A program made the translations under genes and the position numbers. From Maribacter aquivivus (lineage in GTDB: Bacteria; Bacteroidota; Bacteroidia; Flavobacteriales; Flavobacteriaceae): DNA of 64,000 bases. The stretch spans positions 406,471 through 470,470 of the forward strand of contig NZ_FQZX01000003.1 of assembly GCF_900142175.1 (NCBI RefSeq). The letters are read 5' to 3'. Below the pieces are notes generated by a model that did no database searches, had not been told where the DNA came from, and saw nothing but the letters and a program-made list of their open reading frames with translations. This document shows positions 1 to 64,000 of this stretch, piece after piece (the stretch's first letter is position 1; each line of letters begins with the position of its first letter).

Positions 1-34
1 GTGTCAGCATGTGAGTTCTCGGCTACAAACAAAC

Positions 35-112
35 AGATTACTTCACTACGTTCGTAATGACGTTTTGTATCGAAATCGTCATTGCGAGGAGTTTTTTCAA
101 GACGAAGTGACA
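35..112. repeat. Dispersed REP-like inverted repeat
   Basis: Two related arms lie head to head. The arm at 77-112 begins CGTCATTGCGAGGAG and continues to ACGAAGTGACA. The arm at 35-62, read on the minus strand, begins CGTCATTACGAACG and ends GAAGTAATCT. The GTCATTGCGA...CGAAG pattern resembles small dispersed palindromic repeats common in intergenic DNA of many bacteria, including Bacteroidota. It lies just beyond the stop of the ATPase gene, a usual place for such elements. Only one pair was noticed in this window, so its dispersed nature is inferred from the pattern. Confidence 0.5.
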
Positions 113-123
113 TTTTCACTAGT

Positions 124-2094
124 TTAATCCCAATTTATTTTTTGCAATCTAACTGCATTCAAAATTGCCAATAGCGCTACGCCCACATCTGCAAAAACAG
201 CTTCCCACATAGTAGCTAAGCCTCCTGCTCCTAAGGCCAGAACAATTACTTTCACCCCAAAAGCCAAAGCAATATTTTGCCACACAATACTACGGGTAGA
301 ATTACCTATTTTAATAGCTGTGGCGATTTTAGAAGGTTGGTCGTTCTGTATAATAACATCGGCTGTTTCAATAGCTACATCGCTTCCTAGTCCGCCCATA
401 GCAATACCTACATCACTTGCGGCAAGTACGGGTGCATCGTTTATTCCATCACCTACAAATGCTATCTTCGTATTAGGTAGTTTCTTTAGTTTCTCAACTT
501 CATCTAATTTTTCTTCAGGTAACAATCCTCCTTTTGCCCAATCAATGCCCAATTGTTTTGCAACCTCTTGTGTGATGGAATCTTTATCCCCAGATAGCAT
601 AATAATTTTTGTGACTCCGGCAGCACGTATATTTTGAATTGCTTTTTGCGCATCTTCTTTCAATTCATCCGCAATGGTGACATAACCTGCAAATTTTCCA
701 TCTATCGCTACCAAAACAATAGATTCAACAATGGTGTCAGTTATCTTAGGTACCTCAATTTGATTCGCCGTCATTAAGGCTTTGTTACCTACTAAGACAA
801 CTTTGCTATTTACGATTCCTTTCAATCCTTTACCTGCAATTTCAGATACATCTGTTGCTTTATATGCTTCGCCTTCTGGTTTATATTCCAAAATAGCTTT
901 GGCAATTGGGTGTGTAGATTGCGTTTCAATGGCGATCAAGTACTTCATGAATTCATCTTCGGTAAAGATCTGATCTTTAACAAGATCCTTTATCTTAAAA
1001 ACACCTTTAGTTACGGTACCTGTTTTGTCCATGACCACTGTATTTACCTTGGTCATCGTATCTAAAAAGGATGCTCCTTTAAATAAAATACCATTTCTAG
1101 AAGCAGCTCCTAATCCGCCAAAATAGCCCAAGGGAATAGAAATTACCAGGGCACATGGACAAGAAATCACCAAGAATATTAAGGCACGATACAACCAGTC
1201 TTGAAATACATAATTTTCAACAAAAAAGTATGGAAGAAAAGTGAGTGCAATTGCTAGGTAAGTGACAATAGGAGTATATACCTTGGCAAATTTTCTTATG
1301 AACAGCTCCGTTTTAGATTTTCGTGCAGTGGCATTTTGTACCATATCAAGAATACGTGCAATAGAACTGTCCTTAAAAGCTTTGGTGGTTTCAATTTCTA
1401 TAACTCCGTCTAGATTTATACTGCCAGCATATACGGAATCTCCTTTTTTAAGGGAATCAGGTTTGCTTTCACCTGTTAATGCAGCGGTATTGAAAGAACC
1501 TTTTTCTGTGCGTAATACGCCATCTAGCGGGACTTTTTCACCTACTCTAACTTGTATTTTTTCGCCAATTTCTACTTCTTCTGGAGATATGGCAACAAAG
1601 CTATGATCACGGTAAACCAAAGCTTGATCCGGTCGTAGATCAAGTAAAGCTTTAATATTGCCCTTAGCACGCTTAACAGCAGCACTTTGGAACAATTCAC
1701 CAACACCGTAAAAGAGCATTACGGCAACTCCTTCAGGATATTCTCCAATACCGAAAGCGCCTATAGTTGCAATACCCATTAAAAAGAATTCCGTAAAAAA
1801 GTCTCCTTTTCTTATGCTTTCCCAACCTTCTTTTAAAACAGGTAGTCCTACAGGGATGTATGCTATAATATACCAGGCTAAACGTATGTAACCATCAAAG
1901 AATGGAAACGACTTAAAATAGTCTAGAGCTATACCAATCATCAGCATTATAAAACTGATGATTGCAGGTAAGTATGTATTGATGGTGAAATTTTCGCCAG
2001 CTTCGTTGTGATTGTGCCCATCGTCATCATGGCAGTGTTCACAAGTGCTTTTGGAAGCGGTAAGGGATTTTAAATCTAATTTATTCTTTTTCAT
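124..2094 (-). CDS. Heavy-metal P1B-type ATPase (Zn/Cd/Pb exporter class)
   Basis: This inner-membrane ATPase probably exports Zn(II), Cd(II) or related ions. Visible motifs (numbered from the ATG at 2094) are a His/Cys-rich N-terminus (CEHCHDDDGHNHNE), the transmembrane CPC motif at about 312-314 within SCPCALVIS, phosphorylation Asp356 in DKTGT, and the hinge GDGINDAP. The last membrane pair contains conserved Lys (FGVKVIV) and Asp (FADVGVA), as in the P1B-2 subgroup. There is no full N-terminal HMA domain, only the short metal-binding tail. The open frame extends to a TTG at 2127, but the ATG at 2094 (MKKNKLDLKS) is preferred; from it the protein is 656 residues. It follows the Fur-family gene by a few tens of bases on the same strand, so the two are likely one metal-responsive operon. 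Confidence 0.9.
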   Translation of the reverse strand: MKKNKLDLKSLTASKSTCEHCHDDDGHNHNEAGENFTINTYLPAIISFIMLMIGIALDYFKSFPFFDGYIRLAWYIIAYIPVGLPVLKEGWESIRKGDFFTEFFLMGIATIGAFGIGEYPEGVAVMLFYGVGELFQSAAVKRAKGNIKALLDLRPDQALVYRDHSFVAISPEEVEIGEKIQVRVGEKVPLDGVLRTEKGSFNTAALTGESKPDSLKKGDSVYAGSINLDGVIEIETTKAFKDSSIARILDMVQNATARKSKTELFIRKFAKVYTPIVTYLAIALTFLPYFFVENYVFQDWLYRALIFLVISCPCALVISIPLGYFGGLGAASRNGILFKGASFLDTMTKVNTVVMDKTGTVTKGVFKIKDLVKDQIFTEDEFMKYLIAIETQSTHPIAKAILEYKPEGEAYKATDVSEIAGKGLKGIVNSKVVLVGNKALMTANQIEVPKITDTIVESIVLVAIDGKFAGYVTIADELKEDAQKAIQNIRAAGVTKIIMLSGDKDSITQEVAKQLGIDWAKGGLLPEEKLDEVEKLKKLPNTKIAFVGDGINDAPVLAASDVGIAMGGLGSDVAIETADVIIQNDQPSKIATAIKIGNSTRSIVWQNIALAFGVKVIVLALGAGGLATMWEAVFADVGVALLAILNAVRLQKINWD

Positions 2095-2138
2095 AATACC
2101 TGCAAGGTCTGAAAATGAATAGTGCAACAGAAGTGCAT

Positions 2139-2555
2139 TTAATGCTCACTGCACAAATCGCAAATACCTTTAATAACCAAATTGGCATCTTCAGCGATAT
2201 ATCCTGATGGTAAATTAATATGCGGAATTTTATGTTCGGTCAAGCAAATCGTTTTGTCACATTGACTACAGTGAAAATGTAGGTGTAAATCTTGATCAAT
2301 TTCGCAATTGCAACCAGGTTGACACAGTGCGAATTTTGAAATATTTGTACCATCATCAATTTGATGTACAATACCTTTTTCTTCAAATGTTTTTAATGTG
2401 CGATATAAGGTTGTGCGTTCCGCTTTTTCAAAAGCATTTTCAATATCGGTTAACGCGACGGCAGTTTTTTTACCTGCCATAAATTTATAGATAAGTATGC
2501 GCATTGCAGTAGGGCGTACACTTTTATTATCTAATGTTTTTTCTATTTCAGTCAT
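2139..2555 (-). CDS. Fur-family metalloregulator (Zur/PerR/Fur type)
   Basis: A 138-residue Fur superfamily repressor. The N-terminal winged helix contains ERTTLYRTLKTFEEKGIV, the usual recognition-helix segment. The C-terminal dimerization half carries a His-rich strand (DLHLHFHC) and two structural zinc pairs, C96-x2-C99 and C132-x2-C135. Its stop lies just upstream of the P-type ATPase, implying co-transcription and metal-dependent control of that exporter. The short length and Zn-exporter partner suggest a zinc or general metal sensor, but Fur, Zur and PerR cannot be separated from sequence alone. Confidence 0.88.
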   Translation of the reverse strand: MTEIEKTLDNKSVRPTAMRILIYKFMAGKKTAVALTDIENAFEKAERTTLYRTLKTFEEKGIVHQIDDGTNISKFALCQPGCNCEIDQDLHLHFHCSQCDKTICLTEHKIPHINLPSGYIAEDANLVIKGICDLCSEH

Positions 2556-2950
2556 GCAAAAAAGCAGTTTAAAAATACCTTTAACACTAATGTAATCAAT
2601 GTTTTAGAAGATTTCAACTTGAGAGGATCTTTAACTTTAAATTAAGCAATTTAGTCTACTGAATAGAGTTCGATTTTTTGTTATAAAGTGCTGAAAATTC
2701 GAATAATATGGTGATGAGGACTCAATTTTTAAGAATAAAGAGTTTCGGTTAGAAAATCGGTGAATTATATATTTTTTTTAACTAAAAAATGAAGGTTTTT
2801 TATCTGTAGTTGCTTCAATTTTCGAGTTGGTAGTTTGTGTTTTTGATGAAAGGTTAATGATCCTTCAGTCAGTAAGATAGCGGATTTTAATTGCAGGTGA
2901 TCTTTAACGTTTTGACCTTTAATTTTTGAAAAATAAAATGGTTTTGAAGT
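2556..2950. other. 395-bp AT-rich intergenic region
   Basis: This gap lies between the Fur-family gene and the downstream hydrolase gene, both on the minus strand. It must hold the promoter of the regulator/ATPase operon at its left end. I found no convincing ORF, TAnnTTTG element, Fur-box-like palindrome or stable terminator. It is a run of AT-rich sequence with several T tracts. Confidence 0.5.
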
Positions 2951-3922
2951 CTATTCCACATCGTGTGCAATATGGAAAATAGCGTCGCCTTGATTCACAA
3001 TTGGTGATTCGTTGATGCAAATTACATATCCGGTTTCTTTGGCTTTTATTTTCTTTTCAAAATACCCGAACGGACCAGAAATGCTTCCGATTACTTCTCC
3101 TTTTTTTACTGCTTGACCGATTTTGATTGTGGGGTGAAACATGCCCGAATGTTTTGCTCGAACCCATTTAGAGGCATGAACCAATTTCGGAACCGTTTCT
3201 TTTAATGCATAATGAGAAAGTTCTTCTTCGAAATTTCGCATGCCTAAATGGTGCATCATTCTCAGCGCACCAACTATACCGGTATCGGTAATTTCGCTAT
3301 CTATATGAAGTGATTTTCCGCCCTCGTATAACAGTACCTTTTTGTCAAGTTGATGTAGCGTTTCACGAAACGATTTTTCTCTTCCGGCAGATTTTACAAT
3401 GAATTCTGCACCAAATATTTTTGCTAACGCTAATCCGTCAACATCATCACTATCAATTCTAATCTGTGGAGCGTTAAAACGGCTGTCACCACCTGTATGG
3501 TAATCTATACAGTAATCTATAACAGGAGCGATATCTTTTACCAAATGATATGCAAAGCGGCTTGCTAAGGATCCTCTTAAGGTACCAGGGAAAACTCTGT
3601 TTAAATCTCGACCATCTGGAAATTGACGCGTCTGGTTCAAGAACCCGAATATGTTTACAACAGGAATACAAATAATCATACCACATTCTGGACGGTTGAA
3701 TTTTTTGGATACGATTTGCCTAACAATTTCTACACCGTTAATTTCATTACCGTGAATACCACCTGTAATCAAAAGGGTAGGACCATCCTTTTTACCACGC
3801 TGTACAATTACCGGAACTTCAATTTTGGTTCTGGTGTGTAACTTTGCAATGTCTAAATTTAATTGGGCGCCTTTGCCTTTTTGTATGGTCTCCCCTAAAA
3901 CGGTATATTTTTTATTGAACAT
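2951..3922 (-). CDS. Succinylglutamate desuccinylase/aspartoacylase-family zinc hydrolase
   Basis: A 323-residue protein of the AstE/AspA branch of M14-like zinc carboxypeptidases, which release an acyl or amino group from N-acyl amino acids. The zinc site is visible as GGIHGNE (His57 and Glu60) and the later DYHTGG His at about 145. DLNRVFPG is the conserved substrate-binding stretch. After about residue 240 a barrel-sandwich-like tail (IKIGQAVKKGEVIGSISG...GYVICINES) replaces the usual C-terminus, as in many bacterial members. There is no signal peptide, so it is cytoplasmic. The substrate is not determinable here. It appears monocistronic. Confidence 0.85.
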   Translation of the reverse strand: MFNKKYTVLGETIQKGKGAQLNLDIAKLHTRTKIEVPVIVQRGKKDGPTLLITGGIHGNEINGVEIVRQIVSKKFNRPECGMIICIPVVNIFGFLNQTRQFPDGRDLNRVFPGTLRGSLASRFAYHLVKDIAPVIDYCIDYHTGGDSRFNAPQIRIDSDDVDGLALAKIFGAEFIVKSAGREKSFRETLHQLDKKVLLYEGGKSLHIDSEITDTGIVGALRMMHHLGMRNFEEELSHYALKETVPKLVHASKWVRAKHSGMFHPTIKIGQAVKKGEVIGSISGPFGYFEKKIKAKETGYVICINESPIVNQGDAIFHIAHDVE

Positions 3923-4030
3923 TTCTGTTGGCGTAAGTTTATTTTTTTCTGTATAACTTAAATAGTTCCAATTTGTTATATCTCAAAGGGCGAAATTAGT
4001 ATATAAATCTCTAGCCTTGCTGAAAAAAGA

Positions 4031-4070
4031 AACACGAATAACGGAATCATTAGGACTCCGTTATTCGTGT
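4031..4070 (-). terminator. Rho-independent terminator of the xylanase operon
   Basis: A perfect 14-bp inverted repeat, ACACGAATAACGGA at 4032-4045 and its complement at 4057-4070, has an 11-nt loop. Read on the minus strand the hairpin is followed by a T-rich run (TTCTTTTTT) toward 4021. It lies 27 bp past the GH43 stop and ends the GH10-symporter-GH43 transcript. Confidence 0.88.
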
Positions 4071-4096
4071 ATACAAGAAAATTGATGTTTTATTAA

Positions 4097-5116
4097 TTAT
4101 GAACTATAAGGGGTAATAGTTTTAATATGTCCGTCTGCTTGGTGCTCTAATTCCACCATTTTTACAGATCGTAAATGTGTTACGCCTTTAGAAAGACTAC
4201 TATCATGGTAGAATAAATAGAATTTATCTTCTACTTGGCAAATAGAGTGATGTGATGTCCAACCTACTACTGGTTCTAAAATTCTACCACCGTAAGTAAA
4301 AGGTCCGTATGGGTTGTCGCCAATAGCATAGCAAATAAAATGCGTATCGCCTGTGGAATATGAAAAATAATATTTGCCATTATACTTGTGCATCCATGAT
4401 GCTTCAAAGAATCTACGGTCATTATCGCCCTCTAATAAAAGTTCGCCATTCTCATCAAGAATCTTGATTTCTTTGGGTTCTTCTGAAAATTCCAATAAAT
4501 CATCGGTCATCTTTGCGACGATAGGTAATAGTGCAGGCTCATTAGGCTTTGGGAGTTCGTTATTGGAATTATATACATTGTTACGGTATTTCTGTAACTG
4601 TCCGCCCCAAATGCCTCCAAAGTACATGTAATAGCTTCCGTCTTCATCTTCAAAAACTGCTGGGTCAATGGTATAACTTCCTTTTATAGCTTCTGGTTCT
4701 GGGGTAAATGGTCCTTTAGGACTATTGGAAACAGCGACACCTATTTGGAAAATTCCATCTGCTTTTTTAGCAGGAAAGTATAAGTAGTATTTTCCGTTTT
4801 TATGCGCGGCATCTGGAGCCCACATCTGTTTTTCTGCCCATGCAACATCTTTTACATGAAGTGCAACACCATGGTCTGTGGCTTCACCACTTTCCCTATC
4901 TACGGAAATAACATGATAATCTTCCATAGCGAAATGACTTCCTAAATCATCAAAAGGAATATTAGATTCTATATCATGAGAAGGATATATATAAATTTTT
5001 CCGTCAAAATAATGTGCAGAAGGATCTGCGGTATAGATATGGTTAACTAAAGGTTGTGAAATTGCCTTTTCGTTCAGTTTATCAAAATCAATGTGGTCAA
5101 TGCTATCTTCTGGCAT
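4097..5116 (-). CDS. GH43 beta-xylosidase / arabinofuranosidase-type glycosidase
   Basis: A 339-residue five-bladed propeller hydrolase acting on xylo- or arabino-oligosaccharides. The three GH43 acidic residues are visible: Asp31 (TADPSAH, general base), Asp151 (IDPAVF, pKa modulator) and Glu238 (FFEASWMHK, general acid). The single-domain length and absence of a signal peptide place it in the cytoplasm. The gene starts 2 bp after the stop of the sugar symporter, so it likely cleaves the imported xylooligosaccharides. Exact specificity (xylosidase, arabinofuranosidase or mixed) is not resolvable. It is the last gene before a strong terminator. Confidence 0.9.
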   Translation of the reverse strand: MPEDSIDHIDFDKLNEKAISQPLVNHIYTADPSAHYFDGKIYIYPSHDIESNIPFDDLGSHFAMEDYHVISVDRESGEATDHGVALHVKDVAWAEKQMWAPDAAHKNGKYYLYFPAKKADGIFQIGVAVSNSPKGPFTPEPEAIKGSYTIDPAVFEDEDGSYYMYFGGIWGGQLQKYRNNVYNSNNELPKPNEPALLPIVAKMTDDLLEFSEEPKEIKILDENGELLLEGDNDRRFFEASWMHKYNGKYYFSYSTGDTHFICYAIGDNPYGPFTYGGRILEPVVGWTSHHSICQVEDKFYLFYHDSSLSKGVTHLRSVKMVELEHQADGHIKTITPYSS

Positions 5117-5118
5117 AC

Positions 5119-6570
5119 TTAAGCTTTTCTTCTAGTTATTAAATCTTGTTCTATTTGAGTTTCCATTTTTTTATTTATTTCATAAAGAAATAACAATGCT
5201 ATTGCTATGAAAAATGAAATTGCAGGGTATATGCTTACCAGCATTTTTGTTCCTTGTATGGCGCTTTCTGGTTGTATGATCGCATCTGTAGCTGCAAATT
5301 TCTTAGGTATATAGTCATAGATTCCTAATATCCAAGTAACTAAAGAGCTACCAATGGTTAAGCCCAATTTAAGACCTATCATCATTGCAGAAAATATAAT
5401 TGCCGTTGCCCGTCTGTTATTTTTCCATTCAGAGTAATCTGCTACATCTGCAATCATTGCCCATAGTAATGGGATGGTGATACCGTAAAAGAATCCGTGT
5501 AAAATTTGAGATAAGAACATTAGCTCTACAGAGGTTGGCGCAAAAAAGTAAAAAATTGCAATGAAAATAGTAGAGACAAATAGCGCTGCACCAAAAACAT
5601 CTCGTTTACCATATTTATCCGCCAAGCCTTTGGATAAGGATATACCAACGATCATAAATATTATACCACCGGCATTGAACAGTCCGAAACCTGCAGAAAT
5701 TGGGTTGTCACCAAAGAAATCTACTCCTATACTGTCAAGTCCATTTAAAATAGGATCTATAAATTCTGCCAAACTTGTAGCATCTACATAGTTTTCAAAA
5801 TAGTAAACATAAGAACCACCTTTCATCGCTAAAGTGATGAATACCAAAGTGGTTAATACCAACATTATGATCCAAGGCTTGTTCTTTACCAAATCACCTA
5901 AATCTTCTTTGAAGCTTGATTTTTGTTCTATGGTGGGTATGACTCTCTCTTTGGTTGTAAAAAAGGTGATTAACAGCATTATCGTTCCTATAATTGCCAA
6001 ATAGGTCATTACAATTTCAATACCTACCGCTTTGTTTCCGCCTCCTGCATATTGAATGATAGGCAACATGAATACTTGTACAAAGAATTGAGCGAACATT
6101 ACCGCCACAAAACGGTATGATGAAATACTATTACGCTCTTTCATACTACCTGTAATTACACCACTTAAAGCAGCATACGGTAAATTGTTAGCAGCATATA
6201 ATAATAAGAGTAGGGTATAGGTTACCGCAGCATAGACTACTTTGCCAGAATAGTCAAAATTGGGAGTGCTGAAAGCTAATAGAGCAACAACACCTAAGGG
6301 AATGGATGTAAACAAGATCCAAGGTCTAAATTTACCCCACTTACTTCTGGTTCTGTCTGCCAAGGCACCTACAATAGGGTTAAAGGCAAATGCAGCGACC
6401 ATACCGACAACAAATATTATTAACGAGGCGTCGTTGGTTTCTAGACCGTAAATATCGGTATAGAAATAAGCTAGATAGGTAACTAAGGTCTGGAAGACCA
6501 AATTGGCGGATAAGTCTCCTAAAGAATACCCTATTTTCTCCTTAAGAGATATTTTATGATCGTTGTTCAT
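5119..6570 (-). CDS. GPH-family sugar:cation symporter (xyloside/xylooligosaccharide type)
   Basis: A 483-residue, about 12-helix inner-membrane transporter of the glycoside-pentoside-hexuronide family (MelB/XynP-like). The N-terminal signature region (KEKIGYSLGDLSANLVFQTLVTYLA), the A/B-loop DRTRSKWGKFRPW and the mid-protein loop before KPWIIMLV are typical. It lies between the GH10 xylanase (23-bp gap) and GH43 (2-bp gap), so it most likely imports short xylooligosaccharides from the periplasm for the cytoplasmic GH43. Substrate is inferred from context. Confidence 0.9.
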   Translation of the reverse strand: MNNDHKISLKEKIGYSLGDLSANLVFQTLVTYLAYFYTDIYGLETNDASLIIFVVGMVAAFAFNPIVGALADRTRSKWGKFRPWILFTSIPLGVVALLAFSTPNFDYSGKVVYAAVTYTLLLLLYAANNLPYAALSGVITGSMKERNSISSYRFVAVMFAQFFVQVFMLPIIQYAGGGNKAVGIEIVMTYLAIIGTIMLLITFFTTKERVIPTIEQKSSFKEDLGDLVKNKPWIIMLVLTTLVFITLAMKGGSYVYYFENYVDATSLAEFIDPILNGLDSIGVDFFGDNPISAGFGLFNAGGIIFMIVGISLSKGLADKYGKRDVFGAALFVSTIFIAIFYFFAPTSVELMFLSQILHGFFYGITIPLLWAMIADVADYSEWKNNRRATAIIFSAMMIGLKLGLTIGSSLVTWILGIYDYIPKKFAATDAIIQPESAIQGTKMLVSIYPAISFFIAIALLFLYEINKKMETQIEQDLITRRKA

Positions 6571-6593
6571 TTTGTGGTATTTGGTTCGTTTTA

Positions 6594-7748
6594 TTAAAGT
6601 GTACTATCTTTTGCTATTTCGAGTACGCTGTAATAAGCTGGTTTTCTATTGTATTCTCGGTCAAATAATAATGGGTAGTTAGTTCTATCTTCTATTGGCC
6701 AACTGTTTAACCATGATACACCGTCATTTATACCCCAAAAAGTAACCCTGCTAATTTTATCGCTGTGTTTTTTAAATAAGCTGAAGATGTCTTTATAACG
6801 TTGTGCTAATTGCGTATTAACAGAGTCTGGTAATTCTTTAGTATAGGGATTCATGTGTTCACTACCTTCAAAGTTCTGACTTACTTCTGCACCTTCTAAG
6901 TCCCAAGGATTTGGTAGTACCGTGATATCAAATTCCGTAATCATTACTTGAATGCCTAAATCTGAATACTCCAATATACTTGTTTCAATTTCCTCTAATG
7001 TGGGATCTTCTAAACCCCAATGTGCTTGCATTCCAATACCATCAATTCTAGCGCCGCTTGCTTGTATGTCCTTAACCAACTTAATTGCACCTGCTCTTTT
7101 TTCTTGGCGGGTCATGTTATAATCATTGTAATAGAGCTCCGCCTTAGGGTCGGCTTCTTGTGCCCATTTGAAAGAATTGATCAAATAGTCTGGTCCTAGT
7201 TGTTTTAGAAATAATGAATTTCTTAAGGTGCCATCTTCGTTTAGCGCTTCGTTTACAACATCCCAACCATGTATTTTGCCTGAGTATCTAGCAGCAACAG
7301 TTTGAACATGGTTTTTTAAACTAGCGGATAGTTCTTCTTTTGACTCTATTTTTTCCACCCAGCCTGCAAGTTGACTATGCCAAACGAGGTTATGCCCTAT
7401 AAAGGCGATATCATTTTTAGTGCTAAAATCTATATACTTATCTGCGGTCTCAAATTCAAACTTTCCCTGCTCTGGTTCCATATACGTCCACTTCATTGAA
7501 TTTTCTGGTGTAATGGTGTTGTATTCTGTTAGTACAATTTGTTCGCCAAGACTATCTTTTTTTGATACAAGATTGTCGTTAACCGCGCTACCAATTAAAA
7601 AATTACTTTTAAACGCCTCCTTAAGTGTGGGTTCTTTTTCAACCTCAGGAGTTGTCTTTTTTTCTCCACAGCCAATCATTAAAATTGAGGCAAGTATTAA
7701 AGTGAATTTAATGCTTGTTTTATGTTTAGACTTTAAATTTCTTTTCAT
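6594..7748 (-). CDS. GH10 endo-1,4-beta-xylanase lipoprotein
   Basis: A 384-residue GH10 enzyme that cuts internal bonds of xylan. A lipoprotein signal peptide ends at LMIGC (Cys27), so it is anchored to a membrane, either periplasm-facing or on the cell surface. Both catalytic glutamates are present: Glu167 in WDVVNEAL (acid/base) and Glu272 in VMITEFDI (nucleophile). WHSQLAGW and the GIGMQAHW strand are also typical. A 30-residue insertion after the nucleophile strand (around 278-307) is usual for Bacteroidota GH10 enzymes. It is the first gene of a three-gene operon with the symporter and GH43, transcribed after the hybrid regulator gene. Confidence 0.95.
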   Translation of the reverse strand: MKRNLKSKHKTSIKFTLILASILMIGCGEKKTTPEVEKEPTLKEAFKSNFLIGSAVNDNLVSKKDSLGEQIVLTEYNTITPENSMKWTYMEPEQGKFEFETADKYIDFSTKNDIAFIGHNLVWHSQLAGWVEKIESKEELSASLKNHVQTVAARYSGKIHGWDVVNEALNEDGTLRNSLFLKQLGPDYLINSFKWAQEADPKAELYYNDYNMTRQEKRAGAIKLVKDIQASGARIDGIGMQAHWGLEDPTLEEIETSILEYSDLGIQVMITEFDITVLPNPWDLEGAEVSQNFEGSEHMNPYTKELPDSVNTQLAQRYKDIFSLFKKHSDKISRVTFWGINDGVSWLNSWPIEDRTNYPLLFDREYNRKPAYYSVLEIAKDSTL

Positions 7749-7955
7749 AATTTTTGTTGTTGTTTTTGGATTTCAGTAGGGGCTTAAAAATACAATCTTG
7801 AACTAGTTTGCATTGTAATATTTGATGCATTAGATAGGAATCTTGTTGCATCATGGGATAGTGCGGTGGTCTAATTTGAATTTTAAGTAGATTCGGCTTT
7901 AAAAAATTAAGGAATTGATAATTAATAACCTAAGCGAAAATCATATTCTCACTTA

Positions 7956-10900
7956 CTATGAATTCCCTTTTAATTCTGTTGGTAGGATGCCAAACTCATT
8001 CTTAAAACATTTGCTAAAGTAAGATGCAGATGAGAAACCAACTTTAAAACCAACCTCGCTAATAGATTCACTTCCGCTCTCTATCATTTGTTTGGCTTTT
8101 TTAAGTCTAATTTTTCTGATGAGTTCAGTGGCGGTCATCCCAGTAATGGCCTTTATTTTTCTATACAATTGACTTCTGCTTAAAGACATGTCATCAGCTA
8201 AATGTTCAACGTTCAAATCTGGTTCCCCTAGATTTTCGTTTACATAATCTAGCACTTTTTGCATAAAAGTTTTATCTAAACTGGTTGTGTTTTCAAGAAG
8301 GGTTATTTTATTCTCCTCATTAATGTTCTTCTCTATAAATTGTTGTCGCGTTTCTATTAATCGCTTTATATATGACCTTAATAATTTCATTTCAAAAGGC
8401 TTATTAAGATATGCGTCTGCACCAGAATCTATGCCTTTTATTTTATCGCTGCTCATTGCTTTAGCGGTAAGCATTAAAACAGGGATATGACTCGTTTTTA
8501 AATTTTCTTTAATATGGGTGCAGAATTCAAAACCATCCATTTCTGGCATAATAACATCAGAAATTATTAAATCTGGAATTCCCTTAAGTGCCATTTGTAA
8601 ACCGGTTTTCCCATTTTCAGCTTCTACAACAGTATAATCTGTTCTAAGTTTATTTTTTAAATAATTTCTAAGTTCAATATTGTCTTCCACTACCAAAATG
8701 GTCTTTTTGTTTTCAATATCCAGATTACTTATTGCATTGATTTTTTGGTCTTCTTCTAGATGTTCCTCTTTAATATCTAGGTTTAAAACTTTACCTGAAG
8801 GAATGGATATTTCTGAAGAGTGAAAATGTTCTTTCCCCAATGGAAATAACAATGTAAATTTTGTACCTTGATTAACTTCGCTACTTACTTCTACGATGCC
8901 TTTATGCATCTGTACAAAACTTTGTACCAACTCAAGGCCAATACCTGTGCCTGATCCGCCAAAATAATGTTGACTTTTATTTGTTGCTTGATAGAATCTT
9001 TTGAAAATATGTTCAATATCATCTTTGTTAATACCTGATCCTGTGTCTTCAATACTAATTTCTAATGCTTTATGCATTTTAGAATCATCTAGCAAGGGGA
9101 AAACTACTTTGTTTTTATGGGAATAAATTCCTAACGTGATTACACCACTTTCTGGTGTTGCCTTAAAAGAATTGGATAACAAGTTGAAAATGACTTTTTC
9201 CAATAATCCTGGATCCCCCCAAAAATCCATTTCGTTATTGTCATCTGTTTCAGTGGTAAGCAGTATGTTCTTTTCAAAAGCCTCTTCTTCAAAGTGCTTT
9301 GCAATTTCCTTAACAAATTTATAAGCATCTATTTTTGAAGTGTTTAATGTCATTTTGTGAATATGGAGTTTTCTAAAATCCATTAATTCATCAATAAGGG
9401 TTTTAAGTCTTTGGGCATTTCTGTAGATGATTCTATGTTTTTCTTTTAAGCCTTTATTTAGTTTGTAATTATTAGTCTCCATGATATCCATAATAGGATT
9501 CATGATAAGGGTGAGGGGAGTTCTGAATTCGTGGGAAATATTGGTAAAAAATTGAATTTTCTTTTCGTTTAAAATCTCTTCTTGTTGTCGTTGTGATCTT
9601 TCTAACTGAATGATTTGTCTTTCTTCTCTTCGCTTATTCAGTATCCAATTAACTAATAAAATAAGGCTAATGAATGCTATCATATAACCAATTGTAGCCC
9701 ATGTTGTTGCCCACCATGGCGCAAGTATGGTAATAGGTAGTTCTAATGAGCTTTCTGTCCAAACACCATCATTATTGGATGCTTTTACATGAAAAATATA
9801 ATCGCCAGGGTTTAGGTTAGTATACGTGGCGGTTCTTGTATTACCTACATAGTTCCAGTTATTTTCTAGCCCTTCCAAGTAATAGGCATATTCATTATTG
9901 TTTGCTCTGGTGAAATTGACTGCAGCATACTCAAGTGTGAATACAAACTGATCTGGTTTTAAGGTTAGCTGTTCTGTTTCTGAAATAGTTTTTTGAATAG
10001 GAGATCCTTTTTCTAATGGATTTACTGATTTGTTAAACAGCTTTAAATCAGTAAAATATACTAATGGCTTGTTTGTATTTTCTAATATGTTATTAGGGTT
10101 GAAATAGTCAATACCTTCATAATTGCCAAAATAAAGAATTCCGTGTTTATCTTTAGTTACGGCATTATAGTTGAAGTTGTTAGCGAGTAAACCATCTTCT
10201 TTATTGTAATTTAAAAATTGCTTTGTTTTTGTGTCTAACATGGCAAGTCCCGTTTCGCCACTTACCCAAATATTCTGGTTATCATCTTCTATAATCGATG
10301 AAATATTTTCTAATAACAGACCGTCATCTACATTAAACCAATCAACTTTGTTTTCTTCTAGATTAATTTTACATAACCCATTGCCATATGTTCCAAGCCA
10401 AATATTGTTAGCACTGTCTTCATATAAGGATCTTGCATTTATGGTACCTTGAATATTAGAATTTTTGGTAATTAAATTATTTAAAATTTTAGTTTCTAGT
10501 TTTTGTTCATCAGGCCAATAGGCTTTAACCAAGCCGTTTGGTCCGCCAATCCAGATATGGTCTTGGTGGTCTACTAATACGGTCCTAACATGGCCTTCTT
10601 TACCTAAAGGGGTGGTGAAAGCATCGCTAGAGTGGTGGTGAAACTCTTTTGTATCAGGATTGTATGAATGTAAACCGCCAAAATAGGTGCCTATCCAAAT
10701 TGTACCTTTAGAATCTTCGGAGAAACTGATAACACTATTAGAGGTTAATGCCCGGTTGGTTGATTCAATAGAAAAGTTTTTAAACGATCTACCACCTTTA
10801 GGTAAGTAGAATATACCAGAACTCCACGTGCCCGCCCATAGGTTCTCTTGTTTGTCTAAGAAAATAGTTTGAACGTCTAAATTTTTTAGTTTTTCAGAAT

Positions 10901-12122
10901 TACTAATAAAGTTGTCAGATATATGTGTGAATTCTTTAGTTTCTAAATTGTATTTATCAATACCGCCACCGTCCATTCCTATCCAAAGTTGATGATCACT
11001 ACCTTGTACAATACCAGTTACAGAAGGCGATTGTAAGGAGTTATCGCTGTATGGTAGACTTTCTAATTCTGAAAATTTGTCATAATATTTGTCGTAAACA
11101 CTAATGCCCTTATTATAATAACCTAACCATATGCGTTCTTGATTGTCCACAAAAATTGACCATATAGAATTTGAACGAATGCGTTTTGGGTCAGATTTGT
11201 CATATGTGTAATTATGAATTGGGTTCCCATTACGGTCTAAAACAAAAAGGCCATCATTTTCCGTAGCACATATGACGGTGTTATTTGGTAATACTTCTAT
11301 TGCAAAAATACGCTTGTCTGTAAAATCGAAAATAGAAGCTGTATAGCGGTCGTCTATTTTGTTTCTTACTTTAAATAATCCCTTGGTAAAGGTGCCTAGC
11401 CAAATGTTTTCATTATTATCTATGGTTATTGATTGTATGGCGTAGTCATTTAAAAGAGTCCCATTTTCGGTACTTATTGTTTTTGGTTTTAGAACATTAT
11501 CACTTTTGTGATATTTGAATAGCCCATCAGTGGAGCCAATTAGCATGTCACCATTCTTTAAAGGAACAATAGCATTTATTACTGATTGTGTGCCTAATGA
11601 GCCAGTCTCGTCTTTTATTTCTTCAATTGAATTATCTATTACGTTTAACTTAAAAAGACCGTGTGCTGGAGTGCCAATGAATATAGACCCATTGATATCT
11701 TCACTAATAGAAAAGACAGGTAGATCTTTGTTGGTTAGTTCATTTTTTGAAATTCTAATACTAGAAAATAGGTCTAATTCTTTGTCGTATTTATTTAAGC
11801 CTTCGTTTGATCCTACCCAAATATTATCTTTAGAGTCAATAAAGATGGTATTGACTATTGAGTTATTTATTGAGCTGCTGTCATTGTCATCATGCTTATA
11901 CTTTTTTAAATCTGTACCATTATATTTTAACAAACCTTCTCCGTAGGTGGCAATCCAAATAAGACCTTCTTTATCTTGAATTATTTTGGTGATAGCGCTC
12001 TTTGGTATGCCATCATCAATAGTAACAAAATTATAGATATCATTATTTGTTTGCGCACTAACCTGTAAGGCTAGCGTCATGCAAATAGCAAACACCCATA
12101 CAAATAATTTTTTGTCACTCAT
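7956..12122 (-). CDS. Hybrid two-component system regulator (propeller-kinase-receiver-AraC)
   Basis: A 1388-residue one-protein signalling system typical of Bacteroidota polysaccharide loci. In order: signal peptide (about 1-24, ending VSAQ), periplasmic two-component-regulator propeller repeats with W-I/L-G motifs (about 30-690), a Y_Y_Y domain (about 720-790), a transmembrane helix (about 800-828), a HisKA domain with His864 in ISHEFRTPL, an HATPase domain with GGSGTGIGLELV, a receiver with Asp1189 in IISDVIMPEMDG, and a C-terminal AraC HTH. The sensor likely binds xylan-derived oligosaccharides and activates the flanking susCD and GH10 operons. All catalytic residues look intact. It has its own 236-bp upstream gap. 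Confidence 0.96.
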   Translation of the reverse strand: MSDKKLFVWVFAICMTLALQVSAQTNNDIYNFVTIDDGIPKSAITKIIQDKEGLIWIATYGEGLLKYNGTDLKKYKHDDNDSSSINNSIVNTIFIDSKDNIWVGSNEGLNKYDKELDLFSSIRISKNELTNKDLPVFSISEDINGSIFIGTPAHGLFKLNVIDNSIEEIKDETGSLGTQSVINAIVPLKNGDMLIGSTDGLFKYHKSDNVLKPKTISTENGTLLNDYAIQSITIDNNENIWLGTFTKGLFKVRNKIDDRYTASIFDFTDKRIFAIEVLPNNTVICATENDGLFVLDRNGNPIHNYTYDKSDPKRIRSNSIWSIFVDNQERIWLGYYNKGISVYDKYYDKFSELESLPYSDNSLQSPSVTGIVQGSDHQLWIGMDGGGIDKYNLETKEFTHISDNFISNSEKLKNLDVQTIFLDKQENLWAGTWSSGIFYLPKGGRSFKNFSIESTNRALTSNSVISFSEDSKGTIWIGTYFGGLHSYNPDTKEFHHHSSDAFTTPLGKEGHVRTVLVDHQDHIWIGGPNGLVKAYWPDEQKLETKILNNLITKNSNIQGTINARSLYEDSANNIWLGTYGNGLCKINLEENKVDWFNVDDGLLLENISSIIEDDNQNIWVSGETGLAMLDTKTKQFLNYNKEDGLLANNFNYNAVTKDKHGILYFGNYEGIDYFNPNNILENTNKPLVYFTDLKLFNKSVNPLEKGSPIQKTISETEQLTLKPDQFVFTLEYAAVNFTRANNNEYAYYLEGLENNWNYVGNTRTATYTNLNPGDYIFHVKASNNDGVWTESSLELPITILAPWWATTWATIGYMIAFISLILLVNWILNKRREERQIIQLERSQRQQEEILNEKKIQFFTNISHEFRTPLTLIMNPIMDIMETNNYKLNKGLKEKHRIIYRNAQRLKTLIDELMDFRKLHIHKMTLNTSKIDAYKFVKEIAKHFEEEAFEKNILLTTETDDNNEMDFWGDPGLLEKVIFNLLSNSFKATPESGVITLGIYSHKNKVVFPLLDDSKMHKALEISIEDTGSGINKDDIEHIFKRFYQATNKSQHYFGGSGTGIGLELVQSFVQMHKGIVEVSSEVNQGTKFTLLFPLGKEHFHSSEISIPSGKVLNLDIKEEHLEEDQKINAISNLDIENKKTILVVEDNIELRNYLKNKLRTDYTVVEAENGKTGLQMALKGIPDLIISDVIMPEMDGFEFCTHIKENLKTSHIPVLMLTAKAMSSDKIKGIDSGADAYLNKPFEMKLLRSYIKRLIETRQQFIEKNINEENKITLLENTTSLDKTFMQKVLDYVNENLGEPDLNVEHLADDMSLSRSQLYRKIKAITGMTATELIRKIRLKKAKQMIESGSESISEVGFKVGFSSASYFSKCFKNEFGILPTELKGNS

Positions 12123-12200
12123 TTTACTATATAGTTGATTACAAGGTTTTTTTTATGACTTTTTTTCAAGTGCTTTACCTTTAAAAATAGGTCTATTCTG

Positions 12201-12343
12201 AAATTAAGTGCCTACTTCAATTTTTATTTCAATCTGTTTTAGATGTCTTTGGCGTCATAGTATTTTTTTTAATTTTGCCTCTTTCTGAGTTTTAACTCCT
12301 TTTTAGGGCTATCAGAAGTGTTTATTTTTGAGGCACTTAATTT
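12201..12343. repeat. Perfect 13-bp inverted repeat flanking the upstream region of the hybrid regulator
   Basis: AAATTAAGTGCCT at 12201-12213 and its exact complement AGGCACTTAATTT at 12331-12343 are separated by 117 bp. Both lie in the noncoding gap between the FG-GAP gene stop (12359) and the regulator start (12122). No T tract follows either arm in the direction of transcription, so it does not look like a terminator. Confidence 0.55.
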
Positions 12344-12358
12344 ACTATAACCTTTTCG

Positions 12359-15300
12359 TTAATTCCATCTTACAAACTGCAGGTAGTCGTTGTTTTTAGC
12401 AGCAATTAGGTAAGGTGCCTTGTTTTTGTTATGAATTATTTCAATGGCTTTTACATCGCCAGGTATAAATAATCCACTTTCGTCTGCAGTAATGCTTTTG
12501 AAGTTTCCTTTACCATCACCTTTTAATAGTAGGCCATAACCAGCATCATTTCTTGGAGTTTCTACTTCAGAAACTAATAGGTTGCCAGCAATTAGAATAT
12601 CAAGCAAACCATCTTTATCAAAGTCATCTACAAGAATTTCATTTATGCTAGATATTTGAGCTGCTATTGGTAATTGGTGAACAATGAATTTACCATCTTT
12701 ATTCTCTAAATATACACTGGCAAATGACTTAACCTGATAGTGTAGCGAAGACTCTAGTGACTTTTCTGTATACACATCTTCAAGCGTAGCTTCGGCAAAA
12801 CTCTCGTAATTCTGGAATTTGCGTTTTATGGCTGGTATTTGCTGAGAAGAACATTCACGACCCCGTAAAGGGTATTGTTTACCGTCATTATAATAGCTTA
12901 AAACAATATCTTCTTTATTATCCTTATCAAAATCGTTTACGAAAATATCGAAGGTTTCATCATTTGTGGCCTTGTATTTATAGTTGAGACCATTATTACC
13001 CACAACATAGTCCATATCACCATCTTGATCAAAATCGCCTTGTTCAATACTCCACCACCAACCAATGGTATCAGTTGTTAGGCCCATATCTTCAGAAACT
13101 TCGCTAAAGCCTGTTTCACTATTCTTAAATACTCTAATCGGCATCCACTCACCAACAACGATAATATCTTGCCAGCCATCATTGTTATAGTCTGTAATAA
13201 CTGCGCTTGTGGCCATACCTAAGTTTTTAAAAGCTGAGGGTTGTAATTTTTCACTTGCCTGAAATGCAACTTGGTTTTTGGTGCTAATATTCTCTAAAAT
13301 ATAACTATCTGTAGGGCTAGGGTAGCTGCCAGGTACTTGTCTGCCTAGTACCAAGAGGTCAACATCACCGTCCTTATCAAAATCTGCATTATAAACTTTA
13401 GCGCCACTAATGGTTAAATTTGGCATGTTTTCATTAGACACTTTACTAAATAGACCAGTGCCATCATTGTCGTAAAGTCTATCTTTTAATTTTATATTGT
13501 TTTCGGTAAATTCGTATCCGCCGCTTACTACATACAAATCATTGTCGCCGTCACCATCAGCATCAAAAAATAAAGCTCCAGTATCTTCGCTTAAAATGTC
13601 ATCATCTAAGAAAGTAGCATCTGTTTTAATAAATCCGGTTGAATTTTGAATAAATAAACTACCGGTATTACCTACTGAGCCACCAACGAAATAATCTTCT
13701 AGATCATCACCATTTACATCACCAATAGCTAAAGCCGGACCAAAAGCAGACATTTGGTGGGGTAGTAGTACTTGAGTAGCAAAGTCATCATAATAATTTT
13801 CTACATGTCTATGTTTAGGAAACAATCCTGTAGTGTCAGTTTCAAATACTCTAGCTGCTTCTGTTACTTTTATTATAGTTTCATGAGCATTTGCGGGTGA
13901 CAGTGTTAATTGTTGATTGCTATCTATATTATTCAATTTTTGAATTGTGCCATCTGTCCATACTACTTTTATTTCATCAATTTTCGTGTGTTTGCCTACA
14001 CCAAAATGTAATTCTGGAGCAACAGATGATTGAAAGCCTCTAGAAAGGGTTAATTCTTGTACTTGAGTTATACCTTCTGTTGTAACATAAATTCTATTGC
14101 CCAAGCCAGACGTATTACCTTTTTTACCTGTGAATTTTATTGAAACATAATTATTAGTTTCTGAACTTTTATTTTCAAACAATGAAGCCTTGTCATCAAT
14201 GTTATTAGTTATAATTTCTAAATCTCCGTCGTTATCTAAATCGGCATAAACAACACCGTTAGAAAATCCTTTATAGTCAATTCCCCAAATGTCGTTTGCC
14301 ATTTCAAAATCTAAATTGCCATTATTTTTAAAAATGAAATTTTCGATTTTTTCAGAGGGTATGCTTTTGCTTAATTCTAAAAGTGTGTCTTTTTTAATTT
14401 TAATATCATCAAGCTTCTTAAAATAATCATTATTGTTGATTTCTTTTCTGGTACCGTTAGATACAAATAAGTCTTTGTTTCCATCATTGTCAAAGTCAGC
14501 GAATAAAGGTCCCCAGCTCCAGTCTGTAGAGGAGGTGCCCGTTATTCTAGATACGTTAGAAAAGTGCGGAATACCATCAGTATAAATACCTGAATTCAAT
14601 TGCATGCAATTATGCATATACTGATAATGAAAACCTGCATTCACCACCCCCCAAAATAAACCAGGGTTCATACTTGCCATGTTTGCCTTTTTTCTTCGAT
14701 TACTTCTGGCATCCATATCAACTTGAAAAATATCTAAGTTTCCGTCATTATTGATATCTGCAATATCGGTGCCCATACCATAGAATGCCGTATGTGCAGT
14801 TGCTTCTTTAACAACTTCTTTGAATGTGCCGTTTTGGTTGTTGATATACATAAAATCTGGAGAATTGAAATCATTGGAAACATATAGGTCTGGCCAGCCG
14901 TCATTATTAATATCACCAACCGTTGCACTTAAGGTGAGTCCAAAATTTGTGAGTCCTGCTTCTTGGGTTACATCAATAAATTTATCTCCATCATTTCTAT
15001 ATAAGTGATCAGACTCTGAAGCTTTTGGATTCTTCATTTTAAAGGAATAGTAGAACGTTGGCGATTTAAAGTTGGTGGGTGGGTAGTTGGCAACATACAT
15101 ATCTATATCGCCATCTTTATCATAATCTAAAAAGGTAGCCTGCACGCTATTTCCTGTATTGGCTACACCATATTCTGCTGCTTTCTCGGTAAAAGTACCG
15201 TCGGTGTTATTTATATATAATTGATTTTCTTTGGGTGAGAATTTGCCGCCAACAGAGCAATAGATATCTAAATACCCATCACCATTGACGTCTGCCATAG

Positions 15301-15667
15301 TTACACCTGTATACCAGCGTTCGTCACCAACTACCCCGGCTTTCACAGAAATATCTTGGAACTGAAGGTTTCCTTTGTTTAAGTATAATTTATTTGGTAC
15401 TTGATTACCTGTGAAGAAAAGGTCTAAAAGTCCGTCATTGTTGATGTCACCAGTTGCAACACCACCACCCATGTATAAATATGAATAAGTGAAGTAATTT
15501 AAAGAGTCATTTTCAGTAAGTATGTTACTGAAATCGATACCGGTTTTACTAGCAGCTAAACTTGAGAATATTTTGCTGTCAACCGGTTCTATTTTTTTAG
15601 AACAATTGATGAATGCCAACAAACCTATAGAACAGATTAATGGTCTAAGCACAATTGATAGTTTCAT
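12359..15667 (-). CDS. FG-GAP/VCBS-repeat lipoprotein with ASPIC/UnbV domain (CRTAC1-like)
   Basis: A 1102-residue surface- or periplasm-exposed lipoprotein (lipobox AFINC, Cys22). It contains at least 14 calcium-binding-type D-x-[DN]-x-DG-x-x-D loops such as DINNDGLLD, DVNGDGYLD and DFDKDGDVD, characteristic of integrin-like FG-GAP/VCBS beta-propellers. An ASPIC/UnbV segment around residues 520-590 (LTLSRGFQSS...LHFGVG) separates two propeller blocks. The frame extends upstream to an ATG at 15742, but the start at 15667 gives the signal peptide and the extension would cross a terminator hairpin. It directly follows susD, the position usually held by a surface glycan-binding protein. Biochemical role unknown. 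Confidence 0.9.
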   Translation of the reverse strand: MKLSIVLRPLICSIGLLAFINCSKKIEPVDSKIFSSLAASKTGIDFSNILTENDSLNYFTYSYLYMGGGVATGDINNDGLLDLFFTGNQVPNKLYLNKGNLQFQDISVKAGVVGDERWYTGVTMADVNGDGYLDIYCSVGGKFSPKENQLYINNTDGTFTEKAAEYGVANTGNSVQATFLDYDKDGDIDMYVANYPPTNFKSPTFYYSFKMKNPKASESDHLYRNDGDKFIDVTQEAGLTNFGLTLSATVGDINNDGWPDLYVSNDFNSPDFMYINNQNGTFKEVVKEATAHTAFYGMGTDIADINNDGNLDIFQVDMDARSNRRKKANMASMNPGLFWGVVNAGFHYQYMHNCMQLNSGIYTDGIPHFSNVSRITGTSSTDWSWGPLFADFDNDGNKDLFVSNGTRKEINNNDYFKKLDDIKIKKDTLLELSKSIPSEKIENFIFKNNGNLDFEMANDIWGIDYKGFSNGVVYADLDNDGDLEIITNNIDDKASLFENKSSETNNYVSIKFTGKKGNTSGLGNRIYVTTEGITQVQELTLSRGFQSSVAPELHFGVGKHTKIDEIKVVWTDGTIQKLNNIDSNQQLTLSPANAHETIIKVTEAARVFETDTTGLFPKHRHVENYYDDFATQVLLPHQMSAFGPALAIGDVNGDDLEDYFVGGSVGNTGSLFIQNSTGFIKTDATFLDDDILSEDTGALFFDADGDGDNDLYVVSGGYEFTENNIKLKDRLYDNDGTGLFSKVSNENMPNLTISGAKVYNADFDKDGDVDLLVLGRQVPGSYPSPTDSYILENISTKNQVAFQASEKLQPSAFKNLGMATSAVITDYNNDGWQDIIVVGEWMPIRVFKNSETGFSEVSEDMGLTTDTIGWWWSIEQGDFDQDGDMDYVVGNNGLNYKYKATNDETFDIFVNDFDKDNKEDIVLSYYNDGKQYPLRGRECSSQQIPAIKRKFQNYESFAEATLEDVYTEKSLESSLHYQVKSFASVYLENKDGKFIVHQLPIAAQISSINEILVDDFDKDGLLDILIAGNLLVSEVETPRNDAGYGLLLKGDGKGNFKSITADESGLFIPGDVKAIEIIHNKNKAPYLIAAKNNDYLQFVRWN

Positions 15668-15700
15668 TTTTTTAAGTTTTATATATTTAAAAGTAATACT

Positions 15701-15730
15701 AAAAAAGCAGCATGACTGCACATGCTGCTT
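15701..15730 (-). terminator. Intra-locus terminator between susD and the FG-GAP gene
   Basis: A perfect 10-bp stem, AAGCAGCATG (15705-15714) with CATGCTGCTT (15721-15730), has a 6-nt loop. On the minus strand it is followed immediately by six T residues (15701-15706). It lies 36 bp after the SusD stop and 33 bp before the FG-GAP start. It would cut expression of the downstream gene relative to susC/susD. Confidence 0.85.
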
Positions 15731-15766
15731 AATGGAATTCAACTAAACTAACTTAATAATATTATT

Positions 15767-17251
15767 TTAATAACCAGGATTCTGGTCAGCGGCAGTTACA
15801 TTTTCATTAGAGGTTATTTCTCTATCCGGTATTGGCCAAAGTTCATTTTTACCTACTTGAAAGTTGGTGCCGGCTAATTCTGTAGAAACTAAGTTCCATC
15901 TTAGAATATCGTTATAACGAACTTGTTCACCTGCTAATTCAACTTTTCTTTCATGAACGATAGCTTCAAAAACAGCTGCTTTTGAAAGTCCGTATGGTAA
16001 ACCGTCAAGACTTGCTCTTTCACGAACTTCATTGATTAAATCAATAGCATCATCCTGTGTGCCTACTTCATTTTCACACTCAGCTTTCATCAATAGAACA
16101 TCTGCGTAACGTAGGTAGTTGAAGTTGATGCCTGATTCTTGATCTTCATTAGCATCTTTGTAATAGTTCTGATACTTTTTCCAGCCAGCACGTCTCTGGT
16201 CGCCCGCAGTTAGCATTTCTGCTGTAACTACACCACCTCCGAAAGTGTCACCTACGGAATAGAATGTATCTGCATATCTAGTATCACCTGCTTCATATTC
16301 ATCTAAAAGATCATCTGAAGGGAAAACGTTGAACCAATCATTAAAGCCATATTCTTGACCTCTAAAAGTTGCTTCGTTTGGTCCAGCACCAGTCACGGAT
16401 GAATTCCACTGAGCACTAGTTCCTAAAGCATCATCGTACTCTATCTCAAAAATTGACTCTACACCATGCTCTGTTTCTTCTGTGAAGTTGTCAAAGAAAT
16501 TTGGTTCTAATGAGTAACCAGAAAGCTTATTAAATTCAGCCAAGGCTAAAGCATGCTCTCCTCTAAATAAATATACTTTTCCTAAAAGTGCAATAGCAGC
16601 TCCTTTGGTAGCTCTACCATTAGCTTCTTCACTTTTATCTAGTAAAGTAGCAGATGCAGACTGTAAGTCTGAAATGATTAAAGCGTAAACGTCATCAGCA
16701 GAAGATTTAGCGATACCCTCGGTACTTGTAGGTATTTCTGTAATTAAAGGCATGTCACCAAATCTAGTAACCAATAAGAAATTAAAAAGTGCACGTAAGA
16801 ATCTTGCTTCACCAATAAACTTTTGCTTAATGGTATTGCTTACCAATGACTCCTCTATTGCATTAATAGCTTCTTCGTTGCCAATTACAAAATTTGCTTT
16901 ATTGATACCTCTAAAGCAGCTTTCCCAATAATCTGCTATTGGTCCGTGACTTGAGTCAAAAGAAAAATCTAAATACTGTCTTTTATCAGCCTCTAGTTGC
17001 GGATTCCCGTCATTCTCATGCGACATGTTGTCTTGTGAGAAGAACATGTGCCTAGAGTACAGACCTCTTGTTTGCAAGTTGGCATATACCGCATTTACGG
17101 AAGATTGCACTTGAGCTTCGGTCTTGAAAAATGTCTCTGGAGACAATCCGTTAGGATTAACTAACTCCAAATCATTTTCACTACACCCATTTATAATCAC
17201 CATTGCGGTGAAGAGCGTAAACATTGAAAAAATTATTTTTGTTGTTTTCAT
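15767..17251 (-). CDS. SusD/RagB-family outer-membrane glycan-binding lipoprotein
   Basis: A 494-residue SusD homologue that caps the partner SusC barrel and binds oligosaccharide at the cell surface. The signal peptide ends with the lipobox IINGC (Cys23), followed by acidic residues (SEND), consistent with surface export of lipoproteins in this phylum. The N-terminal SusD-like domain (SPETFFKTEAQVQSSVNAVY) and C-terminal RagB/SusD domain (NYLRYADVLLMKAECENEVG, IVHERKVELAGE, LWPIPDREI) are intact. It starts 20 bp after the SusC stop. Xylan specificity is inferred from the neighbouring GH10 and GH43. Confidence 0.95.
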   Translation of the reverse strand: MKTTKIIFSMFTLFTAMVIINGCSENDLELVNPNGLSPETFFKTEAQVQSSVNAVYANLQTRGLYSRHMFFSQDNMSHENDGNPQLEADKRQYLDFSFDSSHGPIADYWESCFRGINKANFVIGNEEAINAIEESLVSNTIKQKFIGEARFLRALFNFLLVTRFGDMPLITEIPTSTEGIAKSSADDVYALIISDLQSASATLLDKSEEANGRATKGAAIALLGKVYLFRGEHALALAEFNKLSGYSLEPNFFDNFTEETEHGVESIFEIEYDDALGTSAQWNSSVTGAGPNEATFRGQEYGFNDWFNVFPSDDLLDEYEAGDTRYADTFYSVGDTFGGGVVTAEMLTAGDQRRAGWKKYQNYYKDANEDQESGINFNYLRYADVLLMKAECENEVGTQDDAIDLINEVRERASLDGLPYGLSKAAVFEAIVHERKVELAGEQVRYNDILRWNLVSTELAGTNFQVGKNELWPIPDREITSNENVTAADQNPGY

Positions 17252-17271
17252 ATTTCTTTTCTTTTTAGCAA

Positions 17272-20268
17272 TTAAAATGATACTTGTAATCCCATTAAAT
17301 AGGTCTTAGGCTGAGGGTAGGCACCTCTGTCGATACCATATTCAAATAAATCACCACTACCTACTTCAGGATCTAAACCGGAGTAATCTGTAATGGTTAT
17401 CAAGTTCTGACCACTAACATATATTCTAAACTTAGAGAACAATTCTTGACCAAACGCGTCATTTGGTAACGTATACCCAATAGTTAAGTTTTTAAGTCTA
17501 GAGAAAGAACCGTCTTCTACAAAACGATCAGATAATTGAATGTTTTGTGGCGCTCCAGCAGCTCTTGGAACTGTAGTAGAAGGGTTAGTTGGTGTCCATC
17601 TATCTAAAACAGCAACACCTGCGTTGAATAATCTAGGCATACCTTCTAAATCGTAAATATTGGTGTTATAAAGATCTCTACCATAGATACCTGTCCAGAA
17701 CATGTTGAAATCCCAGTTTTTATAATCTGCACTTAAGTTTAAACCATATGTTAAGTCTGGTAGTGGATTTCCAATGATATCTCTATCTTCAGAAGTGATG
17801 TCACCATCATTGTTTAAATCTTTAAATCTAATATCACCAGGTTGTACTGTAGTTTGACCAGGATTCGCTGTAAACACAGCATCTACTTCAGCTTGGTTTT
17901 GATAGATACCATCTGTAACTAATCCGAAAAAGTGAAATAATGATTCGCCTTCAGTAACTCTTGTGATATTTTGGTTTTCAAAATTACCGCCATTTAATTC
18001 ATCAACACCACCTAATGATATAGCTTCGTTTGAGCTTGTAGATAAGTTTAAATTAGCAGACCATTTGAAATCTCCTTCAAAATCATTGTACCCTAAACTT
18101 AATTCAAAACCAGTAGTTTCTACCGCTCCTACATTTCTCACTTGACTTCCTTCATTAATACCTAAAGAAGTAGAAGTAGGAACTCTAATTAATAAATCAT
18201 CACTTTGGTTCTCGTAGTATTCAAGAGCAGCTGTAAATTTATCATTTGCAAACCCAAAATCAAGACCAACATTCAATTGTCTTGTTTCCTCCCATTTTAA
18301 ATCTGGGTTGGCCAAGCCAAATGCAGTAGTACCTACAGCATTAGATCCCGCAATAGGATAAAGGAAATCATTTACCAATGTTGCACTATATAAATAGTTG
18401 GCTATTCTGTCATTTCCAGAATACCCTAAACTACCTCTTAACTTCAAGGTGCTTACATTAGAATCAACCAAGAAATTTTCTTTTGCAATGTTCCAACCTA
18501 AGGCATAAGATGAGAACCAACCCCAACGATTGTTTGCGCCGAATTTAGAAGAAGCATCTCGTCTTAACGATACAGCAGCGATGTATTTATCATCATAGTT
18601 GTAGTTTAACCTTCCTAAGAAACCTAATCTGTTATATTCGAAAGATGTACTTTGTAAACTAGAATCTTCATTAGATAGCTCGTTTATATTATCTGATACT
18701 GTGTTTCTACTGTTTGCGTTTAAACTAGTGCCTTGACTTTCAAATTTTTCAGCTAATAATAAAGCTTCGAAATTATGAACATCCGCTATAGTTTTGTCAT
18801 AAGTTAAACTATTGGTGAAAATTATTGTTTGACCTGCAGAAGTGTTCTTAGTAATTGAAGCAAAAGCTTGTTGATGTGTGCCACCTAAGCTATCGTCGTT
18901 ATAAGATGGTACAAAATTATTACTAGTACCTTTATAATAATCTAAACCTACTTGCGATTTAAATTTTAAACCATCTGCAATAGCGTACTCGGCAAAAATG
19001 TTACCTACTAATGCGAAAGTATTATTAACGGCATCACCATGCTTTAATATTCTAACAGGGTTTTCGGCATCTTGACCGTCACCAGCACTGTTAGGTCCTT
19101 GAAATCCACCTAGATTGTTAGAATTATATACGGATAAATATGGTGCTGCTTTAATAGCGTGCTCTAAAAGAGAACGCTGACCAAATTCTATTCTATCAGA
19201 ATTTTGTTTGTTAAAGTTAACGGATAAATTTTGTCCCAACTTTAATTTGCCAAAAGTGAAATCACTATTTGCTCTAAAAGAATATCTCTGAAACCCAGTT
19301 TCAATAATGATACCTTCTCTTTCAAAATATCCACCAGATATTCTAAAGTTGCTAGTGTCACTACCGCCAGAAGCAGCCATATCGTAACTTCTAATAAGTC
19401 CAGATGTATAAATTTCATCTTGCCAGTTTGTATTTACACCAGAAGTAGACGATGGGGTATTTGGAACGATACCAAAGGCCTCATTAGCATATTGCAGATA
19501 TTGCTCGGTATTCAACACATCATACCGCTGTGTATTTTGTTGAAAGCCAGTATGTGCATTGAATGATAATTGAGTCTTACCGCTTTTACCTTTTTTAGTT
19601 GTTACGATAATTACACCATTAGAACCTTGTGCACCATATACTGCAGTAGTAGAGGCGTCTTTAAGTACATTAATGGTTTCTATATCATTTTGGTTAATAC
19701 CAGAAAGGTTGCCCACAATTACTCCGTCTACTACAAATAGTGGAGAGTTGTTGCCAAATGTACCTAGACCTCTAATGGTAATAGATGGTTCTGTACCTGG
19801 TGCACCTGTGTTCACTACAGAAATTCCTGCGGCACGTCCTTGTAAAGCTTCAGTTGCATTAGCTACGGGAACTGCATTTAAATCTTCAGATTTTACGCTA
19901 GAAATTGCACCTGTTACCGCAGCTCTACTTTGTGCTCCATATCCAACAACTACAACTTCGTCTAGCGCTTGCGCATCTATTGCCATAGATATGTTGATTG
20001 ATGATTGACCGTTAACTTGCGCCTTTTGTGTCTGGTAGCCTATATAGCTAATAGTTAAAGAACCATCTGATGGAACATTAGAGAGTGAAAAGTTTCCATC
20101 AAAATCGGTTTGTGAACCATTTGTTGTACCTGATACCACCACTGAGGCTCCTGGAAGAGGAGCTCCGGTTTCATCAGAAACAACACCGCTTACAGTAGAT
20201 GTTTGTGAGTAGGCAAATTGCCCCAACATTGCAATTAATGCAATGAATGTAATTTTGAGTTTAGTCAT
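17272..20268 (-). CDS. SusC/RagA-family TonB-linked outer-membrane transporter
   Basis: A 998-residue TonB-dependent barrel importing oligosaccharides across the outer membrane. It has a signal peptide (about 1-21, ending AYS), a carboxypeptidase-regulatory-like domain (about 24-95), a TonB-box-like DEVVVVGYG, a plug (AVTGAISSV...LQGRAAGISVV, then IRGLGTFG and VVDGVIVG) and the barrel ending LMGLQVSF with a terminal Phe. It is the first gene of the locus, with a good promoter candidate about 60 bp upstream. It pairs with the following SusD; together they form a pedal-bin type uptake complex. Confidence 0.96.
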   Translation of the reverse strand: MTKLKITFIALIAMLGQFAYSQTSTVSGVVSDETGAPLPGASVVVSGTTNGSQTDFDGNFSLSNVPSDGSLTISYIGYQTQKAQVNGQSSINISMAIDAQALDEVVVVGYGAQSRAAVTGAISSVKSEDLNAVPVANATEALQGRAAGISVVNTGAPGTEPSITIRGLGTFGNNSPLFVVDGVIVGNLSGINQNDIETINVLKDASTTAVYGAQGSNGVIIVTTKKGKSGKTQLSFNAHTGFQQNTQRYDVLNTEQYLQYANEAFGIVPNTPSSTSGVNTNWQDEIYTSGLIRSYDMAASGGSDTSNFRISGGYFEREGIIIETGFQRYSFRANSDFTFGKLKLGQNLSVNFNKQNSDRIEFGQRSLLEHAIKAAPYLSVYNSNNLGGFQGPNSAGDGQDAENPVRILKHGDAVNNTFALVGNIFAEYAIADGLKFKSQVGLDYYKGTSNNFVPSYNDDSLGGTHQQAFASITKNTSAGQTIIFTNSLTYDKTIADVHNFEALLLAEKFESQGTSLNANSRNTVSDNINELSNEDSSLQSTSFEYNRLGFLGRLNYNYDDKYIAAVSLRRDASSKFGANNRWGWFSSYALGWNIAKENFLVDSNVSTLKLRGSLGYSGNDRIANYLYSATLVNDFLYPIAGSNAVGTTAFGLANPDLKWEETRQLNVGLDFGFANDKFTAALEYYENQSDDLLIRVPTSTSLGINEGSQVRNVGAVETTGFELSLGYNDFEGDFKWSANLNLSTSSNEAISLGGVDELNGGNFENQNITRVTEGESLFHFFGLVTDGIYQNQAEVDAVFTANPGQTTVQPGDIRFKDLNNDGDITSEDRDIIGNPLPDLTYGLNLSADYKNWDFNMFWTGIYGRDLYNTNIYDLEGMPRLFNAGVAVLDRWTPTNPSTTVPRAAGAPQNIQLSDRFVEDGSFSRLKNLTIGYTLPNDAFGQELFSKFRIYVSGQNLITITDYSGLDPEVGSGDLFEYGIDRGAYPQPKTYLMGLQVSF

Positions 20269-20327
20269 AATTAATGAAGTTTTAAGTTGTTATTTGTCGT
20301 AAACCTTTTTAACAGATTTTAACACAA

Positions 20328-20356
20328 CAAATATAGAAGTAGGTAGGTGTGAGCAA
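20328..20356 (-). promoter_or_regulatory. Predicted Bacteroidota-type promoter of susC
   Basis: On the minus strand a -7 element TATATTTG (20328-20335) matches TAnnTTTG. A TTG at 20354-20356 lies 18 bp upstream as a -33 element. It lies about 60 bp upstream of the SusC start, in the 341-bp gap (20269-20609) to the divergent DUF255 gene. The centre of that gap shows nothing else I can name. Confidence 0.5.
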
Positions 20357-20560
20357 TAAAACAAATGAAGCGAACACTAGTAAATATGGTGCAAATACAT
20401 TTTATATGTTAGTAATACGGTAGTTTATGGGTGTAATATTTATGATAACAGTATTTTTTACCCGTTAGATTTAAGGATTTCTTGATTTTGTTTTTAATTG
20501 TTGTCTATTTCGCAATTACAGATGAAATTGTTTTTATAATTCTGATAGGATTTCTAGAAG

Positions 20561-20590
20561 TTTGTGATAGATAAATTAAATATATCTTTG
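20561..20590 (+). promoter_or_regulatory. Predicted promoter of the DUF255 gene
   Basis: TTTG at 20561-20564 and TATCTTTG at 20583-20590 (TAnnTTTG consensus) are separated by 18 bp. The start codon follows at 20610, giving a short 5' leader. Confidence 0.55.
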
Positions 20591-20609
20591 AATCTATTAT
20601 TAGAGACTT

Positions 20610-22736
20610 ATGAAGATTAATAGCTTGTTTTTTGTACTTATTGGTGTGCTGATTTTTAGTTCTTGTAAAAATCAGAACAAGAATGAAGTTGATGGTATTG
20701 CGCAAGAAGATCATGAATTCACCAATGATCTTATACATGAAACTAGTCCATATTTATTACAACATGCACATAACCCAGTAGATTGGAAAGCTTGGTCAGG
20801 CAAGGTTTTTAAAAAAGCATCCGAAGAAAATAAGCTAGTGGTTTTAAGTGTGGGGTATTCTACCTGTCACTGGTGCCATGTTATGGAAGAGGAATCTTTT
20901 GAGGATACCGAAGTAGCTAAACTTATGAACGATAAGTTTGTAAGTATTAAGGTAGATCGCGAAGAACGACCAGATCTTGATATGGTCTATCAAACCGCAC
21001 TGCAATTGGTAAACGGAACAGGAGGGTGGCCTATGAACGCCATTATTATGCCTAATGGGAGTCCGGTGTTTTTAGGTACGTATTATGAGAAAGAAGAGTG
21101 GAAGAATATTTTAGTCAAATTCAGCTCTGAATATGAAAAAAATCCAGAAAAAATGAAGGAGTATGCCACCATGTTAGCGGATGGGGTGCAAGAGGTTTAT
21201 GAACAACCAGCAAAACAATTGGCGAATGCCATTACACCAGATAAGTTTGTAAACGGAATTAAGGAGTGGGCAACTGTTTGGGACAAACAATGGGGCGGTA
21301 ATCTTGGTCAACAGAAATTTATACTACCTGCTAATTTGACTATGTTATTAGATTATGCCGTCCTTCAACAAAATAGTGAAGCTGAAAATCATGTTATTAA
21401 TACGTTGAATAAAGTGATACATGGGGGAATCTATGATCACGTAGATGGCGGTTTTTTTAGATATAGCACTGATAATACATGGAAAGTACCTCATTTTGAA
21501 AAGATGTTGTACGATAATGCACAACTGGTGTATTTACTTTCAAAAGCTTATAAATTGACTGAAAATAAGGAGTACAAAAGTAAGGTGGAAGAAACTTTTA
21601 AATTTTTGAAATCTGAAATGAGAAATGAAGATGGAGGTTATTTTAGTGCTATGGATGCAGATACGAAAGGGGAGGAAGGAGTCTATTATGTTTGGAATAA
21701 GGAAGAGTTAGCATCATTACTTTCAGAAGATTTTATATTGTTTTCTAAGTACTTTAATATAGAGGATAGTCAGGTTTGGGAAGATGGGAACTTTGTTTTG
21801 AACAACACCATTTCTAAAGGTGAATTTTTAAAGGAGTTCGGGATAAGTGAAGAAGTGTTTGATGAGAAAAAGGAGAATTGGAAATCGACTTTATATAAAG
21901 CGCGACAAAAAAGAGAGAAGCCTACCAAAGATTTTAAGATTTTAACATCTTGGAACGCTCTTTTAATAGACGGACTTTTAGAAGCGTACAAGGCTTTTGG
22001 TGATGAAAAATATTTAACGGAGGCGGTGTCTGTATTTAATTATTTAAAGGAGAATAATTATAAAGATGCACAATTGGTGCATTCTTATACAAAAGATAGT
22101 AAGCAGACAGAGGTTTTCTTAGAAGATTACGCTTTTCTAGCCAAAAGTGCTTTTGCTTTGTATGAAGTTACTTTAGATGTATCGTATCTGCAGACTTCAA
22201 AAGAGTTAATGGATATGGGCTCAGAAAAATATAAGAGTAATTCTGAGTTGTTCTATTATAATGTTTCTAGTGATTTGGTGCCGAGTATAATTAATACTTC
22301 TGATGGGGTAGTACCTTCTGCGAACGCTATTATGGCGCAGAATTTTTTGCGACTAGGTCATTTGGAATATAATACCGATTATTTGAAAAAGGCAGAGGTA
22401 ATGGGGGCTTTAATTACAGGCGATTTTGAAAGTCATGCTGTAAGCTACGGTGCTTGGGGGTCTTTGCTTTTGCAACAAGCATATCCTTTTTATGAAATTG
22501 TTGTTGTTGGTGAAAATGCCAAAAAGCTAATGAGTGAAATACATAAGACCTATGTAGTGAATTCTATTATAGTAGGTTCTACTGTTGAAAGTGACCTTTC
22601 CCTTTTTAAAGATCGCTATGATGAAGATGACACCTTCATATATGTTTGTCAAAATAACACCTGTAAGTTACCTGTGAAAACCGTAAGTGATGGTTTTAAG
22701 CAAATGAAGTCTTTTGGTTACCAGGGGTTTAAATAG
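20610..22736 (+). CDS. DUF255 thioredoxin-domain lipoprotein (YyaL/SPATA20-like)
   Basis: A 708-residue protein of the YyaL/SSP411 family. A lipoprotein signal ends at LIFSSC (Cys19). The DUF255 thioredoxin-like domain contains HNPVDW and the C86-HW-C89 motif followed by VMEEESFED. The rest is an alpha/alpha-barrel region resembling N-acylglucosamine 2-epimerase-like folds ([45 protein letters not shown]). The biochemical role of the family is not established; a redox or protein-quality function is often guessed. The lipobox indicates membrane anchoring outside the cytoplasm, unlike cytosolic homologues. Confidence 0.88.
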
Positions 22737-22833
22737 AATTATTGATAGTTGATCTTTAGTATCTATTTTGATTCTGTTTATAGTTCTTGGTATGTGTAAA
22801 GTTCAGTGCTGAAATTCGGTTTACCTTTGTGGT

Positions 22834-23589
22834 ATGGAAGAGTGGTATGCCTATCCTTTATTGATATTAGTTGGTTTCGTTGTTGGTTTTATCAATACGG
22901 TTGCTGGCGGTGGCTCTCTTCTTTCGTTGCCTATCTTAATCTTTTTGGGTTTACCTTCTACATTGGCAAATGGTACAAATAGAGTAGCAGTAATTTTTCA
23001 AACAGCTGTAGCTACTGCAGGATTTAAAAGTAAAGGGGTCTCTACATTTCCTTTTAATATATACTTAGGTTGTTCTGCATTTTTCGGTTCTATTCTCGGA
23101 GCTCGTTTAGCGGTTGATATTAGTGGTGCACTTTTTAATAGAATTCTCGCCATTGTAATGATTTGCGTAGTACTGATAGTAGCATTTGGACCAAAAATGG
23201 GAATGAAAGAAATTCAAGAACGACTTACGGGTAAATATTTGTGGCTGGGTATTATTGCGTTTTTCTTTTTCGGAATTTACGGGGGATTCATTAATGCGGG
23301 ACTTGGATTTATAATAATTCTATTTCTACATTATGTAAATAGAATGACCTTGGTGCGTTCTAATGCAACCAAAGTTGCTGTTGTTTTTATGTATATGGTT
23401 TCAGCATTGATTGTATTTGCTTGGAACAATCAGGTAAATTGGAAAATTGGTTTAATATTGGCCATAGGTAATGGTAGTGGAGCTTGGGTGGCGAGCAGAG
23501 TATCTGTAAATATGGGTGATGGCTTCGTGAAAAAGTTCTTGATTTTTATGGTGTCGATACTAGCTGTAAAACTTTGGTTTTACCAATAA
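22834..23589 (+). CDS. TauE/SafE-family membrane permease
   Basis: A 251-residue, about 8-helix protein of the TauE/SafE (formerly DUF81) family, whose characterized members export sulfite, sulfoacetate or other organosulfur anions. The duplicated signature is visible: VGFVVGFINTVAGGGSLLSLPIL at the N-terminus and YGGFINAGLGFIIILFL in the second half, with GTNRVAV and SNATKVAVVF after each. The substrate is unknown here. A TACCTTTG element (22822-22829) just before the ATG hints at a very short leader or leaderless transcript. It reads into the DegT-type gene 39 bp downstream. Confidence 0.85.
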   Translation: MEEWYAYPLLILVGFVVGFINTVAGGGSLLSLPILIFLGLPSTLANGTNRVAVIFQTAVATAGFKSKGVSTFPFNIYLGCSAFFGSILGARLAVDISGALFNRILAIVMICVVLIVAFGPKMGMKEIQERLTGKYLWLGIIAFFFFGIYGGFINAGLGFIIILFLHYVNRMTLVRSNATKVAVVFMYMVSALIVFAWNNQVNWKIGLILAIGNGSGAWVASRVSVNMGDGFVKKFLIFMVSILAVKLWFYQ

Positions 23590-23628
23590 TTTAACCAAAA
23601 TTTGTAATACAATATAAAATACGATAGC

Positions 23629-24822
23629 ATGCCAGGTTTTGAGTTGTTTGGAGAGAGTGAGAAAAGTCAAGTTCAAGATGTTTTAGATTCAGGTGTTTTA
23701 ATGCGTTACGGCTTTGACGGAATGCGAAACAACCATTGGAAGGCATTAGAGCTTGAAGCTGCTTTATCTAAACGCATGGAATCTAAATATGCGCAATTAG
23801 TGAGTAGTGGTACTGCTGCATTAACAGTTGCGCTTGCAAGTGCAGGTGTTGGAGCAGGGGATGAAGTAATTATGCCAACTTTTACATTTGTAGCAAGTTT
23901 TGAATCTATTTTGGCTATTGGTGCCATACCCATTCTTGTTGATGTTGATGATACTTTAACCTTAAGTCCTGAAGCAGTTGAAAATGCTATCACCGATAAA
24001 ACTAAAGTAGTCATGCCGGTTCATATGTGCGGTTCTATGGCTGACCTTGGTGCATTGAAGGCTATTTGTGATAAACATAATTTATTGTTGTTAGAAGATG
24101 CCTGTCAAGCTATAGGGGGTAGTTATGATGGCAAACCTTTGGGTAGTTATGGTGATTTAGGCTGTTTCTCATTTGATTATGTAAAAACAATTACTTGTGG
24201 CGAGGGCGGAGCAATCATTACCAACAACGAACAATATAAAATAAATGCTGATCATTATTCCGATCATGGTCATGATCATGTGGGTAACAATCGAGGAACG
24301 GAAACACATCCGTTTTTAGGGTATAATTTTAGAATTTCAGAATTGCATGCAGCTGTAGGTTGTGCGCAAATTGAGCGCTTAGATGATTTCTTATCTATTC
24401 AAAAGAAAAATTACACCGTTTTAAGAGATGCCTTATCGCCGCTTGCTAATATTACATTTAGAAAAGTGCCAGAAGGGGGAGTAGAGAATTATTCATTTAT
24501 TTCTTTCTTCTTGCCAACTACAGAGTTAGCTAAAAAAGCACATACAGCTTTGGGTGAGGCTGGTGTAGATGCGTGTTTTTATTGGTTTGATAATAACTGG
24601 CATTACTACAAAAAATGGGAGCATTTAACCCATAAAAGATCTTTAGGTAAGTTGCCGCAAGAGGTTGTTAATCAGTTGCCTGACTATTCAAAATCAGACT
24701 TTTCAAAATCTGATGCTTGGATTGGCAGAACCATCTCATGTCTTGTAAAACTAAGCTGGACAGATGAACAGGTTACTGAACGTGCAGCTAAAATGAAAGA
24801 TGTATTAGAAAAGTTTATTTAA
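23629..24822 (+). CDS. DegT/DnrJ/EryC1/StrS-family PLP aminotransferase
   Basis: A 397-residue sugar-aminotransferase-type PLP enzyme. Features are SSGTAALTVALASAGVGAGDEV (cofactor phosphate region), VDVDDTLTLSPE, the PLP-stacking segment LLEDACQAIGGSY, Lys186 in CFSFDYVKTITCGEGGAII, and GYNFRISELHAAVGCAQ. Family members aminate keto-sugars or related cyclic ketones for surface polysaccharides. No other sugar-nucleotide genes are adjacent, so the substrate is open. It converges on ribB with only 4 bp between the stops and no obvious terminator. Confidence 0.88.
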   Translation: MPGFELFGESEKSQVQDVLDSGVLMRYGFDGMRNNHWKALELEAALSKRMESKYAQLVSSGTAALTVALASAGVGAGDEVIMPTFTFVASFESILAIGAIPILVDVDDTLTLSPEAVENAITDKTKVVMPVHMCGSMADLGALKAICDKHNLLLLEDACQAIGGSYDGKPLGSYGDLGCFSFDYVKTITCGEGGAIITNNEQYKINADHYSDHGHDHVGNNRGTETHPFLGYNFRISELHAAVGCAQIERLDDFLSIQKKNYTVLRDALSPLANITFRKVPEGGVENYSFISFFLPTTELAKKAHTALGEAGVDACFYWFDNNWHYYKKWEHLTHKRSLGKLPQEVVNQLPDYSKSDFSKSDAWIGRTISCLVKLSWTDEQVTERAAKMKDVLEKFI

Positions 24823-24826
24823 AACT

Positions 24827-25963
24827 TTAATACTTCACATATTCTAAAATTTCTAATCCGTATCCTACAATACCTACACGTTTTGCTTGGGTACTGTTGG
24901 TCATTAGTTTCATTTTATGAATACCTAAATCATGTAAGATCTGAGCTCCGATTCCGAAGTCACGATTATCCATTTCAATTTTAGGCGCTTTGTGAACGCC
25001 TTGTTTTTGCAATTCTTTCAACTCTTTTAATCTAGAAAGCAAATTAAGCGATTCAGAATCTTGATTGATGAATACGATTGCTCCTTTACCTTCTTCATTA
25101 ATCTTGTTGAACATATCCTCTAACTTTTCATCAGGGTTATGTGTTAATGTTCCTAAAATATCATTGTTGATTAGGGTAGAGTTGATTCTGGTTAAGATTT
25201 TTTCATCCGAAGACCAAGAACCTTTAGTTAAAGCAATATGAATATGATTATTAGTAGTTTGCTTATATGCTCTTAATCTAAATTCACCAAAACGAGTGGT
25301 AATATCAAAATCAACTTCTTTGTCGATTAAGCTATCATGCTCCATTCTATAGGCAACAAGAGATTCAATAGACACAATTTTTAGATCGAATTTTTTAGCA
25401 ACATCTACCAATTGGGGTAGTCGCGCCATGGTGCCGTCTTCATTCATGATTTCTACGATAATTCCCGCAGGTTGTAATCCTGCTAATCGCGCAAAATCAA
25501 TAGCAGCTTCTGTGTGTCCTGTTCTTCTTAAAACCCCGCCTTCTTTAGCTACTAATGGAAATATATGTCCTGGTCTAGCTAAATCATGAGGTTTGGTATC
25601 ACTTTCTGTTAATGCAATAACAGTTTTTGATCTGTCACCTGCAGAAATACCTGTGGTAACTCCTTTACCTCTTAAATCTACAGATACGGTAAATGCCGTT
25701 TCTAAAGGATCGGTATTGGTACTTACCATCATATGTAATCCTAAGTCTTTACAACGACCTTCGGTTAATGGCGCGCAAATAAGACCTCTACCGTGAGTTG
25801 CCATAAAATTGACAGTCTCAGGTGTAGCAAGTTCAGCGGCTGCTAAAAAATCTCCTTCATTTTCACGATTTTCATCATCAACAACGATAATTACTTTACC
25901 TGCGCGAATATCTTCAATCGCTTCTTCTATACTATTCAATTGTATTGTACTAAGATCTGTCAT
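24827..25963 (-). CDS. ribB: 3,4-dihydroxy-2-butanone 4-phosphate synthase with degenerate GTP cyclohydrolase II domain
   Basis: A 378-residue riboflavin-biosynthesis protein. The N-terminal synthase domain (about 1-205) is intact, with VVDDENRENEGDF, GRGLICAPL, HDLARPGHIFPL and GHTEAAIDFARLAG, and forms dihydroxybutanone phosphate from ribulose 5-phosphate. The C-terminal half is recognizably GTP cyclohydrolase II-like (HIHIALTKGSW, NRDFGIGAQIL, MTNSTQAKRVGIVGYGLEI), but the zinc-binding CxxxxCxC and RQEGRG segments are absent, replaced by LTHNPDE and INQDSES. GTP cyclohydrolase activity is therefore unlikely. It begins 2 bp after the LptF/G permease gene. Confidence 0.9.
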   Translation of the reverse strand: MTDLSTIQLNSIEEAIEDIRAGKVIIVVDDENRENEGDFLAAAELATPETVNFMATHGRGLICAPLTEGRCKDLGLHMMVSTNTDPLETAFTVSVDLRGKGVTTGISAGDRSKTVIALTESDTKPHDLARPGHIFPLVAKEGGVLRRTGHTEAAIDFARLAGLQPAGIIVEIMNEDGTMARLPQLVDVAKKFDLKIVSIESLVAYRMEHDSLIDKEVDFDITTRFGEFRLRAYKQTTNNHIHIALTKGSWSSDEKILTRINSTLINNDILGTLTHNPDEKLEDMFNKINEEGKGAIVFINQDSESLNLLSRLKELKELQKQGVHKAPKIEMDNRDFGIGAQILHDLGIHKMKLMTNSTQAKRVGIVGYGLEILEYVKY

Positions 25964-25965
25964 GG

Positions 25966-27474
25966 TTAAGAATCAGCTTTATCTTTTTTCTTAAATATTT
26001 TTTTGAAGAAATCGGCTATAAATCCGAAATCCATCATTCCTTTATCTTCTGTTGCTCTTTTGGTTAAAATAACACCTAAAGGTAGCATAATCAACGTTGC
26101 TAGCCATGCACCTAACATTGGGTGTATATTACCTTCTTTAGCATAGTTTCCTGCAAAAACTCCTATGAAATAGTAAATTAGAAATAGTACTATGGCAATT
26201 ACCATAGGCAAACCTAGACCTCCTTTTCTAATGATAGCACCTAATGGAGCACCTACAAAGAAAAGAATGATACACGAGAACGCTAAAGCATACTTATTAT
26301 GGAGCGATAGAATATGCATATTATAGATTTTATATCTCTTCTGCATTTCTTCTTTTTTACCGCTAACGGTACCTAAAATACTAGTTGTAGCATTTTTAGC
26401 ACTACTTAATATCTGAATCTGTTGCCAGTCTGGAAAAAGAACAAGAAAATTATCGTTGATAGAATCTTGTAGCGCTATATTTTTCATAGCAATACTGGCT
26501 TTCGCATTTAAAACTGAATCTTTTTTACGGATCATATCCGTTTTGGTTGAATCATTGTTTTTGGCAACCAAAGGAGAAAACATACCTGTTCTACCTTCTA
26601 TGTTTTTAGAAAATGCACGAACAATACGATAATTGTCTCCACGTAAAGAATCAATATCTTTTGAAAGTCGCGATATATTCTTCATTTTGTCAGTACTGAT
26701 ATCTCGCTCTTCTTCTAAATCATCATTATTAATTTCAGGAATTTCAATGTTCATTGTATAGGTATCAAAATCTGCCTGAGCAAAAGGGAATTTCATTTTG
26801 CTATCATTACTTTTTGACGTGATGTCTTCATAGTAGTGACCATCTGTTAATACCAATTGTATAACGTCAGAATCTTCGCTACTTATTAATTCTCCTGATT
26901 TAGATTTGATGACGGTAGTGTTCAGGTTGTTTGCAGATTTTCTATGTATAATTACGTTTTTAAGAAAACGATCATTATCACCATATTTTTCATCTACCTT
27001 AATATTCATTCCTTCAAAATCACTAAATACGCCTTCAGAGACTACCGCTGCAGGTTTTACCTTGGCAATATTTCTACGGAGATTGTATATTTTTCGTTGT
27101 GAAAGGGGAATAACGTTATTAGCAAAGAAAAAAGTGACTCCGCCTAAAATGGTCACGAATATGATTAAACTCAACATAGAACGTTGCAGTGAAATACCTG
27201 ATGCCTTCATTGCAGCGAACTCGTAATTTTCTGCAATAGAGCCAAAGGTTAAAATGGAAGATAAAAGTACGGTAAGAGGGAGCACTTTTTCAGTAAGATC
27301 TGGCATTAAATAAAACAGGAACTTACCAATAATGACAATGTCTAAACCTTTACCCGCTAGGTCATCAATAAAAAGCCAAATCGTTTGGAATATGAAGATG
27401 AACATCAATATTACAAACGAACTGATAAAATTAAAGACGAACCTTGATAGGATGTATCGGTCTAGTATTCTCAA
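25966..27474 (-). CDS. LptF/LptG-family lipopolysaccharide export permease
   Basis: A 502-residue YjgP/YjgQ-type permease. Three membrane segments occupy the N-terminal about 115 residues (MRILDRYILSRFVFNF, PLTVLLSSILTFGSIAENYEFAAMKASGIS). A periplasmic beta-jellyroll region spans about 130-380, with an insertion (roughly 225-330) longer than in E. coli homologues. Three more helices follow. With an LptBC partner it would move LPS from the inner membrane to the periplasmic bridge. The gene lies 5 bp after lolA and 2 bp before ribB in a tight operon. Confidence 0.9.
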   Translation of the reverse strand: MRILDRYILSRFVFNFISSFVILMFIFIFQTIWLFIDDLAGKGLDIVIIGKFLFYLMPDLTEKVLPLTVLLSSILTFGSIAENYEFAAMKASGISLQRSMLSLIIFVTILGGVTFFFANNVIPLSQRKIYNLRRNIAKVKPAAVVSEGVFSDFEGMNIKVDEKYGDNDRFLKNVIIHRKSANNLNTTVIKSKSGELISSEDSDVIQLVLTDGHYYEDITSKSNDSKMKFPFAQADFDTYTMNIEIPEINNDDLEEERDISTDKMKNISRLSKDIDSLRGDNYRIVRAFSKNIEGRTGMFSPLVAKNNDSTKTDMIRKKDSVLNAKASIAMKNIALQDSINDNFLVLFPDWQQIQILSSAKNATTSILGTVSGKKEEMQKRYKIYNMHILSLHNKYALAFSCIILFFVGAPLGAIIRKGGLGLPMVIAIVLFLIYYFIGVFAGNYAKEGNIHPMLGAWLATLIMLPLGVILTKRATEDKGMMDFGFIADFFKKIFKKKDKADS

Positions 27475-27479
27475 TAGTT

Positions 27480-28124
27480 CTAATTTCTTAGAATGAAATA
27501 ACCTTCATCCTTATATTTAGCTTCATCAAAAGTAAATAAGGTTTTGGACAAATCTTGATCTGTTTTAAAAGAATTAACAGTGATAGTTGTCTTAGTGCCG
27601 TTCTTACCAGTTTCAATAAGTTTATAGATGTGTTTAGTACCCATATCAATACCTAGTAATCTAGATTTTATTTCAGTATCAGAATCTATAGGTGTCAATT
27701 TTACATACTGCACTTTTCTACCTTGTACATTTTGTAAAATATCCCAATCATAATTGTGTCCTTCTTTGTAGAAAGTCAACATTTTAGAAGGTGTCATTGC
27801 ATTTTCATCATCAGACTTATCTTCAATAGTTACTTCTTCATTTTCAGGTACAATAGTGTATACTTTATTACCATCGAAAATTTGTTGAGAGCCTAAATAG
27901 TTGAACATATATTTATTACCTGCAAGGGTAACGTCTCCTCTTGTTTCTTGGTTAATACCGGCTTCTGCATTCTTTAAATCGAATTTAAAATCTACGAAGA
28001 TGTTATCATAACTCTGTACTTTGTTATAAACTTCATCTAACAATGCTTTTGCTTTATCTGAACCTTGTGCATTTGCAAAGGTTGCAGTAAACATAATCGT
28101 CAATACAATAATAATTTTCTTCAT
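27480..28124 (-). CDS. lolA: LolA-like periplasmic lipoprotein carrier
   Basis: A 214-residue secreted protein with an N-terminal signal peptide (cleavage after TFANA, about residue 19). It fits the LolA/LolB half-barrel family: an early DFKFDLKNAEAG strand, GDVTLAGNKYMFNYLGSQQIFDGNKVYTI, and the tail TITVNSFKTDQDLSKTLFTFDEAKY. LolA carries lipoproteins from the inner to the outer membrane. It lies between ftsK (12-bp gap) and the LptF/G permease, an order common in Flavobacteriia. Confidence 0.85.
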   Translation of the reverse strand: MKKIIIVLTIMFTATFANAQGSDKAKALLDEVYNKVQSYDNIFVDFKFDLKNAEAGINQETRGDVTLAGNKYMFNYLGSQQIFDGNKVYTIVPENEEVTIEDKSDDENAMTPSKMLTFYKEGHNYDWDILQNVQGRKVQYVKLTPIDSDTEIKSRLLGIDMGTKHIYKLIETGKNGTKTTITVNSFKTDQDLSKTLFTFDEAKYKDEGYFILRN

Positions 28125-28136
28125 CTTTTTTTAATA

Positions 28137-30524
28137 TTATTCATTATCCAATATTTGCTGAAGGGCAACCATGTCAGATACATAAACCTGTCTTGCTTTA
28201 CTACCTTCAAACGGACCTACAATGCCTGCGGCTTCTAATTGATCAATAATTCTACCGGCTCTATTGTACCCTAGTTTCAATTTTCGTTGAATTAAAGAAG
28301 CAGAACCTTGTTGGGCAATTACGATAACTTCAGCAGCTTCGCGAAACTTTGCATCCCTGTCAGACACGTTATTATCAAGACTCGTGCCAGAATCTTCACC
28401 AACATACTCAGGTAATTCGTGCGCATCTGGGTAAGCACGCTGACTACCAATGAATTCCACAATTTTTGCTACCTCTGGGGTGTCAACAAATGCACATTGA
28501 ATACGGGTGACATCATTACCTTGTGTAAATAACATATCTCCTCTACCAATTAATTGATCTGCACCTGCGGTATCTAAAATAGTTCTTGAATCTATTTTAG
28601 AAGTTACTCTAAACGCTAACCTCGCAGGGAAGTTGGCTTTGATGATACCTGTAATAACGTTTACAGAAGGTCTTTGCGTTGCAATGATTAAATGTATACC
28701 AATTGCTCTTGCTAATTGAGCAAGTCTTGCTACGGGCGTTTCTACCTCTTTTCCGGCAGTCATGATCAAATCGGCAAACTCATCAATTACTAGTACAATG
28801 TATGGTAAGAATTTGTGTCCGTCGTTCGGATTCAGTTTTCTAGCCTTAAACTTAGTGTTGTATTCTTTTAAGTTACGAACCATCGCTAATTTTAATAGCT
28901 CGTATCTATTATCCATTTCAATACAAAGTGAATTCAAGGTGTGAATTACTTTTGTGTTATCTGTGATAATAGCTTCTTCAGAATCAGGAAGCTTAGCTAA
29001 GAAATGACGTTCAATTTTATTGTACAGCGTAAGTTCAACTTTCTTTGGATCTACCAAAATAAATTTCACCTCTGCCGGATGCTTTTTATATAATAATGAT
29101 GTAAGTACTGCATTTAAACCAACCGATTTACCTTGACCAGTTGCACCTGCCATTAAAAGGTGAGGCATTTTTGCTAAATCTACTACAAAAGTTTCGTTGC
29201 TAATGGTCTTACCGAAAGCAATTGGTAATTCCATTTCTGCCTTTTGAAATTTGCTAGAGGCAATTACAGAACGCATAGATACAATCGATGAATTCTTGTT
29301 AGGTACTTCTATACCAATAGTTCCTTTACCAGGAATAGGGGCAATGATACGTATGCCTAATGCTGCTAATGATAAGGCGATATCATCTTCAAGGTTTTTA
29401 ATCTTCGATATTCTTACACCTGCTTCTGGTACAATTTCGTATAATGTAACTGTCGGACCAATGGTTGCCTTAATTTGGGCAATTCCGATTTTATAATTTT
29501 TTAGAGTTTCAACAATTTTATTCTTGTTTTCCTCTAATTCTTCCTGGTTGATGGTAATGCCACCGGTAGCCCCATGAGCATCTAAAAGATCAAGTGTAGG
29601 GAATTTGTAGTTACCTAATTCTAGGGTAGGGTCGAACTCTCCAAAATCATCTACAAGTTTATTGGCAAGAATATCAATTTCTTCGGGTTCTTCAACAACC
29701 GACTCAACCTCCATTGCTAATGTTTCTTCTGGCTCAGGTTCTGGTATTGTAACTTCAAAATCGTTAGTTTTTTTCTCTTTTTCTAAATGAGGAATTTCTG
29801 CCTTATGGGTATAGGTGTCTAAAATAACTGGAACTTCTTCTTCTAATGAAGTGGTAAGAATATCTTCTTGCTCTTTTTGTTCTTTCTTTTTAGTTGCTTT
29901 CCGTTCTTGGTTGGCTTTAAATTCTGTAGAAATAGCTTCTTTTCTAGAATTAAAGAAAGATGAAATACCTTCAGGTGTAACTTCAAATAATCGAACTAGA
30001 ATAAATATGAGTCCGAATACCAATATAAGTAATACGCCAATTTTACCGGCGTAATCTTGTAAGAAATCATTCATTTCAAAACCAACCAATCCGCCTAACA
30101 GTGGGCTAGTGGTTGCAAAGAAACCTAATGCAATAGAAATCCAAATAATGAATAATAGACCCCAAATCCATTTTTTGAACAATGCTTTTAAAGGTAGGCC
30201 TAAAAAGAGGTAAATACCTGTAATACAGATTAAAAACGGAATAATTAGAGAAGCTATACCAAAGCCCCTATACATAAAAAAGTGGCTAATGCTTGCTCCG
30301 AATTTGTTCAGTAAATTTTTTGCAAGTTCATTACGATCTTTAAATTCAGACAATAGACTTTGGTCATCTTGCCAGTTAAAGTAAAATGAAATAAACGAAA
30401 AGAACAATGCAATACTAAAGAGCATCAATAAACTACCCAAAATGATTTTATTCTGTTTGGATAATTTAAACGGTGTTCGCTTTTTAGTAGGTTTTGGCTT
30501 TGATTTAGTTGCCTTTTTTGCCAT
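28137..30524 (-). CDS. ftsK: FtsK/SpoIIIE DNA translocase
   Basis: A 795-residue septum-located DNA pump needed for chromosome segregation. It has four N-terminal membrane helices (about 25-185), a charged linker (about 190-310), the FtsK alpha/beta motor with Walker A GATGQGKSVGLN (Lys466) and Walker B-type YIVLVIDEFADLI, ATQRPSVNVITG, and a C-terminal gamma winged helix (SLIQRKLKLGYNRAGRIIDQLEAAGI). The linker is short compared with E. coli FtsK. It is the first gene of the ftsK-lolA-lptF/G-ribB operon. Confidence 0.96.
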   Translation of the reverse strand: MAKKATKSKPKPTKKRTPFKLSKQNKIILGSLLMLFSIALFFSFISFYFNWQDDQSLLSEFKDRNELAKNLLNKFGASISHFFMYRGFGIASLIIPFLICITGIYLFLGLPLKALFKKWIWGLLFIIWISIALGFFATTSPLLGGLVGFEMNDFLQDYAGKIGVLLILVFGLIFILVRLFEVTPEGISSFFNSRKEAISTEFKANQERKATKKKEQKEQEDILTTSLEEEVPVILDTYTHKAEIPHLEKEKKTNDFEVTIPEPEPEETLAMEVESVVEEPEEIDILANKLVDDFGEFDPTLELGNYKFPTLDLLDAHGATGGITINQEELEENKNKIVETLKNYKIGIAQIKATIGPTVTLYEIVPEAGVRISKIKNLEDDIALSLAALGIRIIAPIPGKGTIGIEVPNKNSSIVSMRSVIASSKFQKAEMELPIAFGKTISNETFVVDLAKMPHLLMAGATGQGKSVGLNAVLTSLLYKKHPAEVKFILVDPKKVELTLYNKIERHFLAKLPDSEEAIITDNTKVIHTLNSLCIEMDNRYELLKLAMVRNLKEYNTKFKARKLNPNDGHKFLPYIVLVIDEFADLIMTAGKEVETPVARLAQLARAIGIHLIIATQRPSVNVITGIIKANFPARLAFRVTSKIDSRTILDTAGADQLIGRGDMLFTQGNDVTRIQCAFVDTPEVAKIVEFIGSQRAYPDAHELPEYVGEDSGTSLDNNVSDRDAKFREAAEVIVIAQQGSASLIQRKLKLGYNRAGRIIDQLEAAGIVGPFEGSKARQVYVSDMVALQQILDNE

Positions 30525-30550
30525 TAAAACTTAATTCTGATGCTAAATTA

Positions 30551-30558
30551 CAAATTTA
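30551..30558 (-). promoter_or_regulatory. Candidate -7 element for ftsK operon
   Basis: TAAATTTG on the minus strand matches TAnnTTTG and lies 26 bp upstream of the ftsK start. The -33 region is a weak TTAG (30577-30580) at 18-bp spacing, so this is tentative. Confidence 0.35.
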
Positions 30559-30588
30559 CGATGAGCTACGTTGAAACTAAGAACTAAC

Positions 30589-30954
30589 CTATAGAATCTT
30601 GGGTAGGTAGATTATGAGTCCAACAATGGCAGAAGCTATTGAAACTAGCATTACGGCACCTGCAGAAATATCTTTTATAAATCCGATTTTGATATCAAAT
30701 TCTGGTTGAATATAATCTGCAATTTTTTCAACAGCGGTATTCATGCCTTCAATTCCTAAAACAATTGCAATTGCAAATATTTGAAGTATCCATTCTGTAC
30801 TTGAAATATCATAGTAGAAGCCTGCGGCAGTCATTACTATGGCAATGAATACCTGTATTTTTATACTAGCTTCGGTTCGTATTAAAAGGAAGGCGCCTTT
30901 AAGGGCGAAGCCTACACTTTTAATACGATTTACCAAAAAGGATTCTTTGGGCAT
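30589..30954 (-). CDS. dgkA: Diacylglycerol kinase (DgkA type)
   Basis: A 121-residue integral membrane kinase with three helices. Diagnostic features are RIKSVGFALKGAFLLIRTEASIKIQVFIA near the N-terminus, and IVLGIEGMNTAVEKIADYIQPEFD, the conserved E-x-x-N-T-A/x-E-x-x-x-D catalytic stretch. In Gram-positives and Bacteroidota such proteins can act as undecaprenol kinases as well as diacylglycerol kinases, so lipid specificity is open. It begins 15 bp after tpx and may be co-transcribed with it. Confidence 0.92.
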   Translation of the reverse strand: MPKESFLVNRIKSVGFALKGAFLLIRTEASIKIQVFIAIVMTAAGFYYDISSTEWILQIFAIAIVLGIEGMNTAVEKIADYIQPEFDIKIGFIKDISAGAVMLVSIASAIVGLIIYLPKIL

Positions 30955-30969
30955 GAGTCTCCTATATTA

Positions 30970-31473
30970 TTAGTTCATTAATGCCTCTAAAGCTGCTTTG
31001 TAATTTGGCTCTTCTGTAGTTTCTGCTACCTGCTCTGTATACAATACATTACCTTTTTCATCAACAACTACAACTGCTCTTGAAAGTAATGGAGCTAATG
31101 GTCCGTCTGAAAATGCTACGTTGTATCCTTTTCCAAAATTACCATCTTTAAAATCAGAAAGCATTTCAACATTTTCTATACCTTCTGCACCACAAAATCT
31201 TGCTTGTGCAAATGGTAAATCTTTAGAAATACAAAGTACAATAGTGTTATCTAATTCAGCAGCCTCTTGGTTAAACTGACGTACAGACTGTGCGCAAGTA
31301 CCTGTATCAACACTTGGGAATATATTTAATACTACTCTAGAACCTTCATAATCTGAAAGTTTTACGGTAGATAAGTCATTCTTAGTTAATTGAAATTCTG
31401 GAGCTTTTTCGCCGTTTGCAGGTAAAGTTCCTAATGTGTGTATTTCGTTTCCTTTTAGTGTAACCGAAGCCAT
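30970..31473 (-). CDS. tpx: Thiol peroxidase (atypical 2-Cys peroxiredoxin)
   Basis: A 167-residue Tpx that reduces hydroperoxides using thioredoxin. The peroxidatic Cys60 lies in SVDTGTCAQSVRQFN and the resolving Cys94 in FAQARFCGAEGIENV, the spacing of atypical 2-Cys Tpx enzymes. ALSRAVVVVDEKGNV is the family's conserved strand. There is no signal peptide, so it is cytoplasmic. It sits with a thioredoxin-like gene and a typical 2-Cys peroxiredoxin, but a terminator separates it from them. Confidence 0.95.
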   Translation of the reverse strand: MASVTLKGNEIHTLGTLPANGEKAPEFQLTKNDLSTVKLSDYEGSRVVLNIFPSVDTGTCAQSVRQFNQEAAELDNTIVLCISKDLPFAQARFCGAEGIENVEMLSDFKDGNFGKGYNVAFSDGPLAPLLSRAVVVVDEKGNVLYTEQVAETTEEPNYKAALEALMN

Positions 31474-31542
31474 AACTTTTATCTTTTTATAATTGAGAGT
31501 GTGAAATTATAAAATATAAAGTTGAAATGAGCGGGAATATGA

Positions 31543-31576
31543 TAAAAAAAAGTCCTTTCATAATTGAAAGGACTTT
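31543..31576 (-). terminator. Terminator after the thioredoxin/small-protein pair
   Basis: Stem AAAGTCCTTTCA (31549-31560) and its complement at 31565-31576 form a 12-bp hairpin with a 4-nt loop. On the minus strand it is followed by a T8 run at about 31543-31550. It lies 18 bp after the DUF6952-like stop and isolates tpx from the upstream genes. Confidence 0.9.
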
Positions 31577-31594
31577 GTGTATTTTAAATAGCTA

Positions 31595-31852
31595 TTATTT
31601 GTCTATGGAGCCTAAAACTCGCTGCATAAATTGATTCATAGCATCTTTTTTTGGGGTGCCTTGCTCTATGCTGTTCGCAACCTCTATGGCACCGTACATA
31701 TTAGAAATTAATTCGCCAATTACATCAAGCTCTTCATCTTTTAGTGAAGGTAACTCTGTTAGTGCTTCTAAAGTTTCAATAGTTTCTAGAACAAAATCGC
31801 TATCTTTTTCTTCTATGAACTCTGTCAGTAATTTAATTATGGGTAATCTCAC
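31595..31852 (-). CDS. Small conserved helical protein (DUF6952-like)
   Basis: An 85-residue acidic, all-helical protein without a signal peptide or cysteines. It resembles a short protein found beside thioredoxins and peroxiredoxins in Flavobacteriia (DUF6952, from memory). Its start codon lies inside the last codons of the thioredoxin gene, with a 20-nt overlap, so translational coupling is likely. Function unknown. The tight coupling suggests it acts with the thioredoxin partner. Confidence 0.7.
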   Translation of the reverse strand: MRLPIIKLLTEFIEEKDSDFVLETIETLEALTELPSLKDEELDVIGELISNMYGAIEVANSIEQGTPKKDAMNQFMQRVLGSIDK

Positions 31853-32147
31853 TGATCAAATCTTTTAATAGGTCATACTTGTTAGTCTGAACCTGATTTT
31901 TAATTTTCCCTTTCTCGAAAGAAGCGAAGGTTGGTAAGTTGCTTACATCTGCTAGCTTTCTAGATTCAGGAAATTTTTCTGCATCTGCCAATACAAATGT
32001 AATGTTCTCATTTTGTGAAGCCTCTTTTTTGAATTTCGGCTTCATGATTCTACAGTTACCACACCATGTTGCAGAATATTGAACTACAACATTTGGATTA
32101 TTATCTATGATTTCCTGTAAATTATCTTGTTCTAATTCTAATAACAT
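31833..32147 (-). CDS. Thioredoxin-family protein
   Basis: A 104-residue single-domain cytoplasmic thioredoxin. The active site is W-C29-G-N-C32 rather than the classic CGPC, and the cis-proline strand is SNLPTFASFEKGK. A CGNC site suggests a redox potential different from housekeeping TrxA. It follows the peroxiredoxin gene by 70 bp, with a hairpin between, and overlaps the downstream small gene. It is a plausible reductant for the adjacent peroxiredoxins. Confidence 0.9.
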   Translation of the reverse strand: MLLELEQDNLQEIIDNNPNVVVQYSATWCGNCRIMKPKFKKEASQNENITFVLADAEKFPESRKLADVSNLPTFASFEKGKIKNQVQTNKYDLLKDLISEITHN

Positions 32148-32173
32148 AATTAAAGTTATTTAAAGATTAATAA

Positions 32174-32206
32174 AATGAACATGAAGTCAATGACTTCATG
32201 TTCATT
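32174..32206 (-). terminator. Hairpin after the peroxiredoxin gene
   Basis: A perfect 15-bp inverted repeat, AATGAACATGAAGTC at 32174-32188 and its complement at 32192-32206, has a 3-nt loop. It lies 11 bp past the peroxiredoxin stop. The T tract after it on the minus strand is short (TTTTATT), so it may be a partial terminator or an mRNA 3'-stabilizing hairpin. Confidence 0.65.
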
Positions 32207-32217
32207 ACTGTTTTTGC

Positions 32218-32862
32218 TTAGTTAGCATGTGTAGAAAGGTAGCTAGCAACTCCGTCTCTGTTTGCAGACATTGCATCTTTACCTTCTTCCCAGTTTGCTG
32301 GGCATACTTCACCTTTTTCTTGTACGTGCGTTAAAGCATCTACTATACGTAGGTATTCGTTCACGTTTCTACCTAAAGGCATGTTGTTGATGCTTTCGTG
32401 TTGTACAACACCATCTTCGTCAATAATATATGTTGCTCTGTAAGTAACATTATCACCTTCAACAGTTACCACATCATTTTCTTCGTCATATTTTTCATTG
32501 GTAATGTCTAAAATACCTAAAGTAGAAGCTAAGTTTCTATTGCTGTCTGCTAATATTGGGTATTTAACACCTTCAATACCACCATTATCTTTAGCAGTGC
32601 TTAACCATGCAAAATGTACTTCTGGAGTATCACATGAAGCACCGATTACGATAGTGTTTCTTTTTTCGAATTCACCAATAGCAGCCTGAAAAGCGTGTAA
32701 TTCTGTAGGGCAAACAAAAGTAAAATCTTTTGGATACCAGAAAAGAACCACTTTTTTATTATTTTTTTGAGCCTCTTCTAATACATTAAGTTTAAAAGTG
32801 TCGCCCATGTCGTTCATTGCGTTAACACTAAGATTTGGGAATTTTTTTCCTACAAATGCCAT
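32218..32862 (-). CDS. Typical 2-Cys peroxiredoxin (AhpC/Prx1 family)
   Basis: A 214-residue peroxidase. Peroxidatic Cys51 is in KDFTFVCPTELHAF, and the resolving Cys is in the C-terminal EVCPANWEEGKDAM. GGIEGVKYPILAD and RATYIIDEDGVVQH are standard. It likely removes H2O2 and alkyl hydroperoxides, with electrons supplied by a thioredoxin such as the one encoded next. A GG-type motif at GGIEG and the long tail recall overoxidation-sensitive Prx1 types, though this is not diagnostic. Confidence 0.94.
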   Translation of the reverse strand: MAFVGKKFPNLSVNAMNDMGDTFKLNVLEEAQKNNKKVVLFWYPKDFTFVCPTELHAFQAAIGEFEKRNTIVIGASCDTPEVHFAWLSTAKDNGGIEGVKYPILADSNRNLASTLGILDITNEKYDEENDVVTVEGDNVTYRATYIIDEDGVVQHESINNMPLGRNVNEYLRIVDALTHVQEKGEVCPANWEEGKDAMSANRDGVASYLSTHAN

Positions 32863-32894
32863 AATATGTTTTCGTTTTATAATTAATTATAAAG

Positions 32895-32902
32895 CAAAAT
32901 TA
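32895..32902 (-). promoter_or_regulatory. Candidate -7 element for the peroxiredoxin gene
   Basis: TAATTTTG on the minus strand matches TAnnTTTG and lies 32 bp upstream of the start codon. I could not find a good TTG at -33 spacing, so confidence is modest. Confidence 0.35.
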
Positions 32903-33086
32903 AGACTTGATACGGCGTTTACAGACTTTCTAAATTAGAATTTTCAATGCAAGAATAACTATTTTGAATAGCTAAAGAGAAAGGGCTAGTTCAATAAGAA
33001 TGATGTAATTTTTGAGCTTAAAAATTATCAGATCAACAGAAACTTATTGTTTGAAGTGATAATAAGAGAGAATGGTTTTTTTAAAA

Positions 33087-34565
33087 TTATTTAGTAGCTA
33101 ATTTTTTAATCTTAATGTTGAAGCCGGCAAAGATGAAAGTCATTATTGGACTTAACCAATTGAAGATGGCATATACAAAATATTCTGCTACGCCTACACC
33201 TAAAACGCCACTATGGTAAGCTCCACAAGTGTTGTAAGGTATTAGTACTGATGTTACCGTACCTGTGTCTTCTAATGTTCTACTTAAGTTTTCCGGTGCT
33301 AGACCTCTATCTTTAAATGCTTTTGAGAACATTTTTCCTGGTACTACAATCGCCAAGTACTGATCAGAAGCCGTTCCGTTTAAAACGATACAGCTTATAC
33401 CTGTACTAAAGAATAGACCAAATGTAGATTTAGCCATTTTAAGCAAGGATTTTGTAATTCTTGATAAAGCACCTATCCCGTCCATAATTCCTCCAAAAAA
33501 CATAGCACAGATAATTAACCAAATGGTACCTAGCATACCTGTCATTCCTTTAGAAGAGAATAAATCGCTTAATGCTTTGTTGTCAGTTGGTACATCTGTG
33601 CTAACGGTGATGGCTTTTAAAATTCCTTGATAACCTGATTGAAAAGTCAATTCTGATGCCCCTGTGATGCCAGCAACTATATTTGGTTGAAAGATTAGTG
33701 CAAAAAGTGCAGCTAATAGGGTTCCTATTAATAAGGCAGCCAATGGTGGCGTCTTTTTAACGATTAAAAATATAACGGCTAAAGGTACCAAAAATAACCA
33801 ACCGTTAATATCAAAGGAGGAATCTATAGATGCTAAAATAGCATCTACATCCGCTTCTCCGTTAGTTTCTAAACTAAAGCCGATAATCAAAAATACAATT
33901 AGCGTAACTGAAATGGTAGGTACAGTTGTCCACAGCATATACTTAATATGTGAGAACAATTCGCCACCTGCCATTGCCGGTGCTAAATTTGTAGTATCAC
34001 TCAGTGGAGAAAGTTTGTCACCAAAATATGCGCCAGATAAAACAGCCCCAGCGGTCATCCCTAGAGAAATACCTAATGCTTCACCTATACCTATTAATGC
34101 TATACCTACGGTTGCAGACGTTGTCCAGCTGCTACCCGTTGCAACAGAAATTACAGCGCAAATGATTACACAAGCCGCTAAGAATATTGTGGGATTAAGA
34201 ATTTGGAGTCCATAATAAATCATTGCAGGTATAATACCACTAACAAGCCATGTGCCTGCCAGTGCACCAACCATTAGTAATATTAACAATGCACCTGTGG
34301 TAGATCGAATGTTCTCTTCTACTTCGGCTATCATTTGCTTATAAGAAACCTTATTTGCAAACCCAACAATAGCTGCAACTGCACCGCCCATTAAAAGTAT
34401 GAACTGATTTGAGCCACTTAAGGCGTCATCACCAAATACATAAACATTATATGCTAGCATAGCAACTAGGGCTATAACCGGAATTAAAGCGGCAAATATG
34501 CTTAATTCTTTATTGTCAACGATATGCTCGTTTTCCCTGTGTTCATTGGTATTTTGGTCTGACAT
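33087..34565 (-). CDS. nhaC: NhaC-family Na+/H+ antiporter
   Basis: A 492-residue, about 11-12-helix antiporter. The family core is visible as ATGSSWTTSATVGIALIGIGEALG, followed by GAVLSGAYFGDKLSPLSDTTNLAPAM. LNGTASDQYLAIVVPGKMF and SVLIPYNTCGAYHSGVLGV occur in the second half. NhaC proteins exchange sodium (or malate/lactate in related groups) for protons at the inner membrane. It follows the PLP-enzyme gene by 75 bp on the same strand. A 12-bp palindrome, CGTAATATTACG (34587-34598), lies just upstream of its start. Confidence 0.9.
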   Translation of the reverse strand: MSDQNTNEHRENEHIVDNKELSIFAALIPVIALVAMLAYNVYVFGDDALSGSNQFILLMGGAVAAIVGFANKVSYKQMIAEVEENIRSTTGALLILLMVGALAGTWLVSGIIPAMIYYGLQILNPTIFLAACVIICAVISVATGSSWTTSATVGIALIGIGEALGISLGMTAGAVLSGAYFGDKLSPLSDTTNLAPAMAGGELFSHIKYMLWTTVPTISVTLIVFLIIGFSLETNGEADVDAILASIDSSFDINGWLFLVPLAVIFLIVKKTPPLAALLIGTLLAALFALIFQPNIVAGITGASELTFQSGYQGILKAITVSTDVPTDNKALSDLFSSKGMTGMLGTIWLIICAMFFGGIMDGIGALSRITKSLLKMAKSTFGLFFSTGISCIVLNGTASDQYLAIVVPGKMFSKAFKDRGLAPENLSRTLEDTGTVTSVLIPYNTCGAYHSGVLGVGVAEYFVYAIFNWLSPIMTFIFAGFNIKIKKLATK

Positions 34566-34640
34566 TAAAAGTTAGTTTGGTTTCTACGTAATATTACGAT
34601 TTCTGTAACGGTTGTGCAAACCCATTTTATAAATCAAATT

Positions 34641-35861
34641 TTAGGCTTTTATGCTTTTGACATCCAGTATATTAAGGTCTTCAAGACATTTTCTCATTAA
34701 GGCATAGGTTCTTTGAATATCATCGTCTAAGCCAATTGAAAATCGAATTAATCCGTTTCCTAGTCCCATTTCTTCTTGTTCCTCTAACGGAATTTCAGAA
34801 GATGTGGAGCTTCCGGGTGCGCTGAATAATGTTTTGTAAAACCCAAGGCTAACTGCTAAATAGCCTAATTTTCTTTCTTGCATTAATTCCATTAAAGCAT
34901 TTGCATTCTCAAGAGTACCTACATCCATAGTTACTAATCCGCCATATCCGTATTCGGGATTCATTTGATCTTCCATAATTAAATGCCCCGGGTGAGATGA
35001 TAATCCTGGATAGACAACTCTTAATCCGTCCTTTTCAAAATTCTCAGCTAAGTACTGTGCATTTTCACTATGCTTTTTCATACGAATATGTAGCGTGCGC
35101 ATGTTCTTTAAAATCGAAGCTGCGCGCATACTATCTAGAGTGCTGCCTAAAAGCATTCCTGCACCGTTGTTTACATCTTTAAGACTAAGGCAGAATTCTG
35201 TAGTACCACAAACAACACCGGCAACACAGTCACTGGTTCCGTTAATGAATTTGGTAAGACTATGAATAACGATATCTGCACCTAATTTGGCAGGCGAAAC
35301 GGTTAAAGGTGAAAAAGTATTGTCAACTATTAATGGTAATTCATTTTTCTTGGCAATGCGTGAAAGTGCAGAAATATCAGCAACCTCTAAAAGCGGATTA
35401 CTTACACTTTCGCAGTAAATCATCTTAGTATTTGGTGTAATAGCTGCGGCTACTGCATCAAGATCTGTAATGTCTAGAAAGGTAGTTTTAATTCCGAATT
35501 TGATCAAGAAATTTTTCATGAAAGCATATGTGCCACCATAAATAGTTCTACTACTAATAATATGATCGCCAGCATTACATAATTGTAATATCACGGCTGT
35601 AATGGCGCCCATGCCACTAGCGGTTACATTTGCACTCTCGGTGCCTTCTAAAGCTGCTAGTGCTTCACCTAAATATAAATTGGAAGGTGAAGAATGTCTG
35701 CTGTACAAATAACAACCCTCGGTATTTCCTTCAAAGGTGTCGAACATAGTTTTTGCCGATATAAAGGTGTACGTTGATGAATCGGATATAGAAGGATTTA
35801 CTCCGCCATATTCTCCGAAGTATTGTAGGTCTTGTAAGTCATTGCTGTTCTTTTGGCTCAT
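34641..35861 (-). CDS. Cys/Met-metabolism PLP enzyme (methionine gamma-lyase-like)
   Basis: A 406-residue trans-sulfuration-family enzyme. Key segments are YSRHSSPSNLYLGEALAALEGTE, TASGMGAITAVI, the PLP-stacking region IYGGTYAFMKNF, VDNTFSPL, and the Schiff-base Lys204 in HSLTKFINGTSDCVAG. In methionine gamma-lyases the residue after the stacking Tyr-Gly is usually Cys; here it is Gly, so gamma-lyase, O-acetylhomoserine sulfhydrylase and cystathionine gamma-synthase activities all remain possible. It is divergent from an Lrp/AsnC regulator, reminiscent of the mdeR-mdeA pairing, which slightly favours a catabolic lyase. Confidence 0.85.
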   Translation of the reverse strand: MSQKNSNDLQDLQYFGEYGGVNPSISDSSTYTFISAKTMFDTFEGNTEGCYLYSRHSSPSNLYLGEALAALEGTESANVTASGMGAITAVILQLCNAGDHIISSRTIYGGTYAFMKNFLIKFGIKTTFLDITDLDAVAAAITPNTKMIYCESVSNPLLEVADISALSRIAKKNELPLIVDNTFSPLTVSPAKLGADIVIHSLTKFINGTSDCVAGVVCGTTEFCLSLKDVNNGAGMLLGSTLDSMRAASILKNMRTLHIRMKKHSENAQYLAENFEKDGLRVVYPGLSSHPGHLIMEDQMNPEYGYGGLVTMDVGTLENANALMELMQERKLGYLAVSLGFYKTLFSAPGSSTSSEIPLEEQEEMGLGNGLIRFSIGLDDDIQRTYALMRKCLEDLNILDVKSIKA

Positions 35862-35950
35862 GGGTTGTTGTTTTCAGTAAAAATACCGTTTGAGTGTAAA
35901 ATTGTCAACATGAAGTTGTTTTATTGGTTTTTAAAACTATATTTAATTTT

Positions 35951-35973
35951 ATAATAGATTGAAAATCTATTAT
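35951..35973. promoter_or_regulatory. Palindromic operator candidate between the Lrp-type regulator and PLP-enzyme genes
   Basis: A perfect inverted repeat, ATAATAGATT-GAA-AATCTATTAT, lies in the 150-bp divergent intergenic region, 38 bp before the regulator start. AT-rich palindromes of about this size are bound by Lrp/AsnC dimers. No T tract follows in either direction, so it is not a terminator. Confidence 0.6.
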
Positions 35974-36011
35974 TGTGTGTTTTATAACAACTAGACAGAA
36001 TTATATTCATT

Positions 36012-36470
36012 ATGAAACTAGACCAAATAGATAATAAACTTTTAGACTTATTGCAGGCAGATAGCAAAAGAACTACCAAAGAATATGCTTTAAAACTAGG
36101 ACTCTCTACTACTGCTATCTACGAACGTATAAAAAGATTAGAAAGAGTTGGAGCCATTAGAAGCTACGTAGCATTGGTCGATAAAGCCATTGTAGATAGG
36201 AATTTTACGGTGTTTTGTCATGTAAAACTTGTGCAACATGTAAAGGATAATATAGCACAATTTGAAGCTCAAGTTTTGCGTTTACAAGAGGTGGTAGAAT
36301 GTCATCATTTAAGCGGAGATTATGATTATTTGTTGAAAATTCACGTTCGAGATATGGATGCATACCGAAATTTTATGGTCAATAAATTAACAACCATGAA
36401 TCATATTGGTAGTACCCAAAGCTCTTTTACCATAAAAGAGGTAAAGCATTCTACGGCTATACCCCTTTAA
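36012..36470 (+). CDS. Lrp/AsnC-family transcriptional regulator
   Basis: A 152-residue feast/famine regulator. The N-terminal HTH (LDQIDNKLLDLLQADSKRTTKEYALKLGLSTTAIYERIKRLERVGAI) is followed by an alpha-beta RAM ligand domain (VECHHLSGDYDYLLKIHVRDMDAYRNFM). It is divergent from the PLP-dependent sulfur amino acid enzyme and probably controls it and itself in response to an amino acid such as methionine or cysteine. lpdA follows 48 bp downstream. Confidence 0.93.
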   Translation: MKLDQIDNKLLDLLQADSKRTTKEYALKLGLSTTAIYERIKRLERVGAIRSYVALVDKAIVDRNFTVFCHVKLVQHVKDNIAQFEAQVLRLQEVVECHHLSGDYDYLLKIHVRDMDAYRNFMVNKLTTMNHIGSTQSSFTIKEVKHSTAIPL

Positions 36471-36518
36471 AACTAAAAATAGTATTAATTTTGTAGGACA
36501 TTAGAAAACTAAAATTTT

Positions 36519-37925
36519 ATGAATCAATATGATGTAGCCATTATAGGCTCAGGACCTGGAGGATACGTAGCAGCAATACGTTGTGCTCAATTAGGAATGA
36601 AAACAGCAATAATTGAAAAATATTCCACTCTAGGCGGAACATGTTTAAATGTTGGGTGTATTCCTTCTAAGGCGATGCTAGATTCTTCTCATCATTACGA
36701 GGATGCAACTAAACATTTTGAAGAGCATGGTATTGAAATTCCTGGTGAGATTAAAGTAAACTTGGAGAAAATGATTGCTCGTAAACAAGGTGTTGTTAAT
36801 CAAACTACAAAAGGAATTGAGTTCTTGATGGACAAGAATAAAATCACCGTTTATGAAGGTGTTGGTAGCTTCAAAGATGCTACCCATGTGAACATTAAAA
36901 AGAATGATGGTAAAACAGAAGAAATTGAAGCAAAAAATATAATCATTGCTACAGGGTCTAAGCCGTCTACTTTACCATTTATAAAATTAGACAAAGAACG
37001 TATCATTACCTCTACAGAAGCTTTAGAGCTTAAAGAAATACCAAAACATATGATTGTTATTGGTGGTGGTGTTATTGGTTTAGAATTAGGTCAAGTGTAT
37101 AAAAGACTTGGTGCAGATGTTACTGTTGTTGAGTTCATGGATCGTATTATTCCTGGTATGGATGCTGCGCTTTCTAAGGAGTTGACGAAGGTGTTGAAAA
37201 AGCAAAAAGTAAAATTCGCTTTATCTCACAAAGTAAAGTCTGTTGAAAGAAAAGGGGATCAGGTAATCGTTAAGGCTGATAACAAAAAAGGTGAAGAAGT
37301 TGTTTTTGAAGGTGATTATTGTTTAGTTGCTGTAGGTAGAAAACCATATACTGACGGATTAAATGCTGATGCTGCAGGTGTAAAGCTTGACGAAAGAGGT
37401 AAAGTAATTGTTGATGAACATTTGAAAACAAGTATCGATAACATTTATGCTATCGGTGATGTAATCAAAGGTGCAATGTTGGCTCATAAAGCTGAAGAAG
37501 AAGGTACTTTGGTTGCTGAGATATTAGCAGGTCAAAAACCACATATCGATTATAACTTGATACCTGGTGTAGTATATACATGGCCAGAGGTTGCCGCTGT
37601 TGGTAAAACAGAAGAGGAATTGAAAGAAGCAGGAGTAGAGTATAAGGTAGGTCAATTTCCTATGCGTGCATTAGGTCGTGCTAGAGCAAGTATGGATACT
37701 GACGGATTCGTAAAGATTCTTGCAGATAAAAAGACAGATGAAGTTTTAGGTGTACATATGGTTGGTGCCCGTTGTGCAGATTTAATTGCCGAAGCGGTAA
37801 CTGCGATGGAGTTTAGAGCGTCTGCTGAAGATATTTCTAGAATGAGCCATGCTCACCCAACATATGCAGAAGCGGTTAAAGAAGCGGCGTTAGCGGCTAC
37901 AGATGATCGTGCTTTGCATGTTTAA
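36519..37925 (+). CDS. lpdA: Dihydrolipoyl dehydrogenase (E3)
   Basis: A 468-residue FAD flavoenzyme that reoxidizes lipoamide in the 2-oxoacid dehydrogenase and glycine cleavage complexes. It has the FAD-binding IIGSGPGGYVAAI, redox disulfide Cys42-x4-Cys47 in GGTCLNVGCIPSK, an NAD site VIGGGVIGLELGQVYKRLGADVTVVE, a second FAD motif IYAIGDVIKGAMLAHKAEEEG, and the C-terminal catalytic HAHPTYAEAVKEA. No E1 or E2 genes are adjacent, so it is likely the shared housekeeping E3. A strong terminator follows. Confidence 0.97.
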   Translation: MNQYDVAIIGSGPGGYVAAIRCAQLGMKTAIIEKYSTLGGTCLNVGCIPSKAMLDSSHHYEDATKHFEEHGIEIPGEIKVNLEKMIARKQGVVNQTTKGIEFLMDKNKITVYEGVGSFKDATHVNIKKNDGKTEEIEAKNIIIATGSKPSTLPFIKLDKERIITSTEALELKEIPKHMIVIGGGVIGLELGQVYKRLGADVTVVEFMDRIIPGMDAALSKELTKVLKKQKVKFALSHKVKSVERKGDQVIVKADNKKGEEVVFEGDYCLVAVGRKPYTDGLNADAAGVKLDERGKVIVDEHLKTSIDNIYAIGDVIKGAMLAHKAEEEGTLVAEILAGQKPHIDYNLIPGVVYTWPEVAAVGKTEEELKEAGVEYKVGQFPMRALGRARASMDTDGFVKILADKKTDEVLGVHMVGARCADLIAEAVTAMEFRASAEDISRMSHAHPTYAEAVKEAALAATDDRALHV

Positions 37926-37950
37926 TTAGGATATAATTTTTGATATAGAA

Positions 37951-37977
37951 AAAGGCAGCCAATTGGCTGCCTTTTTT
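37951..37977. terminator. Bidirectional terminator between lpdA and the DUF1624-like gene
   Basis: A 24-bp perfect palindrome centred on AATT, with GGCAGCC (37954-37960) and GGCTGCC (37965-37971) arms, is flanked by A and T runs. It therefore forms a U-tailed hairpin on both strands and lies between two convergent stops. Confidence 0.92.
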
Positions 37978-37998
37978 GTTTTATACTAAAATGTGAAC

Positions 37999-39189
37999 TT
38001 AATTTTTAATAAGTCCTAGAACACGTAATACTTTTTCTGTGGCTGTTCTTAAAACTTCAAAAGCGATAATTGCAAATTGCTCTAAGTAAATTCTTGTAGA
38101 GGATAAAATTGCACGTATGTTTATTTTCAATTCCGCTTTATGGTCTTCATATTTTAAAGCTAAATAAGTACTTGCTATCATAAATAGAATTGCGCCAGGT
38201 ACAACCAAGTACGGATTCATTGAATGATGAAAAAAGCGGTACAGACCTACACCTGTAAAACTGCCATATAAAATGATGAAATGAATAATATAGATAGATA
38301 AGGTGCTTTGACCTATCCTTAACCATGTTGCATTCATTAAGACTTTTCTTAGTAAAATAAATATGGAGAAAACTATTAAAACATCACCCAAACGAATGAA
38401 TAGGTAGTTGTTGTCATTTATAGCCTGAAACAATTGTATACCTGTAACATCATACACTGAAAGGAAGAAATCTGAAGAAAGAAACATAAGAATCAATCCT
38501 GTTGCGATGTAAGTGGGTACGATGAAATTGTATAAGTTTTTGCTGTCTTGATATTTTGAAAATAAAACGGACATGAAACTACCAATAGTCGCGTAGCCCA
38601 ACCATGGTATAATAGTAAAAACAGATCCGTTTGCTTTTGTTAAGTAATTTGCGAATACCTGCGGTAAAAATTCAAAACTAGATGTTTTATATATAGGTTC
38701 AAAAATGAACAATACTAGGGTCGTGGATACCAATATTGTTGGAAAAATCCATTTTTGTTTTGCAAAGGTTAAGATGTAAAAACTAATAATAAACAATAGC
38801 GAAAGGCCAATGCAGTGTAGAACATCTACCAAGTAGAAAGAATCATATACTTCACCTTTGAACAACCCAAAGATGTTCATTCGTAAAAGGTAGGCGATGA
38901 CCAATAATTCAAATCCGCGTTTAATTCCCTTTTTAACTCGTGGATTTGCCCAACCAGTTTGCTTAGATTTAATTAATAAGAATGTAAAAATGAATCCAGA
39001 TACGGTAAAGAATACCGGTGCGGTAATTCCTCTAAAATATTTCCAGGTATTGAACAACATATTAGAGTTGTCTCTGAAGGCATTATCAAGCAGACCATCA
39101 ATAAAATGACCTTGTAACATCATTAAGATAGCCCACGCCCTAATGGCATCTAAAAAAAACAATCTTGACTTAGAGTTGCTCATTATCAC
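37999..39189 (-). CDS. DUF1624/HGSNAT-like membrane acyltransferase
   Basis: A 396-residue protein with about ten membrane helices. The N-terminal motif SRLFFLDAIRAWAILMMLQGHFIDGLL, with its early Asp, Arg and His, matches the DUF1624/heparan-alpha-glucosaminide acetyltransferase-like superfamily, related to acyltransferase-3 proteins that O-acetylate surface glycans. The acceptor is unknown. An alternative start (MSNSK, ATG at 39183) is equally plausible. A cytoplasmic tail of about 60 residues ends the protein. Confidence 0.75.
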   Translation of the reverse strand: MIMSNSKSRLFFLDAIRAWAILMMLQGHFIDGLLDNAFRDNSNMLFNTWKYFRGITAPVFFTVSGFIFTFLLIKSKQTGWANPRVKKGIKRGFELLVIAYLLRMNIFGLFKGEVYDSFYLVDVLHCIGLSLLFIISFYILTFAKQKWIFPTILVSTTLVLFIFEPIYKTSSFEFLPQVFANYLTKANGSVFTIIPWLGYATIGSFMSVLFSKYQDSKNLYNFIVPTYIATGLILMFLSSDFFLSVYDVTGIQLFQAINDNNYLFIRLGDVLIVFSIFILLRKVLMNATWLRIGQSTLSIYIIHFIILYGSFTGVGLYRFFHHSMNPYLVVPGAILFMIASTYLALKYEDHKAELKINIRAILSSTRIYLEQFAIIAFEVLRTATEKVLRVLGLIKN

Positions 39190-39311
39190 AATTATATCCT
39201 ATATACTTATAAAACAGTATGTTTGGATGTTTAAAGCGGCAAAATTAGATAAAATATTCTAAGGTTCATCGTAATTGAATTAAATTCGCAATCATACAAT
39301 AAAATAGGTCT

Positions 39312-39848
39312 ATGAGTTATGTATTAGCATTCGCAGGTAGCAATTCTTCAGTTTCCATTAATTATAAATTGGTAAAGCATACTGCTACCTTAATAAAAGG
39401 GGAAGAAGTGAGGTTGAGAGATCTTTCTAAATATCCATTTCCGATGTATAGTCAAGATGCAGAAAAGGAAAATGGATTCTCTAATTCTTTGGTTGAATTC
39501 AATAATGAAATAGCCAATTCTAAAGGATTAATCATCTCAGTAAATGAGCATAATAGTTACCCATCTGCATATTTTAAGAATACGATGGACTGGTTGTCTC
39601 GAATAGATTCTAAGTTTTTTGCGGATAAGAAGATTTTATTGATGGCCACTTCAGGTGGTGGTCGTGGTGCTATTGGTGCTTTAGAAGTGGCAGAAAAAAT
39701 GATTGCTAGATTTCAAGGTACTGTGGTTGAATCTTTTTCATTACCGCGTTATAACGAGAATTTTGATGAAGTAAAAGGGATTATTGATGCCAAGTTGGCT
39801 GAGATACATGCTGCCAAAGTAGCTTCTTTTGTAAAGTCTATTTCTTAA
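39312..39848 (+). CDS. NADPH-dependent FMN reductase-like flavoprotein
   Basis: A 178-residue flavodoxin-fold protein of the NADPH-dependent FMN reductase family. The FMN phosphate loop FAGSNSSVSINYKLV is at the N-terminus and SVNEHNSYPSAYFKNTMDWLSR is the second flavin-contact segment. GGRGAIGALEVAEKM follows. Such enzymes reduce flavins, quinones or azo compounds; the physiological substrate is unknown. It lies upstream of tilS with a 75-bp gap. Confidence 0.87.
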   Translation: MSYVLAFAGSNSSVSINYKLVKHTATLIKGEEVRLRDLSKYPFPMYSQDAEKENGFSNSLVEFNNEIANSKGLIISVNEHNSYPSAYFKNTMDWLSRIDSKFFADKKILLMATSGGGRGAIGALEVAEKMIARFQGTVVESFSLPRYNENFDEVKGIIDAKLAEIHAAKVASFVKSIS

Positions 39849-39923
39849 AATTATAAAAAGGGCATAAGTTAAATAAACCTTAGGCTTCCCTATTAAACTA
39901 GAGGACTTTCTTACCTTTATTGC

Positions 39924-41234
39924 GTGTTAGAAGCATTCAAAAAACATATTGAAAATTCTTTTCCAGAATTGTTAGATACTCACTTCATCATTGCATGTAG
40001 TGGCGGTCTAGATAGTTCAGTGCTTGTGGAGCTTTGTCATCAAGCCAATTTGAGATTTTCTATAGCACATTGTAATTTTAGATTGCGTGGCACAGCAAGT
40101 GACGGTGATGAAGCTTTTATATGTGATTATGCCAAAAAAATAGAGAAAGAGTTCTTTGTAACTCATTTTGATACGCTTGGTTATGTGAATCAGCATAAAG
40201 TTTCTGTGCAAATGGCTGCTCGTGAACTTCGTTATGCTTGGTTCGAGCAATTATTAAAAGAGAATAATAGTTCTTATTTGTTAACCGCTCATCATGCAAA
40301 CGATAATTTAGAAACTTTTTTAATCAATTTATCTCGAGGTACAGGTATTGATGGCTTAACGGGCATACCTGCTAAAATAAATAATATACGGAGACCTTTG
40401 TTGCCTTTTACTAGGCAAGAACTGGAATCTTTTGCACAGGTTGAAAAAATGGATTGGCGTGAAGATGCGAGTAATGGCGATGCAAAATATTTACGTAATA
40501 AAATTCGATTAGAGATTATTCCGAAGTTGAATGAATTGCATCCTACTTTTTCAGATAATTTCAAGAATACACTAGACTATCTACAGCAGACGGAAACTAT
40601 TGCTTCAGCATACCTTTACAAATTAAAAGAAGAACTTTTTATTGATAAGCATGGTAGGTTTGAGATTGAAATTGCAAAATTGAAAGAATTACATCCGCTT
40701 TCTACTTATTTACATGGATTATTTAGTGCTTACGGATACAAGGAAATGGATAATCTTGAAGCTTTGTTAGATGGACTTTCTGGTAAGCAATTGTCTTCTA
40801 ATACTCATGTACTAGTTAAAAATCGTGATGTATTGATTTTAACTTCAAATGTAGAAAGCAAATCGGATACTCAGGAGTATCTGATTACGGAAGAAGAAGT
40901 ACCTTTGAACCTTCCGTTAAATTTGAAATTTTCGGTAGTACCAGAACGTCATGATAATACAGATACTGTAATATTTGTTCAAAAGAATACATTAAAGTAT
41001 CCGTTAACAGTAAGAAAATGGAAAACTGGCGACTATTTTTATCCAATAGGTTTAAATAGGAAAAAGAAATTGGCAAAGTTTTTTAAAGATGAAAAAGTAG
41101 ATGTTTTGTCTAAAGAAGAAACTTGGTTGTTATGCTCAGAAGGGCAAATTGTTTGGGTTATTGGTATGCGCGCAGACCATCGTTTTAAAGTTGACGATAC
41201 CACTCAAGATATTTTAAAAATAGAATTTACATGA
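39924..41234 (+). CDS. tilS: tRNA(Ile)-lysidine synthase
   Basis: A 436-residue N-type ATP pyrophosphatase that attaches lysine to C34 of the tRNA-Ile CAU anticodon. The PP-loop SGGLDSSV is near residue 27, followed by HCNFRLRG, LLTAHHANDNLETFLINLSRGTGIDGL and RPLLPFTR. The C-terminal TilS domain contains VRKWKTGDYFYPIGLNRKKKLAKFFKDEK. The start is a GTG at 39924. Its stop overlaps the dsbD start by 4 bp (ATGA), so the two are translationally coupled. Confidence 0.95.
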   Translation: MLEAFKKHIENSFPELLDTHFIIACSGGLDSSVLVELCHQANLRFSIAHCNFRLRGTASDGDEAFICDYAKKIEKEFFVTHFDTLGYVNQHKVSVQMAARELRYAWFEQLLKENNSSYLLTAHHANDNLETFLINLSRGTGIDGLTGIPAKINNIRRPLLPFTRQELESFAQVEKMDWREDASNGDAKYLRNKIRLEIIPKLNELHPTFSDNFKNTLDYLQQTETIASAYLYKLKEELFIDKHGRFEIEIAKLKELHPLSTYLHGLFSAYGYKEMDNLEALLDGLSGKQLSSNTHVLVKNRDVLILTSNVESKSDTQEYLITEEEVPLNLPLNLKFSVVPERHDNTDTVIFVQKNTLKYPLTVRKWKTGDYFYPIGLNRKKKLAKFFKDEKVDVLSKEETWLLCSEGQIVWVIGMRADHRFKVDDTTQDILKIEFT

Positions 41235-43195
41235 TAAGATTTTTTGCTTTATTACTATTTATTGTTGTGTTACCATTAGGTGTTTTTTCACAAACAGAAG
41301 ATGAACCCGTAGTTTGGGAACAGCAGGTTAATAAAATATCTGAATCGGAATATGAGCTGATAATGCAAGCTAAAATCTTAGATGGTTGGCACATGTATTC
41401 TCAATTTACATCTGAATTTGGTTCTTTGCCAAGCGAGTTTACCTATAACGGTAATGGCACTATATATGAACTTATTGATGGTACAGAAGAGAGTGAAACT
41501 ATAAAAGAATACAGTGAAATATTTGAGGTTGAAGAAACCTTTTTTAAGGATAATGCGACCTTTACACAGCGTATTAAAATAGTAGATCCAGCAATAAATC
41601 AAATAGATGTTGACTTGTTCTTTCAAGTATGTGAAGAGGTTTGTATCCCTATGGATAAGAAGTTCATTTTTACATTAGATGGTTCTGCTGCTGAAGCAGT
41701 TGTAGCGACTGTTGATGATAGAAGTTTGTCATTAGGTCAAGAATTACGATTAGATTTAAAGAATAGGGAACTACTAACTCAAGGTCAAGATAACATTGCT
41801 GAGACTACTAATATTTGGGTAATTTTCGGATTAGGTTTTCTTGGCGGATTAATAGCTTTATTGACTCCTTGTGTGTTTCCAATGATTCCGCTAACGGTAT
41901 CATTCTTTACCAAACATTCTCAGAATAAATCAAAGGGGATTGTAAATGCATTGCTCTATGGCTTCTTCATTATTTTAATCTATTTCTTATTAAGCTTACC
42001 ATTCCATTTGTTCGACTCAGTAGATTCTCAAATTTTAAATTCCATCGCTACAAATGTTTGGTTGAATTTGTTATTCTTCGTGATCTTCATATTCTTCGCT
42101 TTTTCGTTTTTTGGATATTATGAATTGACCTTGCCAAACTCATGGGCAAATAAAATGGATGATGCATCGTCTAAGGTTGGCGGAGTGTTAGGAATATTTT
42201 TTATGGCCGTTACATTGGCTATTGTATCTTTCTCGTGTACCGGCCCTATTTTAGGAGGATTATTAGGTGGTACTACTTTGGCAGAAGGTGAAGTGGCTAC
42301 GAATCTTACTGCGGGTATGACAGGTTTTGGCATTGCATTAGCATTGCCTTTTGCATTATTTGCGTTATTCCCGGCATGGTTAAATTCACTTCCAAAATCT
42401 GGCGGATGGATGACTACGGTTAAAGTAGTGTTGGGCTTCTTAGAAATTGGTTTAGCACTAAAATTCTTGTCTAATGCAGATTTAGTGGGTCATTGGGGTA
42501 TTCTGAAAAGAGAAGTATTTTTAGGTATTTGGATTGTTTTAGGAATAGCAATGACATTGTATTTATTTGGATTATATAAATTTCCACATGATGGTCCGAT
42601 TAAAAAGTTGTCTATTGGTAGAAAAATTGCTGCCCTTATAAGTGCTGCCTTTACTATTTATATGATATTGGGCGTTACTAATATTACAAACCTAAAATTG
42701 TTAAGCGGCTTTCCGCCGCCAGAGTTTTATAGCATTTTTGAACAAGAAAGCGATTGCCCACTAGGTATTGATTGCTTTAAAGATTTTAATGAAGGTCTTG
42801 CATACGCTAAAGAAGTGAATAAACCTATATTGTTAGATTTTACGGGTTGGGCTTGTGTCAACTGTAGAAAGATGGAAGATAATGTATGGAGCGATGCAGA
42901 GGTGTTCCCGATTATAAAGGATAACTATGTGCTTATTTCATTGTATACCGATGATCGAGAAGAACTGCCTGAAGCGGAACAGTTTAATTTTCAGTATGAT
43001 AGTGGTCGTGTTAAGGAAATTTCGAACATTGCCCAAAAATGGGGAACCTTTCAAGATGTAAATTTCAATTCGATTTCTCAACCATTTTACGTATTGCTTT
43101 CTCCAGATTTGAAAGTGCTAAATACATCTATTCAAAATTCAGATGTACCAACCTATAAAAATTGGTTGCTAGAAGGTTTGAAAAATAATAATTGA
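41231..43195 (+). CDS. dsbD: DsbD-type thiol:disulfide interchange protein
   Basis: A 654-residue inner-membrane reductant carrier moving electrons from cytoplasmic thioredoxin to the periplasm. It has a signal peptide, an N-terminal DsbD-alpha-like domain (about 22-150; VDLFFQVCEEVCIPM carries its Cys pair), eight membrane helices with the conserved cysteines in LLTPCVFPMIPLTVSF and VSFSCTGPILGG, and a C-terminal thioredoxin domain with Cys542-VN-Cys545 (WACVNCRKM). All three redox pairs are present. It overlaps tilS by 4 bp. Confidence 0.93.
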   Translation: MIRFFALLLFIVVLPLGVFSQTEDEPVVWEQQVNKISESEYELIMQAKILDGWHMYSQFTSEFGSLPSEFTYNGNGTIYELIDGTEESETIKEYSEIFEVEETFFKDNATFTQRIKIVDPAINQIDVDLFFQVCEEVCIPMDKKFIFTLDGSAAEAVVATVDDRSLSLGQELRLDLKNRELLTQGQDNIAETTNIWVIFGLGFLGGLIALLTPCVFPMIPLTVSFFTKHSQNKSKGIVNALLYGFFIILIYFLLSLPFHLFDSVDSQILNSIATNVWLNLLFFVIFIFFAFSFFGYYELTLPNSWANKMDDASSKVGGVLGIFFMAVTLAIVSFSCTGPILGGLLGGTTLAEGEVATNLTAGMTGFGIALALPFALFALFPAWLNSLPKSGGWMTTVKVVLGFLEIGLALKFLSNADLVGHWGILKREVFLGIWIVLGIAMTLYLFGLYKFPHDGPIKKLSIGRKIAALISAAFTIYMILGVTNITNLKLLSGFPPPEFYSIFEQESDCPLGIDCFKDFNEGLAYAKEVNKPILLDFTGWACVNCRKMEDNVWSDAEVFPIIKDNYVLISLYTDDREELPEAEQFNFQYDSGRVKEISNIAQKWGTFQDVNFNSISQPFYVLLSPDLKVLNTSIQNSDVPTYKNWLLEGLKNNN

Positions 43196-43303
43196 TAGGT
43201 AGGTTTTGTAGGATGTTGACTACTTGTCAATAAAAAGCAGAGCTACGAAGTGTTTATTGTAAAAAATAGTTTTAACTTGGGAACGTTTCCCCCAAACTAA
43301 ACT

Positions 43304-45697
43304 ATGAAAACATTAAAAAAAATAGGAGCAATCCTATTGGTTGTTGTTACCCTTCTGATCATTGTTGTCGGAGCATTTGCATACACTTTAAAACCAGATT
43401 ATTCTGGTGAGAAAGAATTAGTAGGCCTTCAAAAAGAGGTCAATGTGTACTACGATGAATACGGTATTCCCCATATTTACGGTGAAAATGAAAAAGATGC
43501 CTTTAGAACTTTAGGCTATGTACATGCGCAAGATCGTTTGTGGCAAATGGAGCTATTGCGAAGAATTGCTAGTGGTGGTTTGTCAGAAGTTTTTGGTGCT
43601 GATTTAATTGGTACAGATAAATTCTTTTTATCACTTGGTATTGCAGATGCATCTAAAGTGTCTGCCAATAATGTGGATGAGAGTGATGCCGGAGTAATTC
43701 TGTCAAAAGCATACTTAGACGGCATTAATCAATTTATAAAAGAAGGACCAACACCTGTTGAGTTTTACCTTACGGGTATTGAAAAGAAAGAATTTGTTTT
43801 AGAAGATGTCTATAATACTATTGGTTATATGGCATTCAGTTTTGCAATGGCACACAAGACAGATCCTCTTTTGACTACGATAAATACAAAACTAGGAACC
43901 GAATACTTGAATGATTTGCATGTTGGTTCAAGTGCGGAGACAGAATGGATAAAGAATTACAATCCGTCGCAGTCAGACTCTATTCAAAATAACCTAACAG
44001 CAGCTGTAAATAAAGCATTAGGGGTGTTAGATATTCCATTATTTGAAGGTAGTAATAGTTGGGTGATTGCACCTGAAAAAACAAAGAACGGCAAGGTGAT
44101 TTTAGCTAATGATCCTCACATTGGTTTTTCTCAACCATCAGTTTGGTATGAAGCTCATATTGAAACACCTACGTATTCAAAGTACGGATATCATATTGCA
44201 GGTATACCATTTCCACTATTAGGGCATAATAGAAAAGTAGCTTACGGTATTACCATGTTCGAGAATGATGATGTTGATTTCTATTACGAGCAGAATAATC
44301 CAGATAAAGAGAATCAATACTTATCTGAAAATGGGTATGTAGATTATGAAATCATTACAAAGAGTTTTAAGGTAAAAGATTCGTCAGAAGTTGAATTTTC
44401 ATATAAAAAATCGAACCACGGACCAATATTAAACGGAATAGCAGATCAGGTGCAAGGTGAAAGACCAATTGCCATGTCATGGTTATATACTCAAATAGAT
44501 AATAAAGTTATAGATGCTTTATTCGGTTTAAGCCATTCTAATAACCTTACGGAGTTTAAGACTGCTCTACCAAAAATTCATGCACCCGGTTTAAATATAA
44601 TGTACGGAGATGATGAGGGTAATGTAGCATGGTTTGCCACTGCTCAGCTTTATAAAATTCCTGATTCGATAAATACAAAGTTAATTTTTGAAGTAGGAAA
44701 GGGGCTTCCGGTAGAAAAGGAATTTATTGGTTTTAATGAGAATCCACAGTCAATAAATCCGTCAAATAATTATGTGTATTCTGCTAACAATCAACCAGAT
44801 TCTATTGCAGGTATGTTATGCCCAGGTTACTATTTACCTGAAAACAGAGGAAAACGAATAGTGCAGCTATTAGAACCTAAGAATGATTGGGATTTAAACG
44901 CGGCAAGTGAAATGATTACTGATGTTATTTCAGCTGTAGATCCAGAAATTGTCACCAATTTATCTAAATATTTAGATGTATCATTATTAAGTGAAAATGG
45001 ATTAAAAGCCATTGACAGTTTAAAAATGTGGAAGGGTGACTATGAGCTTTCATCAATAGAGGCTACTATTTATAATAGATGGGTGTATTACTTTTTAGAG
45101 AATACTTTTGAAGATGAATTGGAAAAGGAATTGTTTAATCAGTTTTTAGGTACCCATTTTACAAAAAGATTAATAGCACCATTATCTAAAGATGAAGAGT
45201 CTGTTTGGCTAGATAATGTAAATACCACCGATGTTCAAGAGACCATGGCAGATATAGTAAATATGTCTTTTATGGAGGCGGTATTTTCTTTAGAAAAAGA
45301 TTTTGGTAAAAACATGGATTATTGGCAATGGGAGAGAGTGCATAGTATAGAACATCCACATCCAATTGGTCAAATAGCAGCCTTGCGTTCCTTTTTTAAT
45401 GTAGGTCCTTTTCCGGTGAATGGTACTAGAGAAGTAATCAATAATATGGCATTTTCTTATGACGCTACTGGTTTTTACAAAACAACCTCGGGACCTTCTA
45501 CGAGAAGACTTATAGATTTCTCTGATGTAGAGAATAGTATCAGCATTCTGCCTACTGGGCAATCTGGTAATCCGTTTAGTAAACACTTCAAGGATCAGGC
45601 AGAAATGTATGTTAACGGAGAGTTCCGTAAAATGATGATGAATACTGCTGAAATTAAAATGAGTAAAGAAATCCTTACATTTAAGCCAAAGGATTAA
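43304..45697 (+). CDS. Penicillin acylase-family Ntn hydrolase
   Basis: A 797-residue self-processing hydrolase (S45 family) exported by an N-terminal signal/anchor (about 7-29). The A-chain contains DEYGIPHIYGENEKDAFRTLGYVHAQDRLWQMELLRR. The autoprocessing junction is at EG/SNSWVIAP, making Ser250 the new N-terminal nucleophile, followed by the conserved GKVILANDPHIGF. Relatives cleave penicillins, acyl-homoserine lactones or other amides; specificity cannot be read here. yifB starts 2 bp after its stop. Confidence 0.92.
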   Translation: MKTLKKIGAILLVVVTLLIIVVGAFAYTLKPDYSGEKELVGLQKEVNVYYDEYGIPHIYGENEKDAFRTLGYVHAQDRLWQMELLRRIASGGLSEVFGADLIGTDKFFLSLGIADASKVSANNVDESDAGVILSKAYLDGINQFIKEGPTPVEFYLTGIEKKEFVLEDVYNTIGYMAFSFAMAHKTDPLLTTINTKLGTEYLNDLHVGSSAETEWIKNYNPSQSDSIQNNLTAAVNKALGVLDIPLFEGSNSWVIAPEKTKNGKVILANDPHIGFSQPSVWYEAHIETPTYSKYGYHIAGIPFPLLGHNRKVAYGITMFENDDVDFYYEQNNPDKENQYLSENGYVDYEIITKSFKVKDSSEVEFSYKKSNHGPILNGIADQVQGERPIAMSWLYTQIDNKVIDALFGLSHSNNLTEFKTALPKIHAPGLNIMYGDDEGNVAWFATAQLYKIPDSINTKLIFEVGKGLPVEKEFIGFNENPQSINPSNNYVYSANNQPDSIAGMLCPGYYLPENRGKRIVQLLEPKNDWDLNAASEMITDVISAVDPEIVTNLSKYLDVSLLSENGLKAIDSLKMWKGDYELSSIEATIYNRWVYYFLENTFEDELEKELFNQFLGTHFTKRLIAPLSKDEESVWLDNVNTTDVQETMADIVNMSFMEAVFSLEKDFGKNMDYWQWERVHSIEHPHPIGQIAALRSFFNVGPFPVNGTREVINNMAFSYDATGFYKTTSGPSTRRLIDFSDVENSISILPTGQSGNPFSKHFKDQAEMYVNGEFRKMMMNTAEIKMSKEILTFKPKD

Positions 45698-45699
45698 AA

Positions 45700-47235
45700 A
45701 TGCTTACAAAAGTTTATGGGAGTGCAGTATTTGGTGTAGAGGCCACAACAATAATTGTTGAAGTAAATATCGATAAGGGAATCGGTTATCATTTAGTAGG
45801 GTTGCCCGATAATGCTATTAAAGAAAGTAACTATAGAATAGCAGCTGCATTACAGAACAACGGTTATAAAATTCCTGGCAAAAAAATCACCATAAATATG
45901 GCGCCTGCAGATCTTCGTAAAGAAGGTTCTGCTTATGACCTTACCTTGGCAATTGGAATTTTAGCGGCATCTAGTCAAATTAAATCTGAAGATATTGAGA
46001 AGTATATCATCATGGGCGAATTGTCTTTAGATGGTAGTTTACAGCCGATAACTGGTGCGCTACCAATTGCTATTAAAGCACAGCAAGAAGGATTTACCGG
46101 TTTCATTTTACCAACGGCAAATGCAAAAGAAGCTGCTATTGTTGGAGATTTAAAGGTATACGGCATAGATAATATCAAGCAAGTTTTAGACTTCTTTGAT
46201 CAAGGTACTCCGCTTGAACAGACTATAATAGATACCAGAGAAGAGTTTTATAAGAGTTTAGATTTTCCAGAATTTGATTTCTCAGATGTAAAGGGACAGG
46301 AAAGTATTAAACGCTGTATGGAAATTGCTGCAGCAGGCGGACATAATATCATATTAATTGGTCCGCCAGGTGCTGGTAAGACCATGTTAGCAAAACGTTT
46401 ACCTTCTATTTTACCACCAATGACTTTGCATGAAGCTTTGGAAACCACTAAAATACATAGTGTAGTTGGTAAAATTAAGAACATGGGGTTAATGAGTCAA
46501 CGACCCTTTAGAAGTCCTCATCACACAATATCCGACGTCGCTTTGGTAGGCGGTGGTTCATACCCGCAACCGGGTGAAATTTCATTGTCACACAACGGCG
46601 TATTATTCTTAGATGAATTACCTGAATTTAAACGTGGCGTGTTAGAAGTTATGCGCCAACCGCTAGAAGATAGAGAGGTGACAATTTCTCGTGCTCGTTT
46701 TACGGTAACTTATCCAAGTAGTTTTATGTTGGTGGCTAGTATGAACCCTAGTCCGGGTGGATATTTCAATGACCCAGATGCTCCGGTAACTTCATCGCCT
46801 GCAGAAATGCAACGCTATTTAAGTAAAATATCTGGTCCGCTTTTAGATCGTATAGATATACATATTGAGGTTACTCCAGTTCCGTTCGAAAAGTTATCCG
46901 AAGAAAGAAAAGGAGAGGGGAGTGTTGAAATAAGAAAACGTGTAACAGCAGGAAGAGAAATACAAACAGCCAGATTCGAAGGTTTGGATAATGTGCACTA
47001 TAATGCTCAAATGAACACAAAACAGATTCGTGAATATTGCAAATTAGATGATAAATCTAAAGCGTTATTGAAAAATGCAATGGAACGATTAAATCTTTCC
47101 GCTAGGGCCTATGATAGAATTTTAAAAGTAGCAAGAACTATTGCTGATTTAGCCGGTGAGCAGGTATTGAACGGTGATCATATTTCAGAGGCCATTCAAT
47201 ACCGTTCACTCGACAGAGAGGGTTGGTTGGGGTAA
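45700..47235 (+). CDS. YifB/ComM-family Mg-chelatase-like AAA ATPase
   Basis: A 511-residue protein with an N-terminal ChlI-like/Lon-protease-fold domain (about 1-170, VGLPDNAIKESNYRI), a central AAA ATPase (Walker A GPPGAGKTMLAKR, Lys227; Walker B GVLFLDELPEF; SMNPSPGGYF sensor) and a C-terminal Mg-chelatase helical domain (NLSARAYDRILKVARTIADLAG). In transformable bacteria the homologue ComM is a branch-migration helicase that aids integration of donor DNA; whether this strain is competent is unknown. Confidence 0.93.
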   Translation: MLTKVYGSAVFGVEATTIIVEVNIDKGIGYHLVGLPDNAIKESNYRIAAALQNNGYKIPGKKITINMAPADLRKEGSAYDLTLAIGILAASSQIKSEDIEKYIIMGELSLDGSLQPITGALPIAIKAQQEGFTGFILPTANAKEAAIVGDLKVYGIDNIKQVLDFFDQGTPLEQTIIDTREEFYKSLDFPEFDFSDVKGQESIKRCMEIAAAGGHNIILIGPPGAGKTMLAKRLPSILPPMTLHEALETTKIHSVVGKIKNMGLMSQRPFRSPHHTISDVALVGGGSYPQPGEISLSHNGVLFLDELPEFKRGVLEVMRQPLEDREVTISRARFTVTYPSSFMLVASMNPSPGGYFNDPDAPVTSSPAEMQRYLSKISGPLLDRIDIHIEVTPVPFEKLSEERKGEGSVEIRKRVTAGREIQTARFEGLDNVHYNAQMNTKQIREYCKLDDKSKALLKNAMERLNLSARAYDRILKVARTIADLAGEQVLNGDHISEAIQYRSLDREGWLG

Positions 47236-47259
47236 AGTTTTATAAAGAAGAGGTATGAT

Positions 47260-47823
47260 TTAAGAATACAACTCTTCATTATTAATATCGTCTTCGTTAT
47301 TATTTGGTGCTGTAAAAATATCTTTAAGTATGTAACTGGTAACTATAGTAAGCCCAAGTGTTAGAGTAGGTATTGCGTAATCCCATGTTAATAGTTTCAT
47401 GAGGCCACCACAGATTAGGGTAATTACACCTATTACCATAACAAAGTTCCATATAATTTCGGTAGTACTATTCTTAACACCATCTTCTTTAGACATAAAG
47501 TAAGAGGTGCCTTCCATCGCAAACCAAGCAATGAAAGTAAATGCGGTACCAATTTGAAAAAATAGGGTATGGGTGAAATCTAAAATTGTTAAGAGTCCGT
47601 TGGTCGTCCAAAAAAGCACCAATGCCATTTTAATTAAATCTACGGTCTTTTTTTCTTCCTTTTTTAAAAAGCGCAATCCGTATAGAATAAGAATCGCTGC
47701 AAAGGAGATGAAAATAATTCCTTCAGAAAAAGGCCAGTGAAGTATTCGCATTACCACACCCATTAAAAGTGTGGCTATGGCAGCTCTAATCGGATTTCTA
47801 AATGCTTTTTTAGAATTTTCCAT
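47260..47823 (-). CDS. Conserved flavobacterial membrane protein, function unknown
   Basis: A 187-residue protein with about six predicted membrane helices. It starts with a short basic segment, and its first helix pair contains VVMRILHWPFSEGI, a motif resembling the K/R-I-x-H-W-P stretch in GldL-like membrane proteins. The C-terminal tail is acidic and Asn-rich. No catalytic residues are apparent. It lies 10 bp after the zinc-finger/nuclease-like gene, so they are probably co-transcribed. Confidence 0.6.
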   Translation of the reverse strand: MENSKKAFRNPIRAAIATLLMGVVMRILHWPFSEGIIFISFAAILILYGLRFLKKEEKKTVDLIKMALVLFWTTNGLLTILDFTHTLFFQIGTAFTFIAWFAMEGTSYFMSKEDGVKNSTTEIIWNFVMVIGVITLICGGLMKLLTWDYAIPTLTLGLTIVTSYILKDIFTAPNNNEDDINNEELYS

Positions 47824-47833
47824 ATCTGGTTTT

Positions 47834-48280
47834 TTAGTTAATAACTTTAATGTTGGCTTTTAGGCCTTGCATTATTCCTATGATATTGTTTACGGTTTCA
47901 TTTAGGTAATACCGTACTACTATATGCGGAATTCTAATGGTTGTAAATCCATTTTTAAAGGAGTGCATCGCTTCTTCTAAATTGTTGATAGCCTCATGTT
48001 CGGTCAGCTTATCATATTCAGAGTCAATTTCAATATTAAGTTTTACACGAGAAATGGCGATATCGATAGATTTTTTACCATCCCACCACTCTAACATGGG
48101 GTTTACACCAGCTTCTTTCAGCGCATAATAAAGCTGAATAGCTTCTAAGGGTGTATTGTGTTTAGTAATCAATAACTTAATACGTTCATGGTGCTTCATG
48201 CAAAGCTCTACGCCAGCACTCTCCATTGCATTTTTGTGGTCTAAATAACCGAGTTCTTTGTTACATTCTAAGCAAATCAT
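47834..48280 (-). CDS. Zinc-finger plus DUF559/Vsr-like nuclease-fold protein (putative)
   Basis: A 148-residue protein I do not recognize by name. The N-terminal about 32 residues hold a possible zinc ribbon (Cys3-x2-Cys6, then Cys27-x2-His30/His31). The remainder follows the strand-helix rhythm of DUF559/Vsr-type PD-(D/E)xK proteins: ALKEAGVNPMLEWWDGKKSIDIAISRVKLNIEIDSEYD, with candidate acidic residues Glu64, Asp73, Glu84 and Asp86. It has no export signal. It is divergent from the Nramp gene and upstream of a membrane-protein gene. The nuclease assignment is by motif pattern only. Confidence 0.5.
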   Translation of the reverse strand: MICLECNKELGYLDHKNAMESAGVELCMKHHERIKLLITKHNTPLEAIQLYYALKEAGVNPMLEWWDGKKSIDIAISRVKLNIEIDSEYDKLTEHEAINNLEEAMHSFKNGFTTIRIPHIVVRYYLNETVNNIIGIMQGLKANIKVIN

Positions 48281-48364
48281 TAATAGGTTAAGTTTAAGGT
48301 TTGGGGATAGCTATAACCCTGTTATTTTTGGATTAGTATGTAATCTCGATGAATGACATCCAAG

Positions 48365-48402
48365 TTTTAGACGAACTGCATTTTTTTAGACAAACGGCAT
48401 TT
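48365..48402. repeat. Tandem 19-bp direct repeat (operator-like)
   Basis: Two back-to-back copies, TTTTAGACGAACTGCATTT (48365-48383) and TTTTAGACAAACGGCATTT (48384-48402), differ at two positions. On the minus strand each contains a CAGTTCGT or CCGTTTGT core resembling the LytTR-regulator half-site. They lie in the 214-bp divergent region between the zinc-finger protein gene and the Nramp gene, 92 bp before the latter. Confidence 0.6.
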
Positions 48403-48494
48403 TGAAATGTTAAAATTGTGGTGAAATTGATTCTGGGTATGGTGAGAATATTCAGATTAACCAATTATATTTACAAGAACGATAATTTTACTAG

Positions 48495-49688
48495 ATGTTT
48501 AAGAAATTAGGTCCGGGTGTACTGGTGGCCGCAGCGTTTATTGGTCCCGGTACGGTTACGGCATGTACTTTGGCAGGAGTCAATTTTGGATTTAGTTTAC
48601 TGTGGGCCATGTTGTTATCTATCATAGCAACCTATGTTCTTCAAGAAATGTCTGCCCGTTTAGGTATCGTAACCCAGAAGGGATTGGCAGATGTTATCAA
48701 ACAAGAACTGCATAACCCTTGGATTCGTAATAGTGTCATAGCTCTTATCTTTTCTGCCATTATTATTGGTAATGCCTCTTATGAAGCAGGTAATATAGGT
48801 GGTGCCACCTTGGGTATGGAAGCTTTATTTGGTATGACCTATAGTAATCTGTATCCTTTTATTTTGGGTGGTTTGGCTTTCATATTATTATACTTGGGTA
48901 GTTACAAGTCTTTGGAAAAGGTGTTTATAGTGCTTGTACTTATTATGAGTTTATCGTTTGTAATGACGGCTATTTTGACCAAACCAGATATATGGGAACT
49001 CATTAAAGGATTGTTCATGCCTACAATTCCTGAAAAAGGCATTCTTACTATAATCGCTTTAGTTGGTACCACCGTTGTACCTTATAATCTTTTTCTACAT
49101 GCAGCATTGGTAAGTGAGAAATGGAAATCTAAAGACGATTTAAAATTAGCTAAGCGAGATACACTAGTTTCAATTATTTTAGGCGGACTAGTTTCTGTCA
49201 GTATAATTATATCAGCTGCGGCCATAAACTCTACAGAAGTAAATAATGTTATGGATATGGCAAAAGCCCTAGAACCTTTATACGGTTCTGCGGCTTTGTA
49301 TTTTTTGGGTATTGGTATGTTTGCTGCTGGTATCACCTCTGCGATTACAGCACCTTTAGCTGCAGCCTATGTGGCAAATAGTTGTTTTGGATGGAATGCA
49401 GGATTTAAAGATGCTAAGTTTAGAATGATATGGATAATGATACTAATACTAGGGGTATTCTTTTTATCCTTCGGAATTAAACCTATTGAGATTATAAAAT
49501 TCGCTCAAATTACCAATGGCTTGTTACTGCCCATAATAGCTGTCTTTTTGCTTTGGGTGGTAAATAGAACGGGAGTGATGGGGGAATATAAGAATAACAT
49601 GATGCAGAATATATTCGGAGGACTGATTATTCTGCTTTCCGTTTTATTAGGTGCTAAAAGTATCTTAACCGTATTAGGCTTTTTATAG
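48495..49688 (+). CDS. Nramp-fold transporter of the oxoprolinase operon, metal site not conserved
   Basis: A 397-residue, about 11-helix membrane protein aligning along its length with Nramp (LGPGVLVAAAFIGPGTVTACTLAGVNFG; ATYVLQEMSARLGIVTQKGLADVI; VPYNLFLHAALV). In true Nramp proteins helix 1 has DPGN and helix 6 has MPHN. Here they read GPGT and VPYN, so the Asp, Asn and Met metal ligands are gone. It abuts pxpA (stop and start adjacent) and resembles the YcsG neighbour of the B. subtilis oxoprolinase genes. As Nramp belongs to the APC fold class, import of 5-oxoproline or a related amino acid is a reasonable inference. Confidence 0.85.
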   Translation: MFKKLGPGVLVAAAFIGPGTVTACTLAGVNFGFSLLWAMLLSIIATYVLQEMSARLGIVTQKGLADVIKQELHNPWIRNSVIALIFSAIIIGNASYEAGNIGGATLGMEALFGMTYSNLYPFILGGLAFILLYLGSYKSLEKVFIVLVLIMSLSFVMTAILTKPDIWELIKGLFMPTIPEKGILTIIALVGTTVVPYNLFLHAALVSEKWKSKDDLKLAKRDTLVSIILGGLVSVSIIISAAAINSTEVNNVMDMAKALEPLYGSAALYFLGIGMFAAGITSAITAPLAAAYVANSCFGWNAGFKDAKFRMIWIMILILGVFFLSFGIKPIEIIKFAQITNGLLLPIIAVFLLWVVNRTGVMGEYKNNMMQNIFGGLIILLSVLLGAKSILTVLGFL

Positions 49689-50429
49689 ATGACGAAACAT
49701 TTTATTGATATTAATTGTGATGTAGGGGAAGGTGTTGGTAATGAAGAAGCGTTATTTCCGCTTATCAGTTCTTGTAATATTGCTTGTGGTGGTCATGCAG
49801 GTTCTAAAAAGAGTATAGTATTCTGTTTAGAGTTGGCAAAGAAGTGTAATGTAAAGATAGGTGCGCACCCATCATATCCTGATAGAGAAAATTTTGGTCG
49901 TGTTTCTATGAATATATCTAGCGATGCATTGATCCAAAGTATAAAAGAACAATTGCAATTATTCATGTCTTTATGTAATCAGATAGATGTTCAATTACAT
50001 CATATTAAACCTCACGGGGCACTTTATAATGATATCGCTAAAGACGAACTTGTAGCGAAAATGTTTTTAACTGGTATAGAAGAATTCAAAAAAGACGTAG
50101 TGTTATATGTTCCATATGGTAGCGTCATTCAAAAATTGGCATTAGAAAATGGATTTAAAGTTCTAGTTGAAGCCTTCGCTGATAGAAATTACAATACTGA
50201 TTTAAGTTTGGTTTCTAGAAAAGAGAGCAATGCCCTAATAACTGATGGTAAAGAGGTGTTGAATCATCTATTAACAATGTATAAAGAAAATGAGGTAAAA
50301 ACGGTGAGTGGAGATAAAATCCCTATTATCGCAAATACCTATTGTATTCATGGCGATACACCTTCGGCATTGCAAATTTTGGCGTATCTTTCAAATGAAT
50401 TACCTCATCATAATCTACTCATAAAATAG
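49689..50429 (+). CDS. pxpA: 5-oxoprolinase subunit A (LamB/YcsF family)
   Basis: A 246-residue cytoplasmic subunit of the prokaryotic ATP-dependent 5-oxoprolinase, which opens 5-oxoproline to glutamate. The family signature is clear: DINCDVGEGVGNEEALFPLISSCNIACGGHAGS, then GAHPSYPDRENFGR, HHIKPHGALYND, EAFADRNYN and CIHGDTPSA. The gene starts at the base after the transporter stop, and its own stop overlaps the pxpB start by one base. Confidence 0.95.
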   Translation: MTKHFIDINCDVGEGVGNEEALFPLISSCNIACGGHAGSKKSIVFCLELAKKCNVKIGAHPSYPDRENFGRVSMNISSDALIQSIKEQLQLFMSLCNQIDVQLHHIKPHGALYNDIAKDELVAKMFLTGIEEFKKDVVLYVPYGSVIQKLALENGFKVLVEAFADRNYNTDLSLVSRKESNALITDGKEVLNHLLTMYKENEVKTVSGDKIPIIANTYCIHGDTPSALQILAYLSNELPHHNLLIK

Positions 50430-51166
50430 TGAATTCCCCTAAAATACATATCAAACCATTTGGCGTACATTCTGTTTTAATTGAATGGCCAAATGAGGTT
50501 AGTGAAATCATATTAGAAAAGATATTACATTTTGAACGGTTTTTAAACAAAGAAGTGTTTACGAATAAGGAGTGGGAGTTAGTACCTTCTTATAACTCTC
50601 TTTTGATAGTTAATAGGACAAAACAAATCGATTTTCAGAAATTATCTTCTGATATAAACAACTGGTATGAACAATTAAAAGAATCTCCAAAACCAGATAG
50701 GTACTTATGGCGATTACCAGTTTGTTATGATTTGGAATTCGGTTTAGACCTTGAAGAGGTCGCAAATCATTTTAATAAAACAAAAGAAGAAATTATAGCC
50801 TTGCATACTGGCGCTACGTATACAGTATTCGGTATTGGGTTTTTACCAGGCTTTATGTATTTAGGCGGTATCAATAAAGAGTTAGAGATGCCAAGAAAAG
50901 CTACACCTAGATCTAAAGTGGTTAAAGGTGCTGTTGGTATTGCAGGTAAACAAGCAGGAATCTATCCGCAAGAATCACCAGGAGGTTGGAATATCATTGG
51001 AAATTGTGCAGTGCCCATTTTTGACGCAACAAAAGAGAATCCATGTTTTGTAAGTGTTGGCGATAAAATTGAATTCTATCAGATATCTAGAGCAGAGCAT
51101 GACCTTCATATAATAGAAGCAGAAGTGGGTATTTATAAACCTGAAAAAATTAAGATAGATGCTTAA
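50429..51166 (+). CDS. pxpB: 5-oxoprolinase subunit B (KipI-like)
   Basis: A 245-residue homologue of allophanate hydrolase subunit 1/KipI, one of the three oxoprolinase subunits. Conserved segments are FGVHSVLIEW, TYTVFGIGFLPGFMYLGG, PRKATPRSKVVKGAVGIAGKQAGIYPQESPGGWNIIG and SVGDKIEFY. It begins with GTG at 50429, sharing a base with the pxpA stop, and overlaps pxpC by 8 bp. The KipI name comes from its reported inhibition of a sporulation kinase in B. subtilis, which does not apply here. Confidence 0.94.
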   Translation: MNSPKIHIKPFGVHSVLIEWPNEVSEIILEKILHFERFLNKEVFTNKEWELVPSYNSLLIVNRTKQIDFQKLSSDINNWYEQLKESPKPDRYLWRLPVCYDLEFGLDLEEVANHFNKTKEEIIALHTGATYTVFGIGFLPGFMYLGGINKELEMPRKATPRSKVVKGAVGIAGKQAGIYPQESPGGWNIIGNCAVPIFDATKENPCFVSVGDKIEFYQISRAEHDLHIIEAEVGIYKPEKIKIDA

Positions 51167-51998
51167 AGTTCTAAAAGCAGGTTTTTATACCACGGTGCAA
51201 GATGCAGGGAGATTCCATTATAGAAATAAAGGAGTACCAGTATCTGGGGTAATGGATGAAATGTCAGTTTTTAAAGTAAATTCTTTGTTAGAGAATAAAG
51301 AGTCTTCTGCCGTGTTAGAAATTACCATGACGGGACCAACCCTCATCTTTGAAAAAGAAACCTTTATGGCACTTGGTGGAGCCAAAATGTCTGCGACACT
51401 CAATAATTTGCCTATCCAAAATTATAAAGTCTATATGATAGAAAAAGGTGACATACTTTCTTTTGGTCGTTTAGAAAAAGGTTTTAGGTCTTACCTAGCT
51501 ATAAAGGGTGGCTTCACACCTAAAGAAATATTGGGTAGTAGATCTTATTATAAGCCTATTACCAAAGTCAATAGATTAACTGATAATGATGTTGTTCCTT
51601 TTTCGGTGGCAGAAGATTTTCAACCTAAAATATCAGAAATTAAAGTGGCATCATTTTTAGATGAAACTGTTCTAGAGGTAAACAAAGCGCCAGAATTTGA
51701 TATATTAAGCGATAAGCAGTTAGAAGAAATTTTCTCTAAAACATTTACCGTAGCTCATGAGAATAACAGAATGGCATATCAGTTAACAGAAACGATAACA
51801 CCACATACATACTCAATGCTAACCTCTGCAACTATACCTGGTACCGTACAATTAACACCTGCGGGTAAATTGATTGTGCTTATGAAAGACGGACAAACAA
51901 CTGGCGGATACTTAAGAGCTGTTCAATTAACAGATAAGGCAATATGCATTCTAGCTCAAAAAAAGGGCGGAGATCCTATTAGCTTTAAATTGGTGTAA
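51159..51998 (+). CDS. pxpC: 5-oxoprolinase subunit C (KipA-like)
   Basis: A 279-residue biotin-independent carboxyltransferase-fold subunit. The start VLKAGFYTTVQDAGRFHYRNKGVPVSGVMDE is the family hallmark; LAIKGGF, LGSRSYY, NNRMAYQLTE, TIPGTVQLTPAGKLIVLMKDGQTTGGY and LAQKKGGDPISF follow. The protein is a little shorter than many homologues but has all main blocks. It is the last gene of the transporter-pxpABC operon. No terminator is apparent before the ilv leader. Confidence 0.93.
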   Translation: MLKVLKAGFYTTVQDAGRFHYRNKGVPVSGVMDEMSVFKVNSLLENKESSAVLEITMTGPTLIFEKETFMALGGAKMSATLNNLPIQNYKVYMIEKGDILSFGRLEKGFRSYLAIKGGFTPKEILGSRSYYKPITKVNRLTDNDVVPFSVAEDFQPKISEIKVASFLDETVLEVNKAPEFDILSDKQLEEIFSKTFTVAHENNRMAYQLTETITPHTYSMLTSATIPGTVQLTPAGKLIVLMKDGQTTGGYLRAVQLTDKAICILAQKKGGDPISFKLV

Positions 51999-52018
51999 TT
52001 TGATACTTTTTTAACCGA

Positions 52019-52051
52019 TTTTGTTAAGGGGCTATTTATCACCTATATTTT
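52019..52051 (+). promoter_or_regulatory. Candidate promoter of the ilv operon
   Basis: TTTTG at 52019-52023 and TATATTTT at 52044-52051 fit the Bacteroidota -33/-7 layout with 20-bp spacing; the last base of the -7 differs from TAnnTTTG. It lies about 16 bp upstream of the leader-peptide ATG, so transcription would start just before or at the leader ORF. Confidence 0.4.
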
Positions 52052-52066
52052 CAGTACTATTGTAAT

Positions 52067-52123
52067 ATGAAATTATCAAACCTAAATAAAGAACTAGTCA
52101 TTGTCATTCCAATTCTGGGATGA
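52067..52123 (+). CDS. Branched-chain amino acid leader peptide
   Basis: An 18-codon ORF, MKLSNLNKELVIVIPILG. Residues 10-17 (LVIVIPIL) contain seven Leu, Val or Ile residues out of eight. It lies between a promoter-like element and a strong intrinsic terminator, 265 bp upstream of ilvD, the first gene of the Ile/Val operon. This is the expected layout of a ribosome-mediated attenuator in which slow decoding of branched-chain codons allows read-through. No Shine-Dalgarno is visible, as usual in this phylum. Confidence 0.8.
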   Translation: MKLSNLNKELVIVIPILG

Positions 52124-52157
52124 TATAGCTTTTCAATATGTGGAAAAACCTGTATCA
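52103..52157 (+). promoter_or_regulatory. Alternative pause and antiterminator helices of the ilv attenuator
   Basis: Helix 1:2 pairs 52103-52110 (GTCATTCC) with 52117-52124 (GGGATGAT), two G-U pairs, within the leader codons. Helix 2:3 pairs 52121-52128 (TGATATAG, including the leader stop) with 52150-52157 (CTGTATCA), one G-U pair. Helix 2:3 uses the 5' arm of the terminator and conflicts with helix 1:2. A ribosome stalled on the Leu/Val/Ile codons would block 1:2, allow 2:3 and prevent termination. Pairing was worked out by eye. Confidence 0.7.
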
Positions 52158-52181
52158 GATATATTTGATGCAGGTTTTTTT
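52144..52181 (+). terminator. ilv attenuator terminator
   Basis: A 14-bp stem, AAAAACCTGTATCA (52144-52157) with TGATGCAGGTTTTT (52166-52179), contains one G-U pair and has an 8-nt loop. It is followed by further T residues. It lies 20 nt after the leader stop and about 210 nt before ilvD; the stretch between has no other gene. Confidence 0.88.
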
Positions 52182-52388
52182 ATGTTTTATCTATAATTGT
52201 ACACTGTTTTTAAGTATTGAATATGGTATATAGTTGTTGTTTAAGTGTTTGGTATTCAATATTTTAGATTCATTTTTGATTAAATGAATTTGTATTGTCA
52301 ATTATTGTTAAAATTAGAAATTTTTATAAACTTTTATCTTTGGTTTAACAGTATTAAGAAATCAAGATAAGCATACGAGAATTATATT

Positions 52389-54065
52389 ATGGAATTGAAC
52401 AAACATAGTAAGAATGTAACCCAAGATCCAACACAACCGGCAGCACAAGCAATGCTTTATGCTATAGGTTTAACAGAAGAAGATTTAAAGAAACCATTAA
52501 TTGGTATTGGTAGCACAGGTTATGAGGGAAATCCTTGTAATATGCATTTAAATGATTTGGCTCAAGAGGTTAAAGTTGGTGTTAATGACAGTGGCTTAGT
52601 TGGTCTTGTGTTTAATACTATTGGTGTGAGTGATGGTATATCTATGGGTACTTATGGTATGCGTTACTCTTTGCCTTCTAGAGATATTATTGCTGATTCT
52701 ATGGAAACAGTAGTGCAAGCAATGAACTATGATGGTTTGGTTACTGTTGTTGGGTGCGATAAAAATATGCCAGGTGCACTTATGGCGATGATTCGTTTAA
52801 ATAGACCATCTGTTTTAGTGTATGGTGGTACAATTGCTTCGGGTTGTTTTAAGGATAAGACCTTAGATATCGTTTCTGCTTTTGAAGCATGGGGCGAGAA
52901 GGTTGCTGGTACAATGAATGAGGAAGATTACAAAGGTGTAATTCAGAATGCTTGCCCAGGTGCAGGTGCTTGTGGTGGTATGTATACTGCTAATACAATG
53001 GCATCTGCTATAGAAGCTTTGGGTATGGCAATGCCTTATAATTCTTCTAATCCTGCTATTGGAAAAGATAAGCAGTACGATGCTATAAACTCTGGTAAGG
53101 CTTTAAGAAACCTTTTAGAGAAAGATATTAAGCCAAGTGATATTATCACTCGTAAATCAATGGAGAATGCTATTCGTTTGCTAACCCTTTTGGGTGGGTC
53201 AACAAATGCGGTACTTCACTTTTTGGCAATCGCTAAAGCTGCCGATGTTGATTTTACGTTAGATGATTTTCAAAAAATTAGTGATACAACGCCATTCTTG
53301 GCAGATTTAAAGCCAAGTGGTAAATTTTTGATGGAAGATGTTCATCGTGTAGGTGGTGTACCTGCCGTTATGAAGTTTATGCTTGAAAACGGAATGCTAC
53401 ATGGAGATTGTCTTACCGTTACTGGTAAAACAATAGCTGAAAACTTAGCTGATGTACCTGGTTTATTGGAACATCAACAAGTAATAAAACCTTTGAGCAA
53501 TCCTATTAAGGCAACAGGTCACTTACGTATTCTTTACGGCAACCTAGCCACTGAAGGTGCTGTGGCTAAGATTACAGGTAAGGAAGGACTGTATTTCTCT
53601 GGTCCGGCTAAAGTATATAATGATGAGTTTCTTGCTAATGCCGGTATCGGTAGAGGTGAGGTGAAAAAAGGTGATGTTGTGGTTATACGTTACGAAGGTC
53701 CAAAAGGAGGACCCGGTATGCCAGAAATGTTAAAACCAACTGCAGCTATTATGGGAGCAGGTCTTGGTAAAGATGTTGCTTTGATTACAGATGGTCGTTT
53801 CTCAGGTGGTACACACGGTTTCGTAGTGGGTCACGTTTCTCCTGAAGCACAAGAGGGCGGAGCAATTGGTCTTCTAGAAAACGGAGATATTATTACGATA
53901 GATGCTGAAAAGAATGAAATTTCGGTTAATCTAACAGATGAGCAGTTATCAGAAAGAAAAAAGAATTGGAAACAGCCAGAATTAAAGGTGAAAAGAGGAA
54001 GTTTATACAAATATGCCCGTATGGTATCTTCTGCATCTAATGGTTGTGTTACCGATGAGTTTTAA
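52389..54065 (+). CDS. ilvD: Dihydroxy-acid dehydratase
   Basis: A 558-residue Fe-S dehydratase, third step of Ile/Val synthesis, converting dihydroxyacids to 2-oxoacids. Cluster cysteines lie in [18 protein letters not shown] and [42 protein letters not shown] and [20 protein letters not shown] are the catalytic-domain motifs. It opens the ilv operon behind a leader-peptide attenuator. Confidence 0.97.
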
Positions 54066-54158
54066 ATAACACCGGCTAGATTTTAATTAGTTCTAGTAGG
54101 GTTTTAATATCAGGCTATTGTAACTCTTATATGCAATACTTGAATTTGATTATTAATT

Positions 54159-55892
54159 ATGGAAACAGTAAAAGAGAAGAAAAAAGGTACAGATTCCAAG
54201 AAAACTATAAAGATTTCTGGAGCAGAGGCGTTAATTCATTGTTTGTTGGCCGAAGGGGTCGAAACAATGTATGGCTACCCTGGTGGCGCAATTATGCCCG
54301 TCTACGATGAACTATATAAGTTTCAAGATAAATTAACGCATATTCTTACTAGACATGAACAGGGTGCTACGCATGCTGCTCAAGGATATGCTCGTGTTTC
54401 AGGTAAAGTGGGTGTTGCAATAGCAACCTCTGGTCCTGGAGCAACAAATTTAGTGACAGGTCTTGCAGATGCGCAGATAGATTCAACACCTATGGTTTGC
54501 ATTACAGGTCAGGTTACTAGACAATTACTAGGTACCGATGCTTTTCAGGAAACTGATATTATTGGTATTTCTACTCCGGTAACGAAATGGAATTATCAAA
54601 TAACCGAAGCTTCTGAAATACCAGAAGTAATGGCGAAAGCTTTTTACATTGCTAAATCTGGTAGACCAGGTCCGGTATTAATTGATATTACTAAAAATGC
54701 ACAAATAGATGCGTTCGATTTCTCTTATGAGAAATGTACTGCTGTTCGTAGTTATAAGCCGGTTCCAAAACCTAAAATGAGTGCAATTCAAGCAGCTGCA
54801 GATTTAATCAATAGCGCTAAAAAACCATTTATTGTTTGGGGTCAAGGTGTAATTCTTGGTAAAGCAGAAGCTGAGCTTAAAGAACTGGTTGAGAAAACTG
54901 GAATTCCTGCAGCATGGACAATCATGGGGGCATCTGCCTTAGATACTTCACATCCATTAAATGTTGGTATGGTGGGTATGCATGGTAACTATGGTCCTAA
55001 TGTATTGACTAACGAGTGCGATTTACTAATTGCCATAGGTATGCGTTTTGATGATCGTGTAACCGGTAATTTAGATTCTTATGCAAAGCAAGCCAAGGTA
55101 ATTCACTTTGAAATTGATCCGGCAGAGATTAATAAGAATGTGCATGCAGATGTTGCTGTTTTAGGTAACTCAAAAGAAACTTTAGGGTTGTTGTTACCAT
55201 TAGTAAATGATAATAATCATGATGCTTGGCATAATATATTCAAAGAGAAATATAAAATTGAGTTCGATACTATTATAAATAATGACATTCACCCTACTAA
55301 AGATGGCTTGACCATGGGTGAGGTGATTGAAGAAATCAATTTAGCTTCAAACAATAAAGCAGTTATCGTTTCTGACGTTGGTCAGCATCAAATGATTGCT
55401 TGTAGATATGCCAAATTCTCGCAATCTAAAAGTAATATTACTTCTGGCGGATTAGGAACTATGGGCTTTGCGCTACCAGCAGCTATTGGTGCCAAAATGG
55501 GCGCCATGGATAGGGAAGTGGTTGCTATTATTGGTGATGGTGGTTACCAAATGACCATTCAAGAATTGGGTGTAATTTTTCAACATAAAGTGCCTGTTAA
55601 GATTGTTGTTTTAAACAATGAGCATTTAGGTATGGTGCGCCAGTGGCAAGAGTTGTTCTTTGAAAAAAGATATGCTTCTACGGTTATGGTGAATCCTGAT
55701 TTTGTAAAAATTGCGGAAGGGTATAGTATAGAAGCAAAACGAATTTCTGAGCGTAAAGATTTAAAATCTACAATTCAAGAAATGATGGCTTCTAAAGAAC
55801 CATATTTCTTAGAAGTAAAGGTTGAACAAGAAGATAACGTATTTCCAATGATACCTTCTGGAGCTTCAGTTTCTGATGTTAGATTGAAATAA
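54159..55892 (+). CDS. ilvB: Acetolactate synthase large subunit
   Basis: A 577-residue ThDP enzyme forming acetolactate or acetohydroxybutyrate. The catalytic Glu region is GVETMYGYPGGAIMPVYDEL; HEQGATHAAQGYARVSGKVG, SGPGATNLVTGLADA, FAD-domain MRFDDRVTGN and the ThDP/Mg motif IGDGGYQMTIQELGVI...VVLNNEHLGMVRQWQ are all present. An unusual Lys-rich N-terminal extension of about 20 residues precedes the first domain. Its small subunit follows, but one gene away. Confidence 0.97.
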   Translation: METVKEKKKGTDSKKTIKISGAEALIHCLLAEGVETMYGYPGGAIMPVYDELYKFQDKLTHILTRHEQGATHAAQGYARVSGKVGVAIATSGPGATNLVTGLADAQIDSTPMVCITGQVTRQLLGTDAFQETDIIGISTPVTKWNYQITEASEIPEVMAKAFYIAKSGRPGPVLIDITKNAQIDAFDFSYEKCTAVRSYKPVPKPKMSAIQAAADLINSAKKPFIVWGQGVILGKAEAELKELVEKTGIPAAWTIMGASALDTSHPLNVGMVGMHGNYGPNVLTNECDLLIAIGMRFDDRVTGNLDSYAKQAKVIHFEIDPAEINKNVHADVAVLGNSKETLGLLLPLVNDNNHDAWHNIFKEKYKIEFDTIINNDIHPTKDGLTMGEVIEEINLASNNKAVIVSDVGQHQMIACRYAKFSQSKSNITSGGLGTMGFALPAAIGAKMGAMDREVVAIIGDGGYQMTIQELGVIFQHKVPVKIVVLNNEHLGMVRQWQELFFEKRYASTVMVNPDFVKIAEGYSIEAKRISERKDLKSTIQEMMASKEPYFLEVKVEQEDNVFPMIPSGASVSDVRLK

Positions 55893-55912
55893 TAAGAGAA
55901 AAGAATAATCTC

Positions 55913-56491
55913 ATGAACGATACTAACATACAAGACATTCCAAAAATACACACGGAGATTACTCGTAAATCTGAAGAAATCGGATTTACGATGCCCTCAG
56001 ACTTGTACGTTGGTAGCTTTCTCAAAACCTTAATTACCTCTAAACCCAATGGTAGATTCTTAGAAATAGGAACTGGTATTGGTCTTAGCCTTTCTTGGAT
56101 GATAGAAGGAATGGATGCTGATTCTAAATTAATATCCGTTGATAATGACCCAGCGTTAATTTCAATTGCTTCTAGTTATTTTGGTGATGATGATAGGGTT
56201 GAGGTTATTTGCAAAGATGGTACTGATTGGATAAATGAATATTCAGGTGCTAAATTTGATTTGATTTTTGCAGATGCTTGGCCAGGTAAGTATAGTGAAA
56301 TTGATGAGGTTTTAGATTTACTTCAGGTTGGCGGATTTTACATTATCGATGATATGACAAAGCAACCTAATTGGCCAGAAGGTCATGAGGATAATGTGAT
56401 AGTTCTTACAGCGTATTTAGAACAACGTGAAGATTTACAATTGACCAAAATGAATTGGTCTACAGGCTTAATAATGGCCGTTAAGAAATAG
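55913..56491 (+). CDS. Class I SAM-dependent O-methyltransferase-like protein
   Basis: A 192-residue Rossmann methyltransferase. The SAM motif I is FLEIGTGIGLSLSWM, motif II is LISVDNDPALI, and FDLIFADAWPGKY plus GGFYIIDDMTKQPNW complete the fold in the style of the O-methyltransferase-3 group. It is inserted between ilvB (20-bp gap) and ilvN (61-bp gap) on the same strand, so it is transcribed with the pathway. Its substrate is unknown. No known Ile/Val step needs SAM. Confidence 0.82.
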   Translation: MNDTNIQDIPKIHTEITRKSEEIGFTMPSDLYVGSFLKTLITSKPNGRFLEIGTGIGLSLSWMIEGMDADSKLISVDNDPALISIASSYFGDDDRVEVICKDGTDWINEYSGAKFDLIFADAWPGKYSEIDEVLDLLQVGGFYIIDDMTKQPNWPEGHEDNVIVLTAYLEQREDLQLTKMNWSTGLIMAVKK

Positions 56492-56552
56492 TATAGAATA
56501 ATATAATGACACCATAAAATCCTTTTTTAAAAGGAGTAGGTAATGAAAGCTT

Positions 56553-57071
56553 ATGGAAAATCAATGGTTTACAATATCAGTATATTCAGAAAATAATGTT
56601 GGATTACTGAACAGAATATCAGGTATCTTTTTAAAGAGACATATTAATATAGAGAGTTTAAATGTCTCTAAATCAGAGATTGATGATGTTTCTAAATTTA
56701 CGATTGTAGCACATACAACCGAAAAGTGGGTGCATAACATTGTCGGTCAAATAGAGAAGCAAATAGAAGTTATAAAGGCATTTTATCATACTGATGATGA
56801 AACCATTTATCAAGAATCTGCTTTGTTTAAAATAGCATCAGGACTCTTATTTGATGAACGTCAAATTCAGAATATCATTAAAGATAACAATGCACAGATT
56901 GTCACAGTATCAAGAGACTTTTTTGTCATTGCTAAAAGTGGTAGAAGAAATGAAATTGAAGAAATGTACGATCAATTAAAGCCGTATGGCATTATGCAGT
57001 TTGTACGTTCTGGCCGTATTTCGGTTACAAAGGATGAAATGAAAATTTCAGCGATACTAAAAGAATTTTAA
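56553..57071 (+). CDS. ilvN: Acetolactate synthase small (regulatory) subunit
   Basis: A 172-residue ACT-domain subunit that activates IlvB and confers feedback inhibition by valine. The ACT domain begins WFTISVYSENNVGLLNRISGIFLKRHINIESLNVSKSE; the C-terminal ALS-SS domain (about 85-165) follows, giving the two-domain IlvH-like length. An out-of-frame ATG at 56543 precedes the start, but only the ATG at 56553 gives the family N-terminus. AAAAGGAG at 56529-56536 could help initiation. Confidence 0.94.
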   Translation: MENQWFTISVYSENNVGLLNRISGIFLKRHINIESLNVSKSEIDDVSKFTIVAHTTEKWVHNIVGQIEKQIEVIKAFYHTDDETIYQESALFKIASGLLFDERQIQNIIKDNNAQIVTVSRDFFVIAKSGRRNEIEEMYDQLKPYGIMQFVRSGRISVTKDEMKISAILKEF

Positions 57072-57110
57072 TAAAGAATCATAACAATAATCAAATAAAG
57101 TAAATACAAA

Positions 57111-58586
57111 ATGGCCAATTATTTTAATACGCTATCATTAAGAGATAAATTAACGCAACTTGGAAAATGTCGCTTCATGGATTCGTCTGAGTTTGCAGAT
57201 GGCGTAAATGCTTTAAAAGGTAAAAAAATTGTAATCGTAGGTTGTGGTGCGCAAGGTTTAAACCAAGGTTTGAACATGAGAGATTCTGGTTTAGATATCT
57301 CTTACACATTACGTGATGCTGCAATAAAAGAAAAAAGACAATCTTTTGTAAATGCATCTGAAAACGGATTCACAGTAGGTACCTACCAAGAATTGATTCC
57401 TACAGCTGATGTTGTAATTAACCTTACTCCAGATAAGCAACATACTGCTGTTGTTGGTGCGGTTATGCCATTGATGAAAAAAGATGCTACACTTTCTTAT
57501 TCTCACGGTTTTAATATCGTTGAGGAAGGGATGCAAATACGTGAAGATATTACCGTTATTATGGTTGCTCCAAAATGTCCGGGATCAGAAGTACGTGAAG
57601 AATATAAAAGAGGTTTTGGTGTACCAACTTTAATAGCTGTTCACCCAGATAATGACCCTCAAGGTAAAGGATTAGAGCAGGCTAAAGCATATGCTGTTGG
57701 TACTGGTGGCGATAGAGCAGGTGTGTTGATGTCTTCTTTTGTTGCTGAAGTAAAATCAGATTTAATGGGCGAGCAAACTATTCTTTGTGGTTTGTTACAA
57801 ACAGGATCTATTCTTTGTTTTGACAAAATGATTGAGAAAGGAATTGACGCTGGTTATGCTTCTAAACTAATTCAATACGGATGGGAAACTATTACTGAAG
57901 GAATGAAGTACGGTGGTATTACACATATGATGGACCGTCTTACGAATCCTGCAAAAGTGAAGGCTTTTGAGCTATCCGAAGAATTAAAGGATATTATGCG
58001 TCCGTTGTTTCAAAAACACATGGATGATATTATGACTGGTCATTTCTCAAAAACTATGATGGAAGATTGGGCAAATGATGATAAGAACTTATTAACGTGG
58101 AGAGCTGCAACAGGTGAAACTGCTTTTGAGAAAACTTTTGCAGGTAGTCAAGAAATTACGGAACAAGAATTTTATGACAACGGTGTGTTAATGGTAGCTA
58201 TGGTTAGAGCTGGTGTTGAATTAGCTTTTGAGGCAATGACTGAGTCTGGTATTATAGCCGAGTCTGCTTACTATGAGTCATTACACGAAACTCCATTAAT
58301 AGCAAATACAATTGCACGTAAGAAATTGTTTGAAATGAACCGTGTTATTTCTGATACAGCTGAATATGGTTGTTACCTTTTTGATCATGCATGTAAGCCT
58401 TTATTGACTGACTTCATGAAAGGTATTGATACTGATGTTATTGGAACAAACTTCTCTGGAGATATTGATAATGACGTTGATAATGCACAATTAATTGCTA
58501 TTAATAAAGCGTTACGTACGCATCCGGTAGAAATTGTTGGTACACGTTTACGTGAGTCTATGACTGCTATGAAGCCTATCGTATAG
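57111..58586 (+). CDS. ilvC: Ketol-acid reductoisomerase (long, class II)
   Basis: A 491-residue class II enzyme catalysing isomerization and NADPH reduction of acetohydroxy acids. The nucleotide site is [21 protein letters not shown] with YTLRD for cofactor phosphate. Mg-binding residues lie in [14 protein letters not shown], and two knotted C-terminal domains are present, as in the E. coli enzyme and unlike the about 330-residue class I form. It follows ilvN by 39 bp. Confidence 0.97.
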
Positions 58587-58611
58587 ATTTATAATTTTTA
58601 TAGTTATACCG

Positions 58612-58693
58612 ATTGTCCGGTTAGGTGCATTCTAGAAGTTGCTAATCATTATTGATTGGTAATACTTTACAGAACTGTTCTTAAGCGGACAAT
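58612..58693 (+). other. Potentially structured RNA in the ilvC-ilvA gap
   Basis: ATTGTCCG (58612-58619) and its exact complement CGGACAAT (58686-58693) could close a stem around an inner hairpin CTAATCA-TTAT-TGATTGG with one G-U pair. It lies in the 156-bp gap between ilvC and ilvA. No leader ORF or T tract follows. It may be a folded mRNA element, a processing site or chance. Confidence 0.3.
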
Positions 58694-58742
58694 TTAGGTT
58701 TTATAGCAACTAAAAAATTCCCAAGAGCATTAAATAAATAAT

Positions 58743-60008
58743 ATGAGAGGTACAAAACCAGCATATTTTCCAGAATTAGATGATGTTATAGAAGCGGCTC
58801 AGGTTATTTCTGAAATATCAGATGTAACTCCGTTAACGGAAAGCATTCGATTGTCAAAGCAATTTAATTGTGAGGTTCGATTAAAGCGAGAAGATTTACA
58901 ACGTGTTAGATCTTATAAAATTAGAGGTGCTTTTAATAAAATAAGCTCTTTAACCGAAGAAGAACGTGCGAAAGGTGTTATTTGTGCTAGCGCAGGTAAT
59001 CATGCTCAAGGAGTGGCTTTTGCTTGCTTTCATTTAAAAATTAAAGGAACTATTTATATGCCTTCGGTTACGCCTAAGCAAAAAGTAGAACAGACTAAGT
59101 TGTTTGGTGGCGAATGGGTTGAAATAGTTTTAGAGGGCGATACTTTTGATGATGCCTCACAAGCTGCTAGTGCTTTTGGTGCTAAAACTGGTAGTATTTT
59201 CGTTCATCCTTTTGATGATCCTAAAATAATTGAAGGTCAGGCTACTGTTGGTCTAGAATTAATATCACAATCTAAAACACCAATAGATTATCTTTTTGTT
59301 TGTATTGGTGGCGGTGGTCTAGCATCTGGACTTATTAGTGTTTTTAGTCAACTTTCACCGAATACTAAGATAATAGGAGTGGAACCCAAAGGTGCTCCAT
59401 CTATGAAAACTTCCATTGACGCAGGTAAAGTAGTGGCACTTGATCATATAGATAAATTTATTGATGGTGCAGCGGTCAAAAAAGTAGGTAGTTTGACCTA
59501 CGACATCTGTAATTATTATTTAGATAATATGATTACGGTTGATGAGGGCAAAGCGTGCCAAACTATTTTAGATCTCTACAATAGAGATGCTATTGTGGTA
59601 GAACCTGCTGGTGCTTTATCTATTGCGGCTTTAGATGATTATAAAGAAGAAATTGCCGGCAAAAATGTAGTATGTATTATTGGTGGTAGTAATAATGACA
59701 TTACTAGAACTGCCGAAATTAAAGAGCGTGCACTGCTTTATGGTAAACTTAAGCATTACTTTATTATTCGTTTTCCGCAGCGACCTGGTGCTCTAAAAGA
59801 GTTTGTAGTAGATATTTTAGGTCCAACGGACGATATTACCCATTTTGAGTATTCAAAGAAATCTAGTAGGGAAAATGCGCCGGCTGTGGTAGGTATAGAA
59901 TTAAAGAATCCAGAGGACTTGAAACCCTTGATAGAGCGTATGAAATCTAACAATTTCTATGGAGAATATATAAATGATAAACCAGACTTGTTTGAGTATT
60001 TGGTTTAA
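58743..60008 (+). CDS. ilvA: Threonine ammonia-lyase (threonine deaminase)
   Basis: A 421-residue PLP enzyme making 2-oxobutanoate for isoleucine. Lys59 in RSYKIRGAFNK binds PLP; ASAGNHAQGVAFAC, the glycine loop CIGGGGLASGL and VEPAGALSIAAL are standard. The C-terminal about 85 residues form a single ACT-like regulatory domain (FIIRFPQRPGALKEFVVDIL), as in the shorter form of biosynthetic enzymes. It lies in the ilv operon, with a longer gap before it than its neighbours. Confidence 0.95.
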   Translation: MRGTKPAYFPELDDVIEAAQVISEISDVTPLTESIRLSKQFNCEVRLKREDLQRVRSYKIRGAFNKISSLTEEERAKGVICASAGNHAQGVAFACFHLKIKGTIYMPSVTPKQKVEQTKLFGGEWVEIVLEGDTFDDASQAASAFGAKTGSIFVHPFDDPKIIEGQATVGLELISQSKTPIDYLFVCIGGGGLASGLISVFSQLSPNTKIIGVEPKGAPSMKTSIDAGKVVALDHIDKFIDGAAVKKVGSLTYDICNYYLDNMITVDEGKACQTILDLYNRDAIVVEPAGALSIAALDDYKEEIAGKNVVCIIGGSNNDITRTAEIKERALLYGKLKHYFIIRFPQRPGALKEFVVDILGPTDDITHFEYSKKSSRENAPAVVGIELKNPEDLKPLIERMKSNNFYGEYINDKPDLFEYLV

Positions 60009-60099
60009 ACTACTTTTAATACATCAGATTCAATTTCTAGTCTTTTTTAAGATTAAGTCCTTATAAAATTATCAATCATAGTACAAATAAAAATAAGAA

Positions 60100-61686
60100 A
60101 TGAGCGATATTAAAATTCCTGAAGAATTTAAAATAACATCAACAATAGACCAAAAACATTATTTGGTCAACGGAGAATTAAAAGAATGGAAAGGAGATAC
60201 TACAGAGGTGTATTCTACAATTTCATCAACAAAAGAATACAAGCCTACATTGTTAGGTAGTATACCAGATTTACAAGAAGCAGCCGCTTTAGATGCATTA
60301 AATGGTGCTTTAAAGGCATATGATAAAGGAAAAGGGGTTTGGCCAACCATGCACGTTAAGGACCGTATTGAGTGTATGGAGGTTTTCGTTAAAAAGATGA
60401 AAACTAAGCGTGACGAGGTTGTAAAATTATTGATGTGGGAAATAGGTAAATCATTACCAGATTCACAAAAAGAATTTGACCGTACGGTTGAGTATATTGA
60501 AGATACTATTGAAGATTATAAACAATTGGATCGTGATGCAGCTAAATTTACAAAGAACGATGGTGTTTATGCGCATATTAAAAGAGGACCATTAGGTGTT
60601 GTTTTATGTTTAGGCCCTTATAACTATCCGTTGAATGAAACTTTTGCATTGTTGATTCCTGCAATTATCATGGGTAACACAACCATATTTAAACCTGCAA
60701 AACATGGTGTTTTATTAATTACTCCGCTTTTAGAAGCTTTTCAGTCAAGTTTTCCTAAAGGGGTAGTAAATGTACTTTTTGGTCGTGGTAGAACTGTTGC
60801 CGCACCAATTATGCAAACAGGTAAAGTAGATGTACTTGCTTTAATTGGTAACAGCAAATCTGCAAATGCCTTACAAGAGCAACACCCTAAAAGTAATAGA
60901 TTACGTTTGGTATTAGGTTTAGAAGCCAAAAACCCTGCAATTATTTTACCAGATGCTGATTTAGATTTAACTATAAATGAATGTTTGGCTGGTACCTTGT
61001 CTTTTAATGGCCAACGTTGTACAGCATTGAAAGTGGTTTATGTTCATGAAGAAATTAGGTCCAAATTCAATGAAAGCTTCGCTAAGAAAGTCGATGAATT
61101 AAAATTTGGGAATCCGTGGGAAGATGGGGTGAAATTAACTCCATTACCTGAACCTGCTAAGCCAGATTATATTCAAGAATTAATTGATGATGCGGTTTCA
61201 AAAGGAGCTAAAATATTGAATAAAAAAGGAGGAAAGCGTTACGATAACTATATATGGCCAGCTGTTCTTTACCCTGTTACTAAAGACATGCGTGTGTACC
61301 AAGAAGAACAATTTGGACCCATTATACCCATCGTACCTTTCACGGATATCGAAGAGCCATTAGATGATATGGCAGAAAGCAATTATGGTCAACAAGTAAG
61401 TTTGTTCGGTAAAGATGTATATGCACTTTCTCCGTTAATAGATACTTTGGTGAATTTGGTATGTCGTGTGAATTTAAATAGTTCATGCCAAAGGGGTCCA
61501 GATGTCTATCCGTTTACTGGTAGAAAAGATTCTGCACAAGCAACTTTAAGTGTTCATGATGCGTTACGTTCATTCTCTATTAGAACTTTTGTAGCGTTCA
61601 AAGACAATGAATTGAATACTGAAATCATTGAGAATTTATTAGAAGCCAAACTTTCTAATTTTGTGAGTACAGATTATATATTATAA
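60100..61686 (+). CDS. gapN: NADP-dependent non-phosphorylating glyceraldehyde-3-phosphate dehydrogenase-like ALDH
   Basis: A 528-residue aldehyde dehydrogenase most like GapN, which oxidizes glyceraldehyde 3-phosphate to 3-phosphoglycerate with NADP. The catalytic Cys307 lies in [16 protein letters not shown] and the general-base Glu in [40 protein letters not shown] is the cofactor/entrance region, and [20 protein letters not shown] is typical of the GapN group. It supplies NADPH, which ilvC consumes, but a functional tie is speculation. A terminator follows. Confidence 0.88.
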
Positions 61687-61709
61687 AGGTCCATAGTTAA
61701 GACTATAAA

Positions 61710-61744
61710 AAACCTCTCCTATTAATTAGGGGAGGTTTCTTTTT
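61710..61744. terminator. Bidirectional terminator after gapN
   Basis: A 12-bp stem (61710-61721 with 61727-61738, one G-U or A-C position depending on strand) and 5-nt loop. It is followed by TTTCTTTTTT on the plus strand and a T run on the minus strand. Its right arm lies inside the last codons of the convergent small-protein gene. Confidence 0.88.
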
Positions 61745-62360
61745 TACAATTGATACTGATTTCATTAGCTCTTTCTAAACCTGAGTATGGATAGTAAGGT
61801 ATTGTTTGTTCTTCTGCTTTAAACAATACAATTGCATGCTCAATATCTTCGCAATACGGTGCTGTAGATTTTCCAAAGAATTTTGCTGTTCCCATATCCC
61901 ATTCGGTTTTACTAAGTAGTACTCTTGGGTTGTTAGGTGCTATAGCTTGTGCTTTTTGATAGATGGCTATATTCTCACCAGACAATGTCATACCGTATTT
62001 TGCACCGTCAAAAGCCATGTATGCAGTGTTTAGTAGGGCATAGGCAATCATTATTTCTGGGTTGTTTTCAGATACTGAGGAAGAGGTGTCTAAAAAGCCT
62101 TTTGCTCTAGTTAGCTTTGATGTCAATAAAGCTTCGTCTTTTAAACCAAAACTACTTACAATTTCTATTAGTCCGGCATAATAAGACGGTAACCAATTAT
62201 CGGTTTCTGCAGATGCTATTCTTTCAAACAGTTGTACGGCTTCTATATTCTTTTGTTGCTCCCATAATGCAAATGCTTCATTCATCCCTTTTTCATAAGA
62301 TGTTTGGGCACTTAAGCTATATGTGAAAATTAGTGTGGCAATTAATAGTACTGATTTCAT
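61722..62360 (-). CDS. Secreted TPR-like protein, function unknown
   Basis: A 212-residue protein with a cleavable signal peptide (MKSVLLIATLIFTYSLSAQ, cleavage near residue 19). The rest is helical with repeat-like segments (GMNEAFALWEQQKNIEAVQLFERIAS, NWLPSYYAGL, IYQKAQAIAPNNPRVLL) resembling degenerate tetratricopeptide repeats. Two cysteines near the C-terminus could form a disulfide. It follows the TonB-dependent receptor on the same strand by 110 bp and may be co-expressed with it. A periplasmic location is likely; the role is unknown. Confidence 0.75.
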   Translation of the reverse strand: MKSVLLIATLIFTYSLSAQTSYEKGMNEAFALWEQQKNIEAVQLFERIASAETDNWLPSYYAGLIEIVSSFGLKDEALLTSKLTRAKGFLDTSSSVSENNPEIMIAYALLNTAYMAFDGAKYGMTLSGENIAIYQKAQAIAPNNPRVLLSKTEWDMGTAKFFGKSTAPYCEDIEHAIVLFKAEEQTIPYYPYSGLERANEISINCKKETSPN

Positions 62361-62470
62361 GATGTATAGTTTTTTAATGTTATTTATTGTTGTTCAAATA
62401 TCTTTCTATTGTTATTTTTTCAATAAAATAGATGACTGAGTTGTTGGTTCTTTGTAGTGAATTGTAATTT

Positions 62471-64000
62471 CTAAAGGTTATCAAGTTGATTGTCATCTTT
62501 GTTGTCGCTTATCGTCCAAAAGAAACCAATGAAAAAGAAGCGGTCTGCTGCAGGCGTAATTGTTCTTCTATCGAACACTCCATCTGTATTGGTTTGGTTT
62601 GCGTATTGATATCCGTTCACATTTTTGGTTCCTAATACGTTACTTACAGATAGATATAATATTTTCTGCGGACTTATTAAATAAGCATAGTTGGCATTTA
62701 ATGAATTGAAACTTTTTGCTTGTTCCGTTAAGAATCCTCCTTTGTTTGGGTCGGTATAGTTGCGCCCAGATGCATAATTATAACTTAAACCTACTTGACT
62801 TTTCCAATCTTCAATCCATCGCTTTACAACTAAAGATGCATTGTGTTTTGATGCAAAATCCGGAGTCGCAGATGTTGGATAATTTTGATAGTCCCTTTCA
62901 GTATCCAAGTAAGAGTAAGACATCCAATACTCCGTATTTTTTATTGATTTATTATCTCTCCAGAATATATCCAATCCTTTAGCAAATCCACTTCCATTAC
63001 TAGAGTAGGTAGATGTTGGCAGCGCAAACGGAGTATCATACTTTACTAAGTCTCCATAATTTTTGTAATATGCTTCGGCCCTGAATATCTGTTTGTTTTT
63101 TACATATTGATAGTTCATAATATAATGGGTTGTGTTTTCGGCTGTAAAATCAGAATTATACTTTAAGTAATCGTTCTTCGGATTTTGAAAAAACTCCCCG
63201 TATGCCAATGAGAATTGGGAGTTTGCACCAGCCTTGTAGGCTAATGAAAGTCTTGGTGATAGATTAAATTCCTGTAGTAGCTCAGAATATTCACCTCTTA
63301 TACCAATCTTGGTAGCTAGTTTTTTAGAGAAGAAAATATCAGTCTCAACAAAACTGCTGAAGAGATTATTGTCAAACTCATAGTCGTTTTCAAAGCTAGT
63401 ATCTTGATAGTTTTCTGTAAAGTTTGTTACGAAATATTCTGCTCCAAAGTTGAGTTTGTAGCGACTAGAAAAGAATTTTTTAAATGCAATTTTTAGATGT
63501 GCCGAGTTTTCAATATCTGTAATGTCAGCATCGCTATACTTTATTTCAGAACGGTCATTGGCAAAACTAACACCTGTAGCTATGCTCCAGTCTTTTTCTA
63601 AGAAATCTTGGTAAGATGAGTTGATGTAAAGATTTCTATTCTTTAACCCGAAACGTATACCATCTGCCACATTGATATCTTCTTGTGTTAAATCGAAATT
63701 TACGGAACTATATGCACCATAGACTTTTAGTAAACCGTCGTTATTGAATTTATACCTATAGACGGCTTCACCACCTACAGATTCTATAGGCTTATGCCAT
63801 TCATTATTATCAGGATACAGTTTTTGATATGGTGCTAAATTAATGTAAGATGTATTTAAACTAAGCGAGCTTTTTTTCCATTTTTGAGTATTACCTAACC
63901 CAAGCCCAACGGTCATTATAGAAATTTCAGTTTTCTCTTCTTGTGGTTCACTTATACTATTTAAAAGTAGAACACTTGATAATGCTTGCCCGTATTCAGC
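62471..64000 (-). CDS. TonB-dependent receptor, N-terminal part outside the window
   Basis: The reading frame is open to the right edge, so the gene is cut. The visible 509 codons start within the plug (YGQALSSVLLLNS) and run through beta-barrel strands rich in alternating aromatics (YKFNNDGLLKVYGAYSSV, KIGIRGEYSELLQEFNLSPRLSLAYK, SQVGLSYNYASGRNYTDP) to FFFIGFFWTISDN plus an acidic tail. It is of the siderophore/vitamin type rather than SusC: no SusD partner lies downstream. The ligand is unknown. The internal ATG at 63916 is not a real start. Confidence 0.88.
   Translation of the reverse strand, partial: AEYGQALSSVLLLNSISEPQEEKTEISIMTVGLGLGNTQKWKKSSLSLNTSYINLAPYQKLYPDNNEWHKPIESVGGEAVYRYKFNNDGLLKVYGAYSSVNFDLTQEDINVADGIRFGLKNRNLYINSSYQDFLEKDWSIATGVSFANDRSEIKYSDADITDIENSAHLKIAFKKFFSSRYKLNFGAEYFVTNFTENYQDTSFENDYEFDNNLFSSFVETDIFFSKKLATKIGIRGEYSELLQEFNLSPRLSLAYKAGANSQFSLAYGEFFQNPKNDYLKYNSDFTAENTTHYIMNYQYVKNKQIFRAEAYYKNYGDLVKYDTPFALPTSTYSSNGSGFAKGLDIFWRDNKSIKNTEYWMSYSYLDTERDYQNYPTSATPDFASKHNASLVVKRWIEDWKSQVGLSYNYASGRNYTDPNKGGFLTEQAKSFNSLNANYAYLISPQKILYLSVSNVLGTKNVNGYQYANQTNTDGVFDRRTITPAADRFFFIGFFWTISDNKDDNQLDNL

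Follow-up and report, generated by a model that had tools for sequence, protein, structure and literature searches.

The leader region upstream of ilvD

The window, a 64,000-nucleotide stretch of Maribacter aquivivus DNA, carries a putative attenuator in front of an ilv operon on the + strand. NCBIfam profiles give the gene order downstream of it as ilvD-ilvB-(192-aa ORF)-ilvN-ilvC-ilvA, with ilvD (52389–54065, + strand; TIGR00110, above cut-off) as the first gene of the operon. The 192-aa ORF between ilvB and ilvN (55913–56491) matched no NCBIfam family at 1e-10; by eye it resembles a methyltransferase, which would be odd company within an ilv operon. Directly 5' of the attenuator region NCBIfam places pxpA-pxpB-pxpC (5-oxoprolinase; 49689–51998), with pxpC ending at 51998. 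A PxpC homologue is also present in 23 of the 29 loci, each about 3 kb long, that were taken from other genomes in the family-wide model search described below.

Between pxpC and ilvD lies an 18-codon leader ORF, MKLSNLNKELVIVIPILG (52067–52123, + strand; ATG at 52067–52069, stop codon TGA at 52121–52123), with equivalents in relatives. Codons 10–17 read L V I V I P I L (52094–52117), which confirms the seven Leu/Val/Ile residues in eight codons noticed in the first-pass annotation and shows that codons for the products of the operon cluster in this short ORF. The start that annotation gave to the whole element, 52019, falls in the promoter region, 5' of the leader ORF.

Three helices can be drawn on the + strand. 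Hairpin 1:2, a putative anti-antiterminator and possible pause hairpin (52102–52110 with 52117–52125), is formed by GTCATTCC (52103–52110) pairing with GGGATGAT (52117–52124), plus one further pair, 52102–52125. Segment 2 (52121–52128), the 5' arm of the predicted antiterminator, overlaps the stop codon; its sequence, TGATATAG, pairs with CTGTATCA in segment 3 (52150–52157) through 8 pairs, one of them G-U, with the stop codon included. Segment 3 is common to the antiterminator, where it pairs with segment 2, and to the predicted intrinsic terminator 3:4 (52144–52181), where it pairs with segment 4; the terminator, whose arms AAAAACCTGTATCA/TGATGCAGGTTTTT at 52144–52179 are followed by a T tract, sits between the leader ORF and the first gene. 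Direct reading bore out the positions first proposed for the leader ORF, the competing helix, the antiterminator and the terminator. The free fold of 52050–52190 has an energy of -39.9 kcal/mol (z -5.58), and 0 of 200 shuffles were as good.

Such an arrangement can arise by chance. A crude detector, which asks for a short ORF rich in Ile/Leu/Val with any terminator-like hairpin after it, picked out two units on the window's + strand (the ilv leader and another, with a weaker hairpin, at 28709) and none on the - strand, while 20 Markov sequences gave a mean of 1.4 units per 64-kb strand (0 to 4); the detector also misses L004, L007 and L009, which do carry the element. Because the pattern of ORF plus hairpin is common by chance in AT-rich DNA, the case rests on comparison and not on a single sequence.

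Conservation, covariation and the computed switch

Relatives were taken from an IlvD scan of the genome collection, in which the best 80 of 589 loci were used; two (L034 and L045) were dropped for lack of usable upstream sequence, and 78 relatives with upstream sequence were compared. By eye and with scripts, a leader and a terminator were recognised no further than about 450 nt from ilvD in 38 of the 78 (best 80 of 589), and a covariance model then found the unit in seven Tenacibaculum loci, about 1.15 kb upstream, before ilvE. The conservation in relatives that the first-pass annotation expected of a genuine attenuator was thus observed: the unit is carried by 45 of the 78 relatives (best 80 of 589), namely 35 aligned sequences, the 7 from Tenacibaculum and 3 (L044, L071 and L080) with divergent sequences and the same layout. 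No unit was recognisable by model and eye in 33 of the 78 (best 80 of 589), a set from which a very divergent unit could escape and which includes loci titled Eudoraea, Aquimarina, Dokdonia and Winogradskyella. A terminator remnant upstream of ilvD in L030 (2193–2316; 42.7 bits, no leader ORF) was not counted; it is apparently a decaying attenuator.

The covariance model, R1, was built from the 36 aligned units including that of the window, whose own matches are therefore by construction. It has one strong match in the own genome, at 94.6 bits, with the next at 41.7 bits and below; two of these weaker matches were inspected and lie among genes that by eye seem unrelated. We therefore rejected a dispersed repeat unrelated to ilv, which the first-pass annotation had named as an outcome fatal to its reading. 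Across the family, 61 of 397 genomes, the own genome included, had a match of at least 55.9 bits among the matches listed, a threshold that admits some terminator-only matches; the loci looked at were 29 from other genomes, the own locus and G093. At E <= 0.01 the model picks up 241 of 397 genomes, but this figure was set aside because R1 responds to ordinary terminators as well, and to the palindrome read from the opposite strand (up to 57.2 bits). In 28 of the 29 other-genome loci the unit stands directly upstream of ilvD; in L116 it lies about 1 kb upstream, with a leader identical to that of L078. A sample of the phylum gave matches at E <= 1e-6 in 5 of 296 genomes, all of the same family, and since the 25 phylum-sample matches listed are all from Flavobacteriaceae, they say little about the rest of the phylum.

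Covariation was analysed in an alignment of 36 sequences including the window, with L044, L071 and L080 excluded as too divergent. The counts, which ignore kinship of the sequences and are not tree-corrected, show hairpin 1:2 paired in 95.4% of cells with 4 of 9 pairs changed on both sides, and the terminator paired in 98.7% of cells with 7 of 13 pairs so changed. Taken jointly, these two helices and an enclosing helix 0:0' had 21 of 32 pairs changed on both sides, a number that 0 of 500 shuffles reached; none of the 500 reached the paired fraction, the compensatory pairs or cells, or the score of this three-helix structure, 4 of 500 reached its number of pair types, and slid versions paired in 39–48% of cells. 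The antiterminator, an alternative that is exclusive with the terminator, pairs in 97.9% of cells in the 36 sequences, compared with 14–56% when slid. Its covariation is weak: just 1 of 8 pairs changed on both sides, matched by 36 of 500 shuffles, while its paired fraction was reached by 52 of 500 and its score by 20 of 500. Shuffles reach these values often because segments 2 and 3 hardly vary. The compensatory changes anticipated for all three helices are thus present in 1:2 and in the terminator, with a single such pair in the antiterminator. In L007, segments 2, 3 and 4 have all changed at one matching position, and two outer antiterminator pairs are lost.

Helix 0:0' joins the early control codons to the stretch before the terminator, around 1:2, in many relatives. 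It is paired in 64.4% of cells, with 33 cells changed on both sides (a count reached by none of 500 shuffles), while its pairs changed on both sides and its pair types were reached by 87 and 85 of 500 shuffles, respectively; folding gives it a P of 0.00 in the window element, where it is absent. The alignment supports this fourth helix, which adds to the three originally described.

Leader length keeps one reading frame in 36 of 36 aligned rows, and the Ile/Leu/Val fraction is 0.66 in frame 0 as against 0.29 and 0.07 in the other frames. The conserved frame is an indirect sign that the leader ORF may be translated. The peptide outside the Ile/Leu/Val run differs widely among relatives. Counting codons back from segment 2, Ile/Leu/Val occupancy in relatives is 0.89, 0.86, 0.92, 1.00 and 0.92 at codons -9 to -5, then 0.03, 0.23, 0.10 and 0.03 at codons -4 to -1.

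The positions of these codons were compared with the folding of RNA ending before segment 4. With no ribosome, the 36 sequences had a mean P(1:2) of 0.83 and a mean P(2:3) of 0.11; masking by a ribosome through alignment column 57 raised the mean P(2:3) to 0.94, and to 0.98 in the window. When a stalled ribosome was walked along the leader, with masking assumed to extend 12 nt beyond the point where the A-site codon begins, P(2:3) was 0.96 at codons -9 to -5, 0.95 at -4, 0.52 at -3, 0.03 at -2 and 0.00 at -1; footprint offsets of 9 and 15 nt move the permissive edge by one codon. Additional Ile/Leu/Val codons at -12 and -11 (occupancy 0.69 and 0.78) go with P(2:3) of 0.73 and 0.82. Codon -4 is permissive by folding yet mostly Pro, and the CC of this Pro codon pairs within hairpin 1:2. 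In the window, predicted stalls at codons 10–15 free segment 2, a stall at codon 16 does so partly at most, and stalls from codon 17 onward do not. The control codons are thus placed, for the footprint size assumed, such that stalling frees the antiterminator arm and finishing masks it.

In full-length RNA at equilibrium the terminator prevails in all the sequences, and masking of segment 1 does not alter this (P(2:3) 0.00), so antitermination would have to be kinetic and depend on the relative timing of ribosome and polymerase. An exception to the ribosome-free behaviour is L070, in which the antiterminator forms without a ribosome (P(2:3) 0.89); ribosome-free P(2:3) reaches 0.47–0.50 in L025, L057 and L062. 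Default antitermination was also predicted in 3 of 14 units of a separate folding set (L071, 0.81; L080, 0.68; the own his leader, 0.83).

Promoter boxes, tandem units and his leaders

Immediately 5' of the leader ORF is a putative sigma-A -7 box, TACTATTG (P1; 52055–52062, + strand; 5 of 6 positions of the consensus TAnnTTTG), with a predicted transcription start at 52067, the A of the leader AUG. No TTG is found 17–23 nt from this box in the window. An alternative P1, with TTG at 52021–52023, a spacing of 20 nt and TATATTTT at 52044–52051 (52021–52051, + strand), would put about 11 nt of 5' UTR before the ORF; a similar box was seen by eye in L002 and L003. After repeats were removed from 73 leader regions, 66 distinct leaders remained, and a box matching at least 5 of 6 positions ends 3–6 nt before the leader start in 51 of them (shuffles: mean 5.5, max 10); the tandem Tenacibaculum units and L116 that are among the 66 (L049, L053, L059, L068, L077, L078 and L116) lack a box at 4–5 nt. 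In a set of 59 distinct single-unit leaders, which excludes the tandem Tenacibaculum units and L116, such a box ends 0–9 nt before the start codon in 56, and exactly 4 or 5 nt before it in 49 of the 59. A TTG lies 17–23 nt 5' of the box in 34 of the 56 (31 occurrences at 19–20 nt; shuffles: mean 8.8, max 17); the window leader is not among these 34.

In Flavobacterium johnsoniae, a distance of 4–5 nt between -7 box and transcription start is reported as common (PMC6847099), so the predicted start falls on the leader AUG. Judged by this spacing of the sigma-A box, the ORF is probably leaderless, its RNA starting at or next to the AUG. The remark in the first-pass annotation that initiation here lacks Shine-Dalgarno pairing is thereby sharpened: the predicted transcript begins at the AUG itself. 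In F. psychrophilum, just 5.5% of the mRNAs of the 890 genes whose starts were mapped are reported to be leaderless (PMC9723704), so the apparent leaderless use for attenuator ORFs would be selective.

A second candidate promoter, P2, with a perfect -7 box TATCTTTG (52335–52342, + strand; 6 of 6), lies 3' of the terminator and is conserved in relatives. Of 79 loci including the window (best 80 of 589), 58 have a perfect box no more than 110 nt from ilvD (shuffles: mean 6.0, max 12), namely 35 of 39 loci with a nearby attenuator and 23 of 40 without; in 45 of the 58 the box ends 46–50 nt before the ilvD start codon. A TGAATATG-like element lies 5' of the box in 35 of 39 loci with a nearby attenuator and 19 of 40 without. 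A consensus of the 39 attenuator-bearing loci including the window defines a conserved block upstream of P2 (52217–52330, + strand, limits approximate) that starts with TTGAATATGGTA at 52217–52228. In the window, 52217–52342 reads as TTGAATATGGTA, a TGATAATCA-like palindrome and TTGAATTTA, then the perfect sigma-A box; the first element of the block also occurs where no attenuator is near, in 19 of 40 such loci. The block is possibly an operator region for a regulator, and P2 could provide basal or separately regulated expression that does not pass through the attenuator. This second promoter box is new relative to the first-pass annotation, which had held a transcription start downstream of 52181 to speak against attenuation; a conserved box does lie there, in addition to the one before the leader.

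Several relatives carry attenuators in series. All 8 of 8 Tenacibaculum loci (among the best 80 of 589) have two, with differing terminators, followed by an ilvE homologue in seven loci and by ilvD in L068. Tandem units were found upstream of ilvE-ilvD or ilvD in L049, L053, L059, L064, L068, L069, L077 and L078, and in L138, L139, L140, L143 and L144. These loci, from Tenacibaculum and other Flavobacteriaceae, contain two or three units, and every unit has an Ile/Val/Leu leader and a terminator of its own. Among five ilvE loci of one genus, L138 and L139 have three units and L140 two, L141 has no unit and L142 none adjacent; L143 (two units) and L144 (three) were chosen because the model gave double matches. 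In these relatives, operons of one kind come naturally with one, two or three attenuators, as a graded series.

The hisG loci served as a specificity control. A His-rich leader (at least three His in ten residues) takes the place of Ile/Leu/Val in 17 of 17 hisG loci obtained from 21 genomes searched (L121–L137), two of which were folded. The own hisG leader, MKNRTTHHHFHIHA (L125; contig C2, near 118189), is followed by a terminator.

Proposed mechanism and known systems

We consider it highly probable that the conserved element acts by classical ribosome-mediated attenuation in response to branched-chain amino acids. The anatomy of the element, its conservation, the covariation in two of its three helices and the placement of its codons and promoter box are properties of the compared sequences, and the comparison upholds the ribosome-mediated attenuator upstream of ilvD that was first proposed. 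Read-through from P1 into ilvDBNCA would be set by the charging of branched-chain tRNAs. RNA polymerase would start at or next to the leader AUG, a position that points to leaderless translation without Shine-Dalgarno pairing. When Ile-, Val- or Leu-tRNA is short, a ribosome stalled on codons 10–15 would cover segment 1 and leave segment 2 free to capture segment 3 as it emerges, so that no terminator forms and transcription continues, as folding and codon placement suggest. When the amino acids are sufficient, the ribosome would reach the stop codon inside segment 2 and mask it, and the terminator would form. With no ribosome, hairpin 1:2 would sequester segment 2, again permitting termination. 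Stalling, kinetic antitermination and the amino-acid response are thus what the model predicts. P2, lying after the terminator, probably gives attenuation-independent expression.

A simpler account, in which the hairpin is a plain terminator of the upstream pxpABC genes next to a chance ORF and ilvD is transcribed from P2 alone, would fit the end of pxpC at 51998, the perfect conserved box downstream and the frequency of ORF-plus-terminator patterns by chance (mean 1.4 per 64-kb strand). It leaves aside, however, that the ORF, its Ile/Leu/Val run and frame, hairpin 1:2 and the antiterminator are conserved together with the terminator, that a promoter box is conserved immediately 5' of the ORF, and that L072 and L060 already have another terminator upstream of the P1-type box; we regard it as very improbable. 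Still less credible is a T-box, a riboswitch or an RNA-binding protein sensing through the same terminator. Elsewhere, terminators in front of amino-acid genes do serve such sensors, but Rfam, including its leader families and T-box, gave no gathering-score match in the window and weak matches within 51950–52450 that all fell far under the cut-offs, and the codon run and stop position would be left unexplained.

Attenuation could also be part of a wider role in which the leader RNA or peptide acts in trans. Termination would release a short RNA of about 115 nt, and the trpL leader peptide of Sinorhizobium meliloti has been reported to act in trans (PMC7298713). The variability of the peptide outside the Ile/Leu/Val run, and the sufficiency of stalling in cis to explain the run, make this unlikely. 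Extending the attenuation reading to the family, we lean, by a little, towards the view that Flavobacteriaceae place amino-acid attenuation on leaderless, Shine-Dalgarno-independent ORFs, behind a sigma-A promoter with its -7 box set so that RNA begins exactly at the AUG, which would synchronise transcription and translation from nucleotide 1, and that same-signal series in several lineages multiply termination and sharpen the response.

The trp, his and ilv attenuators of the E. coli type combine control codons with 1:2, 2:3 and 3:4 helices, and a ribosome that finishes at the stop codon blocks 2:3. The Maribacter element has the same helix set, control codons and stop placement. Leaders of the E. 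coli type have a 5' UTR and a Shine-Dalgarno site, whereas neither is evident in the Maribacter leader. A 2010 study by Lopatovskaya et al. is said to be a comparative one on attenuation. We found no paper joining transcription-translation coupling, leader peptide, attenuation and Bacteroidota, and the view that attenuators of this phylum are little studied experimentally seems fair as far as the literature examined goes. A search for tandem amino-acid attenuators returned just Salmonella mgtCBR and papers around it, a weak negative.

In F. psychrophilum, leader-peptide attenuation has been inferred upstream of amino-acid operons, and pheA and hisG are among the genes for which structured 5' elements are named (PMC9723704); these are from the same family as Maribacter, and 'ilv' is absent from the main text of that report. 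The Salmonella mgtCBR leader is described as having two translated short ORFs and tandem attenuators (PMC3641672), and so resembles the tandem ilv units of relatives and not the window element; its units answer different signals, whereas tandem ilv units repeat the same codon classes. The ilvBNC attenuator (IlvL) of Corynebacterium glutamicum, as reported, has a branched-chain leader peptide (MTIIRLVVVTARRLP), an RNA that starts one nucleotide away from the start codon of the leader, an anti-antiterminator/antiterminator/terminator set and further operon promoters (PMC11857589). Leader peptide, phylum, promoter type and first gene differ from those of the Maribacter element, and hairpin 1:2 of Maribacter lies within the control codons and does not shield the start codon. 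Bacteroidota lack Shine-Dalgarno initiation, and the element offers a precisely defined case in which ribosome control of transcription in this phylum can be tested. Set beside these systems, the principle of attenuation is classical; what seems to be new is the apparent start of translation at the first base of the RNA and the stacking of units.
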